The notes beneath the pieces were generated by a model. The model had not been told where the DNA came from. It made no database searches and saw only the letters and a program-made list of their open reading frames with translations. From assembly GCA_017615835.1 (NCBI GenBank), contig JAFZZI010000007.1, positions 1 through 64,000 on the forward strand: a DNA stretch of 64,000 bases. The letters are read 5' to 3'. A program made the translations under genes and the position numbers. Shown here one piece after another: positions 1-64,000 of the stretch (position 1 is the stretch's first letter; every line of letters begins with the position of its first letter). Origin of the DNA: Bacteroidaceae bacterium (GTDB lineage Bacteria > Bacteroidota > Bacteroidia > Bacteroidales > Bacteroidaceae).

Positions 1-328
1 CAAAGACGGTCTGCCCTGACTTTGCACCCGATATCCTGACTGTGTAACTGTCAAGGCTGATCTTGGCTTCATCCGTATCGGCTGCCGTCTCTTCCACTCC
101 TGTCCCGGTGTCCGGGAATGTCAGCTTGGCAATGGACGACAGGGGATACTTCACGGTTGTCCTGGTGGTAGTCAGCACCATCTCGTTCTCGGTATAGGTG
201 ATGACTGGCTTCTCGGAGAAACCGAAACTGAACTGCTGACCGTCCTTCTGGTGGATTGTCAGGGTGTTCTGGGCAGCAATAGACATTACCGCTGCAAACA
301 TAATCAATGATAACAGAAATTTTTTCAT
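1..328 (-). CDS. Secreted protein of unknown role, C-terminal part cut by window edge
   Basis: The first 109 residues are visible and the reading frame is open to the left edge. Residues 1-20 (MKKFLLSLIMFAAVMSIAAQ) form a clear signal peptide. A short beta-rich module follows (NTLTIHQKDG to about SIAKLTFPD, residues 21-68); modules of this look are common at the start of exported Bacteroidales proteins. An acidic linker comes next, then SLDSYTVRISGAKSGQTVF, which resembles the start of a C-terminal sorting-type beta domain, though the part that would prove it lies outside the window. The start is the only ATG before the signal peptide and lies 34 bp downstream of a TAnnTTTG promoter box. No enzymatic motif is visible. 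Its upstream control box is shared with the next gene. Function unknown. Confidence 0.75.
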   Translation of the reverse strand, partial: MKKFLLSLIMFAAVMSIAAQNTLTIHQKDGQQFSFGFSEKPVITYTENEMVLTTTRTTVKYPLSSIAKLTFPDTGTGVEETAADTDEAKISLDSYTVRISGAKSGQTVF

Positions 329-361
329 ACCTACATGAATATTCGGTTGAGACTAATCATG

Positions 362-421
362 CAAATATATTTAAAAAAGTGGTGGAGAAACGCCCCTATT
401 TGTTAAATTGTGTTAATTCAA
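362..421 (-). promoter_or_regulatory. Promoter -7 box plus tandem GTTAA upstream box
   Basis: On the minus strand TATATTTG (369-362) matches the Bacteroidetes -7 consensus TAnnTTTG. No TTTG -33 box lies at the usual distance. Further upstream, plus-strand 399-421 holds the core GTTAAATTGTGTTAATTC, with two GTTAA half-sites (402-406 and 412-416) exactly 10 bp apart. The same box sits at the same distance from the -7 box of the gene at 881-1723. An activator-dependent promoter is an inference. Confidence 0.55.
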
Positions 422-756
422 CAGTGACAGCAATCTGCTTATAAAAAGCAAGGAAAATTTGTTTGAATATCTCTCAAATATGCCTTATTTCTGCAAATAA
501 CTGCATAAAAGTGTGATGCGACAACACAAATATGCACATAATTGTTATATATGGAAATCAAAAGAGATATTTTGGGAACCTTCCTTGTTAAACTTATTAC
601 CACGTAAGACCAATAAATTGAGATTTTGAACTCTCTGCGTTCAAGTTTTGCTTTTGATGACCGACAGAAACACATACATACTGAAAAAGAGACCATTACA
701 TAGACATGATGTTCTACAGTGAGATAGAACAGAGAGTTCTTCAGATTAGAGCTCAG

Positions 757-828
757 CCTCAGGACTGCCTTGATGCTGCAAGGGTGGCTTTGGTATTGCC
801 ACCCCGCCTGCATCAAGCCGTCCTGAGG
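757..828. repeat. 72-bp imperfect palindrome (long hairpin)
   Basis: The left arm starts CCTCAGGAC, then CTTGATG and GGGTGGC. The right arm is its reverse complement with only a few mismatches (GCCACCC, CATCAAG, GTCCTGAGG). The arms are about 31-32 nt around a loop of about 9 nt. It lies 52 bp beyond the stop codon of the gene at 881-1723. No T-run follows on either strand, so it is not a standard intrinsic terminator. A REP-like element, a MITE remnant or an mRNA 3'-end stabilising hairpin are alternatives. Confidence 0.7.
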
Positions 829-880
829 TTTAATGCTTGTATGTCTTAGAGCCCGTTGGGACTTGTTTGGAGGACAAATC

Positions 881-1723
881 CTACGGGAGAACGGGCCGGA
901 CAGAGAAACCGTAGAAGCGGACGCCGTTGACGTTCGTGATGCGGCGGCCCGAATCGAAGTAGAGGATGTACGCGCAGATCGGGTCATCCGTGCTGAGCGA
1001 ACTGGACCCGTAGCCGCCGTTGGACCCCCCGAAGTAGAGGCCCGTGTCGTAGCGGTACCCGGCAGCCGGAAGAAATATGGAGCGGTCTGTGTAACCATCC
1101 TTATTGCTGGTAACCTTATAACCGGCCACACCATTAAATTCTGTGTTGCCGGAGTCGTACCATGTCCAGGTACAGTTGTTGCGTAATTCTTCCTGCTCTT
1201 CTGCTGTGGGCATGCGCCAGCTACCGCCCCACAAAACGTGGGCAACGTCATCCTCAGGGTCAAGCACCGTCTTGTTGTCAACAGTTCCGGAATCACTTCT
1301 TGTATTATAATACTTTGTCAGAGAATCGTATGTGCCGTTGAACCACTTGTAATTGAACCAATTGTATCCATCAGATTTCCCATCTTTCCAGTGTGCTTGT
1401 GGGTCTTCCTGTGCATAGCCGGCCTCGTAGTATGGTTCCGTCTCGCCCCAGGCAAAGTAGTCACCGTACTCCTCCGGCTTGGTGGCACCGACATTGAAGG
1501 TTGCCCAGTTTACACTCAGGCCCAGATCGACATACTCGTATGAGGGTACTTCTGTGGAAGTGAAGGATACGTTGTCCAGTTCAGCCACTTCAAACTGGAC
1601 AGTCTCGCCGTTTTTCGTGAATACGTTCATATAATACTGGGCAGAGACAGGCATGTAGCCCAGAAACAGGAACACGGACACCGCCAACAGCCATGTCCTC
1701 AATAAGGATAATAGCCTCTTCAT
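881..1723 (-). CDS. Secreted FISUMP-like (Fib_succ_major paralogous domain) protein
   Basis: A 280-residue exported protein. Residues 1-29 are a signal peptide ending PVSAQ. Residues 30-55 (YYMNVFTKNGETVQFEVAEL...) are a short module like the one in the leftmost gene. From about residue 61 comes a domain opening with VDLGLSVNWATFNVGA and followed by YFAWGETEP, WGGSWRMPT and a terminal FYGFSVRPV. This pattern is typical of the Fibrobacter succinogenes major paralogous domain, common in secreted Bacteroidales proteins and of unknown biochemical function. The domain is rich in aromatics and glycine, as in extracellular surface proteins. A plus-strand frame covering much of it is a shadow. It has its own promoter at 1783-1790. 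The family call is good; the function is unknown. Confidence 0.8.
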   Translation of the reverse strand: MKRLLSLLRTWLLAVSVFLFLGYMPVSAQYYMNVFTKNGETVQFEVAELDNVSFTSTEVPSYEYVDLGLSVNWATFNVGATKPEEYGDYFAWGETEPYYEAGYAQEDPQAHWKDGKSDGYNWFNYKWFNGTYDSLTKYYNTRSDSGTVDNKTVLDPEDDVAHVLWGGSWRMPTAEEQEELRNNCTWTWYDSGNTEFNGVAGYKVTSNKDGYTDRSIFLPAAGYRYDTGLYFGGSNGGYGSSSLSTDDPICAYILYFDSGRRITNVNGVRFYGFSVRPVLP

Positions 1724-1782
1724 AAAAAGCAGAAATAAAATATTAAACTGTCCAACCTTTGGGATTCACATCAAGGTTAAGA

Positions 1783-1842
1783 CAAATTTAAACATAATTT
1801 AAGATTTCTATTTCCGCATTTTGTTAATTTGTGTTAATTCAA
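1783..1842 (-). promoter_or_regulatory. Promoter -7 box plus tandem GTTAA upstream box (second copy)
   Basis: TAAATTTG on the minus strand (1790-1783) is a -7 box. The upstream box at 1820-1842 matches the one at 399-421 at 22 of 23 positions, with GTTAA half-sites at 1823-1827 and 1833-1837. Both box and -7 element are displaced by exactly 1421 bp relative to the first copy, so their spacing is identical. The sequence between them is not conserved, which points to selection on the two elements. Confidence 0.6.
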
Positions 1843-1861
1843 AACCCTTTTAATGGATTAC

Positions 1862-3175
1862 TTACCGTGTATAGTCAAGCACATGGCCGCTTATCTGGAG
1901 AAGGCTTATCTCACAGAGTTTGGTGTTGTATTCGGCTTCCAGAAGACTCTCTTCGGCATCGAGGAGCGATTTCTGCGCCTCACGCATCTCAAGGCCCGAG
2001 AGGTCGCCTATGAGATAGCGCTCACAGGCTATCTCGTGAGTTTCGCTGGCGGTACGCACATTCTGAATTTCCATTTCAAGCAGATGAAGGTTGTTGTTGT
2101 ACGACTGCCAAAGGTCGGCCAGGTTTGCCCTGAGGGTCTGCTCGACACTCTGACGGTCAAGTTCCGCCTCCATTATATTCAGGCGTGCGTTCTGACGTTC
2201 GATGCGGTGTTTGCCGTCAAGAAGGTTTATTCCTATGGTAGCACCGAAGTCGGGCCCCCAGTTGTCGCGCGAAGAAGTAGTTCCCGAACCGTAGATGTTA
2301 TGTGAATAACCGTAACTGGCATTGAGACGCAGATAGGGATAGTTACGAGAGTTGACGCTTCGGAGATCCTGTTGGGCTATACGGCTGTTGCTGCCGGCAT
2401 TCATTAGCGAAAGGTTGCTCTCAAGCATGTCGGCCTCAAGTGTTTCGTAGTCGAGTCTGGGAAGAAGGCTGATTGCGGTGTCGGAAACCATGAACCAACG
2501 GTTCAGGTCGGGCTCGGACATGAGTTTGTTGATGCGGATGCGGGCAGTTGCAAGAGCTTCGTTCTGCTTGAGGCTGCGGGCACTGTCGGCATTGAAATAG
2601 ACCTGTGCCTGCTGGAGGTCAAGACGGGAGTTGTCACCAATGACGTAACGCTCGTGAACAATCCGCAGACGCTCGCGCGACAGACTGACAGCATAGTCAA
2701 GGTTATTCTTGCGAATGCACTGGCGCACATAGTTGAAATACTCTGAAACCATGTTTGCAACGAAGTCCTCAATTGCGATGCGGGTTCGCAGTTCGCCCTG
2801 GCTGTGGAGCTCGCTGAGGCGCTGGCGGGCTGCCTGTATCTTGAAGCCGTTGAAGACTGTCCACGAAGCCCCGGCCGAGGCTGAAAGAGTCTGGTCAAAG
2901 ACATTGCGCTGCCCTGTGACGGCACCGGTTGCACGGTCTTCGGTATCGCGGCTGTAGAGAGATCCGTTGTATCCGGCAGACAAATCGACCGAAGGAAGAC
3001 CTCCGGCATTGCCCCAGCTGTCATTGTTGGCGGATACTGCCTCATTGGTTTTGGCTATACGTATCTGATAATTGTTCTCAAGCCCTAAGTCGATGCACTC
3101 CTTAAGTGTCATTGTCTGGGCATTGGCCTGAAGGGCTGCTGCCGACAAAAATATGATTGCTGCTACAGGTTTCAT
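1862..3175 (-). CDS. TolC-family outer membrane efflux protein of the RND system
   Basis: A 437-residue outer-membrane channel, the exit duct of the tripartite efflux pump encoded just upstream. Residues 1-19 are a signal peptide (ends QANAQ). The rest is two homologous OEP halves (roughly 22-215 and 235-430), each starting with a helix of the type MTLKECIDLGLENNYQIRIA, rich in Gln, Ala and Arg as expected for the alpha-barrel. The start codon overlaps the stop of the RND permease gene by 4 bp (ATGA), indicating translational coupling. No lipobox is visible, unlike OprM-type proteins. Substrate cannot be told from sequence. Confidence 0.93.
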   Translation of the reverse strand: MKPVAAIIFLSAAALQANAQTMTLKECIDLGLENNYQIRIAKTNEAVSANNDSWGNAGGLPSVDLSAGYNGSLYSRDTEDRATGAVTGQRNVFDQTLSASAGASWTVFNGFKIQAARQRLSELHSQGELRTRIAIEDFVANMVSEYFNYVRQCIRKNNLDYAVSLSRERLRIVHERYVIGDNSRLDLQQAQVYFNADSARSLKQNEALATARIRINKLMSEPDLNRWFMVSDTAISLLPRLDYETLEADMLESNLSLMNAGSNSRIAQQDLRSVNSRNYPYLRLNASYGYSHNIYGSGTTSSRDNWGPDFGATIGINLLDGKHRIERQNARLNIMEAELDRQSVEQTLRANLADLWQSYNNNLHLLEMEIQNVRTASETHEIACERYLIGDLSGLEMREAQKSLLDAEESLLEAEYNTKLCEISLLQISGHVLDYTR

Positions 3176-6100
3176 GACTCGCGCTGTGTGGAAACTATTG
3201 AGTATATCGATGGTATGATATACATGGTGAATATTGTTGAGACGAGCATTCCGCCGACGACAGCGGTTCCCATGGCGATGCGGCCTGCGGCTCCCTCGCC
3301 GTGGGCGAACATCAGCGGAAGCAGACCCAACATGGTCGAGGTGCTGGTCATGAGTATGGGACGGAGACGCTGTGCGGCTGCCTGACGGATAGCAGTGAAC
3401 TTGTCCAGACCGGCCTCCTGCTTCTGATTGGCGAACTCAACTATCAGGATACCGTTCTTGGCTACGAGACCTATCAGCATGATGATGCCGATTTCGCTGT
3501 ATATGTTCATGGTCTGGTTCCGGAGTACCATGAAAATGAGTGCCCCGGTTACAGCCAACGGTATGGTGAGCATGATAATGAACGGGTCCTTAAAGCTCTC
3601 GAACTGGGCTGCCAGTATCAGGAATATCAGCACCAGGGCGAGACCGAAGGCAAAAAACAGGGAGTTGGAACTTTCACGGAACTCACGCGACTCGCCGGTG
3701 AGAGCAGTACGGAAGGTGTCGTCGAGAGTCTCCTTTGCTATGCGGTCCATCTCGGATATGCCTTCGCCCAATGTTTTTCCGGGAGCAAGGCCGGCAGATA
3801 TGGTGGCAGACACAAAGCGGTTATAGCGGTAAAGTCTGGGCGGAGCAATATCCTCCTTCATCTCGATGAGGTTCTCCATCTGTATCATGTCACCGCTGCC
3901 GCTGCGCAGATAGATGGATTTGAGATTCTGGGTAGTGTTGCGCTGCTGACGGTTTATCTCACCGATAATGTCATACTGCTTGCCGTTCATGTAGAGGTAG
4001 CCCATGCGCTGGCCACTCAGACCCCACTGGAGAGTCTGGGCTATGTCGCGGGTGTTGACACCCAGCATATTGGCCTTCTCGCGATTGACGGATATCCTGA
4101 CTTCGGGCTTTGAGAACTTCAGGTCAACGTCTGACATCTGGAACATAGGGTCTTCCTGCACCCTTGCCATAAATGTGGGCAGGACCTCCTGGAGTTTTTC
4201 GATGTTGGTGGCCTGAAGGACATACTGCACGGGCATACGGCCTCCCCTGCCGCCGGTGAAGGAAGATTGCTGCTGAACGAATGAGCGGGCATCGTTTTCG
4301 CGTTGCACGGCGGCCGTGAGTCTTGCAGCAGCCTCCATCTGAGTATAGTTTCGTTGTGATATGTCCTTGAGCGTTATCTGTATGTTGCCGCCGCCATTGA
4401 AGACGCGCGCCGTGATGTATTCGGCATCCGGCATTATCGAATCGACTATATCGTTGACGGCCTCGGTGTAATCACGCATGTACTCGTATGTGACTCCCTC
4501 GGGGCCCTGAGTACGCACCGTTATCTGAGAGCGGTCCTCAAGAGGGGCCATTTCGGCCGGACGCCTTGCCCACATTACTATGCAGCTCACCAGCGCCACA
4601 CCCATCACGCACAACGAAAGCCACTTGCGCTGAAGGCAGAAGTCAAGACTTTTGCCATAGTATCTGTTGAGACCCTCAAAGAAGGGTTCGGTGACACGAT
4701 AGAAAGCGTTCTTTTTCTCTCTCCTGACAAGAATCTTTGTCGAGAGCATTGGCGTAAATGTAAGCGCGACGAATGTTGAGATGACCACGGTACCTGCAAT
4801 AACAAAACTGAACTCACGGAACAGTTTGCCGGTGGTTCCTCCCATGAAGACGATTGGGATGAATACGGCAAGCAGTGTTATTGAAGTGGACAGGACGGCG
4901 AAGAATATCTCGTGAGAACCTTCAATGCCGGCCTCGAGGGGACTTCTGCCTCTCTCTATCCGAAGATAGATATTCTCCGTCATGACGATGGCGTCGTCAA
5001 CAACAAGGCCGACAGACAACACTATGGCCAGCATTGACAGGACATTGATGCTGAAGTCCAGCAGGTACATCACAAAGAAGGAGCCGATGAGGGCTATCGG
5101 GATAACAAGACAGGGAATGAGGGTTACCCTCCAGTCGCGGAGAAACAGGAATATTATGACGACGACCAGCAGAAGGGCCTCGAAAACAGTGTTTCTGACC
5201 TCTCTGATACTGGCCCGTATGAACTTAGTGTTGTCGAAACCGTACGAGTACTGTACATCCTCGGGCAGATCCTTGCGCATAAGTTTCATGCGTTCATAGA
5301 CACTGTTGGCGATATTTATGTGATTGGCACCGGGTTGTGGAGTGACGACTACACCCACCATCGGGACCCCGTTCATCTTCATGTAGCTTTTGATGTCGCG
5401 GGGGCTGAGTTCAGCCTGACCGATGTCGCTGAAACGGATGACACGGTTACCGTCATGGCGTATGACAAGGTTGTTGAACTCCTCAGTGGTATGCATGAGA
5501 CCGAGGGTGCGAATCTCAAGTTCAGTGGTATTACCCTCGATGGTTCCCGAAGGAAGTTCAACGTTCTCTCTGTCAAGAGCACTTTTGACATCCATAGGAG
5601 TTATGCCGTAGCCGGACATCTTGACGGGATCGAGCCAGAGACGCATACAGTAGCGCTTTTCACCCCATATGCTGACGCTGCTGACGTCCTGGATGGTCTG
5701 AAGCTGTTCCTTGACGACAAGATCGGCTATCTCGCTCAGTTCAAGCAGGGTACGCTTATCGCTTTGGACAGCGACCATGATGATTGGCATTGCATCGGCA
5801 TCGGCCTTGGACACAGTGGGAGGGTCGCAGTTCTGAGGAAGCATCCTCTGGGCACGAGACACCTTGTCACGCACGTCGTTGGCGGCAGTCTCCAAATCAA
5901 CCGAAAGTTCAAACTCGACGGTAATACGGCTGCTGCCATACTGGCTGACACTGGTTAGGGAACGAATGCCGGGGATGCCATTGATCTGCTGTTCAAGCGG
6001 TTCGGTAATCTGGTTTTCGATGACCTCGGCGTTGGCTCCGGGATATGAACATGAGACCGATATGATAGGGTTGTCAACCGACGGATACTCTCTGACGCCG

Positions 6101-6195
6101 AGACGGATGAAGCCTACAATACCGAAAATCAGGATTATCAGTACGAATACCGTCGATAGAACGGGCCGGCGAATGCTGAGTTCGGATATGTTCAT
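3172..6195 (-). CDS. RND efflux transporter, inner-membrane permease (HAE1/AcrB type)
   Basis: At 1007 residues this is the usual length for AcrB-type proton-driven drug exporters. The N-terminus (NISELSIRRPVLSTVFVLI) is the classical HAE1 start. Two large periplasmic porter regions (about 35-335 and 560-860) alternate with twelve membrane segments. The proton-relay residues are present: adjacent Asp400-Asp401 in VGLVVDDAIVMTENI and Lys913 in IGLVAKNGILIVEFA. It pairs with the adaptor just upstream (8-bp gap) and the TolC-like protein downstream. The likely role is export of toxic amphiphiles such as bile salts, dyes or drugs; the exact substrate is unknown. Confidence 0.95.
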   Translation of the reverse strand: MNISELSIRRPVLSTVFVLIILIFGIVGFIRLGVREYPSVDNPIISVSCSYPGANAEVIENQITEPLEQQINGIPGIRSLTSVSQYGSSRITVEFELSVDLETAANDVRDKVSRAQRMLPQNCDPPTVSKADADAMPIIMVAVQSDKRTLLELSEIADLVVKEQLQTIQDVSSVSIWGEKRYCMRLWLDPVKMSGYGITPMDVKSALDRENVELPSGTIEGNTTELEIRTLGLMHTTEEFNNLVIRHDGNRVIRFSDIGQAELSPRDIKSYMKMNGVPMVGVVVTPQPGANHINIANSVYERMKLMRKDLPEDVQYSYGFDNTKFIRASIREVRNTVFEALLLVVVIIFLFLRDWRVTLIPCLVIPIALIGSFFVMYLLDFSINVLSMLAIVLSVGLVVDDAIVMTENIYLRIERGRSPLEAGIEGSHEIFFAVLSTSITLLAVFIPIVFMGGTTGKLFREFSFVIAGTVVISTFVALTFTPMLSTKILVRREKKNAFYRVTEPFFEGLNRYYGKSLDFCLQRKWLSLCVMGVALVSCIVMWARRPAEMAPLEDRSQITVRTQGPEGVTYEYMRDYTEAVNDIVDSIMPDAEYITARVFNGGGNIQITLKDISQRNYTQMEAAARLTAAVQRENDARSFVQQQSSFTGGRGGRMPVQYVLQATNIEKLQEVLPTFMARVQEDPMFQMSDVDLKFSKPEVRISVNREKANMLGVNTRDIAQTLQWGLSGQRMGYLYMNGKQYDIIGEINRQQRNTTQNLKSIYLRSGSGDMIQMENLIEMKEDIAPPRLYRYNRFVSATISAGLAPGKTLGEGISEMDRIAKETLDDTFRTALTGESREFRESSNSLFFAFGLALVLIFLILAAQFESFKDPFIIMLTIPLAVTGALIFMVLRNQTMNIYSEIGIIMLIGLVAKNGILIVEFANQKQEAGLDKFTAIRQAAAQRLRPILMTSTSTMLGLLPLMFAHGEGAAGRIAMGTAVVGGMLVSTIFTMYIIPSIYSIVSTQRES

Positions 6196-6203
6196 CGTCC
6201 ACC

Positions 6204-7292
6204 CTAATTAATTTCCTTGAGTTCTACGGCCATTCCCGTACGCAGTTGCATGGTTCCGCTCGATATGACTGTATCGCCGACCGAAAGTCCCCGGACTATC
6301 TGAACCTCGGCATCGGTGCGCAGCCCCTTGGTTACTTCAACAGGTATGGCCTTGCCGGATTTGTAAAGGAACACCTTGTCGATGCCCATCTCGGTGACAA
6401 TGGCTTCGCTGGGGACTGATATGGCATCAGGATATGTCCGGGTAACCAGACTGACACTGACATAGCGGCCGGGAACAAGCCTGCGTGATGAGTTGTCATA
6501 TATGGCCCGGACCATGAAGGTGCGGGTGTCTATATCAACAATCGAGTTGGTGGCATAGACTTTAGCCTTGTACTCTCTGGGATCATCCTCGACGGTAAAG
6601 GTCAGATCTGCTCCAGGTTTCAGAACCCCGGCGTAACGTTCGGGTACCGAGAACTCAATCTTGAGCTTGGAGGTGTTGGTAAGTGTGGCAACGGAGGTAT
6701 TGGGCGATGCATATGCACCGACACTGACTTGACGCAATCCTATGATGCCGTCGAACGGAGCCTTCAACTCGGTCTGCGCAAGTTTGGCATTGACCTCCTC
6801 AATCTCTGCCCTGAGAGTGGAAAGACTTGCTTCGGCCTGCTGGTAGGTTTCCTGGCTGACAGCTTCCCTCTCAAACAGGGTCTGCTGACGATAGAGTCTG
6901 TCTTCGTTGAGTTTAAGTTGGGCCTCAAGTTTCTTGAGCTGGGCTTGAAGCGGGGCATCGTTGATACGTGCCAGAACAGTGCCTTTCCTGACCTCGGTAC
7001 CCTCGGTGAAACAGATTTCAGTAATCTTGCCTGATGTCTCGAAACTAAGGTTGACTTCCTCGTTCGGGATAAGGCTGCCGCTTATGTTGATTCCGTCTAT
7101 AAGGGGTTTCTCCCTGATAATGACGGAACGCACCAACAAAAGCGGGTTCCTGCTGGGAAATCCAAGGACTGAAACAGAAGTTCCGCCCTTCTTCAGTTCT
7201 TTATTGGTACGGGGCACAAATTGCCGTACACCCAGAAAGACAAGTCCTGCAACGACGGCAGCCAGTATAATCCACTTGGTCAGTTTGCTCAT
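6204..7292 (-). CDS. RND efflux periplasmic adaptor (membrane fusion protein)
   Basis: A 362-residue adaptor that links the permease to the outer-membrane channel. A single N-terminal membrane anchor (about residues 8-25) is followed by a lipoyl half-motif (INISGSLIPNEEVNLSFETS), a coiled-coil hairpin (about 110-175, with alternating Lys/Glu/Gln/Leu), the second lipoyl half (ELKAPFDGIIGLRQVSVGAY), then beta-barrel and membrane-proximal domains ending in GMAVELKEIN. There is no lipobox, so it is membrane-anchored. It is first of the three pump genes and starts 15 bp after the symporter stop, so it may be cotranscribed with it. Confidence 0.93.
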   Translation of the reverse strand: MSKLTKWIILAAVVAGLVFLGVRQFVPRTNKELKKGGTSVSVLGFPSRNPLLLVRSVIIREKPLIDGINISGSLIPNEEVNLSFETSGKITEICFTEGTEVRKGTVLARINDAPLQAQLKKLEAQLKLNEDRLYRQQTLFEREAVSQETYQQAEASLSTLRAEIEEVNAKLAQTELKAPFDGIIGLRQVSVGAYASPNTSVATLTNTSKLKIEFSVPERYAGVLKPGADLTFTVEDDPREYKAKVYATNSIVDIDTRTFMVRAIYDNSSRRLVPGRYVSVSLVTRTYPDAISVPSEAIVTEMGIDKVFLYKSGKAIPVEVTKGLRTDAEVQIVRGLSVGDTVISSGTMQLRTGMAVELKEIN

Positions 7293-7307
7293 TTTCTTAA
7301 TATGGTT

Positions 7308-8894
7308 TCACTTCGTTTCCAACTCCTCTTCGTTAAGTGACGAGGATGCCCTTACCGTGACAGTACGGTTATAGCACGAGAACATTCCTTCAATGCCAGA
7401 CTTGTCGTGAACAGAACTGAAAGCACTGACAAGCGGAACGATAACAAGGCCCAGCAGCATCGCAAGCACACCGGCGTTTATAGGTGATGTAAAGTACGGC
7501 GAAATGAAAGTCTTACCTGTGAAGGTGCAGTACATGCAGCCGCACATGACTGCAATACCCGAAAAGAAACTTGCCCACACAGAGGCACGGGTTGCCTTTT
7601 TCCAATAGAGTCCGTACAGGAAAGGCGCCAGGAAAGCACCGGCCAATGCACCCCACGAAATACCCATGAGCTGGGCGATGAATGTGACTGAACTCTTGGC
7701 CTGGACTATGGCCAGAACCGATGATACAATGATAAAGAAAAGCACGAAAATCCTTATCCAGAGCAGCTGCCTCTTCTCAGTCATTGCCGAACCCTTGCGA
7801 GAGACTGCAGGTGAGATTATGTCGAGTGTGAGTGTCGATCCTGACGTGAGCACCAGTGAGGACAGAGTTGACATAGAGGCCGAGAGTACGAGTATTATAA
7901 CGACACCGATGATGATGTCGGGTAGCGAAGACAGCATTGACGGAATGATGCTGTCGAATATCGGGGTACCCTTGTCTGTATAGTCAATGAGTCCCGAGTA
8001 GAGTCGGCCGAATCCGCCCAGGAAGTAACAGCCGCCTGCGACAATGAGGGCGAAGAAGGTCGAGATTGCGGTACCCTTGCGAATGGCGTTTTCGTCCCGG
8101 ATGGCATAGAACTTACCTACCATCTGCGGGAGCCCCCATGTACCGAGAGATGTAAGAAGCACTACTCCTAACAGTTGCAGGGGTTGGGGGCCGAAGAACG
8201 AGACAAAGGCTCCGTTGAGTTCGGGAGCAGCCTCGGAAGGCAACTGGGATAGTTTGTTGACTGCCTGAGTAAAGCCTCCGTTGCCATTGAGTACGGCCAT
8301 TACGACGGCACAGATGCCCACCAGCATGATGAGACCCTGGATGAAGTCGTTTACGGCTGTGGCCATATAGCCGCCTACAAGTACGTATATGCCAGTAAGG
8401 ACAGCCATCGCGATGACGCACCAGGCATAGTCAATGCCGAAAGCCATTCCAAAAAGCCGGGACAGACCGTTATAGAGGGATGCGGTGTAGGGTATGAGGA
8501 AGACGAACACTATCACAGATGCGGCCACCTTGAGGGCGGTTGAGCCAAAACGCTGTCCGAAGAAATCGGGCATTGTGGCACTGTGAAGGTATTGGGTCAT
8601 CAGCCTTGTACGGCGACCGAGTATGCGCCAGGCAAGCAGTGAACCGATAAGGGCGTTTCCAAGACCTATCCATGTGGAGGAAAGGCCGAACCTCCAGCCG
8701 AACTGACCGGCATAGCCGACGAATATTACGGCCGAAAAATAAGATGTACCGAATGCGAATGCGGTAAGCCACGAGCCGACATTGCGGCTGCCAAGCACAA
8801 AACCCTGTACGTTCGCAGCTGTTTTGCGGCAATAGATGCCGACACCGACCATTACGGCAAAAAAGAGTACCAGAAGGATGATTTTCAAGAACAT
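7308..8894 (-). CDS. Sodium:solute symporter (SSS family)
   Basis: A 528-residue integral membrane protein with about thirteen predicted helices, of the PutP/PanF/SGLT-like family that drives uptake with the sodium gradient. Family hallmarks include the early FVLGSRNVGSWLTAFAFGTSYFSA stretch (helix 1-2, sodium site region), then ALIGSLLAWRILGRR and LSASMSTLSSLVLTSGSTLTLDI (helix 8 region, with the Ser/Thr pair usual for sodium ligands). The C-terminal tail (after about residue 490) is hydrophilic. It lies between the ACT/paaK genes (54 bp) and the RND pump (15 bp), in the same direction. Substrate is not readable from sequence; a carboxylate or amino acid is typical, and proximity to arylacetate genes is only suggestive. 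Confidence 0.88.
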   Translation of the reverse strand: MFLKIILLVLFFAVMVGVGIYCRKTAANVQGFVLGSRNVGSWLTAFAFGTSYFSAVIFVGYAGQFGWRFGLSSTWIGLGNALIGSLLAWRILGRRTRLMTQYLHSATMPDFFGQRFGSTALKVAASVIVFVFLIPYTASLYNGLSRLFGMAFGIDYAWCVIAMAVLTGIYVLVGGYMATAVNDFIQGLIMLVGICAVVMAVLNGNGGFTQAVNKLSQLPSEAAPELNGAFVSFFGPQPLQLLGVVLLTSLGTWGLPQMVGKFYAIRDENAIRKGTAISTFFALIVAGGCYFLGGFGRLYSGLIDYTDKGTPIFDSIIPSMLSSLPDIIIGVVIILVLSASMSTLSSLVLTSGSTLTLDIISPAVSRKGSAMTEKRQLLWIRIFVLFFIIVSSVLAIVQAKSSVTFIAQLMGISWGALAGAFLAPFLYGLYWKKATRASVWASFFSGIAVMCGCMYCTFTGKTFISPYFTSPINAGVLAMLLGLVIVPLVSAFSSVHDKSGIEGMFSCYNRTVTVRASSSLNEEELETK

Positions 8895-8948
8895 AACTCT
8901 ATTTGATATGCATGCACTATTCTAATTGGATAACTCTGCAATATGTTG

Positions 8949-9365
8949 CTACTCCCAACCCTGTATGAGTTGGAATCCCTGAGCGGATGCCACAAGTTCA
9001 GCCTTCTCCATATCGGCAGGGCGTACAATCAGCACCAGACGTCCGTCTTTTGAGAAGGTGTAAAGGTAGTTGATTACCACACCGTTGTCTGTAAGACTGG
9101 ATATGGTTGCCGAAAAGGCTGCCACGTTGTCTTCTATGGAGATGGCCAGCACTTCGTTGACATTGACCAGTACACCTATGTCAGAGAGAAGGGCGGCTGC
9201 CTTGGTCTGGTTTGAGGTGATGAGTCGGAGTATGCCATAGTCATTGGTATCGGCAACTGAGGCTGCCTGTATCTCTATGTTCTGGTCGCTAAGTGCACTA
9301 AGAATCCTCTTCAGGCTGCCCTGACGGTTCTCCAGGAAAATTGAAAGCTGCTTTATAGTCTTCAT
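8949..9365 (-). CDS. Tandem ACT-domain protein, likely aromatic amino acid sensor
   Basis: A 138-residue soluble protein made of two ACT domains: residues 3-68 (TIKQLSIFLENRQGSLKRIL, the typical strand-loop-helix with the ligand-loop Gly) and about 70-136 (LAISIEDNVAAFSATISSLTDNGVVINYLYTF). It has no catalytic domain. Stand-alone double-ACT proteins of this kind are often encoded beside phenylacetate-CoA ligase in anaerobes and are thought to bind amino acids. The gene begins 13 bp after the paaK stop, so the two are an operon, and it would fall under the same leader attenuator. Regulation of the ligase or of the pathway by an aromatic amino acid is an inference. Confidence 0.88.
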   Translation of the reverse strand: MKTIKQLSIFLENRQGSLKRILSALSDQNIEIQAASVADTNDYGILRLITSNQTKAAALLSDIGVLVNVNEVLAISIEDNVAAFSATISSLTDNGVVINYLYTFSKDGRLVLIVRPADMEKAELVASAQGFQLIQGWE

Positions 9366-9378
9366 ATTAGGATTGGAT

Positions 9379-10680
9379 TTAGTGGTTCTGTCTTAAATCT
9401 TTGACTCTCACGGCTTTGCCGTCACTCTGCGGGATGACGCCCTTACCTACAAGCTGCACCTTCGGGGTCAGCAGTATCTCGTCTTTGAGGCGGCGGGCTA
9501 TTTCGCGGCGCAGATTGTCAAGTAACTGGAAGTCATCCGTGGCTTTTGCCAACTCTACCTGGACGGTCATCTCGTCGTTGTCACCTACTGTCTCAAGGGT
9601 AATAAGGAAATCACTGGCCAGTTCGGGGAACTGCATCAGTATTTTCTCTATCTGAATCGGGAATATGTTGACTCCCTTGACTATCATCATGTCGTCACTG
9701 CGGCCCTGGAAACGCTGTAAGCGACGGTGAGTTCTGCCACAGGGGCATTCACCGGGAAGGATACGGGTAAGGTCGCGAGTCCGATAGCGGAACAGAGGCA
9801 TGGCCTCACGGTTGAGTGTTGTCAGGACAAGTTCACCCAATTCACCTTCAGGTACGGGTTCAAGGGTTACGGGATCAAGTATCTCTACGATGTAGTTGTC
9901 CTCCCAAATGTGCATTCCGTTCTGCTCCTGACACTCGATGGCCACACCGGGACCACACATTTCGCTCATGCCGAAGTTGTTGTAGGCCTTGCATCCCCAC
10001 AGTTCTTCAATACGCTGACGCTGGGCTTCAGAATGGGGCTCGGCCCCGATAATCATTATACGGACAGTTGTATCGCGCGGATCAACACCCTGCTCCTTGA
10101 AGACAGCAGCCAAACGGGTGGCGTAGCTGGGTATGCAATGAAGAGCAGTGGTTCCGAAGTCTTGTATGAACTTGAACTGACGGAGACTGTTTCCGGCGGC
10201 AGCGGGGACAGTCATTGCCCCGAGACGCTCGGCGGCATACTGAATGCCGAGACCTCCAGTGAACATTCCGTAACCGGAGGTATTCTGGATAATGTCGGTG
10301 TCCCTCAAACCTGTTGCATACATGCTGCGAGCCATGGCATCGGCCCACTCATCAATGTCCCTGCGTGTATGGAGGATGACCGTGGGGTTTCCGGTCGTAC
10401 CGCTTGACGAGTGAAGGCGTATGACCTTCTGAAGCGGAACAGAGGCTATGCCGAAGGGATATGTCGAACGGAGGTCGTTCTTGGTTGTAAAAGGAAAACG
10501 CTTGATGTCTTCGACACTGTTTATGCTTTCGGGGGTGATGCCTCGCTCCCTGAATATGGGGGCATAGAATTTTGAACCCATTGCTATTTCCACCGTCTTT
10601 CTGAGACGTTCCACCTGAAGTTTTTCCAGTTGCCTGCGCGGCATGGTTTCAATCTCCTCTTCCCAATACTTTCTTTCCAT
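9379..10680 (-). CDS. paaK: Phenylacetate/arylacetate-CoA ligase
   Basis: An adenylate-forming ligase of 433 residues that activates an arylacetate with ATP and CoA to aryl-acetyl-CoA in the cytosol. The ATP-binding loop is LHSSSGTTGNPTVILHTRRD. The usual PaaK segments YGMFTGGLGIQYAAERLGA, NNFGMSEMCGPGVAIEC and RFQGRSDDMMIVKGVNIFP (hinge to the C-terminal lid) are all present. In obligate anaerobes that lack the aerobic paa catabolic genes, this enzyme commonly serves reductive synthesis of aromatic amino acids with IorAB, whose genes lie 9 kb away. I chose ATG 10680 (MERKYWEEEI, the usual family start). An in-frame ATG at 10713 sits directly against the T-run of a terminator hairpin and has no room for a ribosome site. 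Substrate (phenyl-, hydroxyphenyl- or indole-acetate) is unresolved. Confidence 0.93.
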   Translation of the reverse strand: MERKYWEEEIETMPRRQLEKLQVERLRKTVEIAMGSKFYAPIFRERGITPESINSVEDIKRFPFTTKNDLRSTYPFGIASVPLQKVIRLHSSSGTTGNPTVILHTRRDIDEWADAMARSMYATGLRDTDIIQNTSGYGMFTGGLGIQYAAERLGAMTVPAAAGNSLRQFKFIQDFGTTALHCIPSYATRLAAVFKEQGVDPRDTTVRIMIIGAEPHSEAQRQRIEELWGCKAYNNFGMSEMCGPGVAIECQEQNGMHIWEDNYIVEILDPVTLEPVPEGELGELVLTTLNREAMPLFRYRTRDLTRILPGECPCGRTHRRLQRFQGRSDDMMIVKGVNIFPIQIEKILMQFPELASDFLITLETVGDNDEMTVQVELAKATDDFQLLDNLRREIARRLKDEILLTPKVQLVGKGVIPQSDGKAVRVKDLRQNH

Positions 10681-10715
10681 TGTCAAACGTATATTTTTAT
10701 CATTTTCTTGCATAG

Positions 10716-10745
10716 AAAAAGGCCTGTTTCCGTGTGGAACAGGCC
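10716..10745 (-). terminator. Terminator hairpin just upstream of paaK (attenuator terminator)
   Basis: On the minus strand GGCCTGTTCC, loop ACAC, GGAAACAGGCC form a GC-rich hairpin (10745-10721; 8 bp, one bulged A, 2 bp), followed at once by TTTTT (10720-10716). It sits between the leader peptide and the paaK start, downstream of the operon promoter. That is the position of an attenuator, not of a terminator for the TolC gene 165 bp upstream. Confidence 0.8.
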
Positions 10746-10790
10746 CTGGTGATCTATCAAAACAACTTCACACCCAACCGCTCCACACAG
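10730..10790 (-). promoter_or_regulatory. Candidate antiterminator pairing
   Basis: RNA CTGTGTGGA (10790-10782), immediately after the leader stop codon, can pair over 9 bp (one G-U) with TCCACACGG (10738-10730). The latter forms the loop and inner stem of the terminator hairpin. The same CTGTGTGGA can instead fold back on CTCACA at the end of the leader reading frame. These are the two exclusive states expected of ribosome-mediated attenuation. The pairing was found by eye, without energy calculation. Confidence 0.55.
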
Positions 10791-10838
10791 TCATGTGAGG
10801 CTGCAATAGCTGTATGCGGTGTATCCGTTGCCTTTCAT
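10791..10838 (-). CDS. Tyrosine-containing leader peptide (15 aa) upstream of paaK
   Basis: ATG at 10838 opens a 15-codon frame, MKGNGYTAYSYCSLT, with three Tyr codons (positions 6, 9 and 11) and no Phe or Trp. It starts about 15 nt into the predicted transcript (-7 box 10867-10860) and stops just before RNA segments that can fold as antiterminator or terminator. A short tyrosine-biased frame, two alternative stems and a T-run hairpin right before an aromatic-amino-acid gene match the classical trp/phe/his leader design. I infer that slow decoding of Tyr codons lets RNA polymerase enter paaK. There is no family support, since the frame is too short for homology. Confidence 0.6.
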   Translation of the reverse strand: MKGNGYTAYSYCSLT

Positions 10839-10859
10839 TTCACTCGTTTAACTGAACTG

Positions 10860-10887
10860 CAAATATACATTCAATTATTCATTCCAA
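10860..10887 (-). promoter_or_regulatory. Promoter of the paaK-ACT operon
   Basis: TATATTTG on the minus strand (10867-10860) is an exact TAnnTTTG -7 box. Around 10885-10887 a TTG (within TTGTTGG) serves as a weak -33 element. Transcription would start near 10853, about 15 nt before the leader-peptide ATG, leaving a leader of about 170 nt before paaK. Confidence 0.6.
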
Positions 10888-10907
10888 CAATGATTTGACG
10901 GAAAAAG

Positions 10908-12224
10908 TCAGAAAGAGAGATCTTTTCCCCTGTAGAAATCAAGAATCTTGGTCTGGTATAGAAAATCGTATCTTGCCTGGGCAAGATTGGAGGCTGCTTC
11001 AATCCAACGGCCTTTCGACTGATTGTAGTCGGTTATGTCTGCCTTGCCCTCCTCGTATTTGGCCTCCATTATGTCAAAGGCTTCGCGGGCACTTGCCTCG
11101 GCAGCTGTACTGCTTACATACTTGGATTCCGAAGCTACGGCATTGTAGTAAGCCTGCTGAATCTCTTTATAAAGTGATTTGCGGGCATTCTCAAGCTGCA
11201 ACTGCTGGTTCATGTAGGATATCTGGGCAGAACGCACTCCGTTGCGGGTGGAAAGGCGGTTGTAGATGGGAATCCTGAGCGACAGGCCGATTGATTGTCC
11301 GAAGTTGTTCTTGAGCTGACTCCCGAAAGAATCGGAGGAGCGGCTTGAGGTAGTATAGTAGTTGGTGCTCAAGCCCGCGCTAAGTGAAAGGCTTGGGTAA
11401 TAGTTGCTCTTGGCAATGCTTATATTTCTCTCGGCTGAATTGAGACGTATCTCTTCAGAACGGATGGCAGGCTTGACGGCTACTGCTTCGGCGTATATGT
11501 CTTCGGGATTACCCAACAATCCCGTACGGAAAGCATCAACATCGGGGACCTCTATGTCGAATCCTTCAGGAGAGGCCAGTTCAAGAAGTTGTGTCAGGTC
11601 GAGCAATGCAAGATTCAGATTGTTGCGGGCCTGGGTGCAGGAAAGCCTGCTCTGGGCCAGAGAAGCCTTCTGAGCGGACAGTTCAGCCAGACTGGCCTTG
11701 CCGTTCTGTACCATCAGAGTGATGCGTTCTACCTGAACGGAATCTATGGAGACCTGGTTGCGGGCAACTTGCAGTATCTCCTTGTTGAAGAGTATCTGGA
11801 CGAATGACTTGGCAACTGCCACACGGATGTCGTCGCGGGCTTTTTCAAGATCTGCAGTGGCGGCCTCAAGGTTCAGGCGGCTGACCTCGATGCCGTTTCT
11901 TATGGAAAAGCCCTGGAACAGTGTCATGTCCGCACCGACGCTGAACGATGTGTTGGTGGTGTTGGTATTGTCGTAGGTGTTCTGAGCGGTAAGTCCCCTG
12001 CCGAACGAAAAGTTCTGCGAGGCTCCTGCCGAGACACCCGGCATACGACGGGCCTTTGATGTGCTGAGTTCATTCTCTTGCTGCTGTACAGTGAGTTGGC
12101 TGCGGCGGACCGACAGGTTATTCTCAATGGCATAGTTGATACAGTCAGACAGGGACCATTGCTTCTGGGCCGTCGCCGTCATTATGATGAACAGCACAGC
12201 CGGTAATGTTATCAGTTTCTTCAT
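10908..12224 (-). CDS. TolC-family outer membrane protein of the ABC export operon
   Basis: A 438-residue outer-membrane channel. Residues 1-20 (MKKLITLPAVLFIIMTATAQ) are a signal peptide, which fixes the start at 12224; an in-frame ATG 15 bp further up lies inside the previous gene. Two OEP repeats follow, each with long Ala/Gln/Glu-rich helices (first WSLSDCINYAIENNLSVRRSQL; second starting near YAEAVAVKPAIRSEEIRL). It is last in the seven-gene operon beginning at 17790, so it probably forms the exit duct for the MacAB-like transporter. It is separate from the RND pump at 1.8-7.3 kb, which has its own TolC-like gene. Confidence 0.92.
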   Translation of the reverse strand: MKKLITLPAVLFIIMTATAQKQWSLSDCINYAIENNLSVRRSQLTVQQQENELSTSKARRMPGVSAGASQNFSFGRGLTAQNTYDNTNTTNTSFSVGADMTLFQGFSIRNGIEVSRLNLEAATADLEKARDDIRVAVAKSFVQILFNKEILQVARNQVSIDSVQVERITLMVQNGKASLAELSAQKASLAQSRLSCTQARNNLNLALLDLTQLLELASPEGFDIEVPDVDAFRTGLLGNPEDIYAEAVAVKPAIRSEEIRLNSAERNISIAKSNYYPSLSLSAGLSTNYYTTSSRSSDSFGSQLKNNFGQSIGLSLRIPIYNRLSTRNGVRSAQISYMNQQLQLENARKSLYKEIQQAYYNAVASESKYVSSTAAEASAREAFDIMEAKYEEGKADITDYNQSKGRWIEAASNLAQARYDFLYQTKILDFYRGKDLSF

Positions 12225-12228
12225 AACT

Positions 12229-13341
12229 CTACTCTGCATCTGAAGTGCTCTCTTCTTCTATAATCTTAGGGCCACGAACCACGTCACCGTCATTCAGGCC
12301 GCTGTTGACCTGAATGTTTACACCGTCACTGAGTCCGGTGGTTATTTTGCGACGGCTGTATTTGTTTTCTCCATCCTTTACGTAAACGTATGAGTCGTCA
12401 CCCACAAACTCAAGAGCGCTCTCCGGTATGGTGAGAACATTCTCGACACGCTCCAGGACAATCTCGGCATTTGCACTGTAACCTGAACGAATCATCTTGT
12501 CGGACAGCACTTTAACAGCAGCCTTTACCTCAAACAGGTTGGATCCGTTGCTCTCGGTGGCTTTCGGGGAAATGTATTCGAGAGTAGCATCAAGAGTGTA
12601 GTCCTGAAGTGCACCGATTGTTATCTTCAAGGGCATACCCTCATAAAGGGCTCCGACCTCAGTCTCGTCAATGTTGCCGTCAAAGATAAGGTCATTCATA
12701 TCGGCTACGGTTGCGACTGTAGTACCGTCGTTCATGGTGTTGGCCTGTATGACGGAGTTACCTACCTTGACCGGTACATTGAGGATGAGCCCTGTAACGG
12801 TAGAGCGGACAAGAGTCGAGCTTGAAGTGGCGTTGGCAGATGATACGCCGTCGCGGATTACCTCAAGGGCATCCTGTGCTCCGGCCCTTTCCTCCTTGGC
12901 CTGAGCCAGGGCCTGAGTTACCTTGTCCATCTCCTCGGCGCTGACCATATTACGGTCGAAAAGTGCTTTTTCACGTTCATAATTGGTCTGGGCCTGCTTC
13001 AGGTTTATTTCAGAAAGACGGACCCGGCTTTGTGCGGAACTAAGGGAGTTCATGTCGGGAATTACCTTCAGTCTGGCAATTACCTCATCTTTATTGACTA
13101 CCTGGCCTGCTTCCTTGTACAGTACGTCGATTATACCATTTATCTGAGGTTTTATGTTGACCTCGTTCCGGGGTACTATCTTTCCTGTTATTACTGTGGT
13201 TCTGTCCACTGAACCGACTGAGGCCGTGAGCTCGGTATAGCGCACTTCCTGAGGTCTTGATTTCTTGTAAAGGAACACGAAGGTTCCCACCAGCACTATC
13301 GCAATTACTGCGAACAAAATGTACCTTAATGCTTTTTTCAT
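12229..13341 (-). CDS. Membrane fusion protein of the ABC export operon (MacA-like)
   Basis: A 370-residue periplasmic adaptor. MKKALRYILFAVIAIVLVGTFVFLY is a membrane anchor and fixes the start at 13341; the longer frame would begin inside the permease gene. The lipoyl half-motifs are GKIVPRNEVNIKPQINGIID and VRSTVTGLILNVPVKVGNSV. A long coiled-coil hairpin lies between them (about residues 85-155, ARVRLSEINLKQAQTNYEREKALFDR type). The tail is acidic (EEESTSDAE). It connects the two FtsX-type permeases to the TolC-like protein 4 bp downstream. MacA family is a confident call; the cargo is unknown. Confidence 0.92.
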   Translation of the reverse strand: MKKALRYILFAVIAIVLVGTFVFLYKKSRPQEVRYTELTASVGSVDRTTVITGKIVPRNEVNIKPQINGIIDVLYKEAGQVVNKDEVIARLKVIPDMNSLSSAQSRVRLSEINLKQAQTNYEREKALFDRNMVSAEEMDKVTQALAQAKEERAGAQDALEVIRDGVSSANATSSSTLVRSTVTGLILNVPVKVGNSVIQANTMNDGTTVATVADMNDLIFDGNIDETEVGALYEGMPLKITIGALQDYTLDATLEYISPKATESNGSNLFEVKAAVKVLSDKMIRSGYSANAEIVLERVENVLTIPESALEFVGDDSYVYVKDGENKYSRRKITTGLSDGVNIQVNSGLNDGDVVRGPKIIEEESTSDAE

Positions 13342-13375
13342 ATTCTTGTTTTCTTTTGATTTCTGATTCTGTATC

Positions 13376-14608
13376 TCATTCGTCCCGCATTGCATCGACG
13401 GGTTTTATCTTCATCGCCCTCATTGCCGGGGCAAGACCTGCTACAGCACCCAACGCAGCCAGCAACAGAGCGGCAATGACGGCAGTCCAGAAACTTATCA
13501 GGAACTGACCGCCTTCGGAGGAAACCTTCTCCAGCAGGCTGAGCAACAAGACTGAGAAAACTATCCCTGCACTGCCTGCTGCCAGGGTCAAGGCGATGCT
13601 TTCGGACAATATCTGCGTCAGTATCTCGCCCGGAAGGGCTCCGATGGCACGACGGATGCCTATCTCGACGGTACGTTCCTTTACAGTGACCAGCATAATG
13701 TTGCTGACTCCTATCGCACCGGCAAGAAGAGTTCCGAGTCCGACCAGCCATATCAGGAAGTTCAGCCCACGGAAGAGGTTATCGACAATCTGGAAAATCT
13801 GTTCGGTATTGAGCAGCATAAGCGCCTCGTCATCGGTCGGGTCGAACTGTTTGCGATGGGCGACGACGGAACGGATGCGGTGCTCAAGCGACGTCATCTT
13901 AACTCCCGGCTTGCCGCTTACGCAGATGATATCGACGTTTTTGCCTCTTTGGTAGAGTTTCGAGGCAAGAGTGATGGGTACGGTAACTTGCTGGTCGGAG
14001 TTGCCGTTGATGTTGATGGAACTGGAGTTATAGTCAACTCCGATTACCTGAAGCCATACGGATCCTATCTGGATGAACTCGCCGCAAGGATCACCTCCTT
14101 CAGGGAAAAGCGAGGTATAGATGCGCTTGCCTATAATGCAGACCTTACGTTCCTGCCTGACATCAACGTCGTTCAGGAAGCGGCCGTATTTCATCTTGGG
14201 TTCTTCAATCTTGCAATAATCGGCCTCGATACCTTTGACATGACCGGATGATGAGTATTGGTCACGTGACAGCGATACGCCCCAATTGCTTATCTGGGGG
14301 GTCACTACGTCAAGTTCGGGAACCATCATCTTTATGTAATCAAGGTCATCGTAGTTGAAATTCCAGTAGCGGCCCTCAGGCAGTCCTTTATAGGGTTTGG
14401 AAGTGTTTGTCGAAATCATTACCACTGTATTGGTGGCAAAACCCTCAAAGTTCTTTTCGAGCAACGCCTTGATTCCACGGCCGCCTCCCATCATGAACAG
14501 CAGCATGAACAGGCCCCAGAAAACTCCGAAACCGGTAAGCAGCGTGCGGCGTTTGTTTCGCAACAGCGAGTCGCCTATCTCTCTGAATGAATCTATATCG
14601 AATTTCAT
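13376..14608 (-). CDS. ABC transporter permease, MacB/FtsX type (second)
   Basis: A 410-residue permease with an N-terminal membrane helix (about 20-42), a MacB-type periplasmic core domain (about 45-260) and three C-terminal helices in an FtsX domain (about 285-310, 335-360, 372-396). It carries the conserved cytoplasmic segment VKERTVEIGIRRAIGALPGEI and ends in IKPVDAMRDE. The ATPase is a separate gene at 15887, so this differs from one-piece MacB. It is a paralogue of the permease encoded just upstream (2-bp gap), and the two probably form a heterodimer. MacB-like pumps work by mechanotransmission on periplasmic substrates such as peptides, lipopeptides or macrolides; which applies here is unknown. 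Confidence 0.92.
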   Translation of the reverse strand: MKFDIDSFREIGDSLLRNKRRTLLTGFGVFWGLFMLLFMMGGGRGIKALLEKNFEGFATNTVVMISTNTSKPYKGLPEGRYWNFNYDDLDYIKMMVPELDVVTPQISNWGVSLSRDQYSSSGHVKGIEADYCKIEEPKMKYGRFLNDVDVRQERKVCIIGKRIYTSLFPEGGDPCGEFIQIGSVWLQVIGVDYNSSSININGNSDQQVTVPITLASKLYQRGKNVDIICVSGKPGVKMTSLEHRIRSVVAHRKQFDPTDDEALMLLNTEQIFQIVDNLFRGLNFLIWLVGLGTLLAGAIGVSNIMLVTVKERTVEIGIRRAIGALPGEILTQILSESIALTLAAGSAGIVFSVLLLSLLEKVSSEGGQFLISFWTAVIAALLLAALGAVAGLAPAMRAMKIKPVDAMRDE

Positions 14609-14610
14609 GA

Positions 14611-15879
14611 CTATTCCTCTCTCAATGCTTCAATGGGACGCACCTTTGCCGCATTGGCCGCAGGGAATATTCCGGCAATGGTTCCTGCAACTATCAGAAG
14701 AATGGTTGCCTCAACTGCAACATCCATTCCAACGGTTGGATTGACCAGCATCCGTACGGACTGTCCGAATACTTCTACGCTTGACTGTCCCAGTGTCTTA
14801 TCCATAACCTGGCAGGCCAGCATGCCCAATATCATGCCGACATATCCGAAGAAAGCCGTTATCATCACACTCTCTGCCATTATCAGGCTGAGGATGTTGC
14901 GGGGTTTGGCTCCGATGGCTTTGCGTATGCCAAACTCATGGGTGCGCTCTTTTACGGTGATAAGCATTATGTTGCTTACTCCGACCACTCCGCCCAGCAA
15001 CGTGAATATTCCGATTATCCAAAGGGCCTTGCGCAGGATACCTGTTCCTTTTTCCATCTGCAGGTTCTGGGTGAACCGATTCCATATCCAGATTGAACTC
15101 TCATCATCAGGAGCCGCCTGATGAACACTGTTCAACGCGACCTTTATCTCTTTCTCAAAAGCCTCATTTTCCTCTTCTGTGGCAAGACCGTGGAAAGAGA
15201 ATGTAATTTCTTCTATGTTGTCGCCTATTCCGAACAGACTTTTCATTGTGGAATATGGCACATACAGGTCACGGTCATTACGGTTCTCGTCGCAATGTCT
15301 GATTCCGACAATCTTGAATGACAAGTTTCCTACTCTGACACTCTTGCCTATCAGCGAACCGTAGTCTGTACCGCCCTTGAGCAGGTTGCGGGCGAAGAGA
15401 TGTGTCAGCACCACAACCTTGCGTCTGAGACGGAGGTCGTTCTGATTGACGAAACGTCCCTCCAGCATCTGTACGCGATTCATCTCGGAATGACTGGGAA
15501 ATGTTCCGCACAGAGATACGTTGGTCAGCGACTTCTTGCCATAAGTCAGAGTATAGCCGCTGCGCGATATGGTAGTGGTAAGTTGGTCGATTATATGCGG
15601 GAAACGCTCCTCAAGCAGGTCGAGGTCAGATCTTTTAAGCTGAATGTAACGTCCCTCCTTATATCCGCCATAGGGCTTTGAAGTGCGGCTTCCACCTACC
15701 ATCATTGTATTGGTGGCAACATCACCGGCATCCTGAAGGAATGAATTCATGAGACCATTGCCGGCACCCAGTAGCACTATTATGATGAATATGCCCCAAG
15801 ACACGGCAAAACCGGTCAGGCAGGTGCGCATTTTGTTGCGTCTGATACTCTCCCAGATTTCCTGAAAAAGGTCACTCAT
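14611..15879 (-). CDS. ABC transporter permease, MacB/FtsX type (first)
   Basis: A 422-residue permease with the same architecture as its downstream paralogue: a cytoplasmic N-terminus (MSDLFQEIWESIRRNKMRTCLTG is split by the first helix), a periplasmic core domain, and three C-terminal helices with VKERTHEFGIRKAIGAKPRNI as the coupling segment and RPIEALREE at the end. Seven bases separate it from the ATPase gene and two from the next permease, so translation is probably coupled. The pair with one ATPase gives an asymmetric ABC core. Confidence 0.92.
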   Translation of the reverse strand: MSDLFQEIWESIRRNKMRTCLTGFAVSWGIFIIIVLLGAGNGLMNSFLQDAGDVATNTMMVGGSRTSKPYGGYKEGRYIQLKRSDLDLLEERFPHIIDQLTTTISRSGYTLTYGKKSLTNVSLCGTFPSHSEMNRVQMLEGRFVNQNDLRLRRKVVVLTHLFARNLLKGGTDYGSLIGKSVRVGNLSFKIVGIRHCDENRNDRDLYVPYSTMKSLFGIGDNIEEITFSFHGLATEEENEAFEKEIKVALNSVHQAAPDDESSIWIWNRFTQNLQMEKGTGILRKALWIIGIFTLLGGVVGVSNIMLITVKERTHEFGIRKAIGAKPRNILSLIMAESVMITAFFGYVGMILGMLACQVMDKTLGQSSVEVFGQSVRMLVNPTVGMDVAVEATILLIVAGTIAGIFPAANAAKVRPIEALREE

Positions 15880-15886
15880 AGATTTG

Positions 15887-16555
15887 TCACTCTGTTAGAA
15901 TTAGTCCATCGCTGATGTGTATGCTTCTGTCGGTACGGGCATTGACTTTAGGGTCATGAGTAACTATTATCATGGTCACTCCTTCGGTACGGTTCACCTC
16001 ACGCAGAAGGTCCATGACCTCTTCGGAGGTTTTTGAGTCGAGAGCTCCGGTAGGCTCGTCGGCCAGGATGAGTTGCGGATGGGTAATAAGGGCACGGGCA
16101 ATGGCAACTCGCTGTTTCTGTCCTCCGGACATCTCATTAGGATAGTGTTCTGCCCAATCCTTCAACCCAAGGCGCTCAAGATACTGCAAGGCAAGTTCAT
16201 GTCTGCGACGCCGGCCTACCCCCTGATAGAAGAGAGGAAGTTCCACGTTCTCTACTGCTGTCTTGAACGATATCAGGTTGAATGACTGGAATATGAATCC
16301 TATCATACGGTTACGGTACTCGGCAGCCTGCCGCTCGGTCAGATTCTTTATGAGCGTGCCGTTGATATAATAGTCACCCTCATCATAGTTGTCCAATATA
16401 CCGAGAATGTTGAGCAGAGTGGACTTGCCTGATCCCGACGCTCCCATAATCGAAACAAACTCTCCTTTGTCAATCTCGAGATCGATGCCTTTGAGCACAT
16501 GCAATGGCTGTGCCCCGAAGTAGGTCTTGTGTACGTTTTTTAATGTTATAAGCAT
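15887..16555 (-). CDS. ABC transporter ATP-binding protein (LolD/MacB type)
   Basis: A 222-residue stand-alone ATPase that powers the two permeases downstream. Walker A is GASGSGKSTLLN (about residues 38-49), the signature is MSGGQKQRVAIARAL, and Walker B is LILADEPTGALD followed by the switch His in IIVTHDPKV. Length and the TGALDSKTSEEVMDLLREVN segment are typical of the LolD/MacB group. It sits 7 bp before the first permease and 19 bp after the Arc-like gene. Confidence 0.95.
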   Translation of the reverse strand: MLITLKNVHKTYFGAQPLHVLKGIDLEIDKGEFVSIMGASGSGKSTLLNILGILDNYDEGDYYINGTLIKNLTERQAAEYRNRMIGFIFQSFNLISFKTAVENVELPLFYQGVGRRRRHELALQYLERLGLKDWAEHYPNEMSGGQKQRVAIARALITHPQLILADEPTGALDSKTSEEVMDLLREVNRTEGVTMIIVTHDPKVNARTDRSIHISDGLILTE

Positions 16556-16574
16556 AATCGTAACAATAGACGCA

Positions 16575-16847
16575 TCAGCCCTTGTTTTCGCTACTCTCTT
16601 TAACCTTTTTTATAATTTTGGCCAATTCACCTTCGCCATTGTTGCTTTTTTCGTGCAGCAGGCTGTCCGGCCTGTATGATGCCGAGTGGTGCGGAGAGCG
16701 GCCGGCCCGGCGGAGCGCGTCGGCCACAATCCACTGAAGCTGCCCATTGACACTGCGAAACTCATCGGATGCCCACCTTTCAAGCGCATCCATGGAAGCA
16801 GAATCAATCCTCAACAAAAAACTTTTGTTGTCAGCGTCTTTAGCCAT
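16575..16847 (-). CDS. Arc-like ribbon-helix-helix protein
   Basis: A 90-residue basic protein. Residues 8-48 (KSFLLRIDSASMDALERWA, then SVNGQLQWIVADALRRAGR) fit an Arc-type ribbon-helix-helix: a short strand, then two helices with the NGQLQWI turn. A flexible, charged C-terminus ends KKVKESSENKG. It lies between the SPFH gene (10-bp gap) and the ABC ATPase (19-bp gap), so it is part of the operon. Proteins of this type are often found next to SPFH genes. It could autoregulate the operon, but no operator was identified. The fold call is moderately sure. Confidence 0.75.
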   Translation of the reverse strand: MAKDADNKSFLLRIDSASMDALERWASDEFRSVNGQLQWIVADALRRAGRSPHHSASYRPDSLLHEKSNNGEGELAKIIKKVKESSENKG

Positions 16848-16857
16848 ATCTGTATTA

Positions 16858-17790
16858 TCAGTTGTAGAGAGTGCCGGTATTAACTACTGGCTGTGCGGGC
16901 TCGTCACCGCAAAGCACGACAAGCAGATTGCTGACCATGGCAGCCTTGCGCTCCTCGTCCATATCAACCACACTGTCCTTTTTCAGATTCTCCAATGCCA
17001 TCTTGACCATGGACACAGCACCCTCAACTATCTTCTCGCGTGCAGCAATGATGGCATCTGCCTGCTGACGACGAAGCATCACGGCAGCGATCTCGGGTGC
17101 ATAGGCCAGGTAGTTGATACGGGCCTCAACTGCTTCGATTCCGGCAATGGCGAGACGCTCGTTAAGAGTTTCGAGCAACACGTCGTTTATTTCATCGGCT
17201 CCCGAACGGAGAGTTGTTCCGCTATTCTGGCCACTGTTCTCGTCGTAGTTGTAGCGGCCGGCAACTTGGCGCAAGGCTGCATCTGACTGTACTGACACAA
17301 AATTCTCAAAGGCCCTCATGGTCGAGTTAAGAGTCGCTGTAACCTGACCCTGCGCCTGGCTCATGGTCTGGGAGTCTATCTCAAACAATGCCTTGTAAAC
17401 ATCCTTAATCCTCCACACGAGTACAAGTCCTATCATAATCGGGTTACCGCTCAAGTCGTTTACCTTTATTGCGTCAGCATTGAGATTCCTGGCACGAAGC
17501 GAGATCTTCTTTTTTACATAAAAGGGGTTGGGAAGCCACCAGAACCCGTTTTCACGCAAGGTCCCGCAATATTTGCCAAAGAATACCATAGCACGGGCTT
17601 CATTAGGCTCCAGTTGTACGAATCCGCAGCACAACAGGATGATGGCCACTGCAACAACCGGCGCTACCACCTCAGGGAAAATGTTTGTCACACCTGAAAA
17701 GACAATCAGGCCAATCAGAACAAATAACAGCAGCAGGCCTACGAATCCACTCACCTTAACACCTTTGAAATTGTACTCTTTTGTTTCCAT
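16858..17790 (-). CDS. SPFH/Band 7 membrane protein
   Basis: A 310-residue member of the stomatin/prohibitin/flotillin superfamily. Two N-terminal hydrophobic segments (about 13-32 and 38-56) are followed by the Band 7 domain, starting GFVQLEPNEARAMVFFGKYCG and including VYKALFEIDSQTMSQAQGQV. A helical region (ERLAIAGIEAVEARINYLAYAPEI, then RQQADAIIAAREKIVEGAV) would form the coiled-coil oligomerisation part. Such proteins build membrane microdomain scaffolds and often modulate proteases or transporters. Here the gene heads an operon with an Arc-like protein and a complete ABC export system. A direct role in organising that exporter is an inference. Confidence 0.9.
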   Translation of the reverse strand: METKEYNFKGVKVSGFVGLLLLFVLIGLIVFSGVTNIFPEVVAPVVAVAIILLCCGFVQLEPNEARAMVFFGKYCGTLRENGFWWLPNPFYVKKKISLRARNLNADAIKVNDLSGNPIMIGLVLVWRIKDVYKALFEIDSQTMSQAQGQVTATLNSTMRAFENFVSVQSDAALRQVAGRYNYDENSGQNSGTTLRSGADEINDVLLETLNERLAIAGIEAVEARINYLAYAPEIAAVMLRRQQADAIIAAREKIVEGAVSMVKMALENLKKDSVVDMDEERKAAMVSNLLVVLCGDEPAQPVVNTGTLYN

Positions 17791-17878
17791 AATTAATTGT
17801 TTGTAAATTGTTATCTGTTTCTTCCGTTAGAGTTATAACTGCATATTCTGAAATCACTCCTATATCATATTGATATCA

Positions 17879-17909
17879 CAAAGATACATGTGGATTTCTT
17901 ATCTCCAAA
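17879..17909 (-). promoter_or_regulatory. Promoter of the SPFH-ABC-TolC operon
   Basis: On the minus strand TTTG (17909-17906), 19 bp, then TATCTTTG (17886-17879): a full match to the Bacteroidetes sigma-ABfr consensus. The start of transcription would be about 80 nt before the SPFH ATG. Confidence 0.75.
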
Positions 17910-17993
17910 CTATTTAACAGAGATTAACCATCGTGTGACTGGCAAGTGTATCTGTTTTTTGACGGGATAATACGGTGCTGGCACATATTTCGC

Positions 17994-18001
17994 TATCTTT
18001 G
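17994..18001 (+). promoter_or_regulatory. -7 box of the GH13 gene
   Basis: TATCTTTG is an exact TAnnTTTG, 33 bp before the ATG at 18035. No good TTTG lies at the -33 distance, so a weak or regulated promoter is likely. Confidence 0.5.
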
Positions 18002-18034
18002 TGAAAAAGAGAATTCAAACACGACACGTTATTT

Positions 18035-19813
18035 ATGATGAATAGAATTACCTTATCTGCGCCCTTGCTGCTTGTCGCATTACACCTGCTGTCGCTGTCA
18101 GACGCAGTAGCGGCACCTGCGTCCGGGGATATTGCCGTCATTACAGGTGACTGTCAGATTCCGGATGTTCCCGACTGGGCCCGCAATGCTGTTTTCTACC
18201 AGATTTACCCACAGACATTCTGCGACAGTGACGGTGATGGAATAGGTGATCTGCAGGGCATAATCAGCAAATTGGATTACGTGAAGAGCCTTGGGGTTGA
18301 TGCCATCTGGTTTAACCCTTTCTTCGACTCTCCGTTCAACGATGCCGGCTATGACATTCGCGACTACTATCATGTGGCACCCCGTTACGGGACAAACGAT
18401 GATGCACGACAACTGTTCGAAGAGATTCACAAGCGTGGCATGCATGTTATTTTTGACTATGTAATCAGTTACACGGCAATAGACCATCCATGGTTCGTGG
18501 AGTCGGCGAAACAGGAACCCAACCGTTACTCCAACTTCTACATTTGGACTGAGACCAACTGGGTTGACCCCCCACGGGAATTTGCAGGACAATTCATCAA
18601 GGGATATGGACAGCGGAACGGTCAATATATGCGCAACTTCTACTGGTGTCAGCCTGCGTTGAACTTCGGATTTTCAAATCCGGATCCTAATCAGCCCTGG
18701 CAACTGCCTACAGACCATCCGGATGTCCTGGCAATGCGACTTGAATTGAAAAAGGTACTGCGTTACTGGATGGATATGGGCTGCGACGGATTCAGAGCCG
18801 ACATGGCCGGAGCGCTTGTAAAAACCCGACAGACAAGGGGAAACGAACAGTTTTACAACACAACCGAGAATGCGACCAAGCAATGGTGGAGGGAGATCCG
18901 TGAACTTCTGCGTGAAGAGTATCCGGAAGCATTAATGGTAGCCGAATGGTCTTCGCCTGCCGAAGCACTTGACGACTGTTTTCACGTGGATTTTTTCCAT
19001 TGGTTCAATGGCTACAATGATCTTTTCCAGAAGGAAAGCTGGCGTATTCTGAACGGTGTGAGCGAGGGGCACAGTTTCTTTGATGCCGAAGGCAAGGGAA
19101 ACATAACGGCTTTCTTGCGCTCATACATGGATCAGTACCGGAAAACCGTCGGCAAGGGCTACATCAGCCTGCCGTTAGGCAATCACGACAATGCCCGTCT
19201 CGGTAACAACCGGACTGCAAAAGATCTTGAGATTATATACGCTTTTGGATTCACAATGCCAGGCATACCTTTTATATACTATGGCAATGAGATAGGCATG
19301 CGCCAGTTGCCCAATTCCTGGCCTCAGGTTGAAGGAGCCTATCAGCCCCGTGCGGGAGCCAGGACACCGATGCAGTGGAACAAGGGGAATAATCTTGGCT
19401 TTTCGACGGCACCTGCAGATAAGCTCTACCTGCCTGTTGACCCGGCATCAGATGCTCCAACTGTAGAAGAGCAGCTGTACGATCCCAACTCGCTGCTGAA
19501 CCGCACCCGCCGTTTGATTGAGTTGCGCCACTCCGAACCGGCTCTGGCCAACTATGCCGAGTTTGTACCGGTTTATGCAGAACCCGACACCTACCCATTC
19601 GTTTTTGCCAGGGCAGCAGGCAGGGAAACAATACTTGTCATGCTGAATCCCCGTGCCGAGATATCAGAGGCGACATTCAAAGTCAGCGTACCATTCAGCC
19701 GCACAAAACTTCTTATGGGCGACAATATAAATATGAGTCATGATCGCAAAAGCGGCAACATAAGTATAAGAATGCCAGAGCAGTCGTACGCAATTATCAA
19801 GCTGCTTAAGTGA
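18035..19813 (+). CDS. Exported GH13 alpha-glucosidase/amylase-like enzyme with altered region I
   Basis: A 592-residue protein with a signal peptide (about 1-27) and a GH13 barrel of the oligo-1,6-glucosidase/alpha-glucosidase style (AVFYQIYPQTFCDSDGDGIGDL, ARTPMQW). Catalytic residues are intact: nucleophile Asp256 (DGFRAD), acid/base Glu304 (MVAEW) and Asp385 (LGNHD). Conserved region I, normally D-x-x-x-N-H, reads Asp141-Tyr-Val-Ile-Ser145-Tyr146, so both the usual Asn and the substrate-binding His are replaced. The periplasm is the likely site, with short alpha-glucans as substrate. The altered His suggests changed specificity or transglycosylation; that is an inference. It is a monocistronic gene between two minus-strand and plus-strand systems. 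Confidence 0.9.
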   Translation: MMNRITLSAPLLLVALHLLSLSDAVAAPASGDIAVITGDCQIPDVPDWARNAVFYQIYPQTFCDSDGDGIGDLQGIISKLDYVKSLGVDAIWFNPFFDSPFNDAGYDIRDYYHVAPRYGTNDDARQLFEEIHKRGMHVIFDYVISYTAIDHPWFVESAKQEPNRYSNFYIWTETNWVDPPREFAGQFIKGYGQRNGQYMRNFYWCQPALNFGFSNPDPNQPWQLPTDHPDVLAMRLELKKVLRYWMDMGCDGFRADMAGALVKTRQTRGNEQFYNTTENATKQWWREIRELLREEYPEALMVAEWSSPAEALDDCFHVDFFHWFNGYNDLFQKESWRILNGVSEGHSFFDAEGKGNITAFLRSYMDQYRKTVGKGYISLPLGNHDNARLGNNRTAKDLEIIYAFGFTMPGIPFIYYGNEIGMRQLPNSWPQVEGAYQPRAGARTPMQWNKGNNLGFSTAPADKLYLPVDPASDAPTVEEQLYDPNSLLNRTRRLIELRHSEPALANYAEFVPVYAEPDTYPFVFARAAGRETILVMLNPRAEISEATFKVSVPFSRTKLLMGDNINMSHDRKSGNISIRMPEQSYAIIKLLK

Positions 19814-19876
19814 CAGTTCGGGATGTTGCATGTATGTTCCCTACTCTGACATATAGGATGGAAAAGGGACATTATT

Positions 19877-19908
19877 ATTGTACATTACGCATTTTTTTGG
19901 GAACTTTG
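19877..19908 (+). promoter_or_regulatory. Candidate promoter of iorA-iorB-aminotransferase
   Basis: ATTG (19877-19880), 20 bp, then GAACTTTG (19901-19908): a 7/8 match to TAnnTTTG. Transcription would start about 15 nt before ATG 19931. I see no leader peptide or terminator here, unlike before paaK. Confidence 0.4.
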
Positions 19909-19930
19909 CAGCCGTTTACAATAAACCGCT

Positions 19931-21535
19931 ATGGAGAAAAGACTTTTACTGGGCGATGAGGCTATTGCCCAAGGTGCCATTGATGCGGGTCTGAGCGGAG
20001 TATACGCCTACCCGGGAACACCGTCGACGGAAATAACTGAGTATATACAGGCTTACTGCAGAAAGACTGGCGCGGGAATTCACAATCGCTGGTGTACAAA
20101 CGAAAAGACTGCAATGGAAACAGCACTGGGCATGTCTTTCGCAGGGAAGAGAGCCTTGGTCTGCATGAAGCATGTGGGAATGAACGTTGCAGCAGACCCG
20201 TTCGTCAACTCATCCATCACGGGTGTTAACGGAGGTCTGGTTGTTTTGGTTGCAGATGACCCGTCAATGCATTCCTCACAAGATGAGCAGGACACCCGCC
20301 ACTACGGCAAGTTCGCAATGATACCTATTCTGGAACCCTCTACACAACAGGAGTGCTATGACATGATGGCTTATGCCTACAGCATGTCCGAGGCTCTGAA
20401 ATTACCGGTCCTGATGCGCACGGTAACACGTCTGGCCCACTCGCGCTCGGTAGTGGTATTGAGGGCAAAACGCGAAGAGAACCCGTTGGAACCTGTGAAC
20501 GGCTCAAGAGACTGGGTTCTTTTACCAGCTATAGCAAGACGCCGCTATGCCGGCCTGCTGACAAAACAGGCTGAGATTGCCAAACTGGCGCTTGAATCTC
20601 CATTTAACTCCTTCAAAGCTGAGGCCAAGCGCTATGAGATGGGTGCCATTGCCTGTGGAAATGCTTATAACTATCTGTCCGAGTGCTATCCCGATGGTAT
20701 TCCGTTCCCGGTTCTGAAACTATCACAGTACCCGATACCGCAGGAGACTGTCAGAACAATGGCAGAACAGTGCGAGTCAATAATGGTTATCGAGGATGGG
20801 CAGCCTTTCGTCGAGGAACAGATTGCCGGCATCCTGACTTCTGAATGCCGCATTATAGGGAGACTGACCGGCGAACTGCCCCGTCAAGGAGAACTGAACC
20901 CAGACATAGTAAAGGTAGCCTTAGGACTGCAAGCCATGCCTCACTCAGACGTAGCAGAGAACGTTGTAGCACGTCCCCCTGCACTATGTCAGGGTTGCGG
21001 GCACAGAAGCGTCTACGAAGCAATCAACATAGTACTCAAGGACTATAAGAACGCCAAGGTATTCGGAGACATAGGCTGTTACACGTTGGGGGCACTGCCT
21101 CCATACCAGGCCCTTGACAGCACCGTTGACATGGGTGCGTCCATTACTATGGCCAAGGGGGCTTCCGATGCAGGTGTTTTTCCTGCAATAGCGATAATCG
21201 GGGACAGCACGTTCACTCACTCGGGCATGACCGGACTGCTGGATGCCGTCAATGAAAACGCCCCGATCACCATTATCATCTCCGACAACCTGACGACTGG
21301 CATGACAGGGGGACAAGACTCTGCAGGTACCAACAAATATGAAGCCATCTGCCGAGGTATAGGAGTCGATCCCGAGCATCTGAAGGTGGTGGTTCCACTG
21401 CCACAGAACATGGAAGAGATTACCCGAATCTTGCGCGAGGAGATAGAATACCACGGCCTGTCTGTGGTGATTCCACGTCGCGAATGCATACAGACACTTG
21501 CCCGTAAGGCAAAAGCTAAAGCACAGAAACAATGA
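19931..21535 (+). CDS. iorA: Indolepyruvate:ferredoxin oxidoreductase, alpha subunit
   Basis: A 534-residue TPP-dependent subunit. The N-terminal pyrimidine-binding domain has AYPGTPSTEITEYI; the C-terminal TPP/PP domain has PALCQGCGHRSVYEAI, FGDIGCYTLG and IIGDSTFTHSG, followed by ISDNLTTGMTGGQ. The enzyme interconverts arylpyruvate and aryl-acetyl-CoA with ferredoxin. With reduced ferredoxin in anaerobes it can run as a CO2-fixing synthase. The frame ends soon after the TPP domain; the C-terminal cysteine-rich 2[4Fe-4S] domain of archaeal IorA (CxxCxxCxxxC) is absent. Electrons must therefore come through another protein or cluster. The start overlaps nothing, and the stop overlaps iorB by 4 bp. 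Confidence 0.94.
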   Translation: MEKRLLLGDEAIAQGAIDAGLSGVYAYPGTPSTEITEYIQAYCRKTGAGIHNRWCTNEKTAMETALGMSFAGKRALVCMKHVGMNVAADPFVNSSITGVNGGLVVLVADDPSMHSSQDEQDTRHYGKFAMIPILEPSTQQECYDMMAYAYSMSEALKLPVLMRTVTRLAHSRSVVVLRAKREENPLEPVNGSRDWVLLPAIARRRYAGLLTKQAEIAKLALESPFNSFKAEAKRYEMGAIACGNAYNYLSECYPDGIPFPVLKLSQYPIPQETVRTMAEQCESIMVIEDGQPFVEEQIAGILTSECRIIGRLTGELPRQGELNPDIVKVALGLQAMPHSDVAENVVARPPALCQGCGHRSVYEAINIVLKDYKNAKVFGDIGCYTLGALPPYQALDSTVDMGASITMAKGASDAGVFPAIAIIGDSTFTHSGMTGLLDAVNENAPITIIISDNLTTGMTGGQDSAGTNKYEAICRGIGVDPEHLKVVVPLPQNMEEITRILREEIEYHGLSVVIPRRECIQTLARKAKAKAQKQ

Positions 21536-22104
21536 AGACAGATATAATTCTTGCAGGCGTGGGAGGTCAAGGTATCCTCTCAATAGCCACCGTAATCGGT
21601 CAGGCCGCACTCGAAGAGGGTCTATTCATTAAACAGGCCGAGGTACATGGAATGAGCCAGCGCGGCGGCGACGTCCAGTCTAACTTGCGCATATCTGACC
21701 AGCCCATCGCCAGTGATCTGATATCACTTGGACAGGCAGACATCATCATCGCTATGGAACCGATGGAGGCGCTACGTTACAAGGAGTACCTGAGTACCGA
21801 CGGATGGGTGATAACATCATCAAACCCATTTGTCAACATTCCGAACTATCCTGACAGCAACAAGATCTTGGATGAACTGCGCGGAATGCCGCATCTTGTT
21901 CTTATTGACACAGACAGGATTGGTGCAGAGAACAAGATGACCAAATCAGTTAATATGATACTTCTGGGAGCAGCATCCCGTGCGCTGAAAAGCATCAGTT
22001 TTGAGAAATTATGCGACAGCGTAGCCACTATATTCGGAAGCAAGGGAGAATCGGTAGTGGAGATGAATGTCAAAGCCCTTAAGATAGGACTTAACTGCAA
22101 ATAA
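21532..22104 (+). CDS. iorB: Indolepyruvate:ferredoxin oxidoreductase, beta (gamma-domain) subunit
   Basis: A 190-residue partner of IorA. The N-terminus DIILAGVGGQGILSIATVIG is the characteristic glycine-rich motif of the POR gamma domain, and AEVHGMSQRGGDVQSNLRI is the other family hallmark. The gene begins within the iorA stop (ATGA overlap), so the two are translationally coupled. It lies 9 bp before the aminotransferase gene, which supports one transcript for arylpyruvate formation and amination. Confidence 0.94.
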   Translation: MKTDIILAGVGGQGILSIATVIGQAALEEGLFIKQAEVHGMSQRGGDVQSNLRISDQPIASDLISLGQADIIIAMEPMEALRYKEYLSTDGWVITSSNPFVNIPNYPDSNKILDELRGMPHLVLIDTDRIGAENKMTKSVNMILLGAASRALKSISFEKLCDSVATIFGSKGESVVEMNVKALKIGLNCK

Positions 22105-22113
22105 ATGCCATAG

Positions 22114-23439
22114 ATGAAAACGGTCATTCCACAACAAGTCATTGACAATTATCTGAAAAAGATAGAGGTGACAGACCTCAACAAGGCATCTATCAGACAA
22201 GTTCTTGCTACGGTAAAAAATGCCGAGAAACTGACAGGGACAGAGTTCATCCACTTTGAGATGGGAGTTCCGGGCATTCCTCCATCAGCATATGGAGTAA
22301 AGGCACAGAAAGAGGCTCTGGACCGTGGAGTAGCATCTAAATATCCAGATATTGAGGGAATACCTGAACTGAAGGAACAGGCATCACGCTTTGTAAAGGC
22401 CTTCCTCAACACCGATATAAGCGCTGCCCATTGCACCCCGACCTGCGGTGCAATGCAGGGAACTTTCGCAGCATTTCTTCTCTGCTCGCAACTCGATCCG
22501 AAGAAGGACACTATCCTTTACATCGATCCCGGATTCCCTGTTCAGAAAATGCAGGCTAAAGTCATGGGGGTGAAGATGGAGTCATTCGATGTAGCAGACT
22601 ACCGTTCAGATAAGTTGGCTCCCAAACTCGAAAGCTATCTGAAGAAGGGCAATATTTGCTGCATCGTATATTCTAACCCCAACAATCCCAGTTGGATGTG
22701 TCTGACTGAAGAAGAGATACGAACGATAGGCCAACTTGCGACCCAATATGACACTGTCATTCTTGAGGACCTCGCATACATGACTATGGACTTCCGCCGG
22801 GATGGACTGGGAGTTCCATACCAGCCGCCATACCAGACTACAGTGTCACACTACACCGACAATGTGATAATGATGCTTAGCGGTTCGAAAATTTTCAGTT
22901 ATGCCGGTGAGCGTATTGCAGTGGCATGTATATCTGATAAACTTTATGAACGGAGTTATGAGACCCTCGCACAAAGATACGGGATATCGCGATTTGGCTC
23001 CGTATATGCCTACGATATGTTGTATGCCATGTCATCAGGGGTCACCCACTCTGTTCAATGTGCTATGGCTGCCATGATGAAAGCAGCTGTTGACGGGGAA
23101 TACCAATTCCGCGAGGACATACGCGAATATGCCCGCCGCACGGAAAAGATAAAGGAATCACTGCTGAGAAACGGCTTCAATATAACTTACGACAAGGATC
23201 TTGAACAGCTTGTCAGCGATGGTTTCTTTTTCACGTTCGGGTACAATTTGCCTGATGGAACACCCATGGAGGGCGGTAAACTCTTGCATGAATTACTGTG
23301 GTTTGGCATTAGCGGAATCACACTGCTGTCAACCGGCAGCACTCGCCAAGGCTTGCGTGGCTGCTCTTCAAACATAAGGGAAGACCAGTTCCCGGTTTTG
23401 GAAGAACGCCTAAGACTCTTCAACGAGGCACACAGATAA
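22114..23439 (+). CDS. PLP-dependent class I/II aminotransferase, probably aromatic
   Basis: A 441-residue fold-type I aminotransferase. The cofactor Lys259 lies in MLSGSKIFSYAGERIA; also present are NPNNPSW (residues 189-195), Asp219 in LEDLAY and the carboxylate-binding Arg in STGSTRQGLRG. The family is the aspartate/aromatic aminotransferase superfamily. Specificity cannot be read directly, but third place in an iorA-iorB operon suggests it aminates the arylpyruvates made by IorAB (or supplies them, if the pathway runs in the degradative direction). It is followed by a perfect palindrome and a convergent gene. Confidence 0.88.
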   Translation: MKTVIPQQVIDNYLKKIEVTDLNKASIRQVLATVKNAEKLTGTEFIHFEMGVPGIPPSAYGVKAQKEALDRGVASKYPDIEGIPELKEQASRFVKAFLNTDISAAHCTPTCGAMQGTFAAFLLCSQLDPKKDTILYIDPGFPVQKMQAKVMGVKMESFDVADYRSDKLAPKLESYLKKGNICCIVYSNPNNPSWMCLTEEEIRTIGQLATQYDTVILEDLAYMTMDFRRDGLGVPYQPPYQTTVSHYTDNVIMMLSGSKIFSYAGERIAVACISDKLYERSYETLAQRYGISRFGSVYAYDMLYAMSSGVTHSVQCAMAAMMKAAVDGEYQFREDIREYARRTEKIKESLLRNGFNITYDKDLEQLVSDGFFFTFGYNLPDGTPMEGGKLLHELLWFGISGITLLSTGSTRQGLRGCSSNIREDQFPVLEERLRLFNEAHR

Positions 23440-23460
23440 TTTTTTATCTCCGGATTAAAG

Positions 23461-23506
23461 TGATGTGACCCCAAAAAGTCAGGAAAAACTTTTTGGGGTC
23501 ACATCA
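23461..23506. terminator. Perfect 19-bp stem palindrome between convergent genes
   Basis: TGATGTGACCCCAAAAAGT (23461-23479), an 8-nt loop, and its exact reverse complement (23488-23506). It lies between the stops of the aminotransferase (23439) and GH8 (23526), the place for a bidirectional terminator. There is no T-run after the stem on either strand, but T5 and A5 runs lie inside the stem. It could also be a copy of a dispersed palindromic repeat; the perfection of both arms is unusual for a plain terminator. Confidence 0.6.
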
Positions 23507-23525
23507 TTATGATGATGAGAGTGGA

Positions 23526-24794
23526 CTACCACTCCATTCGATAGTTGCCGCTCAGGTGTAGCAGCGCGAACAGATATACAAGGCCATCATAGTAAACGTC
23601 ATAGTAGCCATCATCATACATATCCGGACTAAGTTTCATGTCCCATAGATGACGTACTATGTCCTGACTATACTCGTTGTCAGTCATAAGGCTGGCGGCA
23701 GCCGTAGTGGCAACGAGTCCTATTGAATGACGTAACTTGCGGAAACCACCGGCACCCATTATAAAAGAGGGGGCTCCTCCGTCAAGAGCAAACTGATCAG
23801 GGAACTCGGTGATACCGTAGCGCCCGGCAAGGGTGCGTTGGAACTTGTCAGCATACTGACTCTGCCACTCAGCATCTTTATGATACATGTTGAAATCCAT
23901 CGCTATGTTCATCGGTACCCGCCATGAGTCGTAATGAAACTCAGAACCACGATTGGGTGTGCCGTCAAACTGACTCTGATCGGGGTTAATGCCTGTCTCT
24001 TCATTACAAGCCTTATGAAGATACTGACGCGATGCTTCAGCGCACTCAAGATAGAACTGCTCACGACCATCCTTGGCGTACTTTGCCCATATCTCCATGA
24101 AAGCAGGCAGATGATACGAAGGATCAGTCCACTCATTCGATCGGGTGTCAGGACAGAAATTGATGAGTTTGTGCTGCATGTTGATGATATTTGTAACGCC
24201 ACCTGTTCCATCCTTCGAGAAGAGATCGTTGAGGAGTTCCTGTGCCTCTGCAAGGTAGTCAAATTCCTCATAGCTGCCCCATCGCTGTGATGCCAGCAGA
24301 AGAGTGGTTACATAATACAACTCACCATCACTTGCCGAACCGGAAGCACGACGGCGTCCGTCAATGTTGCACTGCCAAGCGAACAGTCCATGTGACGGAC
24401 CATCTTCATTATGGCGCATAAAATACCTGGACCAACGCCAAATCTTGTTGAACAGTTCGGGCTTATCCATCTGTACGGCAATCATCATTCCATACGACAT
24501 ACCCTCGGTGCGTACATCGCGGTTTTTGACGTCTGAAACATAGCCCATCATCTTGCCATCAACCTGAACATCGTGGTATGAACGCGTGGGGCTCTCGAAA
24601 ATCTCATAATATGCATCAGCAATCTTTTGGTCAATCTCCTTCTGTTTGTATCCAAGTTCCTTGAAGTAGTTGCGATACTTGCCGGTTTCTGAAGCGGGTT
24701 TAGACCAAGGTTTCATTTTCTTTGCGTCAACACTCTGCACAGCTCCTGCGAGCAGGAAGGCCATGCAGACAAACAAAAATCTACATATTCTCAT
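23526..24794 (-). CDS. GH8 reducing-end xylose-releasing exo-oligoxylanase (Rex-like)
   Basis: A 422-residue exported enzyme (signal peptide about 1-24). The sequence follows GH8 Rex enzymes: acid Glu97 in VRTEGMSYG, the conserved SASDGELY (Asp156) and base Asp289 in HYDSWRVPMNIAMD, within an (alpha/alpha)6 barrel. Known relatives release xylose from the reducing end of xylo-oligosaccharides. No lipobox is visible, so it is probably periplasmic. The gene starts 24 bp after the xylulokinase stop; both are minus strand, so they form an operon in which xylose release is coupled to its phosphorylation step. A chitosanase or endo-cellulase activity of the wider GH8 family is less likely. Confidence 0.92.
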   Translation of the reverse strand: MRICRFLFVCMAFLLAGAVQSVDAKKMKPWSKPASETGKYRNYFKELGYKQKEIDQKIADAYYEIFESPTRSYHDVQVDGKMMGYVSDVKNRDVRTEGMSYGMMIAVQMDKPELFNKIWRWSRYFMRHNEDGPSHGLFAWQCNIDGRRRASGSASDGELYYVTTLLLASQRWGSYEEFDYLAEAQELLNDLFSKDGTGGVTNIINMQHKLINFCPDTRSNEWTDPSYHLPAFMEIWAKYAKDGREQFYLECAEASRQYLHKACNEETGINPDQSQFDGTPNRGSEFHYDSWRVPMNIAMDFNMYHKDAEWQSQYADKFQRTLAGRYGITEFPDQFALDGGAPSFIMGAGGFRKLRHSIGLVATTAAASLMTDNEYSQDIVRHLWDMKLSPDMYDDGYYDVYYDGLVYLFALLHLSGNYRMEW

Positions 24795-24818
24795 CTTTCA
24801 AATAATAAAAATCATCAA

Positions 24819-26297
24819 TTACTTGGCTATGTGTGACTTCCATAATTGGTAAGCCTCCTCGTATGCAGGCATGTCGGAGGATTTAGGTTCTATTACGTCT
24901 ATCTTCTGCAACGTCGAGAAAGCCTCATTATGATCCTTATATAATCCGGCTCCCATTCCTGCGCCTCTGGCGGCACCGATTGAACCATCCGTATCGTATA
25001 GTTCAATGGTAGCTCCAGTAACTCCTGCAAGCGTATTGCGGAAAATCGGACTAAGGAACATATTGGCCTTGCCTGCATGTATTGTATTTACGGACATACC
25101 CATGTCCTCCATTATGTCAATGCCATACTTGAATGAGAATACGATTCCTTCCTGACAAGCCCTGATAAGGTTTGAACGGTTATGTACGTTGAAATTGATT
25201 CCATGGAAACTGCAACCGGCCTCGCGGTTCTCAAGAACACGTTCTGCACCGTTTCCGAAAGGCATGACACTTATTCCGCCAGCTCCGATTGGTGACTTGG
25301 ATGCCAAATCATTCATGTCGTTATAGCTGTAGCCCTCTGACATGATATTACGCTTCATCCACGCATTAAGGATTCCTGTTCCATTGATGCAGAGAAGTAT
25401 TCCCAAACGGGTTTGATCAACCTGATGATTAACATGAGCAAAAGTATTGACACGCGATTTGGGGTCATAGCTGATTTCACCGTTTACACCATAAACTACG
25501 CCGGAAGTACCTGCGGTAGATGCTATTTCACCTGGTTCAAACACGTTAAGCGAGAGGGCATTGTTTGGCTGGTCACCGGCACGATAGGTAACAGGTATGC
25601 CTTCTGCCAGACCAAGTTCGGAAGCAGCCTTTGCACAAAGGCGGCCCTGTTCGGAGAAAGTAGGTCTGATTTCGGGGATGAAAGACCTCGGAATTCCATA
25701 GTAGTCAAGGAGGAAACTTGCAACATCGCCAGTTTGAAAATCCCAGAACATCCCTTCGGAAAGGCCGGAGACGGTTGTACATACCTCGCCAGTCAGACAC
25801 ATGGCAATGTAGTCGCCCGGAAGCATAATCTTGTAAATCTTGTCAAAAACCTCCGGCTCGTTACGGCGTACCCACGCCAACTTAGAAGCGGTAAAGTTGC
25901 CGGGGGTATTCAATAGATGAGAAAGGCACTGGGCATGGCCAAGTTCCTTAAAGGCAGTCTCGCCAATCTGTACAGCACGGCTGTCACACCATATTATGGC
26001 CGGACGAAGAACCTTTCCGTCTTTGTCTATACATACAAGTCCATGCATCTGATAGGAAATGCCAATGGCAGATATGTCCCGTGCGTCAATTCCGCTCATC
26101 CCCATTATGTCGGATGTGGCCTGCCTCATATAACTCCACCAATCAGAAGGATTCTGCTCTGCCCAACCAGGATTTAGAGCCTTGATGGGAGCCTCTGATT
26201 TGGGAGCAAAAGACGTTGCAACACATGCGCCACTATTGGCATCAACAAGACTGGCTTTCACTGAAGAACTGCCGATGTCGTAACCTAACAGATACAT
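24819..26297 (-). CDS. xylB: Xylulokinase (FGGY family)
   Basis: A 492-residue cytosolic kinase that phosphorylates D-xylulose to xylulose 5-phosphate. It has the N-terminal actin-like motif YLLGYDIGSSSVKASLVD, the substrate/catalytic Asp in YRAGDQPNNALSLNVFEPG, and ATPase motif segments AGTSGVVYG and GAARGAGMGAGLY. The start at 26297 puts the DIGSSSVK motif at the usual distance; a longer frame would begin inside the promoter -7 box (26352-26359). It is followed by the GH8 gene. Xylose isomerase is not in the window. Other FGGY pentose or sugar kinases are possible but less likely given the context. Confidence 0.9.
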   Translation of the reverse strand: MYLLGYDIGSSSVKASLVDANSGACVATSFAPKSEAPIKALNPGWAEQNPSDWWSYMRQATSDIMGMSGIDARDISAIGISYQMHGLVCIDKDGKVLRPAIIWCDSRAVQIGETAFKELGHAQCLSHLLNTPGNFTASKLAWVRRNEPEVFDKIYKIMLPGDYIAMCLTGEVCTTVSGLSEGMFWDFQTGDVASFLLDYYGIPRSFIPEIRPTFSEQGRLCAKAASELGLAEGIPVTYRAGDQPNNALSLNVFEPGEIASTAGTSGVVYGVNGEISYDPKSRVNTFAHVNHQVDQTRLGILLCINGTGILNAWMKRNIMSEGYSYNDMNDLASKSPIGAGGISVMPFGNGAERVLENREAGCSFHGINFNVHNRSNLIRACQEGIVFSFKYGIDIMEDMGMSVNTIHAGKANMFLSPIFRNTLAGVTGATIELYDTDGSIGAARGAGMGAGLYKDHNEAFSTLQKIDVIEPKSSDMPAYEEAYQLWKSHIAK

Positions 26298-26351
26298 AAT
26301 TACGATTGTTTGATTTTTATGATTATTGATTTTTAGCAAAATAAGAATTGC

Positions 26352-26359
26352 CAAATATA
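26352..26359 (-). promoter_or_regulatory. -7 box of the xylulokinase-GH8 operon
   Basis: TATATTTG on the minus strand matches TAnnTTTG and lies 55 bp upstream of the chosen ATG. A clear -33 box is not seen. Confidence 0.5.
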
Positions 26360-26411
26360 CTTAAAAAAGATGAAAACCACTAATCTTTCACACCTTAGTT
26401 ATATGAAAATA

Positions 26412-26447
26412 AAAGGGTGGAACGGACCAGATGCCCGCCCCACCCTT
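26412..26447 (-). terminator. Intrinsic terminator of the FAS1 lipoprotein gene
   Basis: Minus-strand AAGGGTGG, a 19-nt loop, CCACCCTT, then TTATTTT. It starts 17 bp after the stop at 26464 and isolates the FAS1 gene from the xylulokinase operon downstream. Confidence 0.7.
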
Positions 26448-26463
26448 GAATATTTCTGAAGAA

Positions 26464-28545
26464 TTAATGACGATCCTCAGGTATATCGCCGGCGAAAATA
26501 CTCTTCGGTACAAGCTCAATACAGTTGAACGGGCAACAACCGTTGTCGGTCAACAGACGAATCCTGAAGAAGTAGTCCTTATCGGGATAGAAATAGTCGG
26601 TTGTAACGATCTTGCGAAGACAGTCTTCACGACCCCAGCAAAGATTCACGCCACCGCCGCGCTGAGTGGTATAGGAGTCCATTCCCAACATGTAGCCACG
26701 GCTGTGCATAGCTTTTTCTTTCTGACGGATATAATCAGGATCATCATCCTCATTCACGACCTTGCCGTCACCGGTAACCTTCGGGTTGGTCTGATTTATG
26801 CGCAAGTCAACCGGGATTCCGCATGGATCACCGTTCAGATAGAACTGGACAACGCCTCGGTCGCTATTAAACTGATCTGTCTCCATAGCGCAATAATAGA
26901 AACGAAGCTCATAGGTACCTGCAGTCGGAACTGGCGGCAAGCGGAATGTTACATCATATACACCCATGATAGTCATCTCATCTCCAAAGAAGCAGGTGAA
27001 AGAGTTGTTTCTGTAACGAACCCAGAGCTCAGTTTCGTCAGAACGGACGACGTTTTTGCAGAAGCCCTTGAGGAAGCCTACTGTGTAGTTACCATTCACA
27101 TCGGTCGAGGCACGTCCACGGGCACCACTATTGATAAAGTCAGGTGACATGGTGTTACACATGATGCGAATTCTGACATTCAAAGTCTCCTCCCTTGTCT
27201 TCTTGTCATAGATAAGGATATCGTCAATGTAGTGATAGACGCCATTGATTGCAGACGAGGCATCAGCCTGGTCTTTGAACTTTGATTTCATTATAATATC
27301 CTCTGCAGGATCGTAAATCCTGACACCGCGAACCTCAACTCCCTTGCCGTTCTCAGCCCTGGGAGCGCCTTTTCTGTTGATGTAGTGGCCACCCGTCTTA
27401 GGATAACTGATACGCATTAAGGTATGCGGCTGCATTGTCTCATAGTAGTCCTCTATATCGATTGCATCCCAGTGTGTATATCCGTCGGTAAACTCCGGCT
27501 GCGAAATATTGAATTGGTCATAGAACAACTGTTCAGGGAGCAAGTGATATGACACGAACATATTCAGAGGATTTCTGCGGTCCGTATCGGGTGCGTTGGG
27601 ATCAGCTCCGCATGATTCAACAAGAATCGGAGTGATATAGTTCCTCAAATCCTCAAGAGTATAGATGTTCTTGGCATTGAACAGTGAGTCTGTCTCAACG
27701 AAAGCAGTAAATTTAAAGTATCTGTGCTCGGGGAAAATGCCGGTGTCATCCTCCAGGCCAGTGTGGTACTTAACGCCAGTCTTTGCTCCGTACGTAATGG
27801 AATCGTACGAAGGAGAACGATAGGTGGCATCCATGTAGATAGTGAGAGAATCTATCATTCCAGTCGCTACCAAAGCCTCGTTGAACAGTTTGATACTGGG
27901 ATCCAAGGCCATCACATTCGGAAGTGTCGAGTTGCTCGGCGAAAGAACTTTGTCGATGATTTGTACAACACCATTCTGAACGGAGTCGTCACGCTCGATA
28001 ATGGTTGATTTACCATTCAGGCGATACACCACCTTAATCTTTGTAGTATCATCCTCATTTCTTGCAGAGTCCGTAGTATAAACCAGATAACGATCCATGA
28101 TGTTAGGATAAGGAAGGGCTCCGTCAATCAGGTCCTTGCAGTAGAACAGAGATCTGATGATATGAGTGAAGGCAACAGTATCGCACTCCTCTTTCGAGAG
28201 ATCTGTAACAGACGAATAAGTTTTGCCGGCATCTTTATTGACCTTCAGATTGCTCTTCTCCTTGTAGAAAGCCTCGAAAGCGTCATTTGTCGGGGCAAAG
28301 CAGGTATAGTTGCCATAGGTCTTCATCTCGCCCCATATATCAGCCTTCTTGAGGACGTAAATGAAGTCACTGAAACTCTCCTCTCTGTTGGAAAGAAAAT
28401 CAGCCACTGTTTCTCCCGTAAATGTGTAGTAGTTGTCAGGAACGACCTCCTTAAGACAGCCCTGTTGTGTCAGCAGAACGCACGCAACGAGGACAGGGAG
28501 AATGAGGAGTTTGGAAAGTTTTCCCGCAAATCTCTTGATTTTCAT
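26464..28545 (-). CDS. FAS1 (fasciclin) domain lipoprotein A
   Basis: A 693-residue exported lipoprotein: the signal sequence ends LLTQQGC (lipid Cys about residue 29). A fasciclin domain follows, with the hallmark ADIWGEMKTYGNYTCFAPTN at about residues 68-87 and the closing VQNGVVQIIDKVL at about 185-197. A second, divergent FAS1-like region lies around 210-420 (SLTIYMDATY, then HYIDDILIY). A C-terminal beta-rich part (about 440-693) ends in EDRH. FAS1 domains mediate adhesion or carbohydrate/protein contacts. In Bacteroidales such lipoproteins often accompany SusC/SusD pairs, which are missing here. It is divergently paired with the paralogue at 28735. Surface exposure is an inference. It has its own promoter and terminator. 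Confidence 0.85.
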   Translation of the reverse strand: MKIKRFAGKLSKLLILPVLVACVLLTQQGCLKEVVPDNYYTFTGETVADFLSNREESFSDFIYVLKKADIWGEMKTYGNYTCFAPTNDAFEAFYKEKSNLKVNKDAGKTYSSVTDLSKEECDTVAFTHIIRSLFYCKDLIDGALPYPNIMDRYLVYTTDSARNEDDTTKIKVVYRLNGKSTIIERDDSVQNGVVQIIDKVLSPSNSTLPNVMALDPSIKLFNEALVATGMIDSLTIYMDATYRSPSYDSITYGAKTGVKYHTGLEDDTGIFPEHRYFKFTAFVETDSLFNAKNIYTLEDLRNYITPILVESCGADPNAPDTDRRNPLNMFVSYHLLPEQLFYDQFNISQPEFTDGYTHWDAIDIEDYYETMQPHTLMRISYPKTGGHYINRKGAPRAENGKGVEVRGVRIYDPAEDIIMKSKFKDQADASSAINGVYHYIDDILIYDKKTREETLNVRIRIMCNTMSPDFINSGARGRASTDVNGNYTVGFLKGFCKNVVRSDETELWVRYRNNSFTCFFGDEMTIMGVYDVTFRLPPVPTAGTYELRFYYCAMETDQFNSDRGVVQFYLNGDPCGIPVDLRINQTNPKVTGDGKVVNEDDDPDYIRQKEKAMHSRGYMLGMDSYTTQRGGGVNLCWGREDCLRKIVTTDYFYPDKDYFFRIRLLTDNGCCPFNCIELVPKSIFAGDIPEDRH

Positions 28546-28591
28546 ATTGATTAATTATTTAAGTATTCTTGTCTTTTACACTTCAATCATG

Positions 28592-28622
28592 CAAAAATAT
28601 TAAAGTCTGTTCAATAAACAAA
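28592..28622 (-). promoter_or_regulatory. Promoter of FAS1 lipoprotein A
   Basis: On the minus strand TTTG (28622-28619), 19 bp, TATTTTTG (28599-28592): full consensus match. It lies in the 189-bp divergent intergenic region. Confidence 0.7.
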
Positions 28623-28696
28623 CGTTTTTTGCTAAAAAATGTATCAAAAAAATGGTTTTAAGGTCACATCTATGCGTCTTTTGTGCAAAAAGGATT

Positions 28697-28704
28697 TATA
28701 TTTG
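28697..28704 (+). promoter_or_regulatory. -7 box of FAS1 lipoprotein B
   Basis: TATATTTG matches TAnnTTTG, 31 bp before ATG 28735. The nearest TTTG (28680-28683) is only 13 bp upstream, so the -33 element is doubtful. Confidence 0.5.
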
Positions 28705-28734
28705 TAAAAGAATATTTAGTTCGGTTGCTTTGAT

Positions 28735-30747
28735 ATGAAACGACGTCTTTTCCTTATATTTGCTTCGTGTCTGGCTCTTTTTTCTGTATCGTCATGTTTC
28801 AAGGACGTTTCGCCTGAAAACTATTATACTTTCAGGGGAGAAACTGTAGCTTCATTTCTCGAAAAGAACCAGGATGTTTTCAGTTCATTCATTGAGATTC
28901 TACAGAAGGCCGATATATGGGGCGAGATGAAGACCTATGGCAACTATACCTGCTTTGCCCCAACCAACGAGGCTATTAAGCAGTATCTTGAGGAGAAGGA
29001 CAGATTGTCTCCGGACAAGCGCTACGCGTCGATTGCAGACCTTTCGAAAGCTGACTGTGATACTCTTTCCTGGACTCATTTGATAAGGGCCACTTATTTC
29101 ATCAAGGATGTCCCGGAAGGGAGTTTTCCATCAGTCAACATCAACGACAGGTTTCTGACACTCTCGTTTGACTCTGTCTCAACCTCCTCCGGCGGGGTCA
29201 GAGTGCGTTATTGCATAAACAAGAACTCGCACATCATAGAAGCCGACGACACCGTACAGAACGGTGTCGTACACGTTGTAGATAAAGTAATAAACTTCGC
29301 CGGCGACTATATTTATGACATGATACAAGCAGACCCAAACATTAGAATCTTTTCCGAAGCTTTACGTTTAGTTGGTTTGCAGGACACTCTGAAGCAATGG
29401 ATTGACGAGACATACATCGTAGGCGAGGACTCAGTAGAGAAAGGTTTTCAGATACAAGTCTACAACCAAAGCGGCGGATGGTATGATGTATGGTACTGGG
29501 GGCAGAGGAAGACGTGTTTCACCTTCCTCATCGAACCAGACTCTGTTTACCGCAGATATGGAATCAACACCGTCAACGACCTTATTGCGTATGCCAAAAA
29601 TGTATATGATGAATCATTTCCCGAAGATGCCGGTTTGTATGGCGCAGATGACTATACTAACCCAAAACACCCGCTGCGAAGATTTGTTTCATATCACATG
29701 TTACCCTTTTATTGCGGCTACAGCAATTTCAACACCCGTTCTGACCTGATAGATCTGTACTATACGGGAGACATTGACCCGGAAGATTATTTCTCGACCT
29801 TCGATGATCACACCTTCTTGCGCGTATCCACCAACTTTAACGGCAACCGTGAGGTCTATGTCAACAAGCGCGGACGCGAAGGTAACGGAACTCTTGGATT
29901 CAGTGGGCCGGAATACCCGGGGGTACGTATTCTTACCCCCTCAGAAATGGCGGGTGTTGAACAGGAAGGAAGAAACGGACTGTTTCATTATATTGACGGA
30001 ATAATCGCGTACAGCAAAGAGACCCGCGAAGAGGTTCTGAACAGACGTTTGAGAATTGACTGGACTACCATATCGCCAGACTTCCTGACATCCGGAGCCC
30101 GACACCGCAAGGGAGTCGGCCACCAGGAGGGAATCTGCTTCAAACAACCCAAGAACTTCCATCTTTACTCAACTGACTGCGCCTTCTCGTTGAGAAGTCC
30201 ACATAACACATGTTACGTATATGAGGCAAACGCTATAGATATAGTCGGCAACTTTGACTTCTATATAAAACTTCCTCCAGTCCCGGTTGACGGAACTTAT
30301 GAATTACGCATATCGTACCGTGACGCGGGTGACATCGCCGGAGTAGTTCAGAACTTCCTTTCTGAGGATACACCAACAGACTGGAAACCTTTGGGTATTC
30401 CAACCGATCTGAGAATGACAGCAGAAGAGAACCCTAACATTGGCTGGAAATCGGACGAAAGCCTCAGGGAAAATGGAGGTGAAGAGGCGATACTCTCACT
30501 TGACAAGGCTTTGAGGAACCGCGGTTACATGAAGTCCTCAGACGCAATAACAACATACGAGCCGGTTCCGCACAGAGACAAGGAAGGTCTGGCCCGAAGG
30601 ATACTGACAACTCAATATTTCTACGCGAACCGTAATTATTATCTCAGACTCAAACTTGTTTTGGACAACCCGACATCAGAAATAACACTTGATTACATGG
30701 AATGGGTTCCGAAACACGTATTCGACGGGAATGAGGACCGTCACTAG
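28735..30747 (+). CDS. FAS1 (fasciclin) domain lipoprotein B, paralogue of A
   Basis: A 670-residue lipoprotein whose signal sequence ends SVSSC (Cys about residue 21). The order matches protein A: a FAS1 domain with ADIWGEMKTYGNYTCFAPTN, VQNGVVHVVDKVI at the domain end, a second FAS1-like part (LFHYIDGIIAYSKETREEVL), the shared motif TTISPDFLTSGARHR (protein A has NTMSPDFINSGARGR), and a terminal EDRH. The near-identity of motif order over the whole length shows an old tandem or inverted duplication. The stop codon overlaps the stop of the minus-strand gene at 30744. Role as for A: adhesion or ligand contact at the surface, not proven. Confidence 0.85.
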   Translation: MKRRLFLIFASCLALFSVSSCFKDVSPENYYTFRGETVASFLEKNQDVFSSFIEILQKADIWGEMKTYGNYTCFAPTNEAIKQYLEEKDRLSPDKRYASIADLSKADCDTLSWTHLIRATYFIKDVPEGSFPSVNINDRFLTLSFDSVSTSSGGVRVRYCINKNSHIIEADDTVQNGVVHVVDKVINFAGDYIYDMIQADPNIRIFSEALRLVGLQDTLKQWIDETYIVGEDSVEKGFQIQVYNQSGGWYDVWYWGQRKTCFTFLIEPDSVYRRYGINTVNDLIAYAKNVYDESFPEDAGLYGADDYTNPKHPLRRFVSYHMLPFYCGYSNFNTRSDLIDLYYTGDIDPEDYFSTFDDHTFLRVSTNFNGNREVYVNKRGREGNGTLGFSGPEYPGVRILTPSEMAGVEQEGRNGLFHYIDGIIAYSKETREEVLNRRLRIDWTTISPDFLTSGARHRKGVGHQEGICFKQPKNFHLYSTDCAFSLRSPHNTCYVYEANAIDIVGNFDFYIKLPPVPVDGTYELRISYRDAGDIAGVVQNFLSEDTPTDWKPLGIPTDLRMTAEENPNIGWKSDESLRENGGEEAILSLDKALRNRGYMKSSDAITTYEPVPHRDKEGLARRILTTQYFYANRNYYLRLKLVLDNPTSEITLDYMEWVPKHVFDGNEDRH

Positions 30748-31409
30748 TTTCCGTAAGGGTTGAACTGTCTTGGAGGAGTCTGGAACTGACGTTGCAGACT
30801 ATCAGATCCAAACGGCCTGTCAAATCTGCCTGTTTCCCCCCACGAGTGCCAATAATTGTTCCACCACTCGTGTTGATTATTCATCATTTCTCTCCAATGA
30901 CGCTCTATTTCAGGACGGTACTGCATGTACTGCATAACATTTTGCTGGGCATTGCGACGACTACGGTCTGTCCATTCCTCCCAAATCTTCTGACCCAACT
31001 GCCATTGGGCATCAGCAATGCGCTTCCTGGCATCTTCAGACAGTTGTTTTTCCATACCGGAACGATATGTCTCATTGATCTCGTTCCACTTTTTCATGTA
31101 GTTTTCCTGCTGTCTTGAATCGGGCCTGAAATCGTACGGCATACCGAAAAACACAGGAGGGCCACCATTTACCTGCTGAGAACCAGGCATAGAAGAACTG
31201 TTCAATTTGTACAAAGCATTCACATAGTCAATGTACAGAATAGCAAACTTCTTATACTCCTTCTTAGTCAGTTGAGCATTTTCCTTGATGAAACGGAGCT
31301 GAGCATTGGTCATCTCGGTAAAAACATCAGCATCCAACATCGCTGCGTTCTGAGCGAAGATGATAAACGGGAGCAGGACGAAACCGACAACAACCAAAAA
31401 CCTTTTCAT
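30744..31409 (-). CDS. Exported protein of unknown function in an ECF sigma operon
   Basis: A 221-residue protein with a signal peptide (about 1-19, ends IIFAQ). The mature part is helical and strongly charged, with many Gln, Asn, Trp and Arg (MKKWNEINETYRSGMEKQL, then WREMMNNQHEWWNNYWHSWG). A proline-rich tail is a further feature (GGPPVFFGMPYDF is an internal proline segment). Its layout recalls Spy/CpxP-like periplasmic helical proteins, but I see no LTxxQ motif, so that is only a resemblance. It is third in the sigma factor operon (5-bp gap), suggesting an envelope-stress sensor or target. I do not recognise the family. Confidence 0.65.
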   Translation of the reverse strand: MKRFLVVVGFVLLPFIIFAQNAAMLDADVFTEMTNAQLRFIKENAQLTKKEYKKFAILYIDYVNALYKLNSSSMPGSQQVNGGPPVFFGMPYDFRPDSRQQENYMKKWNEINETYRSGMEKQLSEDARKRIADAQWQLGQKIWEEWTDRSRRNAQQNVMQYMQYRPEIERHWREMMNNQHEWWNNYWHSWGETGRFDRPFGSDSLQRQFQTPPRQFNPYGN

Positions 31410-31413
31410 GGGA

Positions 31414-31749
31414 TTATTCTCCGTAATAATTGCTCATCATCGAATACAGGCCAAGGTCATCGGCAGACATCGACTGGAACACTTCGTCTATACTCTTGCA
31501 TTGTGAGATACTGTCATAATCAGGAATTTGGCTATCGCTGGCAACAAAAGGTACAAGCAACAACAGCGCAATAGCTGCAGCACTGGCAATTGATACCCAG
31601 AATACGGACTTCCTTACTTTGGGGAACAACACGTGAACAGTACTTTGCCGGACGGATGCCTTTGAGACGACCCGTTCGGTGATATCCTCTATAAAATGTT
31701 CGGGCATCCGATAAGGCATCTCCTTGCCAATCTCTTCAAAATCTTTCAT
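31414..31749 (-). CDS. Small single-pass membrane protein, possible anti-sigma factor
   Basis: A 111-residue protein with a cytosolic acidic/basic N-terminus (about 1-48, with MPYRMPEHFIEDITERVVSKA), one membrane helix (about 49-70, VFWVSIASAAAIALLLLVPFVA) and a short periplasmic tail. The gene overlaps the ECF sigma factor by 4 bp (ATGA), the usual position for an anti-sigma factor. It is shorter than typical FecR or zinc-binding anti-sigma proteins and has no HxxxCxxC motif. The role is inferred from size, topology and position only. Confidence 0.65.
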   Translation of the reverse strand: MKDFEEIGKEMPYRMPEHFIEDITERVVSKASVRQSTVHVLFPKVRKSVFWVSIASAAAIALLLLVPFVASDSQIPDYDSISQCKSIDEVFQSMSADDLGLYSMMSNYYGE

Positions 31750-32312
31750 ATCGTATGTTCATTTAAATACTTCTTTATCTTTTCCACTGCATAGTGGTAG
31801 TTAGTTTTCAGCGTTCCTATATTGTCACCGAGAATCTGATGAATCTCCTCATAGCTCTTGTCATCATAGTAGCGAAGGTTAAACACCAGCTTCTGTTTGG
31901 CAGGAAGAAGCGCTATAGCTTCTTGAAGAAGAATAAGCATTTCGTCAGCACTCGGATCGGACTCTGGCCTGACACTCTCTTTCAGGGAATCACCCAAGTC
32001 GTCAAGCGACTGGAAGAAACCGGCGTGATTTTTCAGAACCTTGAGAGCCTCGTTAGTGGCAATCTTGTATAGCCAAGACGAGAACGGGTAATCCTTTGAA
32101 TAAGTGTTCCTATACTTGAACACATTCAGCGCCGTTTCCTGAAGAGCGTCCTCCGCGTCATCGTGCGATACGACAATCCTTCGGATATGCCAATAGAGAG
32201 GTTCTCCATATTTTTGCATCATCAGCCTGATACCGTCACTTACCCGGTCTTCATCACCAAGCATGCCGACAATTGACTCATCACCAACAACCGGGGTAGA
32301 ATTACTCTCCAT
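31746..32312 (-). CDS. ECF-type RNA polymerase sigma-70 factor
   Basis: A 188-residue group 4 sigma factor. Region 2 runs from about residue 30 to 100 (EPLYWHIRRIVVSHDDAEDALQETALNVF, then SSWLYKIATNEALKVLK, the -10 recognition helix). Region 4 lies at about 130-185 (LPAKQKLVFNLRYYDDKSYEEI, then LKTNYHYAVEKIKKYL). It directs polymerase to a small regulon, most likely including its own operon. The downstream genes are a one-pass membrane protein and an exported helical protein. No consensus TAnnTTTG lies just upstream; the promoter may be sigma-specific. Confidence 0.93.
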   Translation of the reverse strand: MESNSTPVVGDESIVGMLGDEDRVSDGIRLMMQKYGEPLYWHIRRIVVSHDDAEDALQETALNVFKYRNTYSKDYPFSSWLYKIATNEALKVLKNHAGFFQSLDDLGDSLKESVRPESDPSADEMLILLQEAIALLPAKQKLVFNLRYYDDKSYEEIHQILGDNIGTLKTNYHYAVEKIKKYLNEHTI

Positions 32313-32342
32313 TATTCTCTCTCTTCAGTTCTATTATAACAA

Positions 32343-32371
32343 TGGCGTCCGAAGGTTAAATCCGGACGCCA
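32343..32371 (-). terminator. Hairpin terminator after the GH43 pair
   Basis: TGGCGTCCG (32343-32351) and CGGACGCCA (32363-32371) form a 9-bp perfect stem. On the minus strand it is followed by TTGTTATAAT, a weak T-rich tail. It lies 25 bp past the GH43 stop and 31 bp before the sigma factor ATG. Confidence 0.6.
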
Positions 32372-32395
32372 AAATTACAGAGTATTAACTATTTC

Positions 32396-34045
32396 TCAAT
32401 ATTCCGACTGATGGAAATAATCAAAGTCGGCATATCCTCCTGAACTTAGTGTCGAATAATTGTACAAAGCGGTACGGTAGCCCGTGAAAAGGTCAAGAGT
32501 GAATCTCATCTGCAGTTCAGCGTCCACATCATACCATTCTCCTCCGTCAAGTGACCAACTCATGAAAGCCTTGTCAGGTCCGCAAGTGTCGTCAGCCTGT
32601 GGAGTGAATACATACTTAATCCTTAGCCAAACCAGATCCTGCTTCAGAGGCATCCGGAAAACCTCAGTCTCACCGTTCCCCTGTGGCTGTTCCGGCTGTG
32701 GCTGTCCGGGGCGTCCCCATCGGCGTGAAGGTGGGACACGGTTGATGCCGACAAGATAACGTTCCCCATCCGGAGCCACCTCAACACCTATGCGGCAGTA
32801 GTTACTCTGGAAAGCACATATTCCGGCATTGTCACCCGGTTTCATTCCGGAGACATCAAGTTTAACCTCACTGACACATCGAGGACCGACAGTACGTTGG
32901 GTAAGCGTGTTGCGGGCATGCATGATATCTTCAACAGGAGCACCTGCTGTCAGTCTTAGCCAGCCTGTGCGCTTAGAGACAGACCACAGACTGTCGTCTG
33001 GTTTGTGGTTCCACTGCCACACAAGATCAAGTCCCTGTCCAGCCGAATAATCAAACTCATCTGATGCCCATACGCGATTCTCGCCGTAAGGTTTGAGATT
33101 TACCTCAAACTGTTTCATTGGGACAGTATTGTCGCCCAGGACAGGCCATCCGTCAACCCAAGTCAACGGCTGGAGCGTCGGAATCCTTCCCACAGCTCCA
33201 TGGTCCTGGAACATCATGGAATACCAATCGCCCTTGGAGGTCTCGAAGATTGCGCCCTGTGCAACGCCGTCACCACGTCCGTCAAAAGCACCCTGAAGTA
33301 TGGTTTTGCTTTCGTACGGTCCAAGCAGGTTTTTGGATCTCCAGCAGGTCTCGGTACGAACACCTCCACTTGGCCAGTCAATGTCAAGCACGTAATAATA
33401 GTCACCAATATGATAGAAATGAGCACCTTCGGCACGAAGATTGTATCCCTGACGGGGAGACTCAATAAGAAGCTGGTCAACCCCATTCTGCTTGATGGCC
33501 GTCCCATCTGGTTCAAGTTCTGTAATACGAAGATCGCCGTTTCCCCACACAACATAGAGATGTCCATCCTCAAAGAGCATACTGGCATCATGGAAAGGAC
33601 GGTCTATTACCGAACGTTCCCAGAAACTGCTTTTGATGTCCTTTGTCTTATAAACGTACGTCTTGCCTTGATCATTGGCGATGAACAGACAGTAGAAAGT
33701 GCCATCGACATAACGAAGCGAAGCGGCCCATTGTCCCTTACCATACGCATTGCGTCCGTCTTGCATATTGTAAATCGCATCATCATTCAAACAATCATAT
33801 ACGTAACTGATAATTGACCAGTGAACAAGATCGCGTGAATGCATAATGGGGGCTCCAGGGCAATAATACATGGTTGTACTGACCATATAGAAATCATCTC
33901 CCACACGAATCACATCATTGTCCGGAATATCTGTATAAGTCAGTGGATTGATGCACTCGGTGGTTTGAGAATCGGCATTGCAGGAAACAGTGAGTCCAAA
34001 TGCCAAAGAGGCTAACAATAAAACTGTATTTTTTTTCATGTTCAC
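32396..34045 (-). CDS. GH43 xylosidase/arabinofuranosidase with C-terminal beta-sandwich
   Basis: A 549-residue exported enzyme. The signal sequence ends TVSCNADS, a probable lipoprotein Cys at residue 22. The five-bladed propeller has the GH43 acids: Asp in YTDIPDNDVIRVGDDFYMVS (base, near residue 42), Asp in HDASMLFEDGHLYVVWG, and Glu in LRAEGAHFYHIGDYYYV (acid). From about residue 330 a concanavalin-like C-terminal domain follows (EFDYSAGQGLDLVWQWNHKP, then DLFTGYRTALYNYSTLSSGG), as in beta-xylosidases of this family. It starts 8 bp after the upstream GH43 gene. The likely substrate is arabinoxylan side chains or xylo-oligomers; which one needs assay. Confidence 0.9.
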   Translation of the reverse strand: MNMKKNTVLLLASLAFGLTVSCNADSQTTECINPLTYTDIPDNDVIRVGDDFYMVSTTMYYCPGAPIMHSRDLVHWSIISYVYDCLNDDAIYNMQDGRNAYGKGQWAASLRYVDGTFYCLFIANDQGKTYVYKTKDIKSSFWERSVIDRPFHDASMLFEDGHLYVVWGNGDLRITELEPDGTAIKQNGVDQLLIESPRQGYNLRAEGAHFYHIGDYYYVLDIDWPSGGVRTETCWRSKNLLGPYESKTILQGAFDGRGDGVAQGAIFETSKGDWYSMMFQDHGAVGRIPTLQPLTWVDGWPVLGDNTVPMKQFEVNLKPYGENRVWASDEFDYSAGQGLDLVWQWNHKPDDSLWSVSKRTGWLRLTAGAPVEDIMHARNTLTQRTVGPRCVSEVKLDVSGMKPGDNAGICAFQSNYCRIGVEVAPDGERYLVGINRVPPSRRWGRPGQPQPEQPQGNGETEVFRMPLKQDLVWLRIKYVFTPQADDTCGPDKAFMSWSLDGGEWYDVDAELQMRFTLDLFTGYRTALYNYSTLSSGGYADFDYFHQSEY

Positions 34046-34053
34046 GAAGATTT

Positions 34054-35385
34054 TTACTCAAATGTCAACCAGTCAACTTGTATCTTGCCCTGCGTGGCCA
34101 TGCGAACCTTCAAATGATGAATACCCTTTGAAGCACCACTGACTTTAGCACTTGCGGAAATGACCTGACGATCGGCCGGAACATCGACGGTAGCAATGAC
34201 TTTGTCATCTTGAAGAATCTCAAGGGTTCCAGCTGACGGAGGTACTATCTTGACAGTAACTTTTTTGGGAGCCTTATCAAACTGTACAGTGTTGTACTTT
34301 GCCCATGCGCCCTTTTCGAAGAACACAGTCTTCCAACCGGCGAAATAATTACTTGGTTCAAGATACGCGATGCTGTCACCTGTCGCACTAAGCGATGTAT
34401 AACGGTCAAGTTGAATCTTTGTATCAGACTTGGTTATTCCGATACCGCGAAGAGTTGGCTTGACCATGCGGATACTGCCGTCAGGTTCAAAGAAGATACT
34501 GTCAGCGCATACAGATCTGTTCTTATCAAACTCTGGAGAATACTCGTTGTGATGGTAGAACAGATATGTCTGACCTTTGTAATCAATTATGGAATGGTGG
34601 TTGGTCCAACACTTGTTTGCATGTTCCTCAAAGAAAACACCCATAAACTTGTACGGTCCGAAAATATTGTCGGCCATACAGTATGCCAACACCTCCTCGA
34701 CATCCCTTGCCCAAGGGAAAGTCATGTAATAGCGACCATTATGCTTAAAAAGGTAAGGCCCCTCCACAAGTCCTTTGGTGGGAACCTCCTCAACACGGTG
34801 ACGATCGGCCGGATCTGTTGAAACCGACAGCCAGTCGTCATTCAATTTGGTAATTGTAATACCTGGCATTACCAAGTAGCCTTGTCCATCATCATCAACA
34901 AAAACGCAAGGATCAATTCCGCCAACATTCTCCAACGGAGTGGCCTGAGGTGTGTAAGGGCCTTCAGGATAATCGGCCACAGCCACTCCTACCCGATTAC
35001 CTCCTCCAAAACGCTGTCCTGGCTGCGGCTTAGCACCTGCAGGAAAGAAAAAATAGTACTTGCCATTATGCTCCTTACAATCAGGAGCCCACATTGAATA
35101 TCCTTTTTCATTGACCCAGGGAGTAGTCCACTGGTCAACAATCATTCCATGGTCAGTCCAATCTGTAAGGTTGTCAGAAGAGAATACATGATAGTCTGCC
35201 ATACAGAACCAGTCTTTACGACTGTATTCGGCAGGAGCCTTAATGTCATGCGAAGGAAATACGTAAACCCTGTCGCCAACTACAAGAGCAGATGGGTCAG
35301 CCGAGAACTGATCCCTGATTATGGGGTTCTGGGCATTGACTTCCACAACTAAAAGCAGAAGCAGAAACAAAACAATTTTTTTCAT
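34054..35385 (-). CDS. GH43 glycosidase with CBM6-like C-terminal module
   Basis: A 443-residue exported enzyme: MKKIVLFLLLLLVVEVNAQ is the signal peptide and fixes the start at 35385; the longer frame begins inside the protease gene. The GH43 propeller has base Asp in FSADPSALVVGDRVYVFPS, Asp in GGIDPCVFVDDDGQGYLV, and acid Glu in KGLVEGPYLFKHNGRYYM. About residues 310-443 form a CBM6-like beta-sandwich (YLEPSNYFAGWKTVFF to VDWLTFE). The gene lies 46 bp after the S41 protease stop without a visible terminator, so it may be read from the housekeeping operon upstream. It probably acts on arabinoxylan; an exact activity is not readable. Confidence 0.88.
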   Translation of the reverse strand: MKKIVLFLLLLLVVEVNAQNPIIRDQFSADPSALVVGDRVYVFPSHDIKAPAEYSRKDWFCMADYHVFSSDNLTDWTDHGMIVDQWTTPWVNEKGYSMWAPDCKEHNGKYYFFFPAGAKPQPGQRFGGGNRVGVAVADYPEGPYTPQATPLENVGGIDPCVFVDDDGQGYLVMPGITITKLNDDWLSVSTDPADRHRVEEVPTKGLVEGPYLFKHNGRYYMTFPWARDVEEVLAYCMADNIFGPYKFMGVFFEEHANKCWTNHHSIIDYKGQTYLFYHHNEYSPEFDKNRSVCADSIFFEPDGSIRMVKPTLRGIGITKSDTKIQLDRYTSLSATGDSIAYLEPSNYFAGWKTVFFEKGAWAKYNTVQFDKAPKKVTVKIVPPSAGTLEILQDDKVIATVDVPADRQVISASAKVSGASKGIHHLKVRMATQGKIQVDWLTFE

Positions 35386-35431
35386 CTCAGTTAAGTTTTC
35401 AAATAAGTTTTCAAAAATCTTCAGTATATTA

Positions 35432-36997
35432 TCAGGATTCCTTTTTAGCAAGGAATTCCAATGCCTTATTATATATGGGATTCAACTCATTCAATATGTT
35501 GTAATATTCATTGAGTGACCACAAATTACGTGCGACCAAAGCCTTAAGCTGCACGGTCAGATATTTTGTGGATTTTTCGAATTCATCCTCAACGAACTCT
35601 ATTCCGGACTCTTCGGCAAGTTTGAGCAACCGGTCCATCAACTCATCGCCAGCGTCAAAACCTTTTTTGAACTTATCAAAACTCTTATATTGCCGCATAA
35701 GTTCGACACGGTTGTGATCAACGTAATCCAAACATACCTGAAGCACTATTCCACGTGCGGTTACCTGACGGTACCACGATGTAGCACGGGTTGTATCAAT
35801 CGGGACAAAGACATCGGGCATGATTCCTCCTCCTCCGTAAACCGTGCGCTTTTCGACAAGAGTATTGTACTTGAGGGTATCGGTAATGTGTATGCTGTCG
35901 GCATTAACCAGTTCTCCACCCAAAAGACGGGTCTCCAAGTCGTGTGCATAATCAATGTCGTCACCGTACGGTTTCTGAATACAACGTCCTGAAGGAGTAT
36001 AATATTTGGCTACAGTAAGCCTTATCATGGATCCGTCAGGAAATTCCACAGGTCTCTGAACGAGTCCCTTGCCATATGAGCGCCGACCTATGACGGTACC
36101 TCTGTCCCAATCTTGAACAGCTCCGGCAACAATTTCGCTGGCTGATGCAGAGTATTCGTCCATAAGAATCACCAACTCTCCCTTACGATACTTACCGTTG
36201 CCCTCAGCAGAATAGACTGTACGACGACTTGAACGCCCCTCTGTGTAGACAATACGGCAATCCTTATTCAAAAACTCATTGCCCATACCGACAGCTGCAC
36301 CGAGATAACCGCCGCCATTGCCCTGGAGGTCAACAATAAGAGACTTGAGTCCATTCTTGCTCAATTTATCAAATTCAGTTTCGAACTCGCTTACTGTAGC
36401 AGCTCCAAAATTGGAGATTTTGATGTAACCTATACCTGGAGCAGCCATGAAAGCAGCATCAATGGTATTTATTGGAATCTGATCTCTGACTACATTGAAA
36501 AAGATAACATCACTAATACCCTGTCTGACCACACCGAGTTTCACAGTTGATCCCTTGGGCCCTCGTAGATGCGAAGAGATCTGAGTGTTTGTCATCTTGA
36601 CACCTGCGAGGATCGTATCATCGGCACTGACAATCCTGTCACCTGCTACTATTCCCACCTTTTCCGAAGGACCTCCCGATATCGGCTGTATCACAACCAT
36701 CGTGTCGCGCACCATATTGAACTGCACGCCAATGCCTTCAAAACTACCTTGAAGCTTCTCGTTGCTGCTGGCAACCTCTTTTGCATTCAGATATGAAGAA
36801 TGGGGATCCAACTCTTCAAGCATTGACACTATGGCTGATTCTACAAGGTTTTCCTCATCAACCTCGTCAACGTACAAATTTGTTATTGCAGTCTCTGCTA
36901 CCAGAAGTTTCTGCAATTGTTGCGTAACCTGGGTTGTCTGTGCAGACAGTCGAAGAACTGCCATTACGGCCACTGCCACCAATAGAAACTTTTTCAT
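35432..36997 (-). CDS. S41 C-terminal processing peptidase (Prc/CtpA-like)
   Basis: A 521-residue periplasmic serine protease. A signal peptide (about 1-20) is followed by a helical N-terminus, a PDZ domain (about 90-170, EGIGVQFNMVRDTMVVIQPISGGPSEKVGI) and the S41 catalytic domain with Ser in LMDEYSASASEIVAGAV and the paired Lys in VIGRRSYGKGLVQ. A helical C-terminal extension (about 400-521) is typical of Bacteroidetes members. It trims the C-termini of periplasmic or lipoprotein substrates. The gene overlaps coaD by 4 bp, in the block GNAT-parE-coaD-protease. Confidence 0.92.
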   Translation of the reverse strand: MKKFLLVAVAVMAVLRLSAQTTQVTQQLQKLLVAETAITNLYVDEVDEENLVESAIVSMLEELDPHSSYLNAKEVASSNEKLQGSFEGIGVQFNMVRDTMVVIQPISGGPSEKVGIVAGDRIVSADDTILAGVKMTNTQISSHLRGPKGSTVKLGVVRQGISDVIFFNVVRDQIPINTIDAAFMAAPGIGYIKISNFGAATVSEFETEFDKLSKNGLKSLIVDLQGNGGGYLGAAVGMGNEFLNKDCRIVYTEGRSSRRTVYSAEGNGKYRKGELVILMDEYSASASEIVAGAVQDWDRGTVIGRRSYGKGLVQRPVEFPDGSMIRLTVAKYYTPSGRCIQKPYGDDIDYAHDLETRLLGGELVNADSIHITDTLKYNTLVEKRTVYGGGGIMPDVFVPIDTTRATSWYRQVTARGIVLQVCLDYVDHNRVELMRQYKSFDKFKKGFDAGDELMDRLLKLAEESGIEFVEDEFEKSTKYLTVQLKALVARNLWSLNEYYNILNELNPIYNKALEFLAKKES

Positions 36998-37455
36998 TTG
37001 GATTTCGTAATATTGAAAGTTTCCAGCATCATACCATCGACCGGATGGCCAAAGTTAATCAATTCTCTGACAAGAGTGCTACTTATGTGCTGCAAAGAGG
37101 GGTCAGAAGGGAGGAGAATGGTTTCAGCACCGCCTATAGCACGATTCGCATCTGCCATCTTACATTCATTCTCAAAATCGGACATGGAGCGGACTCCTCT
37201 CAGTATTACATCTGCCCCACATGACTTGACAACATCCACAGTAAGACCTTCATACTTTATTACTGACACTCGGGCATCATTGACATAATAACGTCTGATT
37301 GCATCAACTCTTGCATCGGCTGTAAACATACAGTTCTTCGTTCCATTAACCCCTACTGCAATAACAACACTTTCTGCAAACGATAACGCCCTTTCAACCA
37401 AATTGGCATGACCTGAAGTAAAGGGATCAAATGTGCCAGGAAACAGTACCTTCAT
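36994..37455 (-). CDS. coaD: Pantetheine-phosphate adenylyltransferase
   Basis: A 153-residue cytosolic enzyme of coenzyme A synthesis that transfers AMP from ATP to 4'-phosphopantetheine. The nucleotidyltransferase motif is LFPGTFDPFTSGHANLV (TxGH form). ISSTLVRELI is the second signature, near residue 125. Length fits the family (about 155-165). I chose the ATG at 37455 since the motif starts directly after it; an ATG two codons up is equally possible. The gene overlaps the parE stop and the protease start, so it is coupled on both sides. Confidence 0.95.
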   Translation of the reverse strand: MKVLFPGTFDPFTSGHANLVERALSFAESVVIAVGVNGTKNCMFTADARVDAIRRYYVNDARVSVIKYEGLTVDVVKSCGADVILRGVRSMSDFENECKMADANRAIGGAETILLPSDPSLQHISSTLVRELINFGHPVDGMMLETFNITKSK

Positions 37456-37457
37456 AA

Positions 37458-39425
37458 TCATAAGAATTTTTCTCCTTCCTCCTCATTCACAAGATCCTGT
37501 TCTACAACAAGATTTTCTATAATGAAGTTCTGACGCTCCATTGTATTCTTGCCCATATAGAAAGAAAGCAGATCCGAAACAGCATCTGTCTTTTGAAGAG
37601 TCACACGCTCCAGACGCATGTCAGGTCCGATAAATGTCTTGAACTCGTCAGGAGAAATCTCTCCCAGACCTTTGAAACGTGTTATTTCGGGATCAGGACT
37701 AAGTTTGTCAACGGCTTCCCTCCGCTCTTCTTCCGAATAACAGTAGATGGTCTCAAAATCAGTGCTCTCCGTAACAACACCCTGAATGGTTCCGCTACCT
37801 GTCTTTGTCTTTTTGCGACGACGGTTACGAACACGGAAAAGTGGAGTCTGTAAGATAAACACATGCCCCTTCTTTACCAGGTCAGGGAAAAACTGAAGAA
37901 AGAACGTGGTCATCAGAAGGCGGATGTGCATACCGTCTACATCGGCATCGGTTGCAATAATCACCTTGTTGTAGCGAAGCCCTTCAAGCCCATCCTCAAT
38001 GTTGAGGGCTGCTTGGAGCAACCTGAACTCAATGTTTTCATAAACGACCTTTTTGGTAAGACCGTAGCAGTTGAGAGGTTTACCTCTAAGACTGAACACA
38101 GCCTGGGTATTGACATCACGGCTTTTTGTTATAGATCCGCTTGCAGAAAGCCCCTCGGTAATGAAGATGCAACTCTCTTCCTTGCGATCACCCTTGATAT
38201 CACTGAGGTGAATGCGGCAGTCTGCCAACTTGCTGTTGTGGAGACTGCTCTCTTTGTTGCGTTCACGAACCAACTTAGTCATACCGGCAATCTCCTTGCG
38301 TTCCTTCTCGGACTCCTGAATCTTCTGGAGTATTGCATCGGCAACCTGTGAATTGATGTGCAGATAGTCGTCAACTTCTTTTTTTACGAAGTCACTGACA
38401 AACTTATTCAAAGAAAGACTGCCACCCGGAGTCATTGTCGTGGAGCCGAGTTTTATCTTTGTCTGGCTTTCGAATACCGGCTCCTCAACGTTGATCGCAA
38501 TCGCTGCGACCATACCGTTGCGTATGTCACAAGCTTCAAAATTTTTGCCGTAAAACTCCTTGATGGTACGTGCAATGTGCTCTTTAAAGGCACTTTGGTG
38601 AGTTCCTCCCTGAGATGTATATTGACCGTTGACAAAAGAGTAATACTCCTCTCCATACTGACTGGTATGAGTAAACGCAATCTCTATGTCCGGGCCTTTG
38701 AGATGGATTATGGGATAAAGACTGGCCGAACTCATTCTCTCATTAAGAAGATCTTCAAGACCAAGACGGGAGATGAACCTTTGGCCGTTGTACATTATTG
38801 CAAGACCAGTGTTCAAATAAGTGTAGTTACGAAGCATGGTCTCTATTATAGAGGCTTGGAAGGAGTAGCCCTTGAAAAGGGTGTCGTCCGGTTCGAAACA
38901 GACCATCGTTCCATGTTCCTCACCACTGTTACTGGTGTCATCACTAATGATATTTCCTCTCTCGAACACCAAAGTCCGTACCTGTCCGTCACGGAAACTA
39001 CTGACGCTGAAATGCGAACTGAGGGCGTTTACAGCCTTGACACCTACGCCATTGAGCCCAACGCTCTTTTTGAAAGCCTTGCTGTCAAACTTGCCGCCTG
39101 TATTCAGCACGCTGACAGCTTCAACAAGTTTCCCTTGTGGTATGCCACGCCCGTAATCACGTACACGAACCCTGCGGTTTTCTTCAAGATCGATTTCTAT
39201 ACGTTTGCCGGCGTTCATTCTGAACTCGTCAATGCTATTGTCTATAACTTCCTTGAGAAGAACGTAGATGCCATCATCGCTTTGTGACCCGTCGCCCAGT
39301 TTTCCTATGTACATGCCGGGTCTTGTCCGCACATGTTCCATATCGTTCATGTGCCGGATATTATCCTCTGTGTATTTTGTCTGCTCCTCTATTTCGAACA
39401 GCCCCCCGTTGATCTCATCATCCAT
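37458..39425 (-). CDS. parE: DNA topoisomerase IV subunit B (ParE/GyrB-like)
   Basis: A 655-residue type IIA topoisomerase ATPase subunit. The GHKL ATPase domain has [18 protein letters not shown] and [13 protein letters not shown]; the TOPRIM domain has [27 protein letters not shown] (metal-binding Asp-x-Asp) and the [13 protein letters not shown] tail. The shape [20 protein letters not shown] with [10 protein letters not shown] points to the ParE branch, not GyrB. The residue after EG is Leu where most family members have Asp (EGDSA). Unlinking of replicated chromosomes is the expected role. The parC gene is not adjacent. It follows the acyltransferase-like gene by 11 bp. Confidence 0.93.
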
Positions 39426-39436
39426 GCATCGTCAAG

Positions 39437-40570
39437 TTACTGAAGGTTCTTTGAAAAAAGCGTATGGCGCTTGTGGATTTTGGGTTTATACTCTGTCCAC
39501 ATAGCCTGCACTTTGACGTTATCTTCAAGTTCAAGTGTTGTCTCTGCCCATTTGAAACCCATCTCTATATAGTTCTTTACCAACTCGGCCATCATTATTG
39601 AATTTACGCCCTTATTGCGGTAATCGCTTGCAACGGCTACAAGAAGGAGGTCTAAAGTATCCGGATGCTTCACGAACAGAGCCTTGAACAGATACCACCA
39701 TCCAAACGGCATCAGTCTCCCTCTCGCTTTCTGCAAAGCCTCTGAAACGGAAGGCATTGACACCCCCAAACCCACGAGCCGGTCATTTTCATCCGCCACA
39801 AGACATACCATACGGTGGTCAACTAAAGGCATGTACAATTCTGAATACTGTTTTATCTGCCTGTCTGAAAGAGCGGAATAACCAACTAAGTCTCTGTAGC
39901 TTTCATTGACAAGATTGAAAATATCAATTCCCCTTTTCTTCACGAGTTTGCGCGTCGTCGGATAATGTTCTGAGTGGAGATGGTAGCGTTCCTTTATCAT
40001 CTCACTCAACCGGACATGTCTGGGAGGCACTTCATCGGGGACTGTCAATCTTTTCTCAATCCATCCGGAGACCTTTGAGTATCCTAACTTCTGAAGATGA
40101 ATCGGGTAGTACGGATAGTTGTAACTTGTTGCCTGAGTAGCCAACTGATCAAATCCTTCAACCAACATTCCTTCACGGTCAAGATCGGAAAATCCCAGAG
40201 GTCCCTGTATAGTTGTCATTCCTCTCTGACGTCCCCAAGCGGATACAGTTTCAAGCAATGCCTTAGAGACATCAAGGTCATCAATAAAATCAAGCCATCC
40301 GAAACGGACAGCCTTAACGTTCCATCGGGTATTCGAGCTTGTATTTATAATCGCAGCCACCCTGCCGACCAACTTGTCTGCCTTGTAAGCCAGATAGTAT
40401 TCAGCCTCACAAAATTCAAACGCTGCATTCCTCTTTGGATCAAGCGTATTCATTTCGTCAAAAAAGAGCGCGGGGACGGAATAAGGATTATCCTTGTATA
40501 GTTCCAGGTTGAATCCTATGAATTTCCGTAACTGACGTTTGGACGTTACGCGCACCACATTAACAGTCAT
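39437..40570 (-). CDS. GNAT-like acyltransferase family protein
   Basis: A 377-residue cytosolic protein. About residues 1-110 (TVNVVRVTSKRQLRKFIGFNLELYKD to FGWLDFIDDLDVSKALLETV) and 110-377 are predicted GNAT-type regions. The GTxxx acetyl-CoA loop is not sharply seen, but RNKGVNSIMMAELVKNYIEMG and WAETTLELEDNVKVQAMW are GNAT-like C-terminal features. It belongs to a conserved, poorly described family common in Bacteroidetes. The start at 40570 follows directly from the promoter at 40597-40627; a longer frame would contain that promoter. It leads the operon with parE, coaD and the S41 protease. The substrate is unknown. Confidence 0.72.
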   Translation of the reverse strand: MTVNVVRVTSKRQLRKFIGFNLELYKDNPYSVPALFFDEMNTLDPKRNAAFEFCEAEYYLAYKADKLVGRVAAIINTSSNTRWNVKAVRFGWLDFIDDLDVSKALLETVSAWGRQRGMTTIQGPLGFSDLDREGMLVEGFDQLATQATSYNYPYYPIHLQKLGYSKVSGWIEKRLTVPDEVPPRHVRLSEMIKERYHLHSEHYPTTRKLVKKRGIDIFNLVNESYRDLVGYSALSDRQIKQYSELYMPLVDHRMVCLVADENDRLVGLGVSMPSVSEALQKARGRLMPFGWWYLFKALFVKHPDTLDLLLVAVASDYRNKGVNSIMMAELVKNYIEMGFKWAETTLELEDNVKVQAMWTEYKPKIHKRHTLFSKNLQ

Positions 40571-40596
40571 CTCGCTTTCATTGACGTACAATCGTA

Positions 40597-40627
40597 CAAA
40601 TTTACTAAAAACATGCCAAAAGACAAA
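40597..40627 (-). promoter_or_regulatory. Promoter of the acyltransferase-parE-coaD-protease operon
   Basis: Minus strand: TTTG (40627-40624), 19 bp, TAAATTTG (40604-40597): exact consensus. It decides the start codon of the first gene (40570 rather than 40636). Confidence 0.75.
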
Positions 40628-40690
40628 AAAAGGCATTCAAACAATCACTTTAAGGAAAAATGCAGTATTTTTATCTGCAACAAAACAACA

Positions 40691-40710
40691 ACAGGACAGT
40701 ATGATCCTGT
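40691..40710. repeat. Short inverted repeat before the GH9 gene
   Basis: ACAGGA, an 8-nt spacer, TCCTGT, ending 17 bp before ATG 40727. It could be an operator or a 5' UTR hairpin. Such short repeats arise by chance, so confidence is low. Confidence 0.3.
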
Positions 40711-40726
40711 AATAGACTAATCAAAT

Positions 40727-43288
40727 ATGAAGAAATCTTTGTTACTGTTTTCCCTGACAATTCTCGGATGGTGTGAGACTTATGCAGATGTATTCCAAAT
40801 CGGCAATAACGGTTACTTCGAACAGGGAGGAATCAATGTTATGGCTTTTCAGGACACCTACCCTGAAGGACATCAGAGCGGCGTATGTGTAATAATGAAC
40901 GGCAATAGAATTGCCACAAACGGAGATCTTCGCCTGGAAGCCACTCCAGGACAATGGCAACCGCTTCCTAAACAAAAAAAACGCGTGACCGAAGGCAATG
41001 CCATCACAACTTACCTCTCATACCCGGACTCCACCAAACATGAAACAGGTTTCAACCCCATGTTATACCCCGACCTCCAATTATCATATTCCGTAAAAGT
41101 TGAAGGTGTTGAAGGTGGTGTCCTGGTTACTGTTGACCTTGACCAGCCTGTGCCTGAATACTATCTTGGGAAAGTAGGTTTCAATCTCGAATTTTTCCCG
41201 GGCTCTCTATTCGGGAAACCATGGATTATGGACGATAAAGCAGGAATTTATCCCCAGCAGCCCAACAGCCCGCTTGCATCGACAAGAACGAATCTGGAGC
41301 ATATCGGCGATTTCCATACCGGACGAGGCTCAATAATTGACCGCCAGCATTTTCTTGGAGAATCAGGCGTTTTCAATCCAATCATTGCAGACGACATTAT
41401 CTCCGAGCCATATGCGACAGGCAAGAGTTTCACCTCAAGGCCTGACGATCCCCTGAACCGTCTTACAGTTCAGAGCCTTACAGACGCGGATCTCATACTG
41501 TATGATGGACGCATGAACCACAACAACGGATGGTTTGTACTTCGTTCCGAAATTCCGGAGGGTGCCACCAAGGGAGCTGTAAAATGGCTTATTAAACCAG
41601 AGGTCACTAAAGAATGGTACTACAATCCTGTTATCCAGACTTCGCAGGTCGGCTATCTGCCGGCCCAGAAGAAGGTTGCGGTAATTGAACTTGACGGACG
41701 TACAGAAAACCCTGACAGAACTGCACAACTATTCCGTATTACCGCGGATGGAGATCATCCGGTTAAGACATTGTCAGTTGACAACTGGGGAAAGTTTCTT
41801 CGCTACTACTACATGCAGACAGACTTCTCAGACATTACAGAAGAGGGCCTTTACCAGATTCACTATGCCGGAAGTCTCTCACCCATTTTCAGCATAAGCC
41901 CCAATGTCTTCGACAGAGGCGTCTGGCAACCTGTCATCGAATATTTCCTCCCTGTCCAGATGTGCCACATGCGCGTTAACGAAAAATACAAGGTATGGCA
42001 TGATGCATGTCATATGGATGATGCTCAAATGGCAGATAACTACAACCTTTTTGATGGCTACGACCAACGGCCTGGGCTTTCAAAGTTCAGCCCGGGACAG
42101 ATAGTGGACAATGTCAACGTCGGAGGATGGCACGATGCAGGTGATTTCGACCTTAGGATCGAGTCTCAGGCAGGAGAGTCGTATATTCTGGCCCTTGCCT
42201 ATGAAGCCTTCCACCCAGATATTGATGTTACGTCAATTGATCAAGTGAACCATATATGCGAAATACATCAGGCTGACGGAAAGAATGATATCCTGCAACA
42301 GGTTGAGAACGGAGCCCTTACAGTTATCAACAGTTGGCTGGCACTGGGACGTCCCTATCGCGGGATTATATGCAACAGCCTGCGTCAATATGTACTGCTC
42401 GGTGATGCGTCTGCAATGACAGATGGGAAAATAGGCAACAGCGATGACCGCTGGATATTCACAGAAAACAATCCCGGACGAGCCATTTCCGCAGCGGCTG
42501 ACATGGCTGCCTCTTTTCGGGTTCTGAAAGGATTTAACGACACTCTTGCAGTACATTGTCTGGAATTTGCAGAGAGTATCTACCAGAGCATACCCGACCC
42601 TTCTGCACAAAATCAGGGTTCTACAACATTCAGACGCGGTACGGACAAGACACGATGTGCTGCAGAACTATGGCTGGCAACCGGCAAGCCTGAGTACAGG
42701 GATTTTCTGATTTCAAACCAGCAGTCCATAATCAGAGGGATACAAGGAAACGCATGGTATCTTTGCCGCGTAGCCAAACAATTCGGAACGCTTCGCAAAG
42801 ACAAAGAGGCTAAGGCTTGGGCCGAAGCTTTTGAAGAGGCTTTAAAGAGCGTTCCGGCTGGTATTGAAAGGCGCGCCTCACAAACTCCATACGGTGTTCC
42901 CTATCAACCTTCTATTTGGGGAGCAGGCTGGGACATACAGACCTTTGGATACCAGCAGTATTTTCTGGTGTCAGCTTACCCCGAGGTATTCGATATCAAC
43001 CCCATGCTAAGTGCGCTGAACTTTGTTTTGGGATGCCATCCAGGCAGCAATCAGGCTTCTTTCGCATCTGGTATCGGTGCCCAGTCGGCTACGGTCGGCT
43101 ATGGTCTTAACCGTTCTGATTGGAGCTACATCCCTGGCGGAGTTATTTCCGGAACAGCAATGATCCGTCCCGACTTCCCGGAATTGCTCACATGGCCTTA
43201 TCTCTGGCAACAAACAGAATATGTACTCGGTGGCGGTTCCTCCCACTACATGTTCTTGGTACTCGCTGCCCTACAACTCTGCAAGTGA
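40727..43288 (+). CDS. GH9 family endoglucanase-like enzyme
   Basis: An 853-residue exported protein. A signal peptide (about 1-20) precedes an N-terminal region of about 280 residues not clearly assigned (beta-rich, FQIGNNGYFEQGGINVMAFQ). An Ig-like CelD_N domain follows (about 300-410, IQTSQVGYLPAQKKVAVIEL), then the (alpha/alpha)6 GH9 catalytic domain. Catalytic Asp470 and Asp473 lie in GGWHDAGDFD. The acid Glu831 lies in QQTEYVLGGGSSHYM, and WGAGWDIQTFGYQQYFL and LGCHPGSNQASF are family segments. Relatives cut cellulose, xyloglucan or mixed-linkage glucans. The large N-terminal part is unusual for GH9. It is monocistronic and convergent with the antiporter gene. Confidence 0.9.
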   Translation: MKKSLLLFSLTILGWCETYADVFQIGNNGYFEQGGINVMAFQDTYPEGHQSGVCVIMNGNRIATNGDLRLEATPGQWQPLPKQKKRVTEGNAITTYLSYPDSTKHETGFNPMLYPDLQLSYSVKVEGVEGGVLVTVDLDQPVPEYYLGKVGFNLEFFPGSLFGKPWIMDDKAGIYPQQPNSPLASTRTNLEHIGDFHTGRGSIIDRQHFLGESGVFNPIIADDIISEPYATGKSFTSRPDDPLNRLTVQSLTDADLILYDGRMNHNNGWFVLRSEIPEGATKGAVKWLIKPEVTKEWYYNPVIQTSQVGYLPAQKKVAVIELDGRTENPDRTAQLFRITADGDHPVKTLSVDNWGKFLRYYYMQTDFSDITEEGLYQIHYAGSLSPIFSISPNVFDRGVWQPVIEYFLPVQMCHMRVNEKYKVWHDACHMDDAQMADNYNLFDGYDQRPGLSKFSPGQIVDNVNVGGWHDAGDFDLRIESQAGESYILALAYEAFHPDIDVTSIDQVNHICEIHQADGKNDILQQVENGALTVINSWLALGRPYRGIICNSLRQYVLLGDASAMTDGKIGNSDDRWIFTENNPGRAISAAADMAASFRVLKGFNDTLAVHCLEFAESIYQSIPDPSAQNQGSTTFRRGTDKTRCAAELWLATGKPEYRDFLISNQQSIIRGIQGNAWYLCRVAKQFGTLRKDKEAKAWAEAFEEALKSVPAGIERRASQTPYGVPYQPSIWGAGWDIQTFGYQQYFLVSAYPEVFDINPMLSALNFVLGCHPGSNQASFASGIGAQSATVGYGLNRSDWSYIPGGVISGTAMIRPDFPELLTWPYLWQQTEYVLGGGSSHYMFLVLAALQLCK

Positions 43289-43313
43289 CCACAAGGACGG
43301 AGACTATACCCAG

Positions 43314-44609
43314 CTAGCGGGGACTGTAGCGGCGTGGATACCTGAATATGATTGCCAATACTGCACACGACCCCATTACAAAGGGGTAATACAGATAAGG
43401 AAGCAATTCCCCCGGAGAGCAGTAAGCCAGACTTGATGCCATCAGGATTTGAACGCCATAGGGTATTATACCCTGTATGAAGCACGAGAATGTGTCGAGG
43501 ATGCTTGCTGTTTTGCGAGGGTCAAGCCCAAAACGGTCAGTGATATCTTTTGATATATCACCGACTGTTATGATAGCAATAGTATTATTGGCAGTACATA
43601 GGTTTGCAAGGCATACCAGTCCTGCTATGCTGAATTGTGCTCCCCTCCTCCCGCTTATATGCCTAGTCAGCAGCTGAATAATATAGTCCATCCCCCCATT
43701 GTTGCGGATGGTCCACATAAGCCCGCCTGCAAGCATGGAAATAACAATCAGGTCGCTCATTCCGGCAATACCCCGGCCAAGAGATTCCAGCCATGATACC
43801 CATGTAAAATCTCCGCATAACAATCCAATTGCTGCGTTCATCACAATCCCCAGAAACAGAATTTTCAGAACGTCCAGTCCGCATACGGCAAGAATGATTA
43901 CCGTGATGTAGGGTATGACCTTAAGTGGCTGAAGGGGGCTTGTCTCCATCTCAGCAACTAATTGCTGTCCTAATATAACATATATCAGGGTAACTATAAG
44001 CACAGCCGGCATCACAATACGGATATTGACTTTGAATTTGTCGCCCATCTCACATTCCATGGCTTTTGTAGCGGCAATAGTAGTATCGGAAATAAATGAA
44101 AGATTATCGCCAAACAGCGCACCTCCAACGACTACTGCTGCCATGAACGGATACGAGGAGCCGCTCTGTCCCGCAATTCCGGATGCAATAGGAACAAGAG
44201 CGACAATTGTACCGACACTTGTCCCGATAGACATTGAAATAAAGCATGACGTCAGAAACATCCCGGCAAACAACATCTTGGAAGGAACAATCATCAGGGT
44301 TGCATTTACTGTAGCGTCAATTGCTCCCATATCCTTGGCTGTTCCGGCAAACGCTCCGGCAAGGACAAAAATCCATACCATCAACAATATCCGATTATGT
44401 GCCGCGCCATCGGAAAATACCTTAAGCCTTTCCTCCATTGTGCCTTTGGATACTGTCAAAGCATATACGCAAGCCAAAAGAAAAGCCGAAGAGACAGGAA
44501 CGCGATAAAAGTCACCAGCTATTATTGACGAAACCAGATAGACGACAAGAAATACCGCTATCGGGCTTAATGCAAGCAATCCTTTGGCATGAGAGACTTC
44601 CGACACCAT
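43314..44609 (-). CDS. Sodium/proton antiporter, NhaC family
   Basis: A 431-residue membrane protein with about eleven to twelve helices. Conserved NhaC/ArsB-superfamily segments are MSIGTSVGTIVALVPIASGIA, AAVVVGGALFGDNLSFISDTTIAATKAM and NLCTANNTIAIITVGDISKDI. The start is ATG 44609 (MVSEVSHAKGLL). A longer frame would include the promoter region shared with the divergent CE15 gene, and its extra residues are atypical. The role is sodium extrusion and pH balance, which fits an organism using sodium-coupled uptake (see the symporter at 7308-8894). NhaC is preferred; arginine/ornithine-type antiporters of the same superfamily are possible. Confidence 0.87.
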   Translation of the reverse strand: MVSEVSHAKGLLALSPIAVFLVVYLVSSIIAGDFYRVPVSSAFLLACVYALTVSKGTMEERLKVFSDGAAHNRILLMVWIFVLAGAFAGTAKDMGAIDATVNATLMIVPSKMLFAGMFLTSCFISMSIGTSVGTIVALVPIASGIAGQSGSSYPFMAAVVVGGALFGDNLSFISDTTIAATKAMECEMGDKFKVNIRIVMPAVLIVTLIYVILGQQLVAEMETSPLQPLKVIPYITVIILAVCGLDVLKILFLGIVMNAAIGLLCGDFTWVSWLESLGRGIAGMSDLIVISMLAGGLMWTIRNNGGMDYIIQLLTRHISGRRGAQFSIAGLVCLANLCTANNTIAIITVGDISKDITDRFGLDPRKTASILDTFSCFIQGIIPYGVQILMASSLAYCSPGELLPYLYYPFVMGSCAVLAIIFRYPRRYSPR

Positions 44610-44621
44610 TATCACATTTAT

Positions 44622-44652
44622 TTTGACAGACAAAAATAGTACACTATCTTTG
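44622..44652 (+). promoter_or_regulatory. Promoter of the CE15 gene
   Basis: TTTG (44622-44625), 19 bp, TATCTTTG (44645-44652): exact consensus, with ATG 37 bp downstream. It overlaps the promoter of the divergent antiporter gene. Confidence 0.75.
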
Positions 44653-44662
44653 AAGGAACAAA
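44631..44662 (-). promoter_or_regulatory. Promoter of the antiporter gene
   Basis: Minus strand: TTTG (44662-44659), 20 bp, TATTTTTG (44638-44631), with ATG 44609 about 22 bp past the -7 box. It occupies almost the same DNA as the CE15 promoter on the other strand. Confidence 0.65.
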
Positions 44663-44689
44663 ACACGACTACATTTAACATTCTTCATA

Positions 44690-46078
44690 ATGAAAGGATT
44701 TAGGACAAAACTTTTTGCTGCAATGCTCATTGCCGCTATTTCTTCACTCAACGCTACGTCCCAGGGATTTGGATTCGGCGGATTCGGAGGCAGACGAATG
44801 AATATGGACAGTCTGAACATCATAGCAGCAGCCGATTATTCAGACATGTTGTCAAAGTTGGGCCTAAAGGAGTCTCAGATTCGCGAAGGGCGTCAGCCTA
44901 ACTCACAGGATATCAGCAAGCAACCAAATTATAACGAACTGATTGCCAATCCATATCCATACTATCCTGACGCATTGACTACATTCGATGGTCGCAAGGT
45001 AAAGAGTGCCAAAATGTGGAACAAAATACGTCGGCCCGAACTGGTACGCGAGTTTGAAGATGAGATGTACGGCAGGATTCCAGATAATGTTCCTTCAGTT
45101 TCATGGACTGTGACACGTGAAGAAAAGAAACTTATGGGGCAGACCCAGGTAATTGTACGTTACCTAACCGGTACAGTTGACAATTCTTCTTGTCCGTCGA
45201 TTACCGTAGAAATTCAGGCCAACGTTGTCTGGCCCGACAACGGCACCAAGAACTTTCCTGTAATCATGGAATTTTCATTTATGGCTGGCGATCCTACCAC
45301 GCCATCACGCGGAGGTGAGAAATCATGGCAACAGCAGGTAGTTGAGCGGGGATGGGCTGCATGTCAACTTGTGCCGTCATCCATACAAGGGGATAATGGA
45401 TACAGTCTAACCAATGGGATAATTGGTCTTTGCAACAAGGGTGAATATCGTAAGCCTACCGACTGGGGGTCACTGCGAGCCTGGGGCTGGGGAGCATCAC
45501 GCATGATTGACTACTTCGAGACAGAGCCACTATTTGACGCCACGAAAGTAGCCATCGAAGGGGTATCACGATATGGCAAGGCCTCCATTGTCGCCATGGC
45601 TTTTGACGAGCGCATTGCCTCAGGCTTTATCGCATCTTCAGGTAAGGGCGGAGTAGCAGGGTGGCGCCGTGATTGCGGTGAAAGCATCGGCAACATCACT
45701 TCATCCGGGGAATATCACTGGATGTGCGGCAACTTTATAAAATACGGTGCTGATCCTTTGACAGAGGACGATTTACGAATTGACCAACACGAGCTCATTG
45801 CGCTTTGCGCACCTCGACCCTGTTTTATCTCAGGAGGCAGTTACGATGCCGATAAATGGCAAGATATTATGGGTATGTTCATATCGACTGCAAAAGCAAG
45901 TCCTGTGTATGAACTGCTCGGGAAAAAAGGTATTGGCACAGATGTTCTTCCGCCAATGGATTATGGATTGACAGAAGGTGAACTTGCCTGGAGGCAGCAC
46001 CACGGAGGTCACGAAGCAGGACCGAACTGGCCATATTTCCTCGATTTTTTTGACAAGTATGTGGTAAGTAAGAAATAA
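44690..46078 (+). CDS. CE15 glucuronoyl esterase-like enzyme
   Basis: A 462-residue exported esterase (signal peptide about 1-25). A glycine-rich stretch (GFGFGGFGGRR) and an alpha-helical leader up to about residue 90 precede the alpha/beta hydrolase domain. The nucleophile Ser293 lies in GVSRYGK, the CE15 hallmark (G-C/V-S-R-x-G-K). Glu331 in DCGESIGNIT and His441 in HHGGHEAGPNWP complete the probable triad. Family members cleave ester bonds between lignin alcohols and 4-O-methylglucuronic acid on xylan. This fits the GH8/GH43/xylulokinase genes nearby. It is followed by a terminator and the convergent ribF. Confidence 0.88.
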   Translation: MKGFRTKLFAAMLIAAISSLNATSQGFGFGGFGGRRMNMDSLNIIAAADYSDMLSKLGLKESQIREGRQPNSQDISKQPNYNELIANPYPYYPDALTTFDGRKVKSAKMWNKIRRPELVREFEDEMYGRIPDNVPSVSWTVTREEKKLMGQTQVIVRYLTGTVDNSSCPSITVEIQANVVWPDNGTKNFPVIMEFSFMAGDPTTPSRGGEKSWQQQVVERGWAACQLVPSSIQGDNGYSLTNGIIGLCNKGEYRKPTDWGSLRAWGWGASRMIDYFETEPLFDATKVAIEGVSRYGKASIVAMAFDERIASGFIASSGKGGVAGWRRDCGESIGNITSSGEYHWMCGNFIKYGADPLTEDDLRIDQHELIALCAPRPCFISGGSYDADKWQDIMGMFISTAKASPVYELLGKKGIGTDVLPPMDYGLTEGELAWRQHHGGHEAGPNWPYFLDFFDKYVVSKK

Positions 46079-46101
46079 TCACTATTGCGATAATTCTTCA
46101 G

Positions 46102-46137
46102 AGGCGGTCACATCATTAGTGTACTGCCTTTCTTTTT
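46102..46137 (+). terminator. Terminator after the CE15 gene
   Basis: AGGCGGT-CAC, loop ATCATTA, GTG-T-ACTGCCT (about 10 bp with one bulge and one G-T pair), followed by TTCTTTTTC. It sits 24 bp past the esterase stop. Confidence 0.65.
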
Positions 46138-47069
46138 CATACATTCGAGGGGGGGGGAAAGGAAGAAAGAATTGAACGGACATTGTCACGGTCCAACGTA
46201 AGTTGGCAAGCTAGTGAAGAAATATCCTTGAAACGGCTTTCAGGTCTGATATAACGTACAAAACAGAGTTTCAGATGTTCACCATATATGTCACAGTCGA
46301 AGTCAAGCAGATGAGCCTCAATGGTACGTATACGGCTTTCGCCGTTAATGGTAGGTCTATAGCCTATGTTTACCATGGACATGAACAATTCATCCCGTAC
46401 GCAAGCCCAAGCAGCATATACTCCGTCTTTCGGCACCTGAAGGTATTGGTACTCAGAATCAAGATTGGCGGTAGGGAAACCCATCTTACGACCATTCTGC
46501 TGCCCATGTACTACAGTCCCAGATATTGAATATATACGTCCAAGCATTGCTGCTGCACTTTCAGTCTCACCAGCTGCAAGACATCTCCTGATTCGCGAAC
46601 TGCTTACCGGAGAACCCTCCCACATAAAAGCTTCTGCGGTTACCACTTCAATACCGACTCTTGAGCCGATGTTTCGATATGTTTCGAAATCTGTTATACC
46701 GTCATGTCCGAAATGATGGTCATGTCCCATGAGAAGGCATTTAACGCCCAGTTTATCACGAAGAATCCCTGCCATAAATTCCTCGGCAGTCATTTGGGCA
46801 AGCTGAGAAGTGAAATGCAATTCTATTATACTGTCAACACCAAGTAGTCCAAGCAATGACAGTTTTTGTTCTGGCGAAGTGAGAAGGAGAGGATGGAAAC
46901 CGTCTTTGAGTATCAGGCGAGGATGTTCGCGGAAAGTAATCATACGTGGCCTCAAATTTCGCATGGCTGCTTCCGCCTTCAATCTGTCAGCCAGGAAACG
47001 GTGTCCATTGTGAACGCCATCGAAAAAGCCCACAGTAGCGGCAAAGTCATTCTCAAAACCACTATTCAT
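46137..47069 (-). CDS. ribF: Bifunctional riboflavin kinase/FAD synthetase
   Basis: A 310-residue cytosolic enzyme that makes FMN and then FAD. The N-terminal nucleotidyltransferase domain (1-160) has AATVGFFDGVHNGHRFL, with GHDHHFG and SSSRIRRCL further along. The C-terminal riboflavin kinase domain has GRKMGFPTANLDS (ATP-binding PTAN motif) and the catalytic Glu in RIRTIEAHLLDFD. The start at 47069 is set by the promoter at 47091-47122; a longer frame would run through it. Near the 3' end a run of nine C on the coding strand encodes Pro-Pro-Pro in SFPPPSNV. It is convergent with the CE15 gene. Confidence 0.95.
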   Translation of the reverse strand: MNSGFENDFAATVGFFDGVHNGHRFLADRLKAEAAMRNLRPRMITFREHPRLILKDGFHPLLLTSPEQKLSLLGLLGVDSIIELHFTSQLAQMTAEEFMAGILRDKLGVKCLLMGHDHHFGHDGITDFETYRNIGSRVGIEVVTAEAFMWEGSPVSSSRIRRCLAAGETESAAAMLGRIYSISGTVVHGQQNGRKMGFPTANLDSEYQYLQVPKDGVYAAWACVRDELFMSMVNIGYRPTINGESRIRTIEAHLLDFDCDIYGEHLKLCFVRYIRPESRFKDISSLACQLTLDRDNVRSILSSFPPPSNV

Positions 47070-47090
47070 TCGAACGTATGAATTACGCGG

Positions 47091-47122
47091 CAAAAATAGC
47101 TTAATACTCGGTAATAAGCAAA
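47091..47122 (-). promoter_or_regulatory. Promoter of ribF
   Basis: Minus strand: TTTG (47122-47119), 20 bp, TATTTTTG (47098-47091); ATG 47069 is 22 bp past the -7 box. Confidence 0.7.
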
Positions 47123-47160
47123 GAATGGATGTCATTGCAAAAGATTTTTATAAAAAAGTC

Positions 47161-47191
47161 TTGGCAGGTAAAAGCAAAAGATGTAACTTCG
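47161..47191 (+). promoter_or_regulatory. Promoter of the tRNA (and probably the CPBP gene)
   Basis: TTGG (47161-47164), 19 bp, TAACTTCG (47184-47191): the TTG/TAnnTTcG form. The tRNA starts 40 bp downstream. Confidence 0.6.
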
Positions 47192-47230
47192 CATTTGGAA
47201 AGAGAAAATCCTTCTTAGGATTGTTTTCAA

Positions 47231-47304
47231 GGGCTTTTAGCTCAGTTGGTTAGAGCAACAGACTCATAATCTGGAGGTCCTAGGTTCAAGCCCTAGATGG
47301 CCCA
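47231..47304 (+). tRNA. tRNA with CAT anticodon (Met elongator or Ile2)
   Basis: A 74-nt cloverleaf: acceptor GGGCTTT with ATGGCCC (one mismatch, one G-U), D arm GCTC-AGTTGGTTA-GAGC, anticodon loop CTCATAA, T arm CTAGG-TTCAAGC-CCTAG, discriminator A, CCA not encoded. CAT may be elongator Met or, if C34 becomes lysidine, isoleucine AUA. The C4-G69 pair resembles Ile2 but does not settle it. Confidence 0.95.
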
Positions 47305-47329
47305 CACTTACTTACATAAGAGCAGTGTT

Positions 47330-48139
47330 ATGTTAAGAAGCATTATCTCGATACTGCTTTTCGTTTTGTTTCAGCTGGTTGGTTTTCTTGGAGTTGCGCT
47401 TTTTCTTACAGGAAGTGTCAATGGTGATTTTTCTGGGGAACTTCTCGTATCAATCACTATCTGGGGGAGTTATTTAAGTTATTTACTGCTCTTTCTCACC
47501 CTTTGGGCTCTTCACTTCTTCAAACCCTCCGATATAACAAAAAAGCTTCCTCTAAAAGCCTTACTACTCTCTGTTGTTATGTCGCTTTTACTGATTATGC
47601 CCATAAGCGAATTGAATTCTGCATTTGAATTGAGCAACAGACTGGGAGATCTTTTCAAGCAGATTACTCAGTCTTTATGGGGAATTCTGATCATAGCAGT
47701 CTGCGGGCCTGTGATAGAGGAAATAGTATTCCGCCGTATTATTATTGATGACTTCATGAAACGTTTTGGCAAGCAATGGGTCGCAATAGTGGTTTCGTCC
47801 GCTCTGTTCGGACTGATACATATGAACCCAGTCCAAATGTTGTCAGGTTTCTTGATTGGTCTGGCCTTGGGATGGACATACTGTCGGACAGGAAGCATAT
47901 TGCCCGGAATCTTGGTACATATAATAAACAACTCTATCGGAGTACTCGAAATGCGTTGCAGTGAGAACGGATGGTCTCTTTCGCCCGATGGTGTTAAGTT
48001 CTACCAAAATCCATGGTCTCTTCTGATCTTCACCAGTAGCATAATACTGGCTTTTGTATTGGCAGCTGCACTCAACAGGTTCTACAGCCAGAAAAGCCAG
48101 TTACAGAGCAATTGTAGTTCCGTCAAGAGTATCGAGTGA
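47330..48139 (+). CDS. CPBP-family intramembrane metalloprotease
   Basis: A 269-residue membrane protein with about eight helices. Motif 1 is EEIVFRR (two Glu, Arg), motif 2 is FGLIHM, and motif 3 is VHIINNS: the three conserved blocks of the CPBP/Abi family (glutamic-type intramembrane proteases related to Rce1). The start at 47330 gives MLRSIISILLFVLF as first helix; an earlier in-frame ATG would lie inside the tRNA. The gene begins 25 nt after the tRNA with no promoter between, so the two probably share a transcript. Its last 39 bp overlap the 3' end of argB. The substrate is unknown. Confidence 0.88.
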   Translation: MLRSIISILLFVLFQLVGFLGVALFLTGSVNGDFSGELLVSITIWGSYLSYLLLFLTLWALHFFKPSDITKKLPLKALLLSVVMSLLLIMPISELNSAFELSNRLGDLFKQITQSLWGILIIAVCGPVIEEIVFRRIIIDDFMKRFGKQWVAIVVSSALFGLIHMNPVQMLSGFLIGLALGWTYCRTGSILPGILVHIINNSIGVLEMRCSENGWSLSPDGVKFYQNPWSLLIFTSSIILAFVLAAALNRFYSQKSQLQSNCSSVKSIE

Positions 48140-48874
48140 AGAGGCAGAGGTAATCAACACGGATGACACACCTGCATTTAAGGCTTTGAAAGCATTCTGT
48201 ATCTTTGGAATCATTCCACCGCTTATGGTACCATCTTCAACAAGACGAGGGAAGTCATAATACGATATATAAGGAATCACGCTGTTGTCGTCATCTGGAC
48301 GGAGCAAGACTCCGGGTTTCTCAAAACAGAAGACAAGCGTAACCTTGAAAAAAGCCGATAGTGAATTTGCAGTTTCAGCTGCAATGGAATCAGCATTGGT
48401 ATTCAGAATATTGCCTGCTCCGTCATGAGTTAAAGGAGCAAGAACCGGGACGACTCCCTGCTCAAGCAGATTTGCCAGAAACGGTGCGTTGACCGAAATG
48501 ACATCACCTACATATCCGTAATCAATATCCGCTACCGGACGTTTAACCGCACGAATTACATCGCAGTCTGTACCTGTCAAACCAATGGCATTAACACCTA
48601 TGGACTGAAGTCTGGCAACAATATTTTTATTGACAAGTCCACCATATACCATTGTAACGACCTTGAGAGTTTCCTCATCGGTAATCCGACGACCATCTAC
48701 CATGCGAGTTTCAATTCCCAGTTTGGATGATAGCAAGGAGGCAGAACGGCCGCCGCCATGAACCATTATCTTATTGCCTGGTATAGATTTGAAATCACTC
48801 AATAACTTAGAAAGAGATTCTGGCTGTTCAACAACAGCACCTCCGACTTTGACTACTACCAGTGACTGTTTCAT
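48101..48874 (-). CDS. argB: Acetylglutamate (or succinylglutamate) kinase
   Basis: A 257-residue amino-acid kinase. LVVVKVGGAVVEQPE is the N-terminal ATP-binding start, MVHGGGRSASLL the Gly-rich loop, ITDEETLKVVTMVYGGLVNK the family helix, and NINTDSIAAE-like NTNADSIAAETAN the substrate/metal site near residue 158. It does the second step of arginine synthesis. Some Bacteroidetes use N-succinyl instead of N-acetyl intermediates; which one applies here cannot be told. It starts 10 bp after aroK, and its 3' end overlaps the convergent CPBP gene by 39 bp. Confidence 0.93.
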   Translation of the reverse strand: MKQSLVVVKVGGAVVEQPESLSKLLSDFKSIPGNKIMVHGGGRSASLLSSKLGIETRMVDGRRITDEETLKVVTMVYGGLVNKNIVARLQSIGVNAIGLTGTDCDVIRAVKRPVADIDYGYVGDVISVNAPFLANLLEQGVVPVLAPLTHDGAGNILNTNADSIAAETANSLSAFFKVTLVFCFEKPGVLLRPDDDNSVIPYISYYDFPRLVEDGTISGGMIPKIQNAFKALNAGVSSVLITSASSLDTLDGTTIAL

Positions 48875-48884
48875 GCAAAATAAA

Positions 48885-49412
48885 CTAAATATTCAACAAA
48901 GACCTGACACCCCTTACAGAATCAGCTATCTGTTCTTCGCTTTCAAGCATGTCACCGGAATACCTGAATGCAGCTTTACTGAAAAAGGGATTACGGCGGG
49001 CCAGCTCCTCACCAATATACTGTTCCAACTGAGTGTCATTCATCGAAGATATCAACGGACGACCTGAACGGGCAACTTTGAGACGTCTAAAAAGCACCGG
49101 AATAGAAGAATCCAGCCAAATAGTTATGCCTTGACTATTCATGTACTGCATATTGTTAAAGTACAAAGGGGTAGATCCTCCGCACGAGATAACAACATCT
49201 TCAAACTCGCCCACCTCACGCAGGAGTCGTGCTTCAACCTCACGAAAGTAATCTTGACCCTTATCCTTGAAGATAGACGAAATGCTTTTCATGTAACGTT
49301 TTTCTATATAATGATCCAAATCACAGAAGGAGATTCCCAAATCTGCAGCAAGAGCACGGCCAAGAGTTGTCTTGCCAGTACCCATGAACCCCAAAAGAAA
49401 CAGTCTAATCAC
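48885..49412 (-). CDS. aroK: Shikimate kinase
   Basis: A 175-residue P-loop kinase: LLGFMGTGKTTLGRALA (Walker A), the substrate-binding Asp in FCDLDHYIEKR, Arg in YFREVEARLL, and the GGSTPLYFNN segment (Gly-Gly of the substrate site). It phosphorylates shikimate on the way to chorismate and thus aromatic amino acids. It overlaps topA by 4 bp and precedes argB. The link to the arylacetate route at 9-10 and 20-23 kb is that both feed Phe, Tyr and Trp. Confidence 0.95.
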   Translation of the reverse strand: MIRLFLLGFMGTGKTTLGRALAADLGISFCDLDHYIEKRYMKSISSIFKDKGQDYFREVEARLLREVGEFEDVVISCGGSTPLYFNNMQYMNSQGITIWLDSSIPVLFRRLKVARSGRPLISSMNDTQLEQYIGEELARRNPFFSKAAFRYSGDMLESEEQIADSVRGVRSLLNI

Positions 49413-51733
49413 TTTTTTGTCTTAAGCACTCTTCTTTTAGTAGTGGAGACCGTCTTATCCGCCTGAGCATCAATCATTTTCATACAAGCATCGTATGTCA
49501 GCTCTTCAGGAACTACCTCTTTTGGAATTTTGTAATTATTACCCTTAAAAGAGATATAAGGGCCATAGCGCCCATTGAGAACAAACATTTTGTCATCTTC
49601 AGGAAAACTCCTGAGAATCTTTTTGGACTCATTCTCGCGTTTTGACTGAATTAGGCTGACAGCCTCTTCCAAACCGATCTCGTAAGGGTTATAATCACCT
49701 TTAAGTGACACATACACCGAGCCACAATGCACATAGGGGCCAAAACGCCCTGCACCGACTGTCACATCGGAGCCATTAAAAGTCCCCAGCGTTCTGGGAA
49801 GAAGGAATAACTCGAGAGCCTCGTCAAGAGTTATCGATTCGATGGATTGACCTTTCTTCATCTGAGCAAATCGGGGCTTTTCCGAGTCTTCGGCACTGCC
49901 TATCTGCACCACTGGACCAAAACGGCCTATTTTAGCAGATACAGGCTTCCCTGATTTGGGATCAATACCAAGCACACGCTCTCCAACCTTATGTTCTCCC
50001 TTGCTGGACAAAGTCTTGTCGACCATTGGCTCGAAAGTTGAATAGAAGTCGCTTATCACGTCCTTCCATTGCTTATCTCCGTCTGCAATCTCATCAAATT
50101 CCTTCTCAACCTTTGCCGTGAAATTGTAGTCCATTATGTTTGGGAAAAACTCTTTCAGGAAATCGTTTACAACCATACCCGTGTCGGTAGGAAGCAGCTT
50201 GGACTTCTCAGCGCCATACATTTCATTCACTATCCGATCGCTGATCTTACCGTCGGCAAGAAGCATTAAATTATATTGACGCTCAACACCTTTTACGTTT
50301 TCCTTTACTACATACTCACGCTGCTGTATTGTGCTGATAGTGGGAGCATAGGTTGAAGGACGACCTATTCCAAGTTCTTCAAGTTTGTGTACCAAAGCGG
50401 CCTCATTATAACGCGGAGGATGTTGCGAGAAGCGTTCCACTGCCTGTACGCTTACACAGCCAAGAATCTGTCCGACTTTGAGACTGGGAAGTGATTTCAC
50501 TCCCTGATCTTCTGTTTCATCGTCATGTGACTCATTGTATACTTTAAGAAAACCATCGAACTTCACACACTCTCCTATCGTCTGCAACTGATAATCACTT
50601 TTGTCTGATGATATCGTAATTATTGTCTTCTCTGTTTGGGCGTCAGCCATCTGTGAAGAGATTGTACGTTTCCATATCAATTCATACAGACGTTTTTCTG
50701 GAGAAGAGCCATCAATTGAAGATATATTCATATCCGTTGGTCTGATAGCTTCGTGAGCCTCTTGAGCGCCCTTTGCCTTCTGATGATACTGTCGCGGGAA
50801 TACATATTCATCCCCCATATTGTCAGCAATGACGGTTTTGCAAGAATTTATGCAAAAAGAAGACAAGTTGACAGAATCTGTACGCATATAAGTGATTTTT
50901 CCAGACTCATACAGACGTTGGGCAATCATCATAGTCTGCATAACCGTAAAACCGAACTTGCGGGCAGCCTCCTGTTGTAAGGTTGATGTCGTAAAGGGTG
51001 GTGCCGGAGACTTGTGCAGTGGTTTTTTCTGGATATCGGATACCGAGAACGTTGCTCCAACACAACTATCAAGAAAAGAACGGGCATCCTGTTTACTTGC
51101 AAGACGTTCACGCATCTCTGCAGTAATAACCTTGCGTCCAGAGTTCAAGTTGGCAATGATGCGATAAGAAGTTTCAGGAGTGTATTTCTTTATTTCGCGC
51201 TCACGTTCCACTATCAGGCGTACAGCAACAGACTGAACCCGACCTGCAGAGAGAGATGGTTTTACTTTTCTCCACAGCACAGGAGAAAGCCTGAAACCCA
51301 CAATTCGGTCAAGAACCCGACGCGCCTGCTGGGCATAGACCAAATTGATGTCTATGTCGCGAGGCTCCTCTATCGCTTTGATAATGGCGTTCTTGGTGAT
51401 TTCGTGGAAAACGATTCGCTTAGTATTCTCCGGCTTTAATTCCAAAACCTCAAAAAGATGCCAGCTGATAGCCTCTCCCTCACGGTCCTCATCAGATGCA
51501 AGCCATACCATTTTGGCTTTCTTTGCCGCGTCCTTCAGCTCCTGTACGACTTTAATTTTGTCCGAAGGAATCTCATATTCTGGATCAAAAGTCTCAATAT
51601 CAACACTCAAGTCTCTCTTTTTCAAATCGCGAATATGACCGTAACTGGACAAAACCTTGTAATCCTTACCAAGAAATTTTTCAATCGTCTTGGCTTTTGC
51701 CGGAGATTCAACTATCACCAGATTATCTTGCAT
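49409..51733 (-). CDS. topA: DNA topoisomerase I
   Basis: A 774-residue type IA topoisomerase. The TOPRIM domain opens LVIVESPAKAKTIEKFLG and has SDEDREGEAISWH. The catalytic Tyr282 lies in SGKITYMRTDSVN. The C-terminus carries three RFGP/RYGP repeat units (GRFGPVVQIG, GRFGPYVHCG, GRYGPYISFKG), the Toprim_C_rpt form of Bacteroidetes, in place of zinc fingers. It relaxes negative supercoils. It has its own probable promoter at 51796-51803 and is followed by aroK and argB. Confidence 0.95.
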   Translation of the reverse strand: MQDNLVIVESPAKAKTIEKFLGKDYKVLSSYGHIRDLKKRDLSVDIETFDPEYEIPSDKIKVVQELKDAAKKAKMVWLASDEDREGEAISWHLFEVLELKPENTKRIVFHEITKNAIIKAIEEPRDIDINLVYAQQARRVLDRIVGFRLSPVLWRKVKPSLSAGRVQSVAVRLIVEREREIKKYTPETSYRIIANLNSGRKVITAEMRERLASKQDARSFLDSCVGATFSVSDIQKKPLHKSPAPPFTTSTLQQEAARKFGFTVMQTMMIAQRLYESGKITYMRTDSVNLSSFCINSCKTVIADNMGDEYVFPRQYHQKAKGAQEAHEAIRPTDMNISSIDGSSPEKRLYELIWKRTISSQMADAQTEKTIITISSDKSDYQLQTIGECVKFDGFLKVYNESHDDETEDQGVKSLPSLKVGQILGCVSVQAVERFSQHPPRYNEAALVHKLEELGIGRPSTYAPTISTIQQREYVVKENVKGVERQYNLMLLADGKISDRIVNEMYGAEKSKLLPTDTGMVVNDFLKEFFPNIMDYNFTAKVEKEFDEIADGDKQWKDVISDFYSTFEPMVDKTLSSKGEHKVGERVLGIDPKSGKPVSAKIGRFGPVVQIGSAEDSEKPRFAQMKKGQSIESITLDEALELFLLPRTLGTFNGSDVTVGAGRFGPYVHCGSVYVSLKGDYNPYEIGLEEAVSLIQSKRENESKKILRSFPEDDKMFVLNGRYGPYISFKGNNYKIPKEVVPEELTYDACMKMIDAQADKTVSTTKRRVLKTKK

Positions 51734-51795
51734 CTTTCTTGAATGATTTCAAATCACGTAACAATTCTGGGCTAGGCCCATCGCAAAAACGGGCG

Positions 51796-51803
51796 CAAAG
51801 GTA
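51796..51803 (-). promoter_or_regulatory. -7 box before topA
   Basis: TACCTTTG on the minus strand matches TAnnTTTG. The -33 element (TTCG near 51824-51821) is weak. It lies in the 80-bp gap after the outer-membrane protein stop, so topA-aroK-argB can be transcribed on its own. Confidence 0.45.
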
Positions 51804-51813
51804 TTAAAAAAAG

Positions 51814-53469
51814 TTAGAAACGAAAAAGCAATGAAGCCATAACTGCGACATCCTGGGAGCGGTAACCTGCATATCGATAATGACGGCTTGCCAGTATATT
51901 CAATCCTTTGACAGAAATATCAAAAAAAGGACTTACCCTATAGCCAAGTTCCACGTCAAGTTGATTGACTGCTGGAAGTCTTTCCAATACTGAAATATCA
52001 ACAGGATGACATTCCGTAAGTAAGGCGAACACATAATTTCCTTCTATAAAAACATTATTCGTTATGTTGCCCCTGATATTGAGACTGGCAGAAAACTGGG
52101 GTAACATTTGAAGGTATTCATCATAGCCGTCGATATCCCATTTGTAATAGCCTAATAATGCTTGAGCGGACAGATTTCCGGAAGGAATAAATGCTGCACG
52201 TATCTCGCCAAATGCAAGACTGGCATCAAACTGTTCAATGACTGAGCCACGAACCTTGACAAAATTTTCTGAAGATACCGCAGCAAAAGCCTTGTCACGA
52301 TAGGAACCATAACCTCCTCTGAACGACAGTTCCAAAAACCTGTTTACATTCCAGCCGACTTCTGCCACTGCGTTGAATTTTGTATATCCGTCCACTATCT
52401 GATATCTGTCAACCCAATAAGGTGAAATGGCAGACAGGTGCCTCATGTCATTTTCTTCAACTCCACCGTCCACTTTGGCTGAAAGGAGCAACTTATCTGA
52501 GACACGATAAGAGATATTGGCTATCGGAGCAAACTGGAACTTGTGGCCGACCCTGTTTCGTGCAGTAATGTCGGCCCCTAGTGAGACTTCTAATCCATTC
52601 TTCTCAAATCTGATACTGGGACGCAATGATGCAGTCATATAGTTGACATAGGGGCTCTGCATACGAAGGCGGTCCTCCCATTTATAGAACGAGGCCCTGA
52701 ACAAACCATCAGCAGAAAAACTCAGCGAGTTATCAAATACATACCTCATAGTTCCCTTTAGGCGTAACAGATTTTCTTTTCCGTTCTTCTTGTCGTCTGT
52801 AATATTATTGTCAGAATAAACGGACCAACTTGCCGCAGCCGACAATAGCCAAGGACTCTCAGGAGCAGAAATACAGAAGTTAGCTTCAACTTCTCCTTTG
52901 ACAACCTGACGACCGTTATCATCGTTAATACTGGATCTTCCAGGCATGAAGTTAACAAAATCATACCCGACATCACCTTTTACGCCAAAACTCACTTTGT
53001 CCAAATGATGTGTATATGCCACACTGAAATCAGTGTCATAAAACTTTGATTTCCACTCATTCTCAATCTTCGTGTTCCAACCTGTAATGCCACCGTTCAA
53101 TGCAAGCAGCCCTTTTCCGCCAATCTTGCGACGATAGTCCAGCAAGCCGTCAACATTACCACCCATTCCGTAACCAAGACGAACAATGCCATCATACGAA
53201 TTCCCTGCATCAGTACAGTCTGGCACACCCATCGAAACGCGGTCATAACCTTCATATGGCTTGGCATCAAGTGCATACTCTGCATGACTTTCCACGACCT
53301 CTACACTAGTCTTCTCTGGTACAGGCATAACCTTGCCTGCATCGGTTACATTAGCATTATACACGCCTTCTATTGTCATTGACCTTGAAGGCAATTCATT
53401 TTTCTGCTGAGCCGTAATGCCTGTTGCAATTAATAACAGACAAACAATATGGAGATATCTGTTGTTCAT
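51814..53469 (-). CDS. Outer-membrane beta-barrel protein, TonB-receptor-like, without plug
   Basis: A 551-residue exported protein. MNNRYLHIVCLLLIATGITAQ is the signal peptide, which places the start at 53469. Many alternating strands follow (LYSAKVDGGVEEND-type and VGWNVNRFLELSFRGGYGSY), and the last residue is Phe (MASLLFRF), the BAM recognition end. There is no plug or carboxypeptidase-like domain, so it is not a complete TonB receptor; it resembles the barrel half of one. The start lies directly after the TPR gene stop (TAATATG), so the two are coupled and may work together at the outer membrane. Substrate unknown. Confidence 0.8.
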   Translation of the reverse strand: MNNRYLHIVCLLLIATGITAQQKNELPSRSMTIEGVYNANVTDAGKVMPVPEKTSVEVVESHAEYALDAKPYEGYDRVSMGVPDCTDAGNSYDGIVRLGYGMGGNVDGLLDYRRKIGGKGLLALNGGITGWNTKIENEWKSKFYDTDFSVAYTHHLDKVSFGVKGDVGYDFVNFMPGRSSINDDNGRQVVKGEVEANFCISAPESPWLLSAAASWSVYSDNNITDDKKNGKENLLRLKGTMRYVFDNSLSFSADGLFRASFYKWEDRLRMQSPYVNYMTASLRPSIRFEKNGLEVSLGADITARNRVGHKFQFAPIANISYRVSDKLLLSAKVDGGVEENDMRHLSAISPYWVDRYQIVDGYTKFNAVAEVGWNVNRFLELSFRGGYGSYRDKAFAAVSSENFVKVRGSVIEQFDASLAFGEIRAAFIPSGNLSAQALLGYYKWDIDGYDEYLQMLPQFSASLNIRGNITNNVFIEGNYVFALLTECHPVDISVLERLPAVNQLDVELGYRVSPFFDISVKGLNILASRHYRYAGYRSQDVAVMASLLFRF

Positions 53470-53470
53470 A

Positions 53471-56400
53471 TTAATCCAATTTGCTAAGTCTTTCCTCAAT
53501 CATATCGGCAATCTCATCACTCTCTTTGTAGTTTTGTCTCAAGGAAATAAGATATTGGCGAGCTTCGATTGTCTTACCCTGATCTTTGTAAATATCCGAC
53601 AGAAGAATAAAACTTCGCGCGAGCCAATATCCATGCGGAGTCCCCCCAGAAATAAGATCCATAATATTGTTCTCTGCCGCCGTCAATTCCTGCTTGCCGT
53701 AAAGCAATTGACTTACCAGGAAACTGCTCTCGGCCCCATAAACTGAACGTGTATCAGAAGAAAGCATCCTGAATATGGAGAGAGCCTCATCTATACGTCC
53801 CGCTGAAAGGAGAGATTTCCCCTTGATATACTGGATTTCAGTTGTCTGCGAAGCATCAAGCCGCTGTTCCAGGGCCTTGTCGGCATACTTCAACACAGCA
53901 TTCCTGTCCTCTATCTCATATGCACTCCTTACAATTCCAAGCAGTGAGTTGCGTGTATGCTCAACTGTATTGCTGCGTTCATAAAGACGAATGTATGCAT
54001 CCAAAGCTCTTTCATAATCTTTTACAGAATAGGACAATTGAGCGGCACGGTCAAGAGATTCTGTACAGAAACGGCTATTTTCGTATTTGGCCGCTAACAG
54101 CCAGCTGTTTATTGCCTTCTGATATTCCTTTCTATCTTCATAAATAACACCAAGGTAATAATTTGCATTTGCAGAATACGCGCCTTCGGGATACTGCGTC
54201 ACATAGTTTCTCAATGCAGTCTCAGCTTCATCCATGTCGCCACGACTAAAGAGACGCTCTGCTGATACATAAACAAGAGAGTCACGCTCATCAACTGCGA
54301 CAGGAACCGCTCCAGTTATTGTTTCAGCATATTGGAGATACTGATCAACCCTTCCCGTTTCAACGTAAATGGAGCGGAGGTCACGCATTGCAGTTAACGC
54401 CTCCTCACTGCCAGGATATGTTTCAACAACCTTTTTGTATGCTGGAATAGCCTTGTCATACTCATCATCCTGATAATACATCAAAGCAGTTTCCGCCATT
54501 GCTTTGCGGGCAAGGTCACTTTTCGGGTAAGATGCTACAATATGGTCGAACACCCTAATTGCATCGGAGGTCCGGTCAAGTTGCTGATATGCGCGTCCCT
54601 GTTCGTATAATGCCTGTAAACAATAAGCTGACGAGGGGTACTCGGACATTATTCGCTCAAGCATTAAAGCCTTTGCTGTGTAGTCTTTACGCAATCCCAG
54701 ACACAAACCGGTCTGATAGATAGCATAGTCACCATTCTTCGGATAGGCCCTGAGAGAATTAGCATACAGAGACTCAGCCTTCTGATATTCACGTTGATAG
54801 AAATAACAATCTCCCATGCGTGCATATGCATCGCCAAGGACTTCTCCGCTTACAGAAGATCTGTACCTGTCTGTAAGAAGCGTCCATTTTGATAGTGCCC
54901 CACTCCAGTCACTGGACTTATACGCCGCATATCCGGCACCATAGAGGGCCAGACCATACAGTGGCGAGGAAGTGGTTGAGTTAAGACTGGTAAAACGACG
55001 ATAGTATGAATCAGCCTGCCTGTAATCACCCTGGCGAAATGAAGTTTCTGCCAACCAGAAACATGCCTCAGCAGCAGTCTGACGGTCATATTGAGACATT
55101 TCTACAGCTTGACTAAGATACTTCGGCGCTTCGTCGAATTCTGCCCCGGCATATAGTTCCACGCCCTTCCTGAAAAGCAGCTGTTGTTTTGCCTCTAGCA
55201 ATCTGCGTCCAGGATTATTGATTTTTTCTATAGAGGCTAGGGCAGCGTCGTAACTGTTGGACTGAAGATACATCTCCACAAGCCTTTCATTCACCTGATT
55301 GGTATATCGTGAATCAGGATACTCATTAAGAAAGCGCTCAAACGCTGTTATCGGTTCGGCAAATGGTGAATAACCAGACTCTTGTACACACATTGCGTAG
55401 TTGTATAGTGCCTGCTCGGAAAGACTTTTGTCGGCTGTCATTGAAGCCACCTGTTCAAAAGCAAGAATAGCATCTGGAAGATTGCCAAGTTTCAAAAATG
55501 AGAGCCCCATATGAAACCAGGCATTTTGCTCTAGAGCATCGTTGTTAACGGAAATCTCTCCAAGAAACTTGACAGCTCTCTCATAATCGCCTAGATACCA
55601 ATTGGACATTCCCAACTGGTACAGATCCATCCTGTCAGGTTTGGTATCACCCAAAACATAACTGGTCAGCATCTCGTCGGCTTCCCGCCATTTTCCTTCT
55701 GCGTAATAAGCTTCACCAAGAATACGCTCCGCTTCGGAAAGCAGATAACTGTCATCTTCCTTTTCCAGTATCACATTCGAAAGGCGTTCAGCATCTGAAG
55801 CATTTCCCTGACGAAGGGCTGTTTCAGCAAGATACAATGTCGATGCTGCGCCAAAACGGTCTGAGCGCAGCAGTTTTGTAAAACCAGACTTTGAAGTCTC
55901 TATACGTCCTTGAGCATAATCGACACATGATTTATAAAAAAGAACATCATCATCATATCCTCCAAGATTATCAAGGACGTCCAACAAAACATATCCTTCT
56001 TCCAATCTGTTAGTACGAATCAGAGAAAGAGCATTGTACAAAGTAACCTGTCTGCAACACTCAAGGTCAAGATTCTCCGGATTACATTTGTTGAAAAAAA
56101 CCAAAGCCTCCTCATCATCACCATCTATAGAGGCTGCAACACCTGCAAAAGCATAAATCTTGTTATTGTAGGGTGATGCCGGATAATGTTCCAGAAAATC
56201 AACCAGTCCTTCCCTTCCCGCAACATAATCCTTCCGGACTTCCGAAATAACCCGCATAAACTCAATCTCCTCAGCCGTAAGGAGACTCTGGCGATTGGAA
56301 GCATTGGTACTCAACCAAAGATCAATATTGTTAATTACTGAAACGTAATCGTTACTGCCATACATAGAACGCACGTTACGAAGTATTCGGATGTCGTTCT

Positions 56401-56482
56401 CGACAATGGGGTTGTCCTGTGCAATGGAAGGGAACCACAACATTGACAAAGCCAGACTGGCCAGACATTTTACTATTCTCAT
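53471..56482 (-). CDS. Large exported tetratricopeptide-repeat protein
   Basis: A 1003-residue protein with signal peptide 1-21 (ends SIAQ). From about residue 85 to the end it is made of TPR-like units, many of the BamD/YbgF kind (ESGYSPFAEPITAFERFLNEYPDSRY, ALRNYVTQYPEGAYSANANYYLG), some 20 or more. It is thus a long periplasmic solenoid. It overlaps ybeY by 4 bp at its start and is followed immediately by the barrel gene at 51814, so they may form a periplasm-to-outer-membrane complex. Function is not known; similarity to BamD-type repeats suggests protein contact, not catalysis. Confidence 0.85.
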   Translation of the reverse strand: MRIVKCLASLALSMLWFPSIAQDNPIVENDIRILRNVRSMYGSNDYVSVINNIDLWLSTNASNRQSLLTAEEIEFMRVISEVRKDYVAGREGLVDFLEHYPASPYNNKIYAFAGVAASIDGDDEEALVFFNKCNPENLDLECCRQVTLYNALSLIRTNRLEEGYVLLDVLDNLGGYDDDVLFYKSCVDYAQGRIETSKSGFTKLLRSDRFGAASTLYLAETALRQGNASDAERLSNVILEKEDDSYLLSEAERILGEAYYAEGKWREADEMLTSYVLGDTKPDRMDLYQLGMSNWYLGDYERAVKFLGEISVNNDALEQNAWFHMGLSFLKLGNLPDAILAFEQVASMTADKSLSEQALYNYAMCVQESGYSPFAEPITAFERFLNEYPDSRYTNQVNERLVEMYLQSNSYDAALASIEKINNPGRRLLEAKQQLLFRKGVELYAGAEFDEAPKYLSQAVEMSQYDRQTAAEACFWLAETSFRQGDYRQADSYYRRFTSLNSTTSSPLYGLALYGAGYAAYKSSDWSGALSKWTLLTDRYRSSVSGEVLGDAYARMGDCYFYQREYQKAESLYANSLRAYPKNGDYAIYQTGLCLGLRKDYTAKALMLERIMSEYPSSAYCLQALYEQGRAYQQLDRTSDAIRVFDHIVASYPKSDLARKAMAETALMYYQDDEYDKAIPAYKKVVETYPGSEEALTAMRDLRSIYVETGRVDQYLQYAETITGAVPVAVDERDSLVYVSAERLFSRGDMDEAETALRNYVTQYPEGAYSANANYYLGVIYEDRKEYQKAINSWLLAAKYENSRFCTESLDRAAQLSYSVKDYERALDAYIRLYERSNTVEHTRNSLLGIVRSAYEIEDRNAVLKYADKALEQRLDASQTTEIQYIKGKSLLSAGRIDEALSIFRMLSSDTRSVYGAESSFLVSQLLYGKQELTAAENNIMDLISGGTPHGYWLARSFILLSDIYKDQGKTIEARQYLISLRQNYKESDEIADMIEERLSKLD

Positions 56483-56907
56483 TTTTGCTTCAGATTATCC
56501 AATAAAACCAGCGAACGGTTTTCCGCCGCCTCCATAATAGCGCGTTCTCCAGGTCTCTTATCATTAATGCCACATAAATGTAGCACCCCATGAATCATCA
56601 CTCTGTCAAGTTCGTTTTTAAAAGATGTAGCATACTTCAGACTATTGCTCTTTACAGTGTCAAGACTAATATAGAGTTCTCCGCTTATTTTGTTTCCAGA
56701 CGAATAATCGAAAGTTATGATATCGGTGTAATAGTCATGGCCCAAAAACTGGCGGTTTACCTGAAGTATTTTCTCATCATCACAGAAAATGAAGCCTATG
56801 CCATTTTCCGTACAACCATATGATGCAGCTACCTGCCTGACCCATTCGCGAACCAGAGACCTCTGTATGACAGGCATCTTTATGTTACAAGTACTAAAAG
56901 AGATCAT
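56479..56907 (-). CDS. ybeY: Endoribonuclease/rRNA maturation factor YbeY
   Basis: A 142-residue metalloprotein family member. The signature reads MIHGVLHLCGINDKRPGER; two His of the usual HGxLHLxGYDH are present, but the third position is Asp-Lys (NDK), as I recall for other Bacteroidetes YbeY. The N-terminal strand IGFIFCDDEKILQVNRQFLGHDYYTDIITF is typical. It acts in 16S rRNA maturation and ribosome quality control. It overlaps the genes on both sides by 4 bp. Confidence 0.92.
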   Translation of the reverse strand: MISFSTCNIKMPVIQRSLVREWVRQVAASYGCTENGIGFIFCDDEKILQVNRQFLGHDYYTDIITFDYSSGNKISGELYISLDTVKSNSLKYATSFKNELDRVMIHGVLHLCGINDKRPGERAIMEAAENRSLVLLDNLKQK

Positions 56908-58145
56908 TCACTGAAAAACAAATATGCCATGAATATCGCCGCTACTATGCCTGCAAGATCAGCTAATAGCCCGCAAAGTACTGAATAGCGCGTGTTACGT
57001 ATGCCTACGCTGCCAAAATAGACAGCGAGAATATAAAAAGTAGTGTCAGTAGAACCTTGGAAAATACAAGCAAGACGACCTACAAAGGAATCTGGTCCAT
57101 AGGTGGTCATTGCGTCAATCATAAGTCCTCTGGCACCACTACCGCTCAGAGGTTTCATGAATGCGGTAGGCAAAGCAGCTGCAAAACTGTTGTCAAGGCC
57201 ACACTTGCCGGAAAGCCAGCCAATAGCATCTGTCATAGCATCCATTGCCCCCGAAGCGCGGAAGACACCTATGCCAACCAAAATGGCAATAAGATAAGGG
57301 ATTATTCTTACAGCTGTGGTGAAGCCTTCTTTTGCTCCTTCCACAAAAGTATCATACACACTTATCTTGGCCCTGATTCCTGAAATAATGAAACACACAA
57401 TAATGAGGACCAGCAGAATGTTTGCCACAGATGTTGATACCGGACCAATTTTTACGGAAGGCAGCGAAATAAAGCCCCATATGACGAGAGCTACAATCAG
57501 GCTCATGCCTCCCAAAAAGCCAATCAGTACTTTGTCAAAACGGATTCTTTGGATAAGTGCTGTTACCGTCAGTCCCACCATAGTCGAGAAAAACGTGGCT
57601 ATCAGTATCGGAAGGAAAATGTCTGCAGGCTGTGCAGCACCCATCTGTGCCCTGTAAACCATGATTGCAACCGGAACGATCGTGAGACCTGACGTGTTCA
57701 ATACAAGGAACATAATCATCGGGTCGGACGCAGTTTCCTTGCGTGCATTCAATTCCTGCATTCTTTCCATCGCTTTCAACCCCATAGGAGTGGCAGCATT
57801 ATCAAGACCAAGCATATTGGCCGCAAGATTCATGAATATCGAACCATATACTGGGTCGTTTTTAGGTAAAGCCGGAAACAAACGGCAAAAAACAGGGCTC
57901 AGCAACCTGGCAAGAGCATTTACCACACCACCCTTCTCTCCTATCTTCATAACTCCCAGCCAAAGAGACAAAACACCTGTAAGGCCAAGAGAAATTTCAA
58001 AACCTGTTTTGGCAGAATTAAACGTAGAGTCAACAATGTTCTGGAATATGCCAGCATCTCCTGTCGCGAGCAGATGCACTGTTGCCACAGCAAAGGCTAT
58101 CAGAAAAAAAGCCACCCATATCCAGTTGAGAACCATTACTGACAA
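56904..58145 (-). CDS. Fused SpmA-SpmB (nucleoside recognition/gate domain) membrane protein
   Basis: A 413-residue membrane protein in two homologous halves. The N-terminal gate domain (about 35-200) has GFEISLGLTGVLSLWLGVMKIGEKGG and GSIFMNLAANMLGLDNAATPMGLKAM. The C-terminal half (about 250-410) has ISVYDTFVEGAKEGFTTAVRIIPYLIAILVGIGVF and SGSGARGLMIDAMTTYGPDSF. Bacillus makes SpmA and SpmB as two proteins for spore core dehydration; in this non-sporulating lineage the fused form is common and its role is unclear. It is first in the operon with ybeY, the TPR protein and the barrel. Confidence 0.9.
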   Translation of the reverse strand: MSVMVLNWIWVAFFLIAFAVATVHLLATGDAGIFQNIVDSTFNSAKTGFEISLGLTGVLSLWLGVMKIGEKGGVVNALARLLSPVFCRLFPALPKNDPVYGSIFMNLAANMLGLDNAATPMGLKAMERMQELNARKETASDPMIMFLVLNTSGLTIVPVAIMVYRAQMGAAQPADIFLPILIATFFSTMVGLTVTALIQRIRFDKVLIGFLGGMSLIVALVIWGFISLPSVKIGPVSTSVANILLVLIIVCFIISGIRAKISVYDTFVEGAKEGFTTAVRIIPYLIAILVGIGVFRASGAMDAMTDAIGWLSGKCGLDNSFAAALPTAFMKPLSGSGARGLMIDAMTTYGPDSFVGRLACIFQGSTDTTFYILAVYFGSVGIRNTRYSVLCGLLADLAGIVAAIFMAYLFFSE

Positions 58146-58202
58146 TTTTGTGCGAATTTAGAAATTTTACAGCTACCCACCCCCACCTATTAGTATATTT
58201 TA

Positions 58203-58210
58203 TACTTTTG
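58203..58210 (+). promoter_or_regulatory. -7 box of ruvB
   Basis: TACTTTTG matches TAnnTTTG, 17 bp before ATG 58228. The -33 box is not clear. Confidence 0.45.
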
Positions 58211-58227
58211 TCCTAAAGAAAATAGGG

Positions 58228-59253
58228 ATGGAAGACTCTTTTGACATACGTCAACAGCAATACAATGTTACCGACAAAGATCTGGACAATGCATTGCGAC
58301 CGCTCTCTTTCAGCGATTTTGCAGGACAGGTCAAAATAGTTGACAACCTTCAGGTTTTTGTGAAAGCTGCTAAAATGCGCGGAGAGTCACTTGACCACAC
58401 ACTTCTGCACGGTCCTCCCGGATTAGGAAAGACAACACTCAGCAATATTATAGCGAATGAACTCGGCGTCGGTTTCAAGATAACTTCAGGTCCTGTATTG
58501 GACAAACCCGGAGACCTCGCCGGCATATTGACATCGCTCGAACCTCATGACGTTTTATTCATCGATGAGATTCACCGCTTGTCACCTGTAGTTGAGGAGT
58601 ATCTATACTCTGCCATGGAAGATTACCGTATTGACATAATGATTGACAAGGGGCCATCTGCCAGAAGTATACAGATTGACCTCAACCCTTTTACATTGAT
58701 TGGTGCCACTACCCGAAGTGGCTTGTTGACAGCCCCTTTGCGAGCACGTTTTGGTATAAATATGCATCTGGAATACTACGATGCTACGACTCTTAAGAGC
58801 ATAATCCTGCGCTCTGCTGGAATTCTGGGCATACCATGCGATGACGAAGCCGCTGCTGAGATATCCGGAAGGAGCAGAGGAACCCCACGAATAGCAAATG
58901 CACTACTGCGGAGAGTACGTGATTTTGCCCAAGTAAAAGGATCTGGACGCATAACCGTTTCTATTGCGAAAATGGCTCTTGAGGCCCTTAATATCGACAA
59001 ATACGGATTGGATGTTATTGACAACAAGATTCTCTGCACAATCATCGACAAATTTTCTGGCGGGCCAGTAGGTCTAAACACGATAGCTACAGCCCTCAGC
59101 GAAGATTCTGGGACCCTTGAAGAAGTATATGAACCATTCCTCATCCAGGAAGGTTTCCTGAAACGCACACCGCGCGGACGTGAAGTTACTGAACTCGCAT
59201 ACCGCCATCTGGGACGCACCAGATATCCCAGTTCTCCCGACCTGTTTGGCTAA
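58228..59253 (+). CDS. ruvB: Holliday junction branch migration ATPase RuvB
   Basis: A 341-residue AAA+ motor. It has the N-terminal [12 protein letters not shown] segment, Walker [11 protein letters not shown] (61-70), Walker [11 protein letters not shown] (109-118), sensor 1 in [11 protein letters not shown], and the arginine finger segment APLRARFGI. The C-terminal winged helix (about 265-335) ends in the usual [17 protein letters not shown]. It works with RuvA, which is not in the window. The gene is convergent with the macroglobulin gene. Confidence 0.96.
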
Positions 59254-59284
59254 TTTCTTAGAGAGCCTTCAGTTCGGACTACCA

Positions 59285-62200
59285 TTACTGTCTGACTGTT
59301 ACCGGGAAACTGGATGCCGTACTACGGAATTCAGGGGCATACATACATTGGGCCGATACCATTCCGGAACTGAATAAACCAGCCTGTTCTGCATATACGT
59401 CATATTCTATGAGGTACCGGCCCCGACTGAGACGATCTATATAGAATACGTTCGATGCATTTCCAGGAACGACATAGTAAGATAGACCGTCATTTATGTT
59501 GTACCTGAATCCGGCTTGTGTACTAAGCGGTTCAAATGATGCCGCACGCATGTCTTTTACCTCCACATACTCAAGGTTACGGTCGCATGAGAGTTCAATA
59601 CGTACTCTGAGATGATCTCCTACATTCAGACTGTCACCCTTAGAGACTTCGTATAAAGAAGGGCCGTCATCCTTGTTGTCAACACGGAAAAGTGTACGTT
59701 TAAGAGTTATTCCGTTTTCAGAATAACGGATCTTATCTATCTCTTCGGTGTATTGTATAGAGAGGGCGCCCCATCCTATGTCTGGACTGTCATTCTTCAA
59801 CGTTATCTTTCCCTGATTATTTGAAGGATTTTCCCATTTCTTCATTATGTATCCACTCTCGCCAAGCTGTCCACCCGCGCTCAAGTGCTCCTGTCCAATT
59901 ATAATATCCGTCACGGAAGGATTTTCAAGAGTTGAATTGTTCCCCGTTTCAAGCAATGAAATCACTGCCTTTGCTGTAGCAGTCGATGTCGGCCAATGGG
60001 TGGTCTGTCTTTGTTTCAATAACCATCTGCTGCACTCAGCTGCCGATTTCTTGTCACCGATTGCAAGCAACGCCGAGATGATACGCGACTGAGTCTCCAC
60101 TGGAGCTTGATGCCAAAGCCATCCTCCTATATTGTCTCGCCAAAAACGCCCCTGCTCTTCGTCATATATCGAACGCTCCAGGATGGATTGTACAACATCT
60201 CTTGCTTTTGATTCTTCACCCTCGCCTACAAGAAAAAGAGCAAGAGATGAACGCTGATAAAGTGACAGCTCATGGGTATCCTCCTTTATGGCAACATTCC
60301 TGAGGAATCGGTATGTTTCTCTTGCACCTTCTGCAAAACCGATATCAGGGAACTTCTGGTGCACAATCATCCATTCAATATCGTCAAGTCCGACACTCTC
60401 CACTTTATTGCGGTCTGCAGACCTGTATTTCTCGACAAATTCAATGTCAAGCCAGTTAAGAGATAACTGCAAAGCAACATTCAACTCTTTTGTCCTGTCA
60501 TCCTTCGAACCGAGGTCGATTGCACCCAGACTTTTCAAATCCGCTATTCCGCTCAAAATTGTATTGGTTACCCAGACACTAGGCTTATTGCCACTTATCC
60601 AAGCCCATCCTCCTTCATCTTCACGCTTTTGTATAAGTTCCATCAGGGATCCCTCAAGTTCTTTCCTGACATCTCTCTTCGTAAAAGCCTGAGCAAGACG
60701 ACTCAGGGACTCTTTTTCATTTTTTGAATCTAGCACCCATGGTGTCTCCTCAAGCAGAGTCTGCTTCAAGTCCTCATTCTTCTCCAGTTGAGTTTGCCAA
60801 TTGTCAACTGGAAATTCAGCCCATTTTTCAAGCATATGGAAAATGACCGGGTTCTTTTCTATTAAGTATGCAGAAAGGGCATTCGCAAAGTAGCGGTGGA
60901 AAAGCCGTTCATTACAGGGGTTGGTTGTCTCTTCCAGATATGGCAAAGACTGTATGGCATACCAGATAGGACTTGGAGTATACTCAAGAGTAAGCTTACT
61001 ATCAGCTGCCGTTTCAGAAAGGAGATTGTCTGATAAGGTCTTCAACTCAAAGTTACGTACCTCGTTCCCGTTGTTAAACAACGAAACCGACTCTGTAACA
61101 AGTGTACGAGAAGATAGGACAGGTATCGTTTCCTGCTGACCATCTGTATGTTTTTGAGCAACTGCGGTAATCCTATATGTAACAGCAACGGCATCCATGG
61201 GAACCTTAATGGGATAATTCACCTCCGCACTTCCACCAGCAGGTACTGGCACCTTATATTGCAAAGGAACCTGCAACATACTGTTCATTGACTTACCCGT
61301 AACTGGATCTGAAAGTTCCAGACGAACTATTGCCACAAGTTCCTTATCAGTGACATTACTGACCTTAGCGCTAAAACAGAGCTCATCACCTTGACGCAGG
61401 AAGCGTGGTGCCCTTGGCTGGACCATTATTTCTTTTCGGGTGGTAACCAGTTTCTCAAAGGAGGCCGTCTTGAGGTCTGTCGTATGCACTACACCCTGAA
61501 ATTTCCAACGTGTCAGTAGTTGAGGAGTGATAAATGAGAACCTTGCCCTTCCGTTTTGGTCTGTCCGTATATCTGTTATAAAGAAACCCGTGGGATTCAA
61601 ATTTGTACGGACATTCACCTCATGGTTGTCCGAAATATTCTCATACTCCGAAGATTCATCCTCACCCGAAGCACTTTCCAAAGCGACACCGGCATCAGCA
61701 GACAGTAAGACAATATCTTCTGCAGAATCAAAAGACCGTTCCATAAGAATATTGCTGGAGTTCATAGACATCGGAGCTGCCATGCCCATTACGCGTGTTG
61801 ACTTGTACAACCTAGAGTATCCATAAAGGACAGATACGACCTTCGGGTAGTCAGGAATCTCACCTTTGAAAACAGTCATGGATCTGGCAGGATTCCACGA
61901 AGATATCTGATTTACACTATTGGCATTGAGAAGCGGCCTGTAATTTGGATTCATTCTGTTCCAAGGCGATAGGAACCAACTGTTTTCGCCATAAGCATCC
62001 AATGCCTGATCGTACATACCCATAGTCAGAGCCGCATCAACCGGTTTGCCATCAGAATCCTTGATCATTAACTCCCAAGTTTCGGCTTTATCAGGCATCA
62101 ACATATCACGGAAAGTAACAAACTCAACGTCAAGCATCTTGTCGCTATAGGGAACGTCTATATTAACAAGACTGGTCTTGCATACTCTTTTCGTTTCGAC

Positions 62201-64000
62201 GGCAAATCGTATGGAAACACCCCCTCTCATCTCTTGAACGACAGGGATGACCAAGGTTTCAAGCTTTCCATTCGGCACGATAATGCCATCTCTGATCATT
62301 CCAAGTCTGTCTTCAATGGCATAATAAACGGGTAAGTCCGGGAAAGCACTCCCGACAAGAATCACAGCATCACTTCCTACCTCATAACTATCCTTTAACG
62401 GAACGGCAAATAGCATTGAATTATCTGGCATGTCAGTGTCTTCACGAGTAGCATATATGAATATTGCCGTATCTGTGGACTCTGTACCATCCAACATCGC
62501 ATTTATCCTGTAAGTTCCATTTGTCATCTGGCAGGGGAGTGTCAAGACATATGGTTCACCCTTGGGAGTAGTGAGAGTTTCGGAATATATTATATCCTGT
62601 ACCTGCCATGAAGAACTCTCGTAATTATCAAAATCATAGTACGGGAACTGGTTTCGAATCTCACTATCAACCTTATAACCCACGTTTGTATTATATTGAA
62701 AAGGCAACTTCGCCACAGCTGGTTTCTGCAACTTCTCAACCTTGACATTTACTCGTCCGCCAACAACATCGCCGGCAGCATTCACAGTCCACAACTCAAA
62801 CGAAGGGGCTTCAGTGTACGACTGTGAAGCATCAATATGCAGATATGGAATCTCACGTCCAACAGTCACTATCTCTGTCTCAGAATGAGTTTCTCCATTC
62901 AAGTCAGTAACCTCCGACCGGATCCGAAAACTGAGAGATTCCGGCTTACTTGCCAAAGCCTTACCCGGATCGGCAATGAAGCTGATCTGAAAATCCCCGG
63001 AAGCATCCGTTTGGGTAAAACCAGCATTAATTTGGTTTGAATAAGGAGAATAAAATCTATATAAGCGTGGTTCCAGATACTCGACAGTGTAGTTTACTGA
63101 AGCACCATTTACGGGAACACCAGTATATGTAACCGCAGAGCCACTTACTGTAACACTATCACCTGGCATATACGAACGACCTTCCGAATTCATCTTTACT
63201 ACAAATGTCGGTTGTCTGAACTCCTCCACATTAATTGTTCTGTGTGTCGTGTTTTCTCCATTCTCTGTTTCGGCCTCTAATGTAAACCTTCCGGGCAGGA
63301 ATCCCCTGGGAATAATGAAACAGCCTGAAGCTGTCCCAAAACCGTCAGTCTTGATAGTCGTTGAATCGATTTTCTGCCAGTTTGCATCTAAAAGTGTAAC
63401 ATTTACTGTGGCATCACCTATAGTCTGTCCCACGGAAAAACCATCGGTGTCATAGACAATGCAATTGAATTTTACAGTCTCACCTGGGCGATAAGTATAT
63501 CTGTCGGTAAAAATCCTTATGACGTCGGGTATAGGACGGTCACCTCTGTAATTTAAGTACTTCGTCTGAGAGAAGACTTCTTCGCCCTTTGACACTTCAA
63601 TCATGCAGGTTGCTCCATCATAGCTACCTCTCAAAGAAGGAGAAACCCTTCCGTCTGGTCCTGTCATCCCTTCTGTCAGTAACGTTTTCCCCTCACGACT
63701 TCTTGAGCGTCCGCCAATGAGACTTATTTTGTAATGGCAACTATCAACAGGCTTCCCGCTCATACGATCAATTACGAAGCCCTGAAACAATCCATTCATG
63801 TCACTACAGTCAACAAAGTCAAGGACAGAAACATCTGTTCTAAAGCATCTGACACAGGCGTCTTCGCCAAAATCCTCATGATCAGAGACAACTATATAGT
63901 GGCTTCCCTGTTTCAGAGGAGGAATCGAAATAAGAACCTTGTGATCAGAATAGTCTCCACTGTCCACTACATCCAGATTCCATGACACTTCGGCGGGAAT
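59285..64000 (-). CDS. Alpha-2-macroglobulin family protein, N-terminus cut by window edge
   Basis: At least 1571 residues with the frame open to the right edge, so the start is outside. From the N-terminal side: a regulatory-like beta domain (FVIDRMSGKPVDSC, near 63770), macroglobulin MG domains (PDVIRIFTDRYTYRPGETVKF and RQPTFVVKMN), a bait-like linker region (about 62000-61600), the A2M domain (FFITDIRTDQNGRARFSFITPQ, RWKFQGVV), and an (alpha/alpha)6 TED-like domain from about 61000. The thioester site normally C-x-E-Q reads Cys-Asn-Glu-Arg (NPCNERLFHRYFANALS; Cys codon 60914-60916, Arg CGG 60905-60907), so no thioester can form there. It probably lies in the periplasm as a protease trap or colonisation factor without covalent capture. 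It ends FPVTVRQ. Confidence 0.9.
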   Translation of the reverse strand: MPAEVSWNLDVVDSGDYSDHKVLISIPPLKQGSHYIVVSDHEDFGEDACVRCFRTDVSVLDFVDCSDMNGLFQGFVIDRMSGKPVDSCHYKISLIGGRSRSREGKTLLTEGMTGPDGRVSPSLRGSYDGATCMIEVSKGEEVFSQTKYLNYRGDRPIPDVIRIFTDRYTYRPGETVKFNCIVYDTDGFSVGQTIGDATVNVTLLDANWQKIDSTTIKTDGFGTASGCFIIPRGFLPGRFTLEAETENGENTTHRTINVEEFRQPTFVVKMNSEGRSYMPGDSVTVSGSAVTYTGVPVNGASVNYTVEYLEPRLYRFYSPYSNQINAGFTQTDASGDFQISFIADPGKALASKPESLSFRIRSEVTDLNGETHSETEIVTVGREIPYLHIDASQSYTEAPSFELWTVNAAGDVVGGRVNVKVEKLQKPAVAKLPFQYNTNVGYKVDSEIRNQFPYYDFDNYESSSWQVQDIIYSETLTTPKGEPYVLTLPCQMTNGTYRINAMLDGTESTDTAIFIYATREDTDMPDNSMLFAVPLKDSYEVGSDAVILVGSAFPDLPVYYAIEDRLGMIRDGIIVPNGKLETLVIPVVQEMRGGVSIRFAVETKRVCKTSLVNIDVPYSDKMLDVEFVTFRDMLMPDKAETWELMIKDSDGKPVDAALTMGMYDQALDAYGENSWFLSPWNRMNPNYRPLLNANSVNQISSWNPARSMTVFKGEIPDYPKVVSVLYGYSRLYKSTRVMGMAAPMSMNSSNILMERSFDSAEDIVLLSADAGVALESASGEDESSEYENISDNHEVNVRTNLNPTGFFITDIRTDQNGRARFSFITPQLLTRWKFQGVVHTTDLKTASFEKLVTTRKEIMVQPRAPRFLRQGDELCFSAKVSNVTDKELVAIVRLELSDPVTGKSMNSMLQVPLQYKVPVPAGGSAEVNYPIKVPMDAVAVTYRITAVAQKHTDGQQETIPVLSSRTLVTESVSLFNNGNEVRNFELKTLSDNLLSETAADSKLTLEYTPSPIWYAIQSLPYLEETTNPCNERLFHRYFANALSAYLIEKNPVIFHMLEKWAEFPVDNWQTQLEKNEDLKQTLLEETPWVLDSKNEKESLSRLAQAFTKRDVRKELEGSLMELIQKREDEGGWAWISGNKPSVWVTNTILSGIADLKSLGAIDLGSKDDRTKELNVALQLSLNWLDIEFVEKYRSADRNKVESVGLDDIEWMIVHQKFPDIGFAEGARETYRFLRNVAIKEDTHELSLYQRSSLALFLVGEGEESKARDVVQSILERSIYDEEQGRFWRDNIGGWLWHQAPVETQSRIISALLAIGDKKSAAECSRWLLKQRQTTHWPTSTATAKAVISLLETGNNSTLENPSVTDIIIGQEHLSAGGQLGESGYIMKKWENPSNNQGKITLKNDSPDIGWGALSIQYTEEIDKIRYSENGITLKRTLFRVDNKDDGPSLYEVSKGDSLNVGDHLRVRIELSCDRNLEYVEVKDMRAASFEPLSTQAGFRYNINDGLSYYVVPGNASNVFYIDRLSRGRYLIEYDVYAEQAGLFSSGMVSAQCMYAPEFRSTASSFPVTVRQ

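Follow-up and report, generated by a model that had tools for sequence, protein, structure and literature searches.

The 64,000-nucleotide stretch analysed here, hereafter the window, comes from a Bacteroidaceae bacterium (assembly GCA_017615835.1, contig JAFZZI010000007.1). On its minus strand it carries a paaK-like gene followed by two further genes, and on its plus strand a second group of three:

9379..10680, minus strand, paaK-like arylacetate-CoA ligase, first gene of the predicted controlled set (Pfam PF14535, PF00501)
8949..9365, minus strand, ACT-domain pair protein (Pfam PF19571)
7308..8894, minus strand, SSF sodium:solute symporter (Pfam PF00474)
19931..21535, plus strand, IorA-like subunit, separate from paaK here and below the NCBIfam equivalog cut-off
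21532..22104, plus strand, IorB (NF005324, above cut-off)
22114..23439, plus strand, class I/II aminotransferase (PF00155)

A preliminary description had read the ligase gene as part of an operon, and comparison bears this out. The genes for PaaK, the ACT protein and the symporter adjoin one another in 33 of the 34 genus-like loci (locus L070 ends before the symporter gene), and iorA is next downstream in 17 of the 34 within the fetched stretch, where other stretches may end before iorA. In the window, the iorA-iorB-aminotransferase group lies 9 kb from the paaK operon on the opposite strand, and no leader was seen before the window iorA. The PaaK protein is homologous to the phenylacetate--CoA ligase equivalog TIGR02155 and scores 459.1 bits against a cut-off of 646.3, and the IorA-like protein scores 526 bits against 651; thus, the substrates are not fixed by the family match. 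Rumen bacteria carboxylate phenylacetate to phenylalanine. The substrate may be 4-hydroxyphenylacetate, in preference to phenylacetate or indoleacetate, the pathway may run towards synthesis, and the gene set probably rebuilds tyrosine from scavenged arylacetic acids. Elsewhere in the same genome (L159:3788-6868), a second paaK homologue (45% identical) stands beside two genes, one for an ACT protein and one of 454 residues that by eye is tryptophan synthase beta-like.

Upstream of paaK, the minus strand shows the following features:

10888..10890, minus strand, -33 element TTG, 20 nt upstream of the -7 box (sequence)
10860..10867, minus strand, -7 box TATATTTG, of the form TAnnTTTG (sequence)
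10791..10838, minus strand, leader peptide frame of 15 codons, MKGNGYTAYSYCSLT up to the stop codon, located where relatives have their Tyr-run leaders
10821..10823, minus strand, Tyr codon 6 (TAC), from the sequence of the leader frame
10812..10814, minus strand, Tyr codon 9 (TAC), from the sequence of the leader frame
10806..10808, minus strand, Tyr codon 11 (TAT), the modelled stall site (sequence, fold)
10818..10823, minus strand, segment 1, UACACC within the frame, with its partner GGUGUG at 10774-10769 (anti-antiterminator; folds, and 1:2 pairing in relatives)
10776..10790, minus strand, segment 2, CUGUGUGGAGCGGUU, 5' arm of the antiterminator, immediately 3' of the stop codon (folds, helix search)
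10732..10747, minus strand, segment 3, 5' arm and loop of the terminator, pairing with segment 2 (folds, helix search)
10716..10747, minus strand, intrinsic terminator hairpin and U-run (UUUUU at 10720-10716; fold, covariation in relatives)

The preliminary description had proposed here the complete layout of ribosome-mediated attenuation, and all its parts are found at their places and conserved in relatives. The exact -7 box (10867-10860) is present. TAnnTTTG occurs 5' of 20 of the 22 leaders examined, and 19 of the 22 have a TTG at a spacing of 19-21 nt; we take this pair to be the Bacteroidetes-type promoter consensus (-33/-7). The frame at 10838-10791 holds three Tyr codons among its 15, at positions 6, 9 and 11, and neither Phe nor Trp, as had been described. 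The segment after the stop codon, CUGUGUGGA (10790-10782), is indeed complementary to UCCACACGG in the hairpin. The helix is longer than first noted, since the ungapped pairing of segments 2 and 3 reaches 13 pairs, CUGUGUGGAGCGG with CUGUUCCACACGG (G-U counted), and it therefore occupies part of the terminator 5' arm as well as the loop. The GC-rich hairpin with its TTTTT run also stands, with a folding energy of -17.9 kcal/mol for 10747-10719 (z -4.5). One correction concerns the in-frame ATG noted just behind the hairpin, at 10713, which is probably not the start of paaK. Most genus relatives align from the ATG at 10680, and this start leaves 35 nt between the U-run and the start codon. A simple promoter/terminator scanner does not report the window hairpin, which RNA folding detects clearly; we think that the scanner misses it because the unbulged loop exceeds 8 nt. 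When 10680-10867 was shuffled with dinucleotides preserved (n=5000), a Tyr-rich short frame appeared in 11 shuffles, a terminator in 16 and both in none.

Comparison of paaK upstream regions across Bacteroidales, which the preliminary description had proposed, recovers a conserved Tyr-enriched frame together with terminator and antiterminator in the leader-bearing relatives. Of 55 Bacteroidales loci, 14 have a Tyr-run frame 5' of paaK, usually YYYYYRT before the stop codon. Among the loci compared, the sequence shown for L039 precedes a duplicated paaK fragment, with the full gene 192 nt further on (L039:3001-3193 is a duplicated paaK 5' end upstream of the intact gene), and the upstream sequence comprises only 52 nt in L077 and 345 nt in L033; L062, which nearly duplicates L053, was kept out of the alignments. 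In the genus of the window, leader, antiterminator segment and terminator precede the same paaK in 16 of 37 genomes, the window included (for example MKFNVTSYYYYYYRT). This count comes from covariance model R1 and comprises matches directly upstream of paaK with E up to 5.1e-7; from contig and position, 13 of the 16 were judged to be R1 training sequences and G020 a near copy, and only G008 and G012, with the leaders MNLQHTYGYYCYYYYRT and MRSQQTYSYYCYCYYRT, are new. All 37 genomes have a close paaK match, 36 at 80-100% identity and G014 at 65% at a contig end. R1 finds no match at paaK in the remaining 21, G014 among them, so that the control is dispensable. One of these relatives is Candidatus Colenecus caballi (Bacteroidaceae), and the others are metagenome-assembled genomes, many from horse faeces or ruminants. 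In a paaK tree of 39 rows, 15 of them with a leader (L126 and L128 not included), leader-bearing rows occur in every early branch of the genus, and at least four state changes are needed (0 of 500 shuffles as low). The simple reading is that the leader is ancestral and may have been lost in part of the rumen group, with repeated gain as the alternative.

Similar leaders are found before stand-alone SSF genes in five genomes of two other genera (L143-L147; for example MFNISKKYYYYYYYRTLTVGL). These symporters are 75-80% identical to the product of the third gene of the operon, and the paaK genes of the five genomes are on other contigs. In one of the two genera, 7 of 17 genomes match, three with an SSF leader and the rest with pheA leaders or none (L213). 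The Tyr leader seems from its distribution to go with function, not with one position. Directly 3' of one such leader-bearing SSF gene, L160:3406-4479 encodes a 357-residue protein that has no Pfam match (E up to 1e-5) and is perhaps an outer-membrane partner.

Counted over the 21 aligned Tyr leaders (16 before paaK, five before SSF), Tyr codons number 126, Phe codons 14 and Trp codons 3. Each leader has a six-codon run preceding the Arg codon (Pro in L147); with the window set aside, the runs of the other 20 leaders comprise 120 codons, of which 108 encode Tyr, and so the lack of Tyr enrichment or frame conservation that would have spoken against an attenuator was not encountered. Pairwise differences amount to 0.08, 0.135 and 0.30 at codon positions 1, 2 and 3; this concentration of changes at third positions indicates selection on the encoded tyrosines. 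Between promoter and terminator there is thus a short frame that is enriched in codons of one amino acid and conserved as codons.

The pairings were compared over the same leaders. In the terminator alignment, 92.9% of cells are paired and 7 of 8 pairs have changed on both sides, a count reached by none of 500 shuffles; fold and covariation together show that an intrinsic terminator precedes the first structural gene. For the 1:2 helix, 65.9% of cells are paired in a sequence-driven alignment and the covariation score is matched by 7 of 500 shuffles, with pairs changed on both sides not above shuffles (330 of 500). In a partner-swap test on the best helix per leader, none of 10000 permutations over the 21 leaders is as good as the leaders' own partners; in several rows, including the window, L055, L128 and L145, this best helix is not at the homologous place. 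For the 2:3 antiterminator, 85.9% of cells are paired, four pairs have changed on both sides, a count that 12 of 500 shuffles reach, and 106 of 10000 partner permutations over the 21 leaders are as good. Its paired cells and pair types are not above shuffles (64 and 305 of 500), because the helix is nearly invariant. The window pairs GUGUGGA with UCCACAC where most relatives pair GUGGGGC with GCCCCAC. Its segment 2 scores 30 against its own segment 3, 28 and 25 against those of L033 and L034, the two nearest relatives, and 11 to 18 against the 18 others, and the window therefore adds little independent compensation. Thus, folds and partner swaps support an antiterminator incompatible with the terminator and a 1:2 helix incompatible with the antiterminator, while the alignment covariation of these two helices is weaker and partly not above shuffles. 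Sequence comparison shows the leader and its enrichment in Tyr codons, together with the terminator and the two predicted competing pairings.

Folded in both states, as had also been proposed, the window leader switches in the model between antiterminator and terminator. With the ribosomal A site on Tyr codon 11, the antiterminator forms at -27.5 kcal/mol and no terminator is present, whereas a ribosome at the stop codon lets the terminator form. For a transcript ending before the terminator 3' arm, the energies are -22.9 (stalled at Tyr codon 11) and -8.3 kcal/mol (stop codon). This difference holds for a ribosome leading edge of 11 to 14 nt (-22.9 versus -8.3 to -8.1) and is smaller at 9 nt (-22.9 versus -16.0). 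In the fold model, a ribosome on the control codons frees segment 2 and one on the stop codon covers it. Across 21 leaders, truncated transcripts form the 2:3 antiterminator in 20, the exception, L143, being an artefact of a longer frame. The truncated antiterminator lies below the terminator in energy in 17 of the 21, equals it in one and lies above it in three. In equilibrium folds of the complete stalled transcript, the probability of the terminator falls below 0.5 in only 8 of 21 leaders and is 0.53 in the window. Since equilibrium folds mostly keep the terminator, kinetic trapping or folding order must be assumed in most leaders; in textbook attenuators it is the order of folding that decides.

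We suggest the following mechanism. The ribosome would trail RNA polymerase across the leader. With ample charged tRNA-Tyr, it would reach the stop codon and mask segment 2, and the terminator would form before paaK. When charged tRNA-Tyr is scarce, the ribosome would stall on a Tyr codon and mask segment 1, segment 2 would take segment 3, and this pairing would block the terminator, so that paaK, the ACT gene and the symporter gene would be transcribed. Without translation, segment 1 would sequester segment 2, and the terminator would again form. The operon would then supply tyrosine by uptake and activation of arylacetate, followed by conversion to the amino acid by IorAB and the aminotransferase. 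From codons, pairings and folds together, we consider it very likely that the leader is a ribosome-mediated transcription attenuator of paaK-ACT-SSF that senses charged tRNA-Tyr; how the cell responds to tyrosine and what the operon does in metabolism are inferred.

None of the 21 leaders has so few Tyr codons as the window copy itself (three, versus 4 to 7 in the other 20), which on this count may be less sensitive or decaying. It could be a relic, in which case the attenuators of the relatives would work and the hairpin here would have become a constitutive partial terminator after loss of tyrosines. The three Tyr codons are indeed non-contiguous, and Ala, Ser and Cys replace Tyr residues of the relatives. 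However, the frame is intact, the terminator, the 1:2 pairing, the 13-pair 2:3 helix and the promoter are retained, and a Cys within the run is also seen in relatives L126 and L128. We therefore regard a relic as unlikely and favor a functional attenuator in the window as well.

Two further readings fare far worse. The hairpin could terminate a TolC-like gene that ends at 10908 on the same strand, with the short frame arising by chance, but this is barely credible, because frame and terminator coincide in 0 of 5000 shuffles, the leader accompanies paaK in many relatives and stand-alone SSF genes elsewhere, a promoter-like -33/-7 pair lies between the TolC-like gene and the frame, and among 14 leader-bearing paaK relatives a TolC-like gene is upstream only in L034 (the sequence available before paaK in L033 spans just 345 nt). 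A metabolite-binding riboswitch or T-box sharing the same terminator would also fit a terminator-bearing leader before an amino-acid-related operon, but we give it next to no weight, since no Rfam family exceeds its gathering score in the window except tRNA elsewhere, 20 related loci yield at E up to 0.5 only Thr_leader, itself a leader-peptide family, on L118, and what is conserved is the codons and competing helices, with little between them. On the shuffles, the Rfam scans and the leaders of relatives, both readings and chance were rejected. The L118 match pairs a Tyr leader with Thr_leader on the leader's own strand and reaches 30 bits, where the gathering score of the family is 55.

Other aromatic leaders are found around this one. 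In the window assembly, an aroF-tyrA operon (Pfam) carries the mixed Phe/Tyr leader MTAEVLYFDFYYFTRP, and a second class of R1 matches consists, in 15 of 15 inspected genus loci, of leaders like MKAINAYFYYFWFTRQYAG before aroF (Pfam of one). The nearly Tyr-only leaders of paaK and SSF differ from these and from the mixed Phe/Tyr leaders of pheA. An aromatic leader MKAINAYFYYFWFTRQYAG with terminator before aroF (DAHP synthase) was noted in the genus of the window at L129-L142, L157 and L165. Phe/Tyr-rich leaders with terminator precede prephenate dehydratase (pheA, by eye) in Bacteroidales, many of them Bacteroidaceae (L148-L156, L158, L171, L179, L181, L209-L212); six of these loci were scanned and gave no Rfam family at E up to 0.5. 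In several Bacteroidales families, Phe/Tyr(/Trp) leaders such as MSKDINNHVAYYYWYYYGNQTG stand before aminotransferases (by eye; L172-L175).

In a distant genus, a leader with YYYYPI precedes a biopterin-dependent aromatic amino acid hydroxylase (PF00351) in all three genomes that have the enzyme, of five searched. The leaders are MKNLNNTYYYYPILTRRIGQ, MNFTTTLYYYYPILILRVGT and MNFTTAIYYYYPILSLRVES (L233, L234 and L235, with frames from 1336, 1366 and 1359; terminator by eye). The enzyme is probably phenylalanine 4-hydroxylase, and a Tyr leader on a tyrosine-making hydroxylase points the same way as those of paaK and SSF.

Searches over wider groups set limits on these patterns. The exact five-Tyr pattern gave 13 matches in 399 family genomes, 11 of them leaders (L184 and L196 look unrelated), and the reversed control pattern gave 9, so that the pattern alone is hardly above control. 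The Tyr model R2 matched 14 of 393 genomes across the order, window included. Its 13 non-window matches contain no further paaK leader; nine are mixed Phe/Tyr or Tyr plus Trp leaders, with pheA, tyrA or aminotransferase genes by eye or no gene assigned (L180), and four (L176, L177, L182, L183) show no convincing aromatic leader. Across the phylum R2 matched 20 of 395 genomes, and the 19 non-window matches are mostly Thr/Ile or Ile/Val leaders, with Tyr runs in L217 and L224 and unconvincing matches in L228 and L231. R2 thus partly detects leader attenuators generally, and its matches outside the family are therefore not evidence for the paaK leader. Leaders in other Bacteroidota at L214-L216, L218-L221 and L230 resemble the E. 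coli thr leader, being Thr/Ile-rich (MTINNTTIITIITTGKYFGGK) and followed by a terminator and an aspartokinase-like gene (by eye). Ile/Val-rich frames with terminator precede branched-chain aminotransferase-like or regulatory-subunit-like genes (by eye) at L222, L225-L227, L229 and L232.

Among known systems, the Thr, His, Leu and Trp leaders of Rfam belong to the same mechanism class and serve other amino acids; none of these families, nor Bacteroid-trp, matches at gathering score in the window and 20 loci. The Bacteroid-trp RNA is linked by name to tryptophan genes, and the E. coli pheA and pheST attenuators combine alternative hairpins with a terminator. Bacteroid-trp (RF01692; Weinberg et al. 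2010) is a candidate cis-regulatory RNA in Bacteroidetes and was not reported by cmscan in the window or the 20 loci. In E. coli pheA (pheL) and pheST, an aromatic-rich leader peptide governs supply or use of the same amino acid (PMC11802643). These systems use Phe codons on biosynthesis and tRNA-synthetase genes in another phylum, whereas the paaK leader uses Tyr codons on an arylacetate salvage operon; we liken the two by layout, not by sequence. Corynebacterium glutamicum aroR places a Phe-Tyr-Phe leader with ribosome stalling before aroF (Neshat et al. 2014, via PMC11802643). It shares an aromatic leader and stalling with the paaK leader but responds to Phe limitation, with no Tyr effect (PMC11802643). 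The uORFC-13-1 motif of Acholeplasma, a predicted uORF with Phe codon(s) and a terminator before aroF (PMC8632094), differs from the paaK leader in amino acid, phylum and target. The same source cites an earlier hypothesis of attenuation at E. coli aroF. The amino acids with known leader-peptide attenuators are Trp, His, Thr, Leu, Ile/Val and Phe (PMC3766115), and for tyrosine T-boxes are named as regulators (PMC1262725). As of 2010, until PMC2965389 added a case from Firmicutes, descriptions of leader peptides came only from Proteobacteria and Actinobacteria, and in Bacteroides and Flavobacterium leader attenuation has been suspected without details. The excerpted open-access literature gave us neither a leader peptide that responds to tyrosine nor one placed before an arylacetate operon. 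The kind of attenuator is thus known, while tyrosine as the amino acid and a salvage operon as the target look new.

A Tyr-only leader would fill a gap among amino-acid leader attenuators. Its target suggests that paaK-ACT-SSF(-iorAB) of these gut Bacteroidales makes or imports tyrosine and does not degrade it, and gives the uncharacterised SSF symporter a candidate substrate class. We lean, with some reservation, towards a tyrosine-specific attenuation regulon of Bacteroidota for tyrosine of non-shikimate origin, which would comprise paaK-ACT-SSF-iorAB for the activation and reductive carboxylation of arylacetates, the lone SSF of other genera and the phenylalanine 4-hydroxylase of a single distant genus within the class. 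If this is true, the cell separates tyrosine shortage from a general shortage of aromatic amino acids, the latter being reported to aroF and pheA by mixed Phe/Tyr/Trp leaders.
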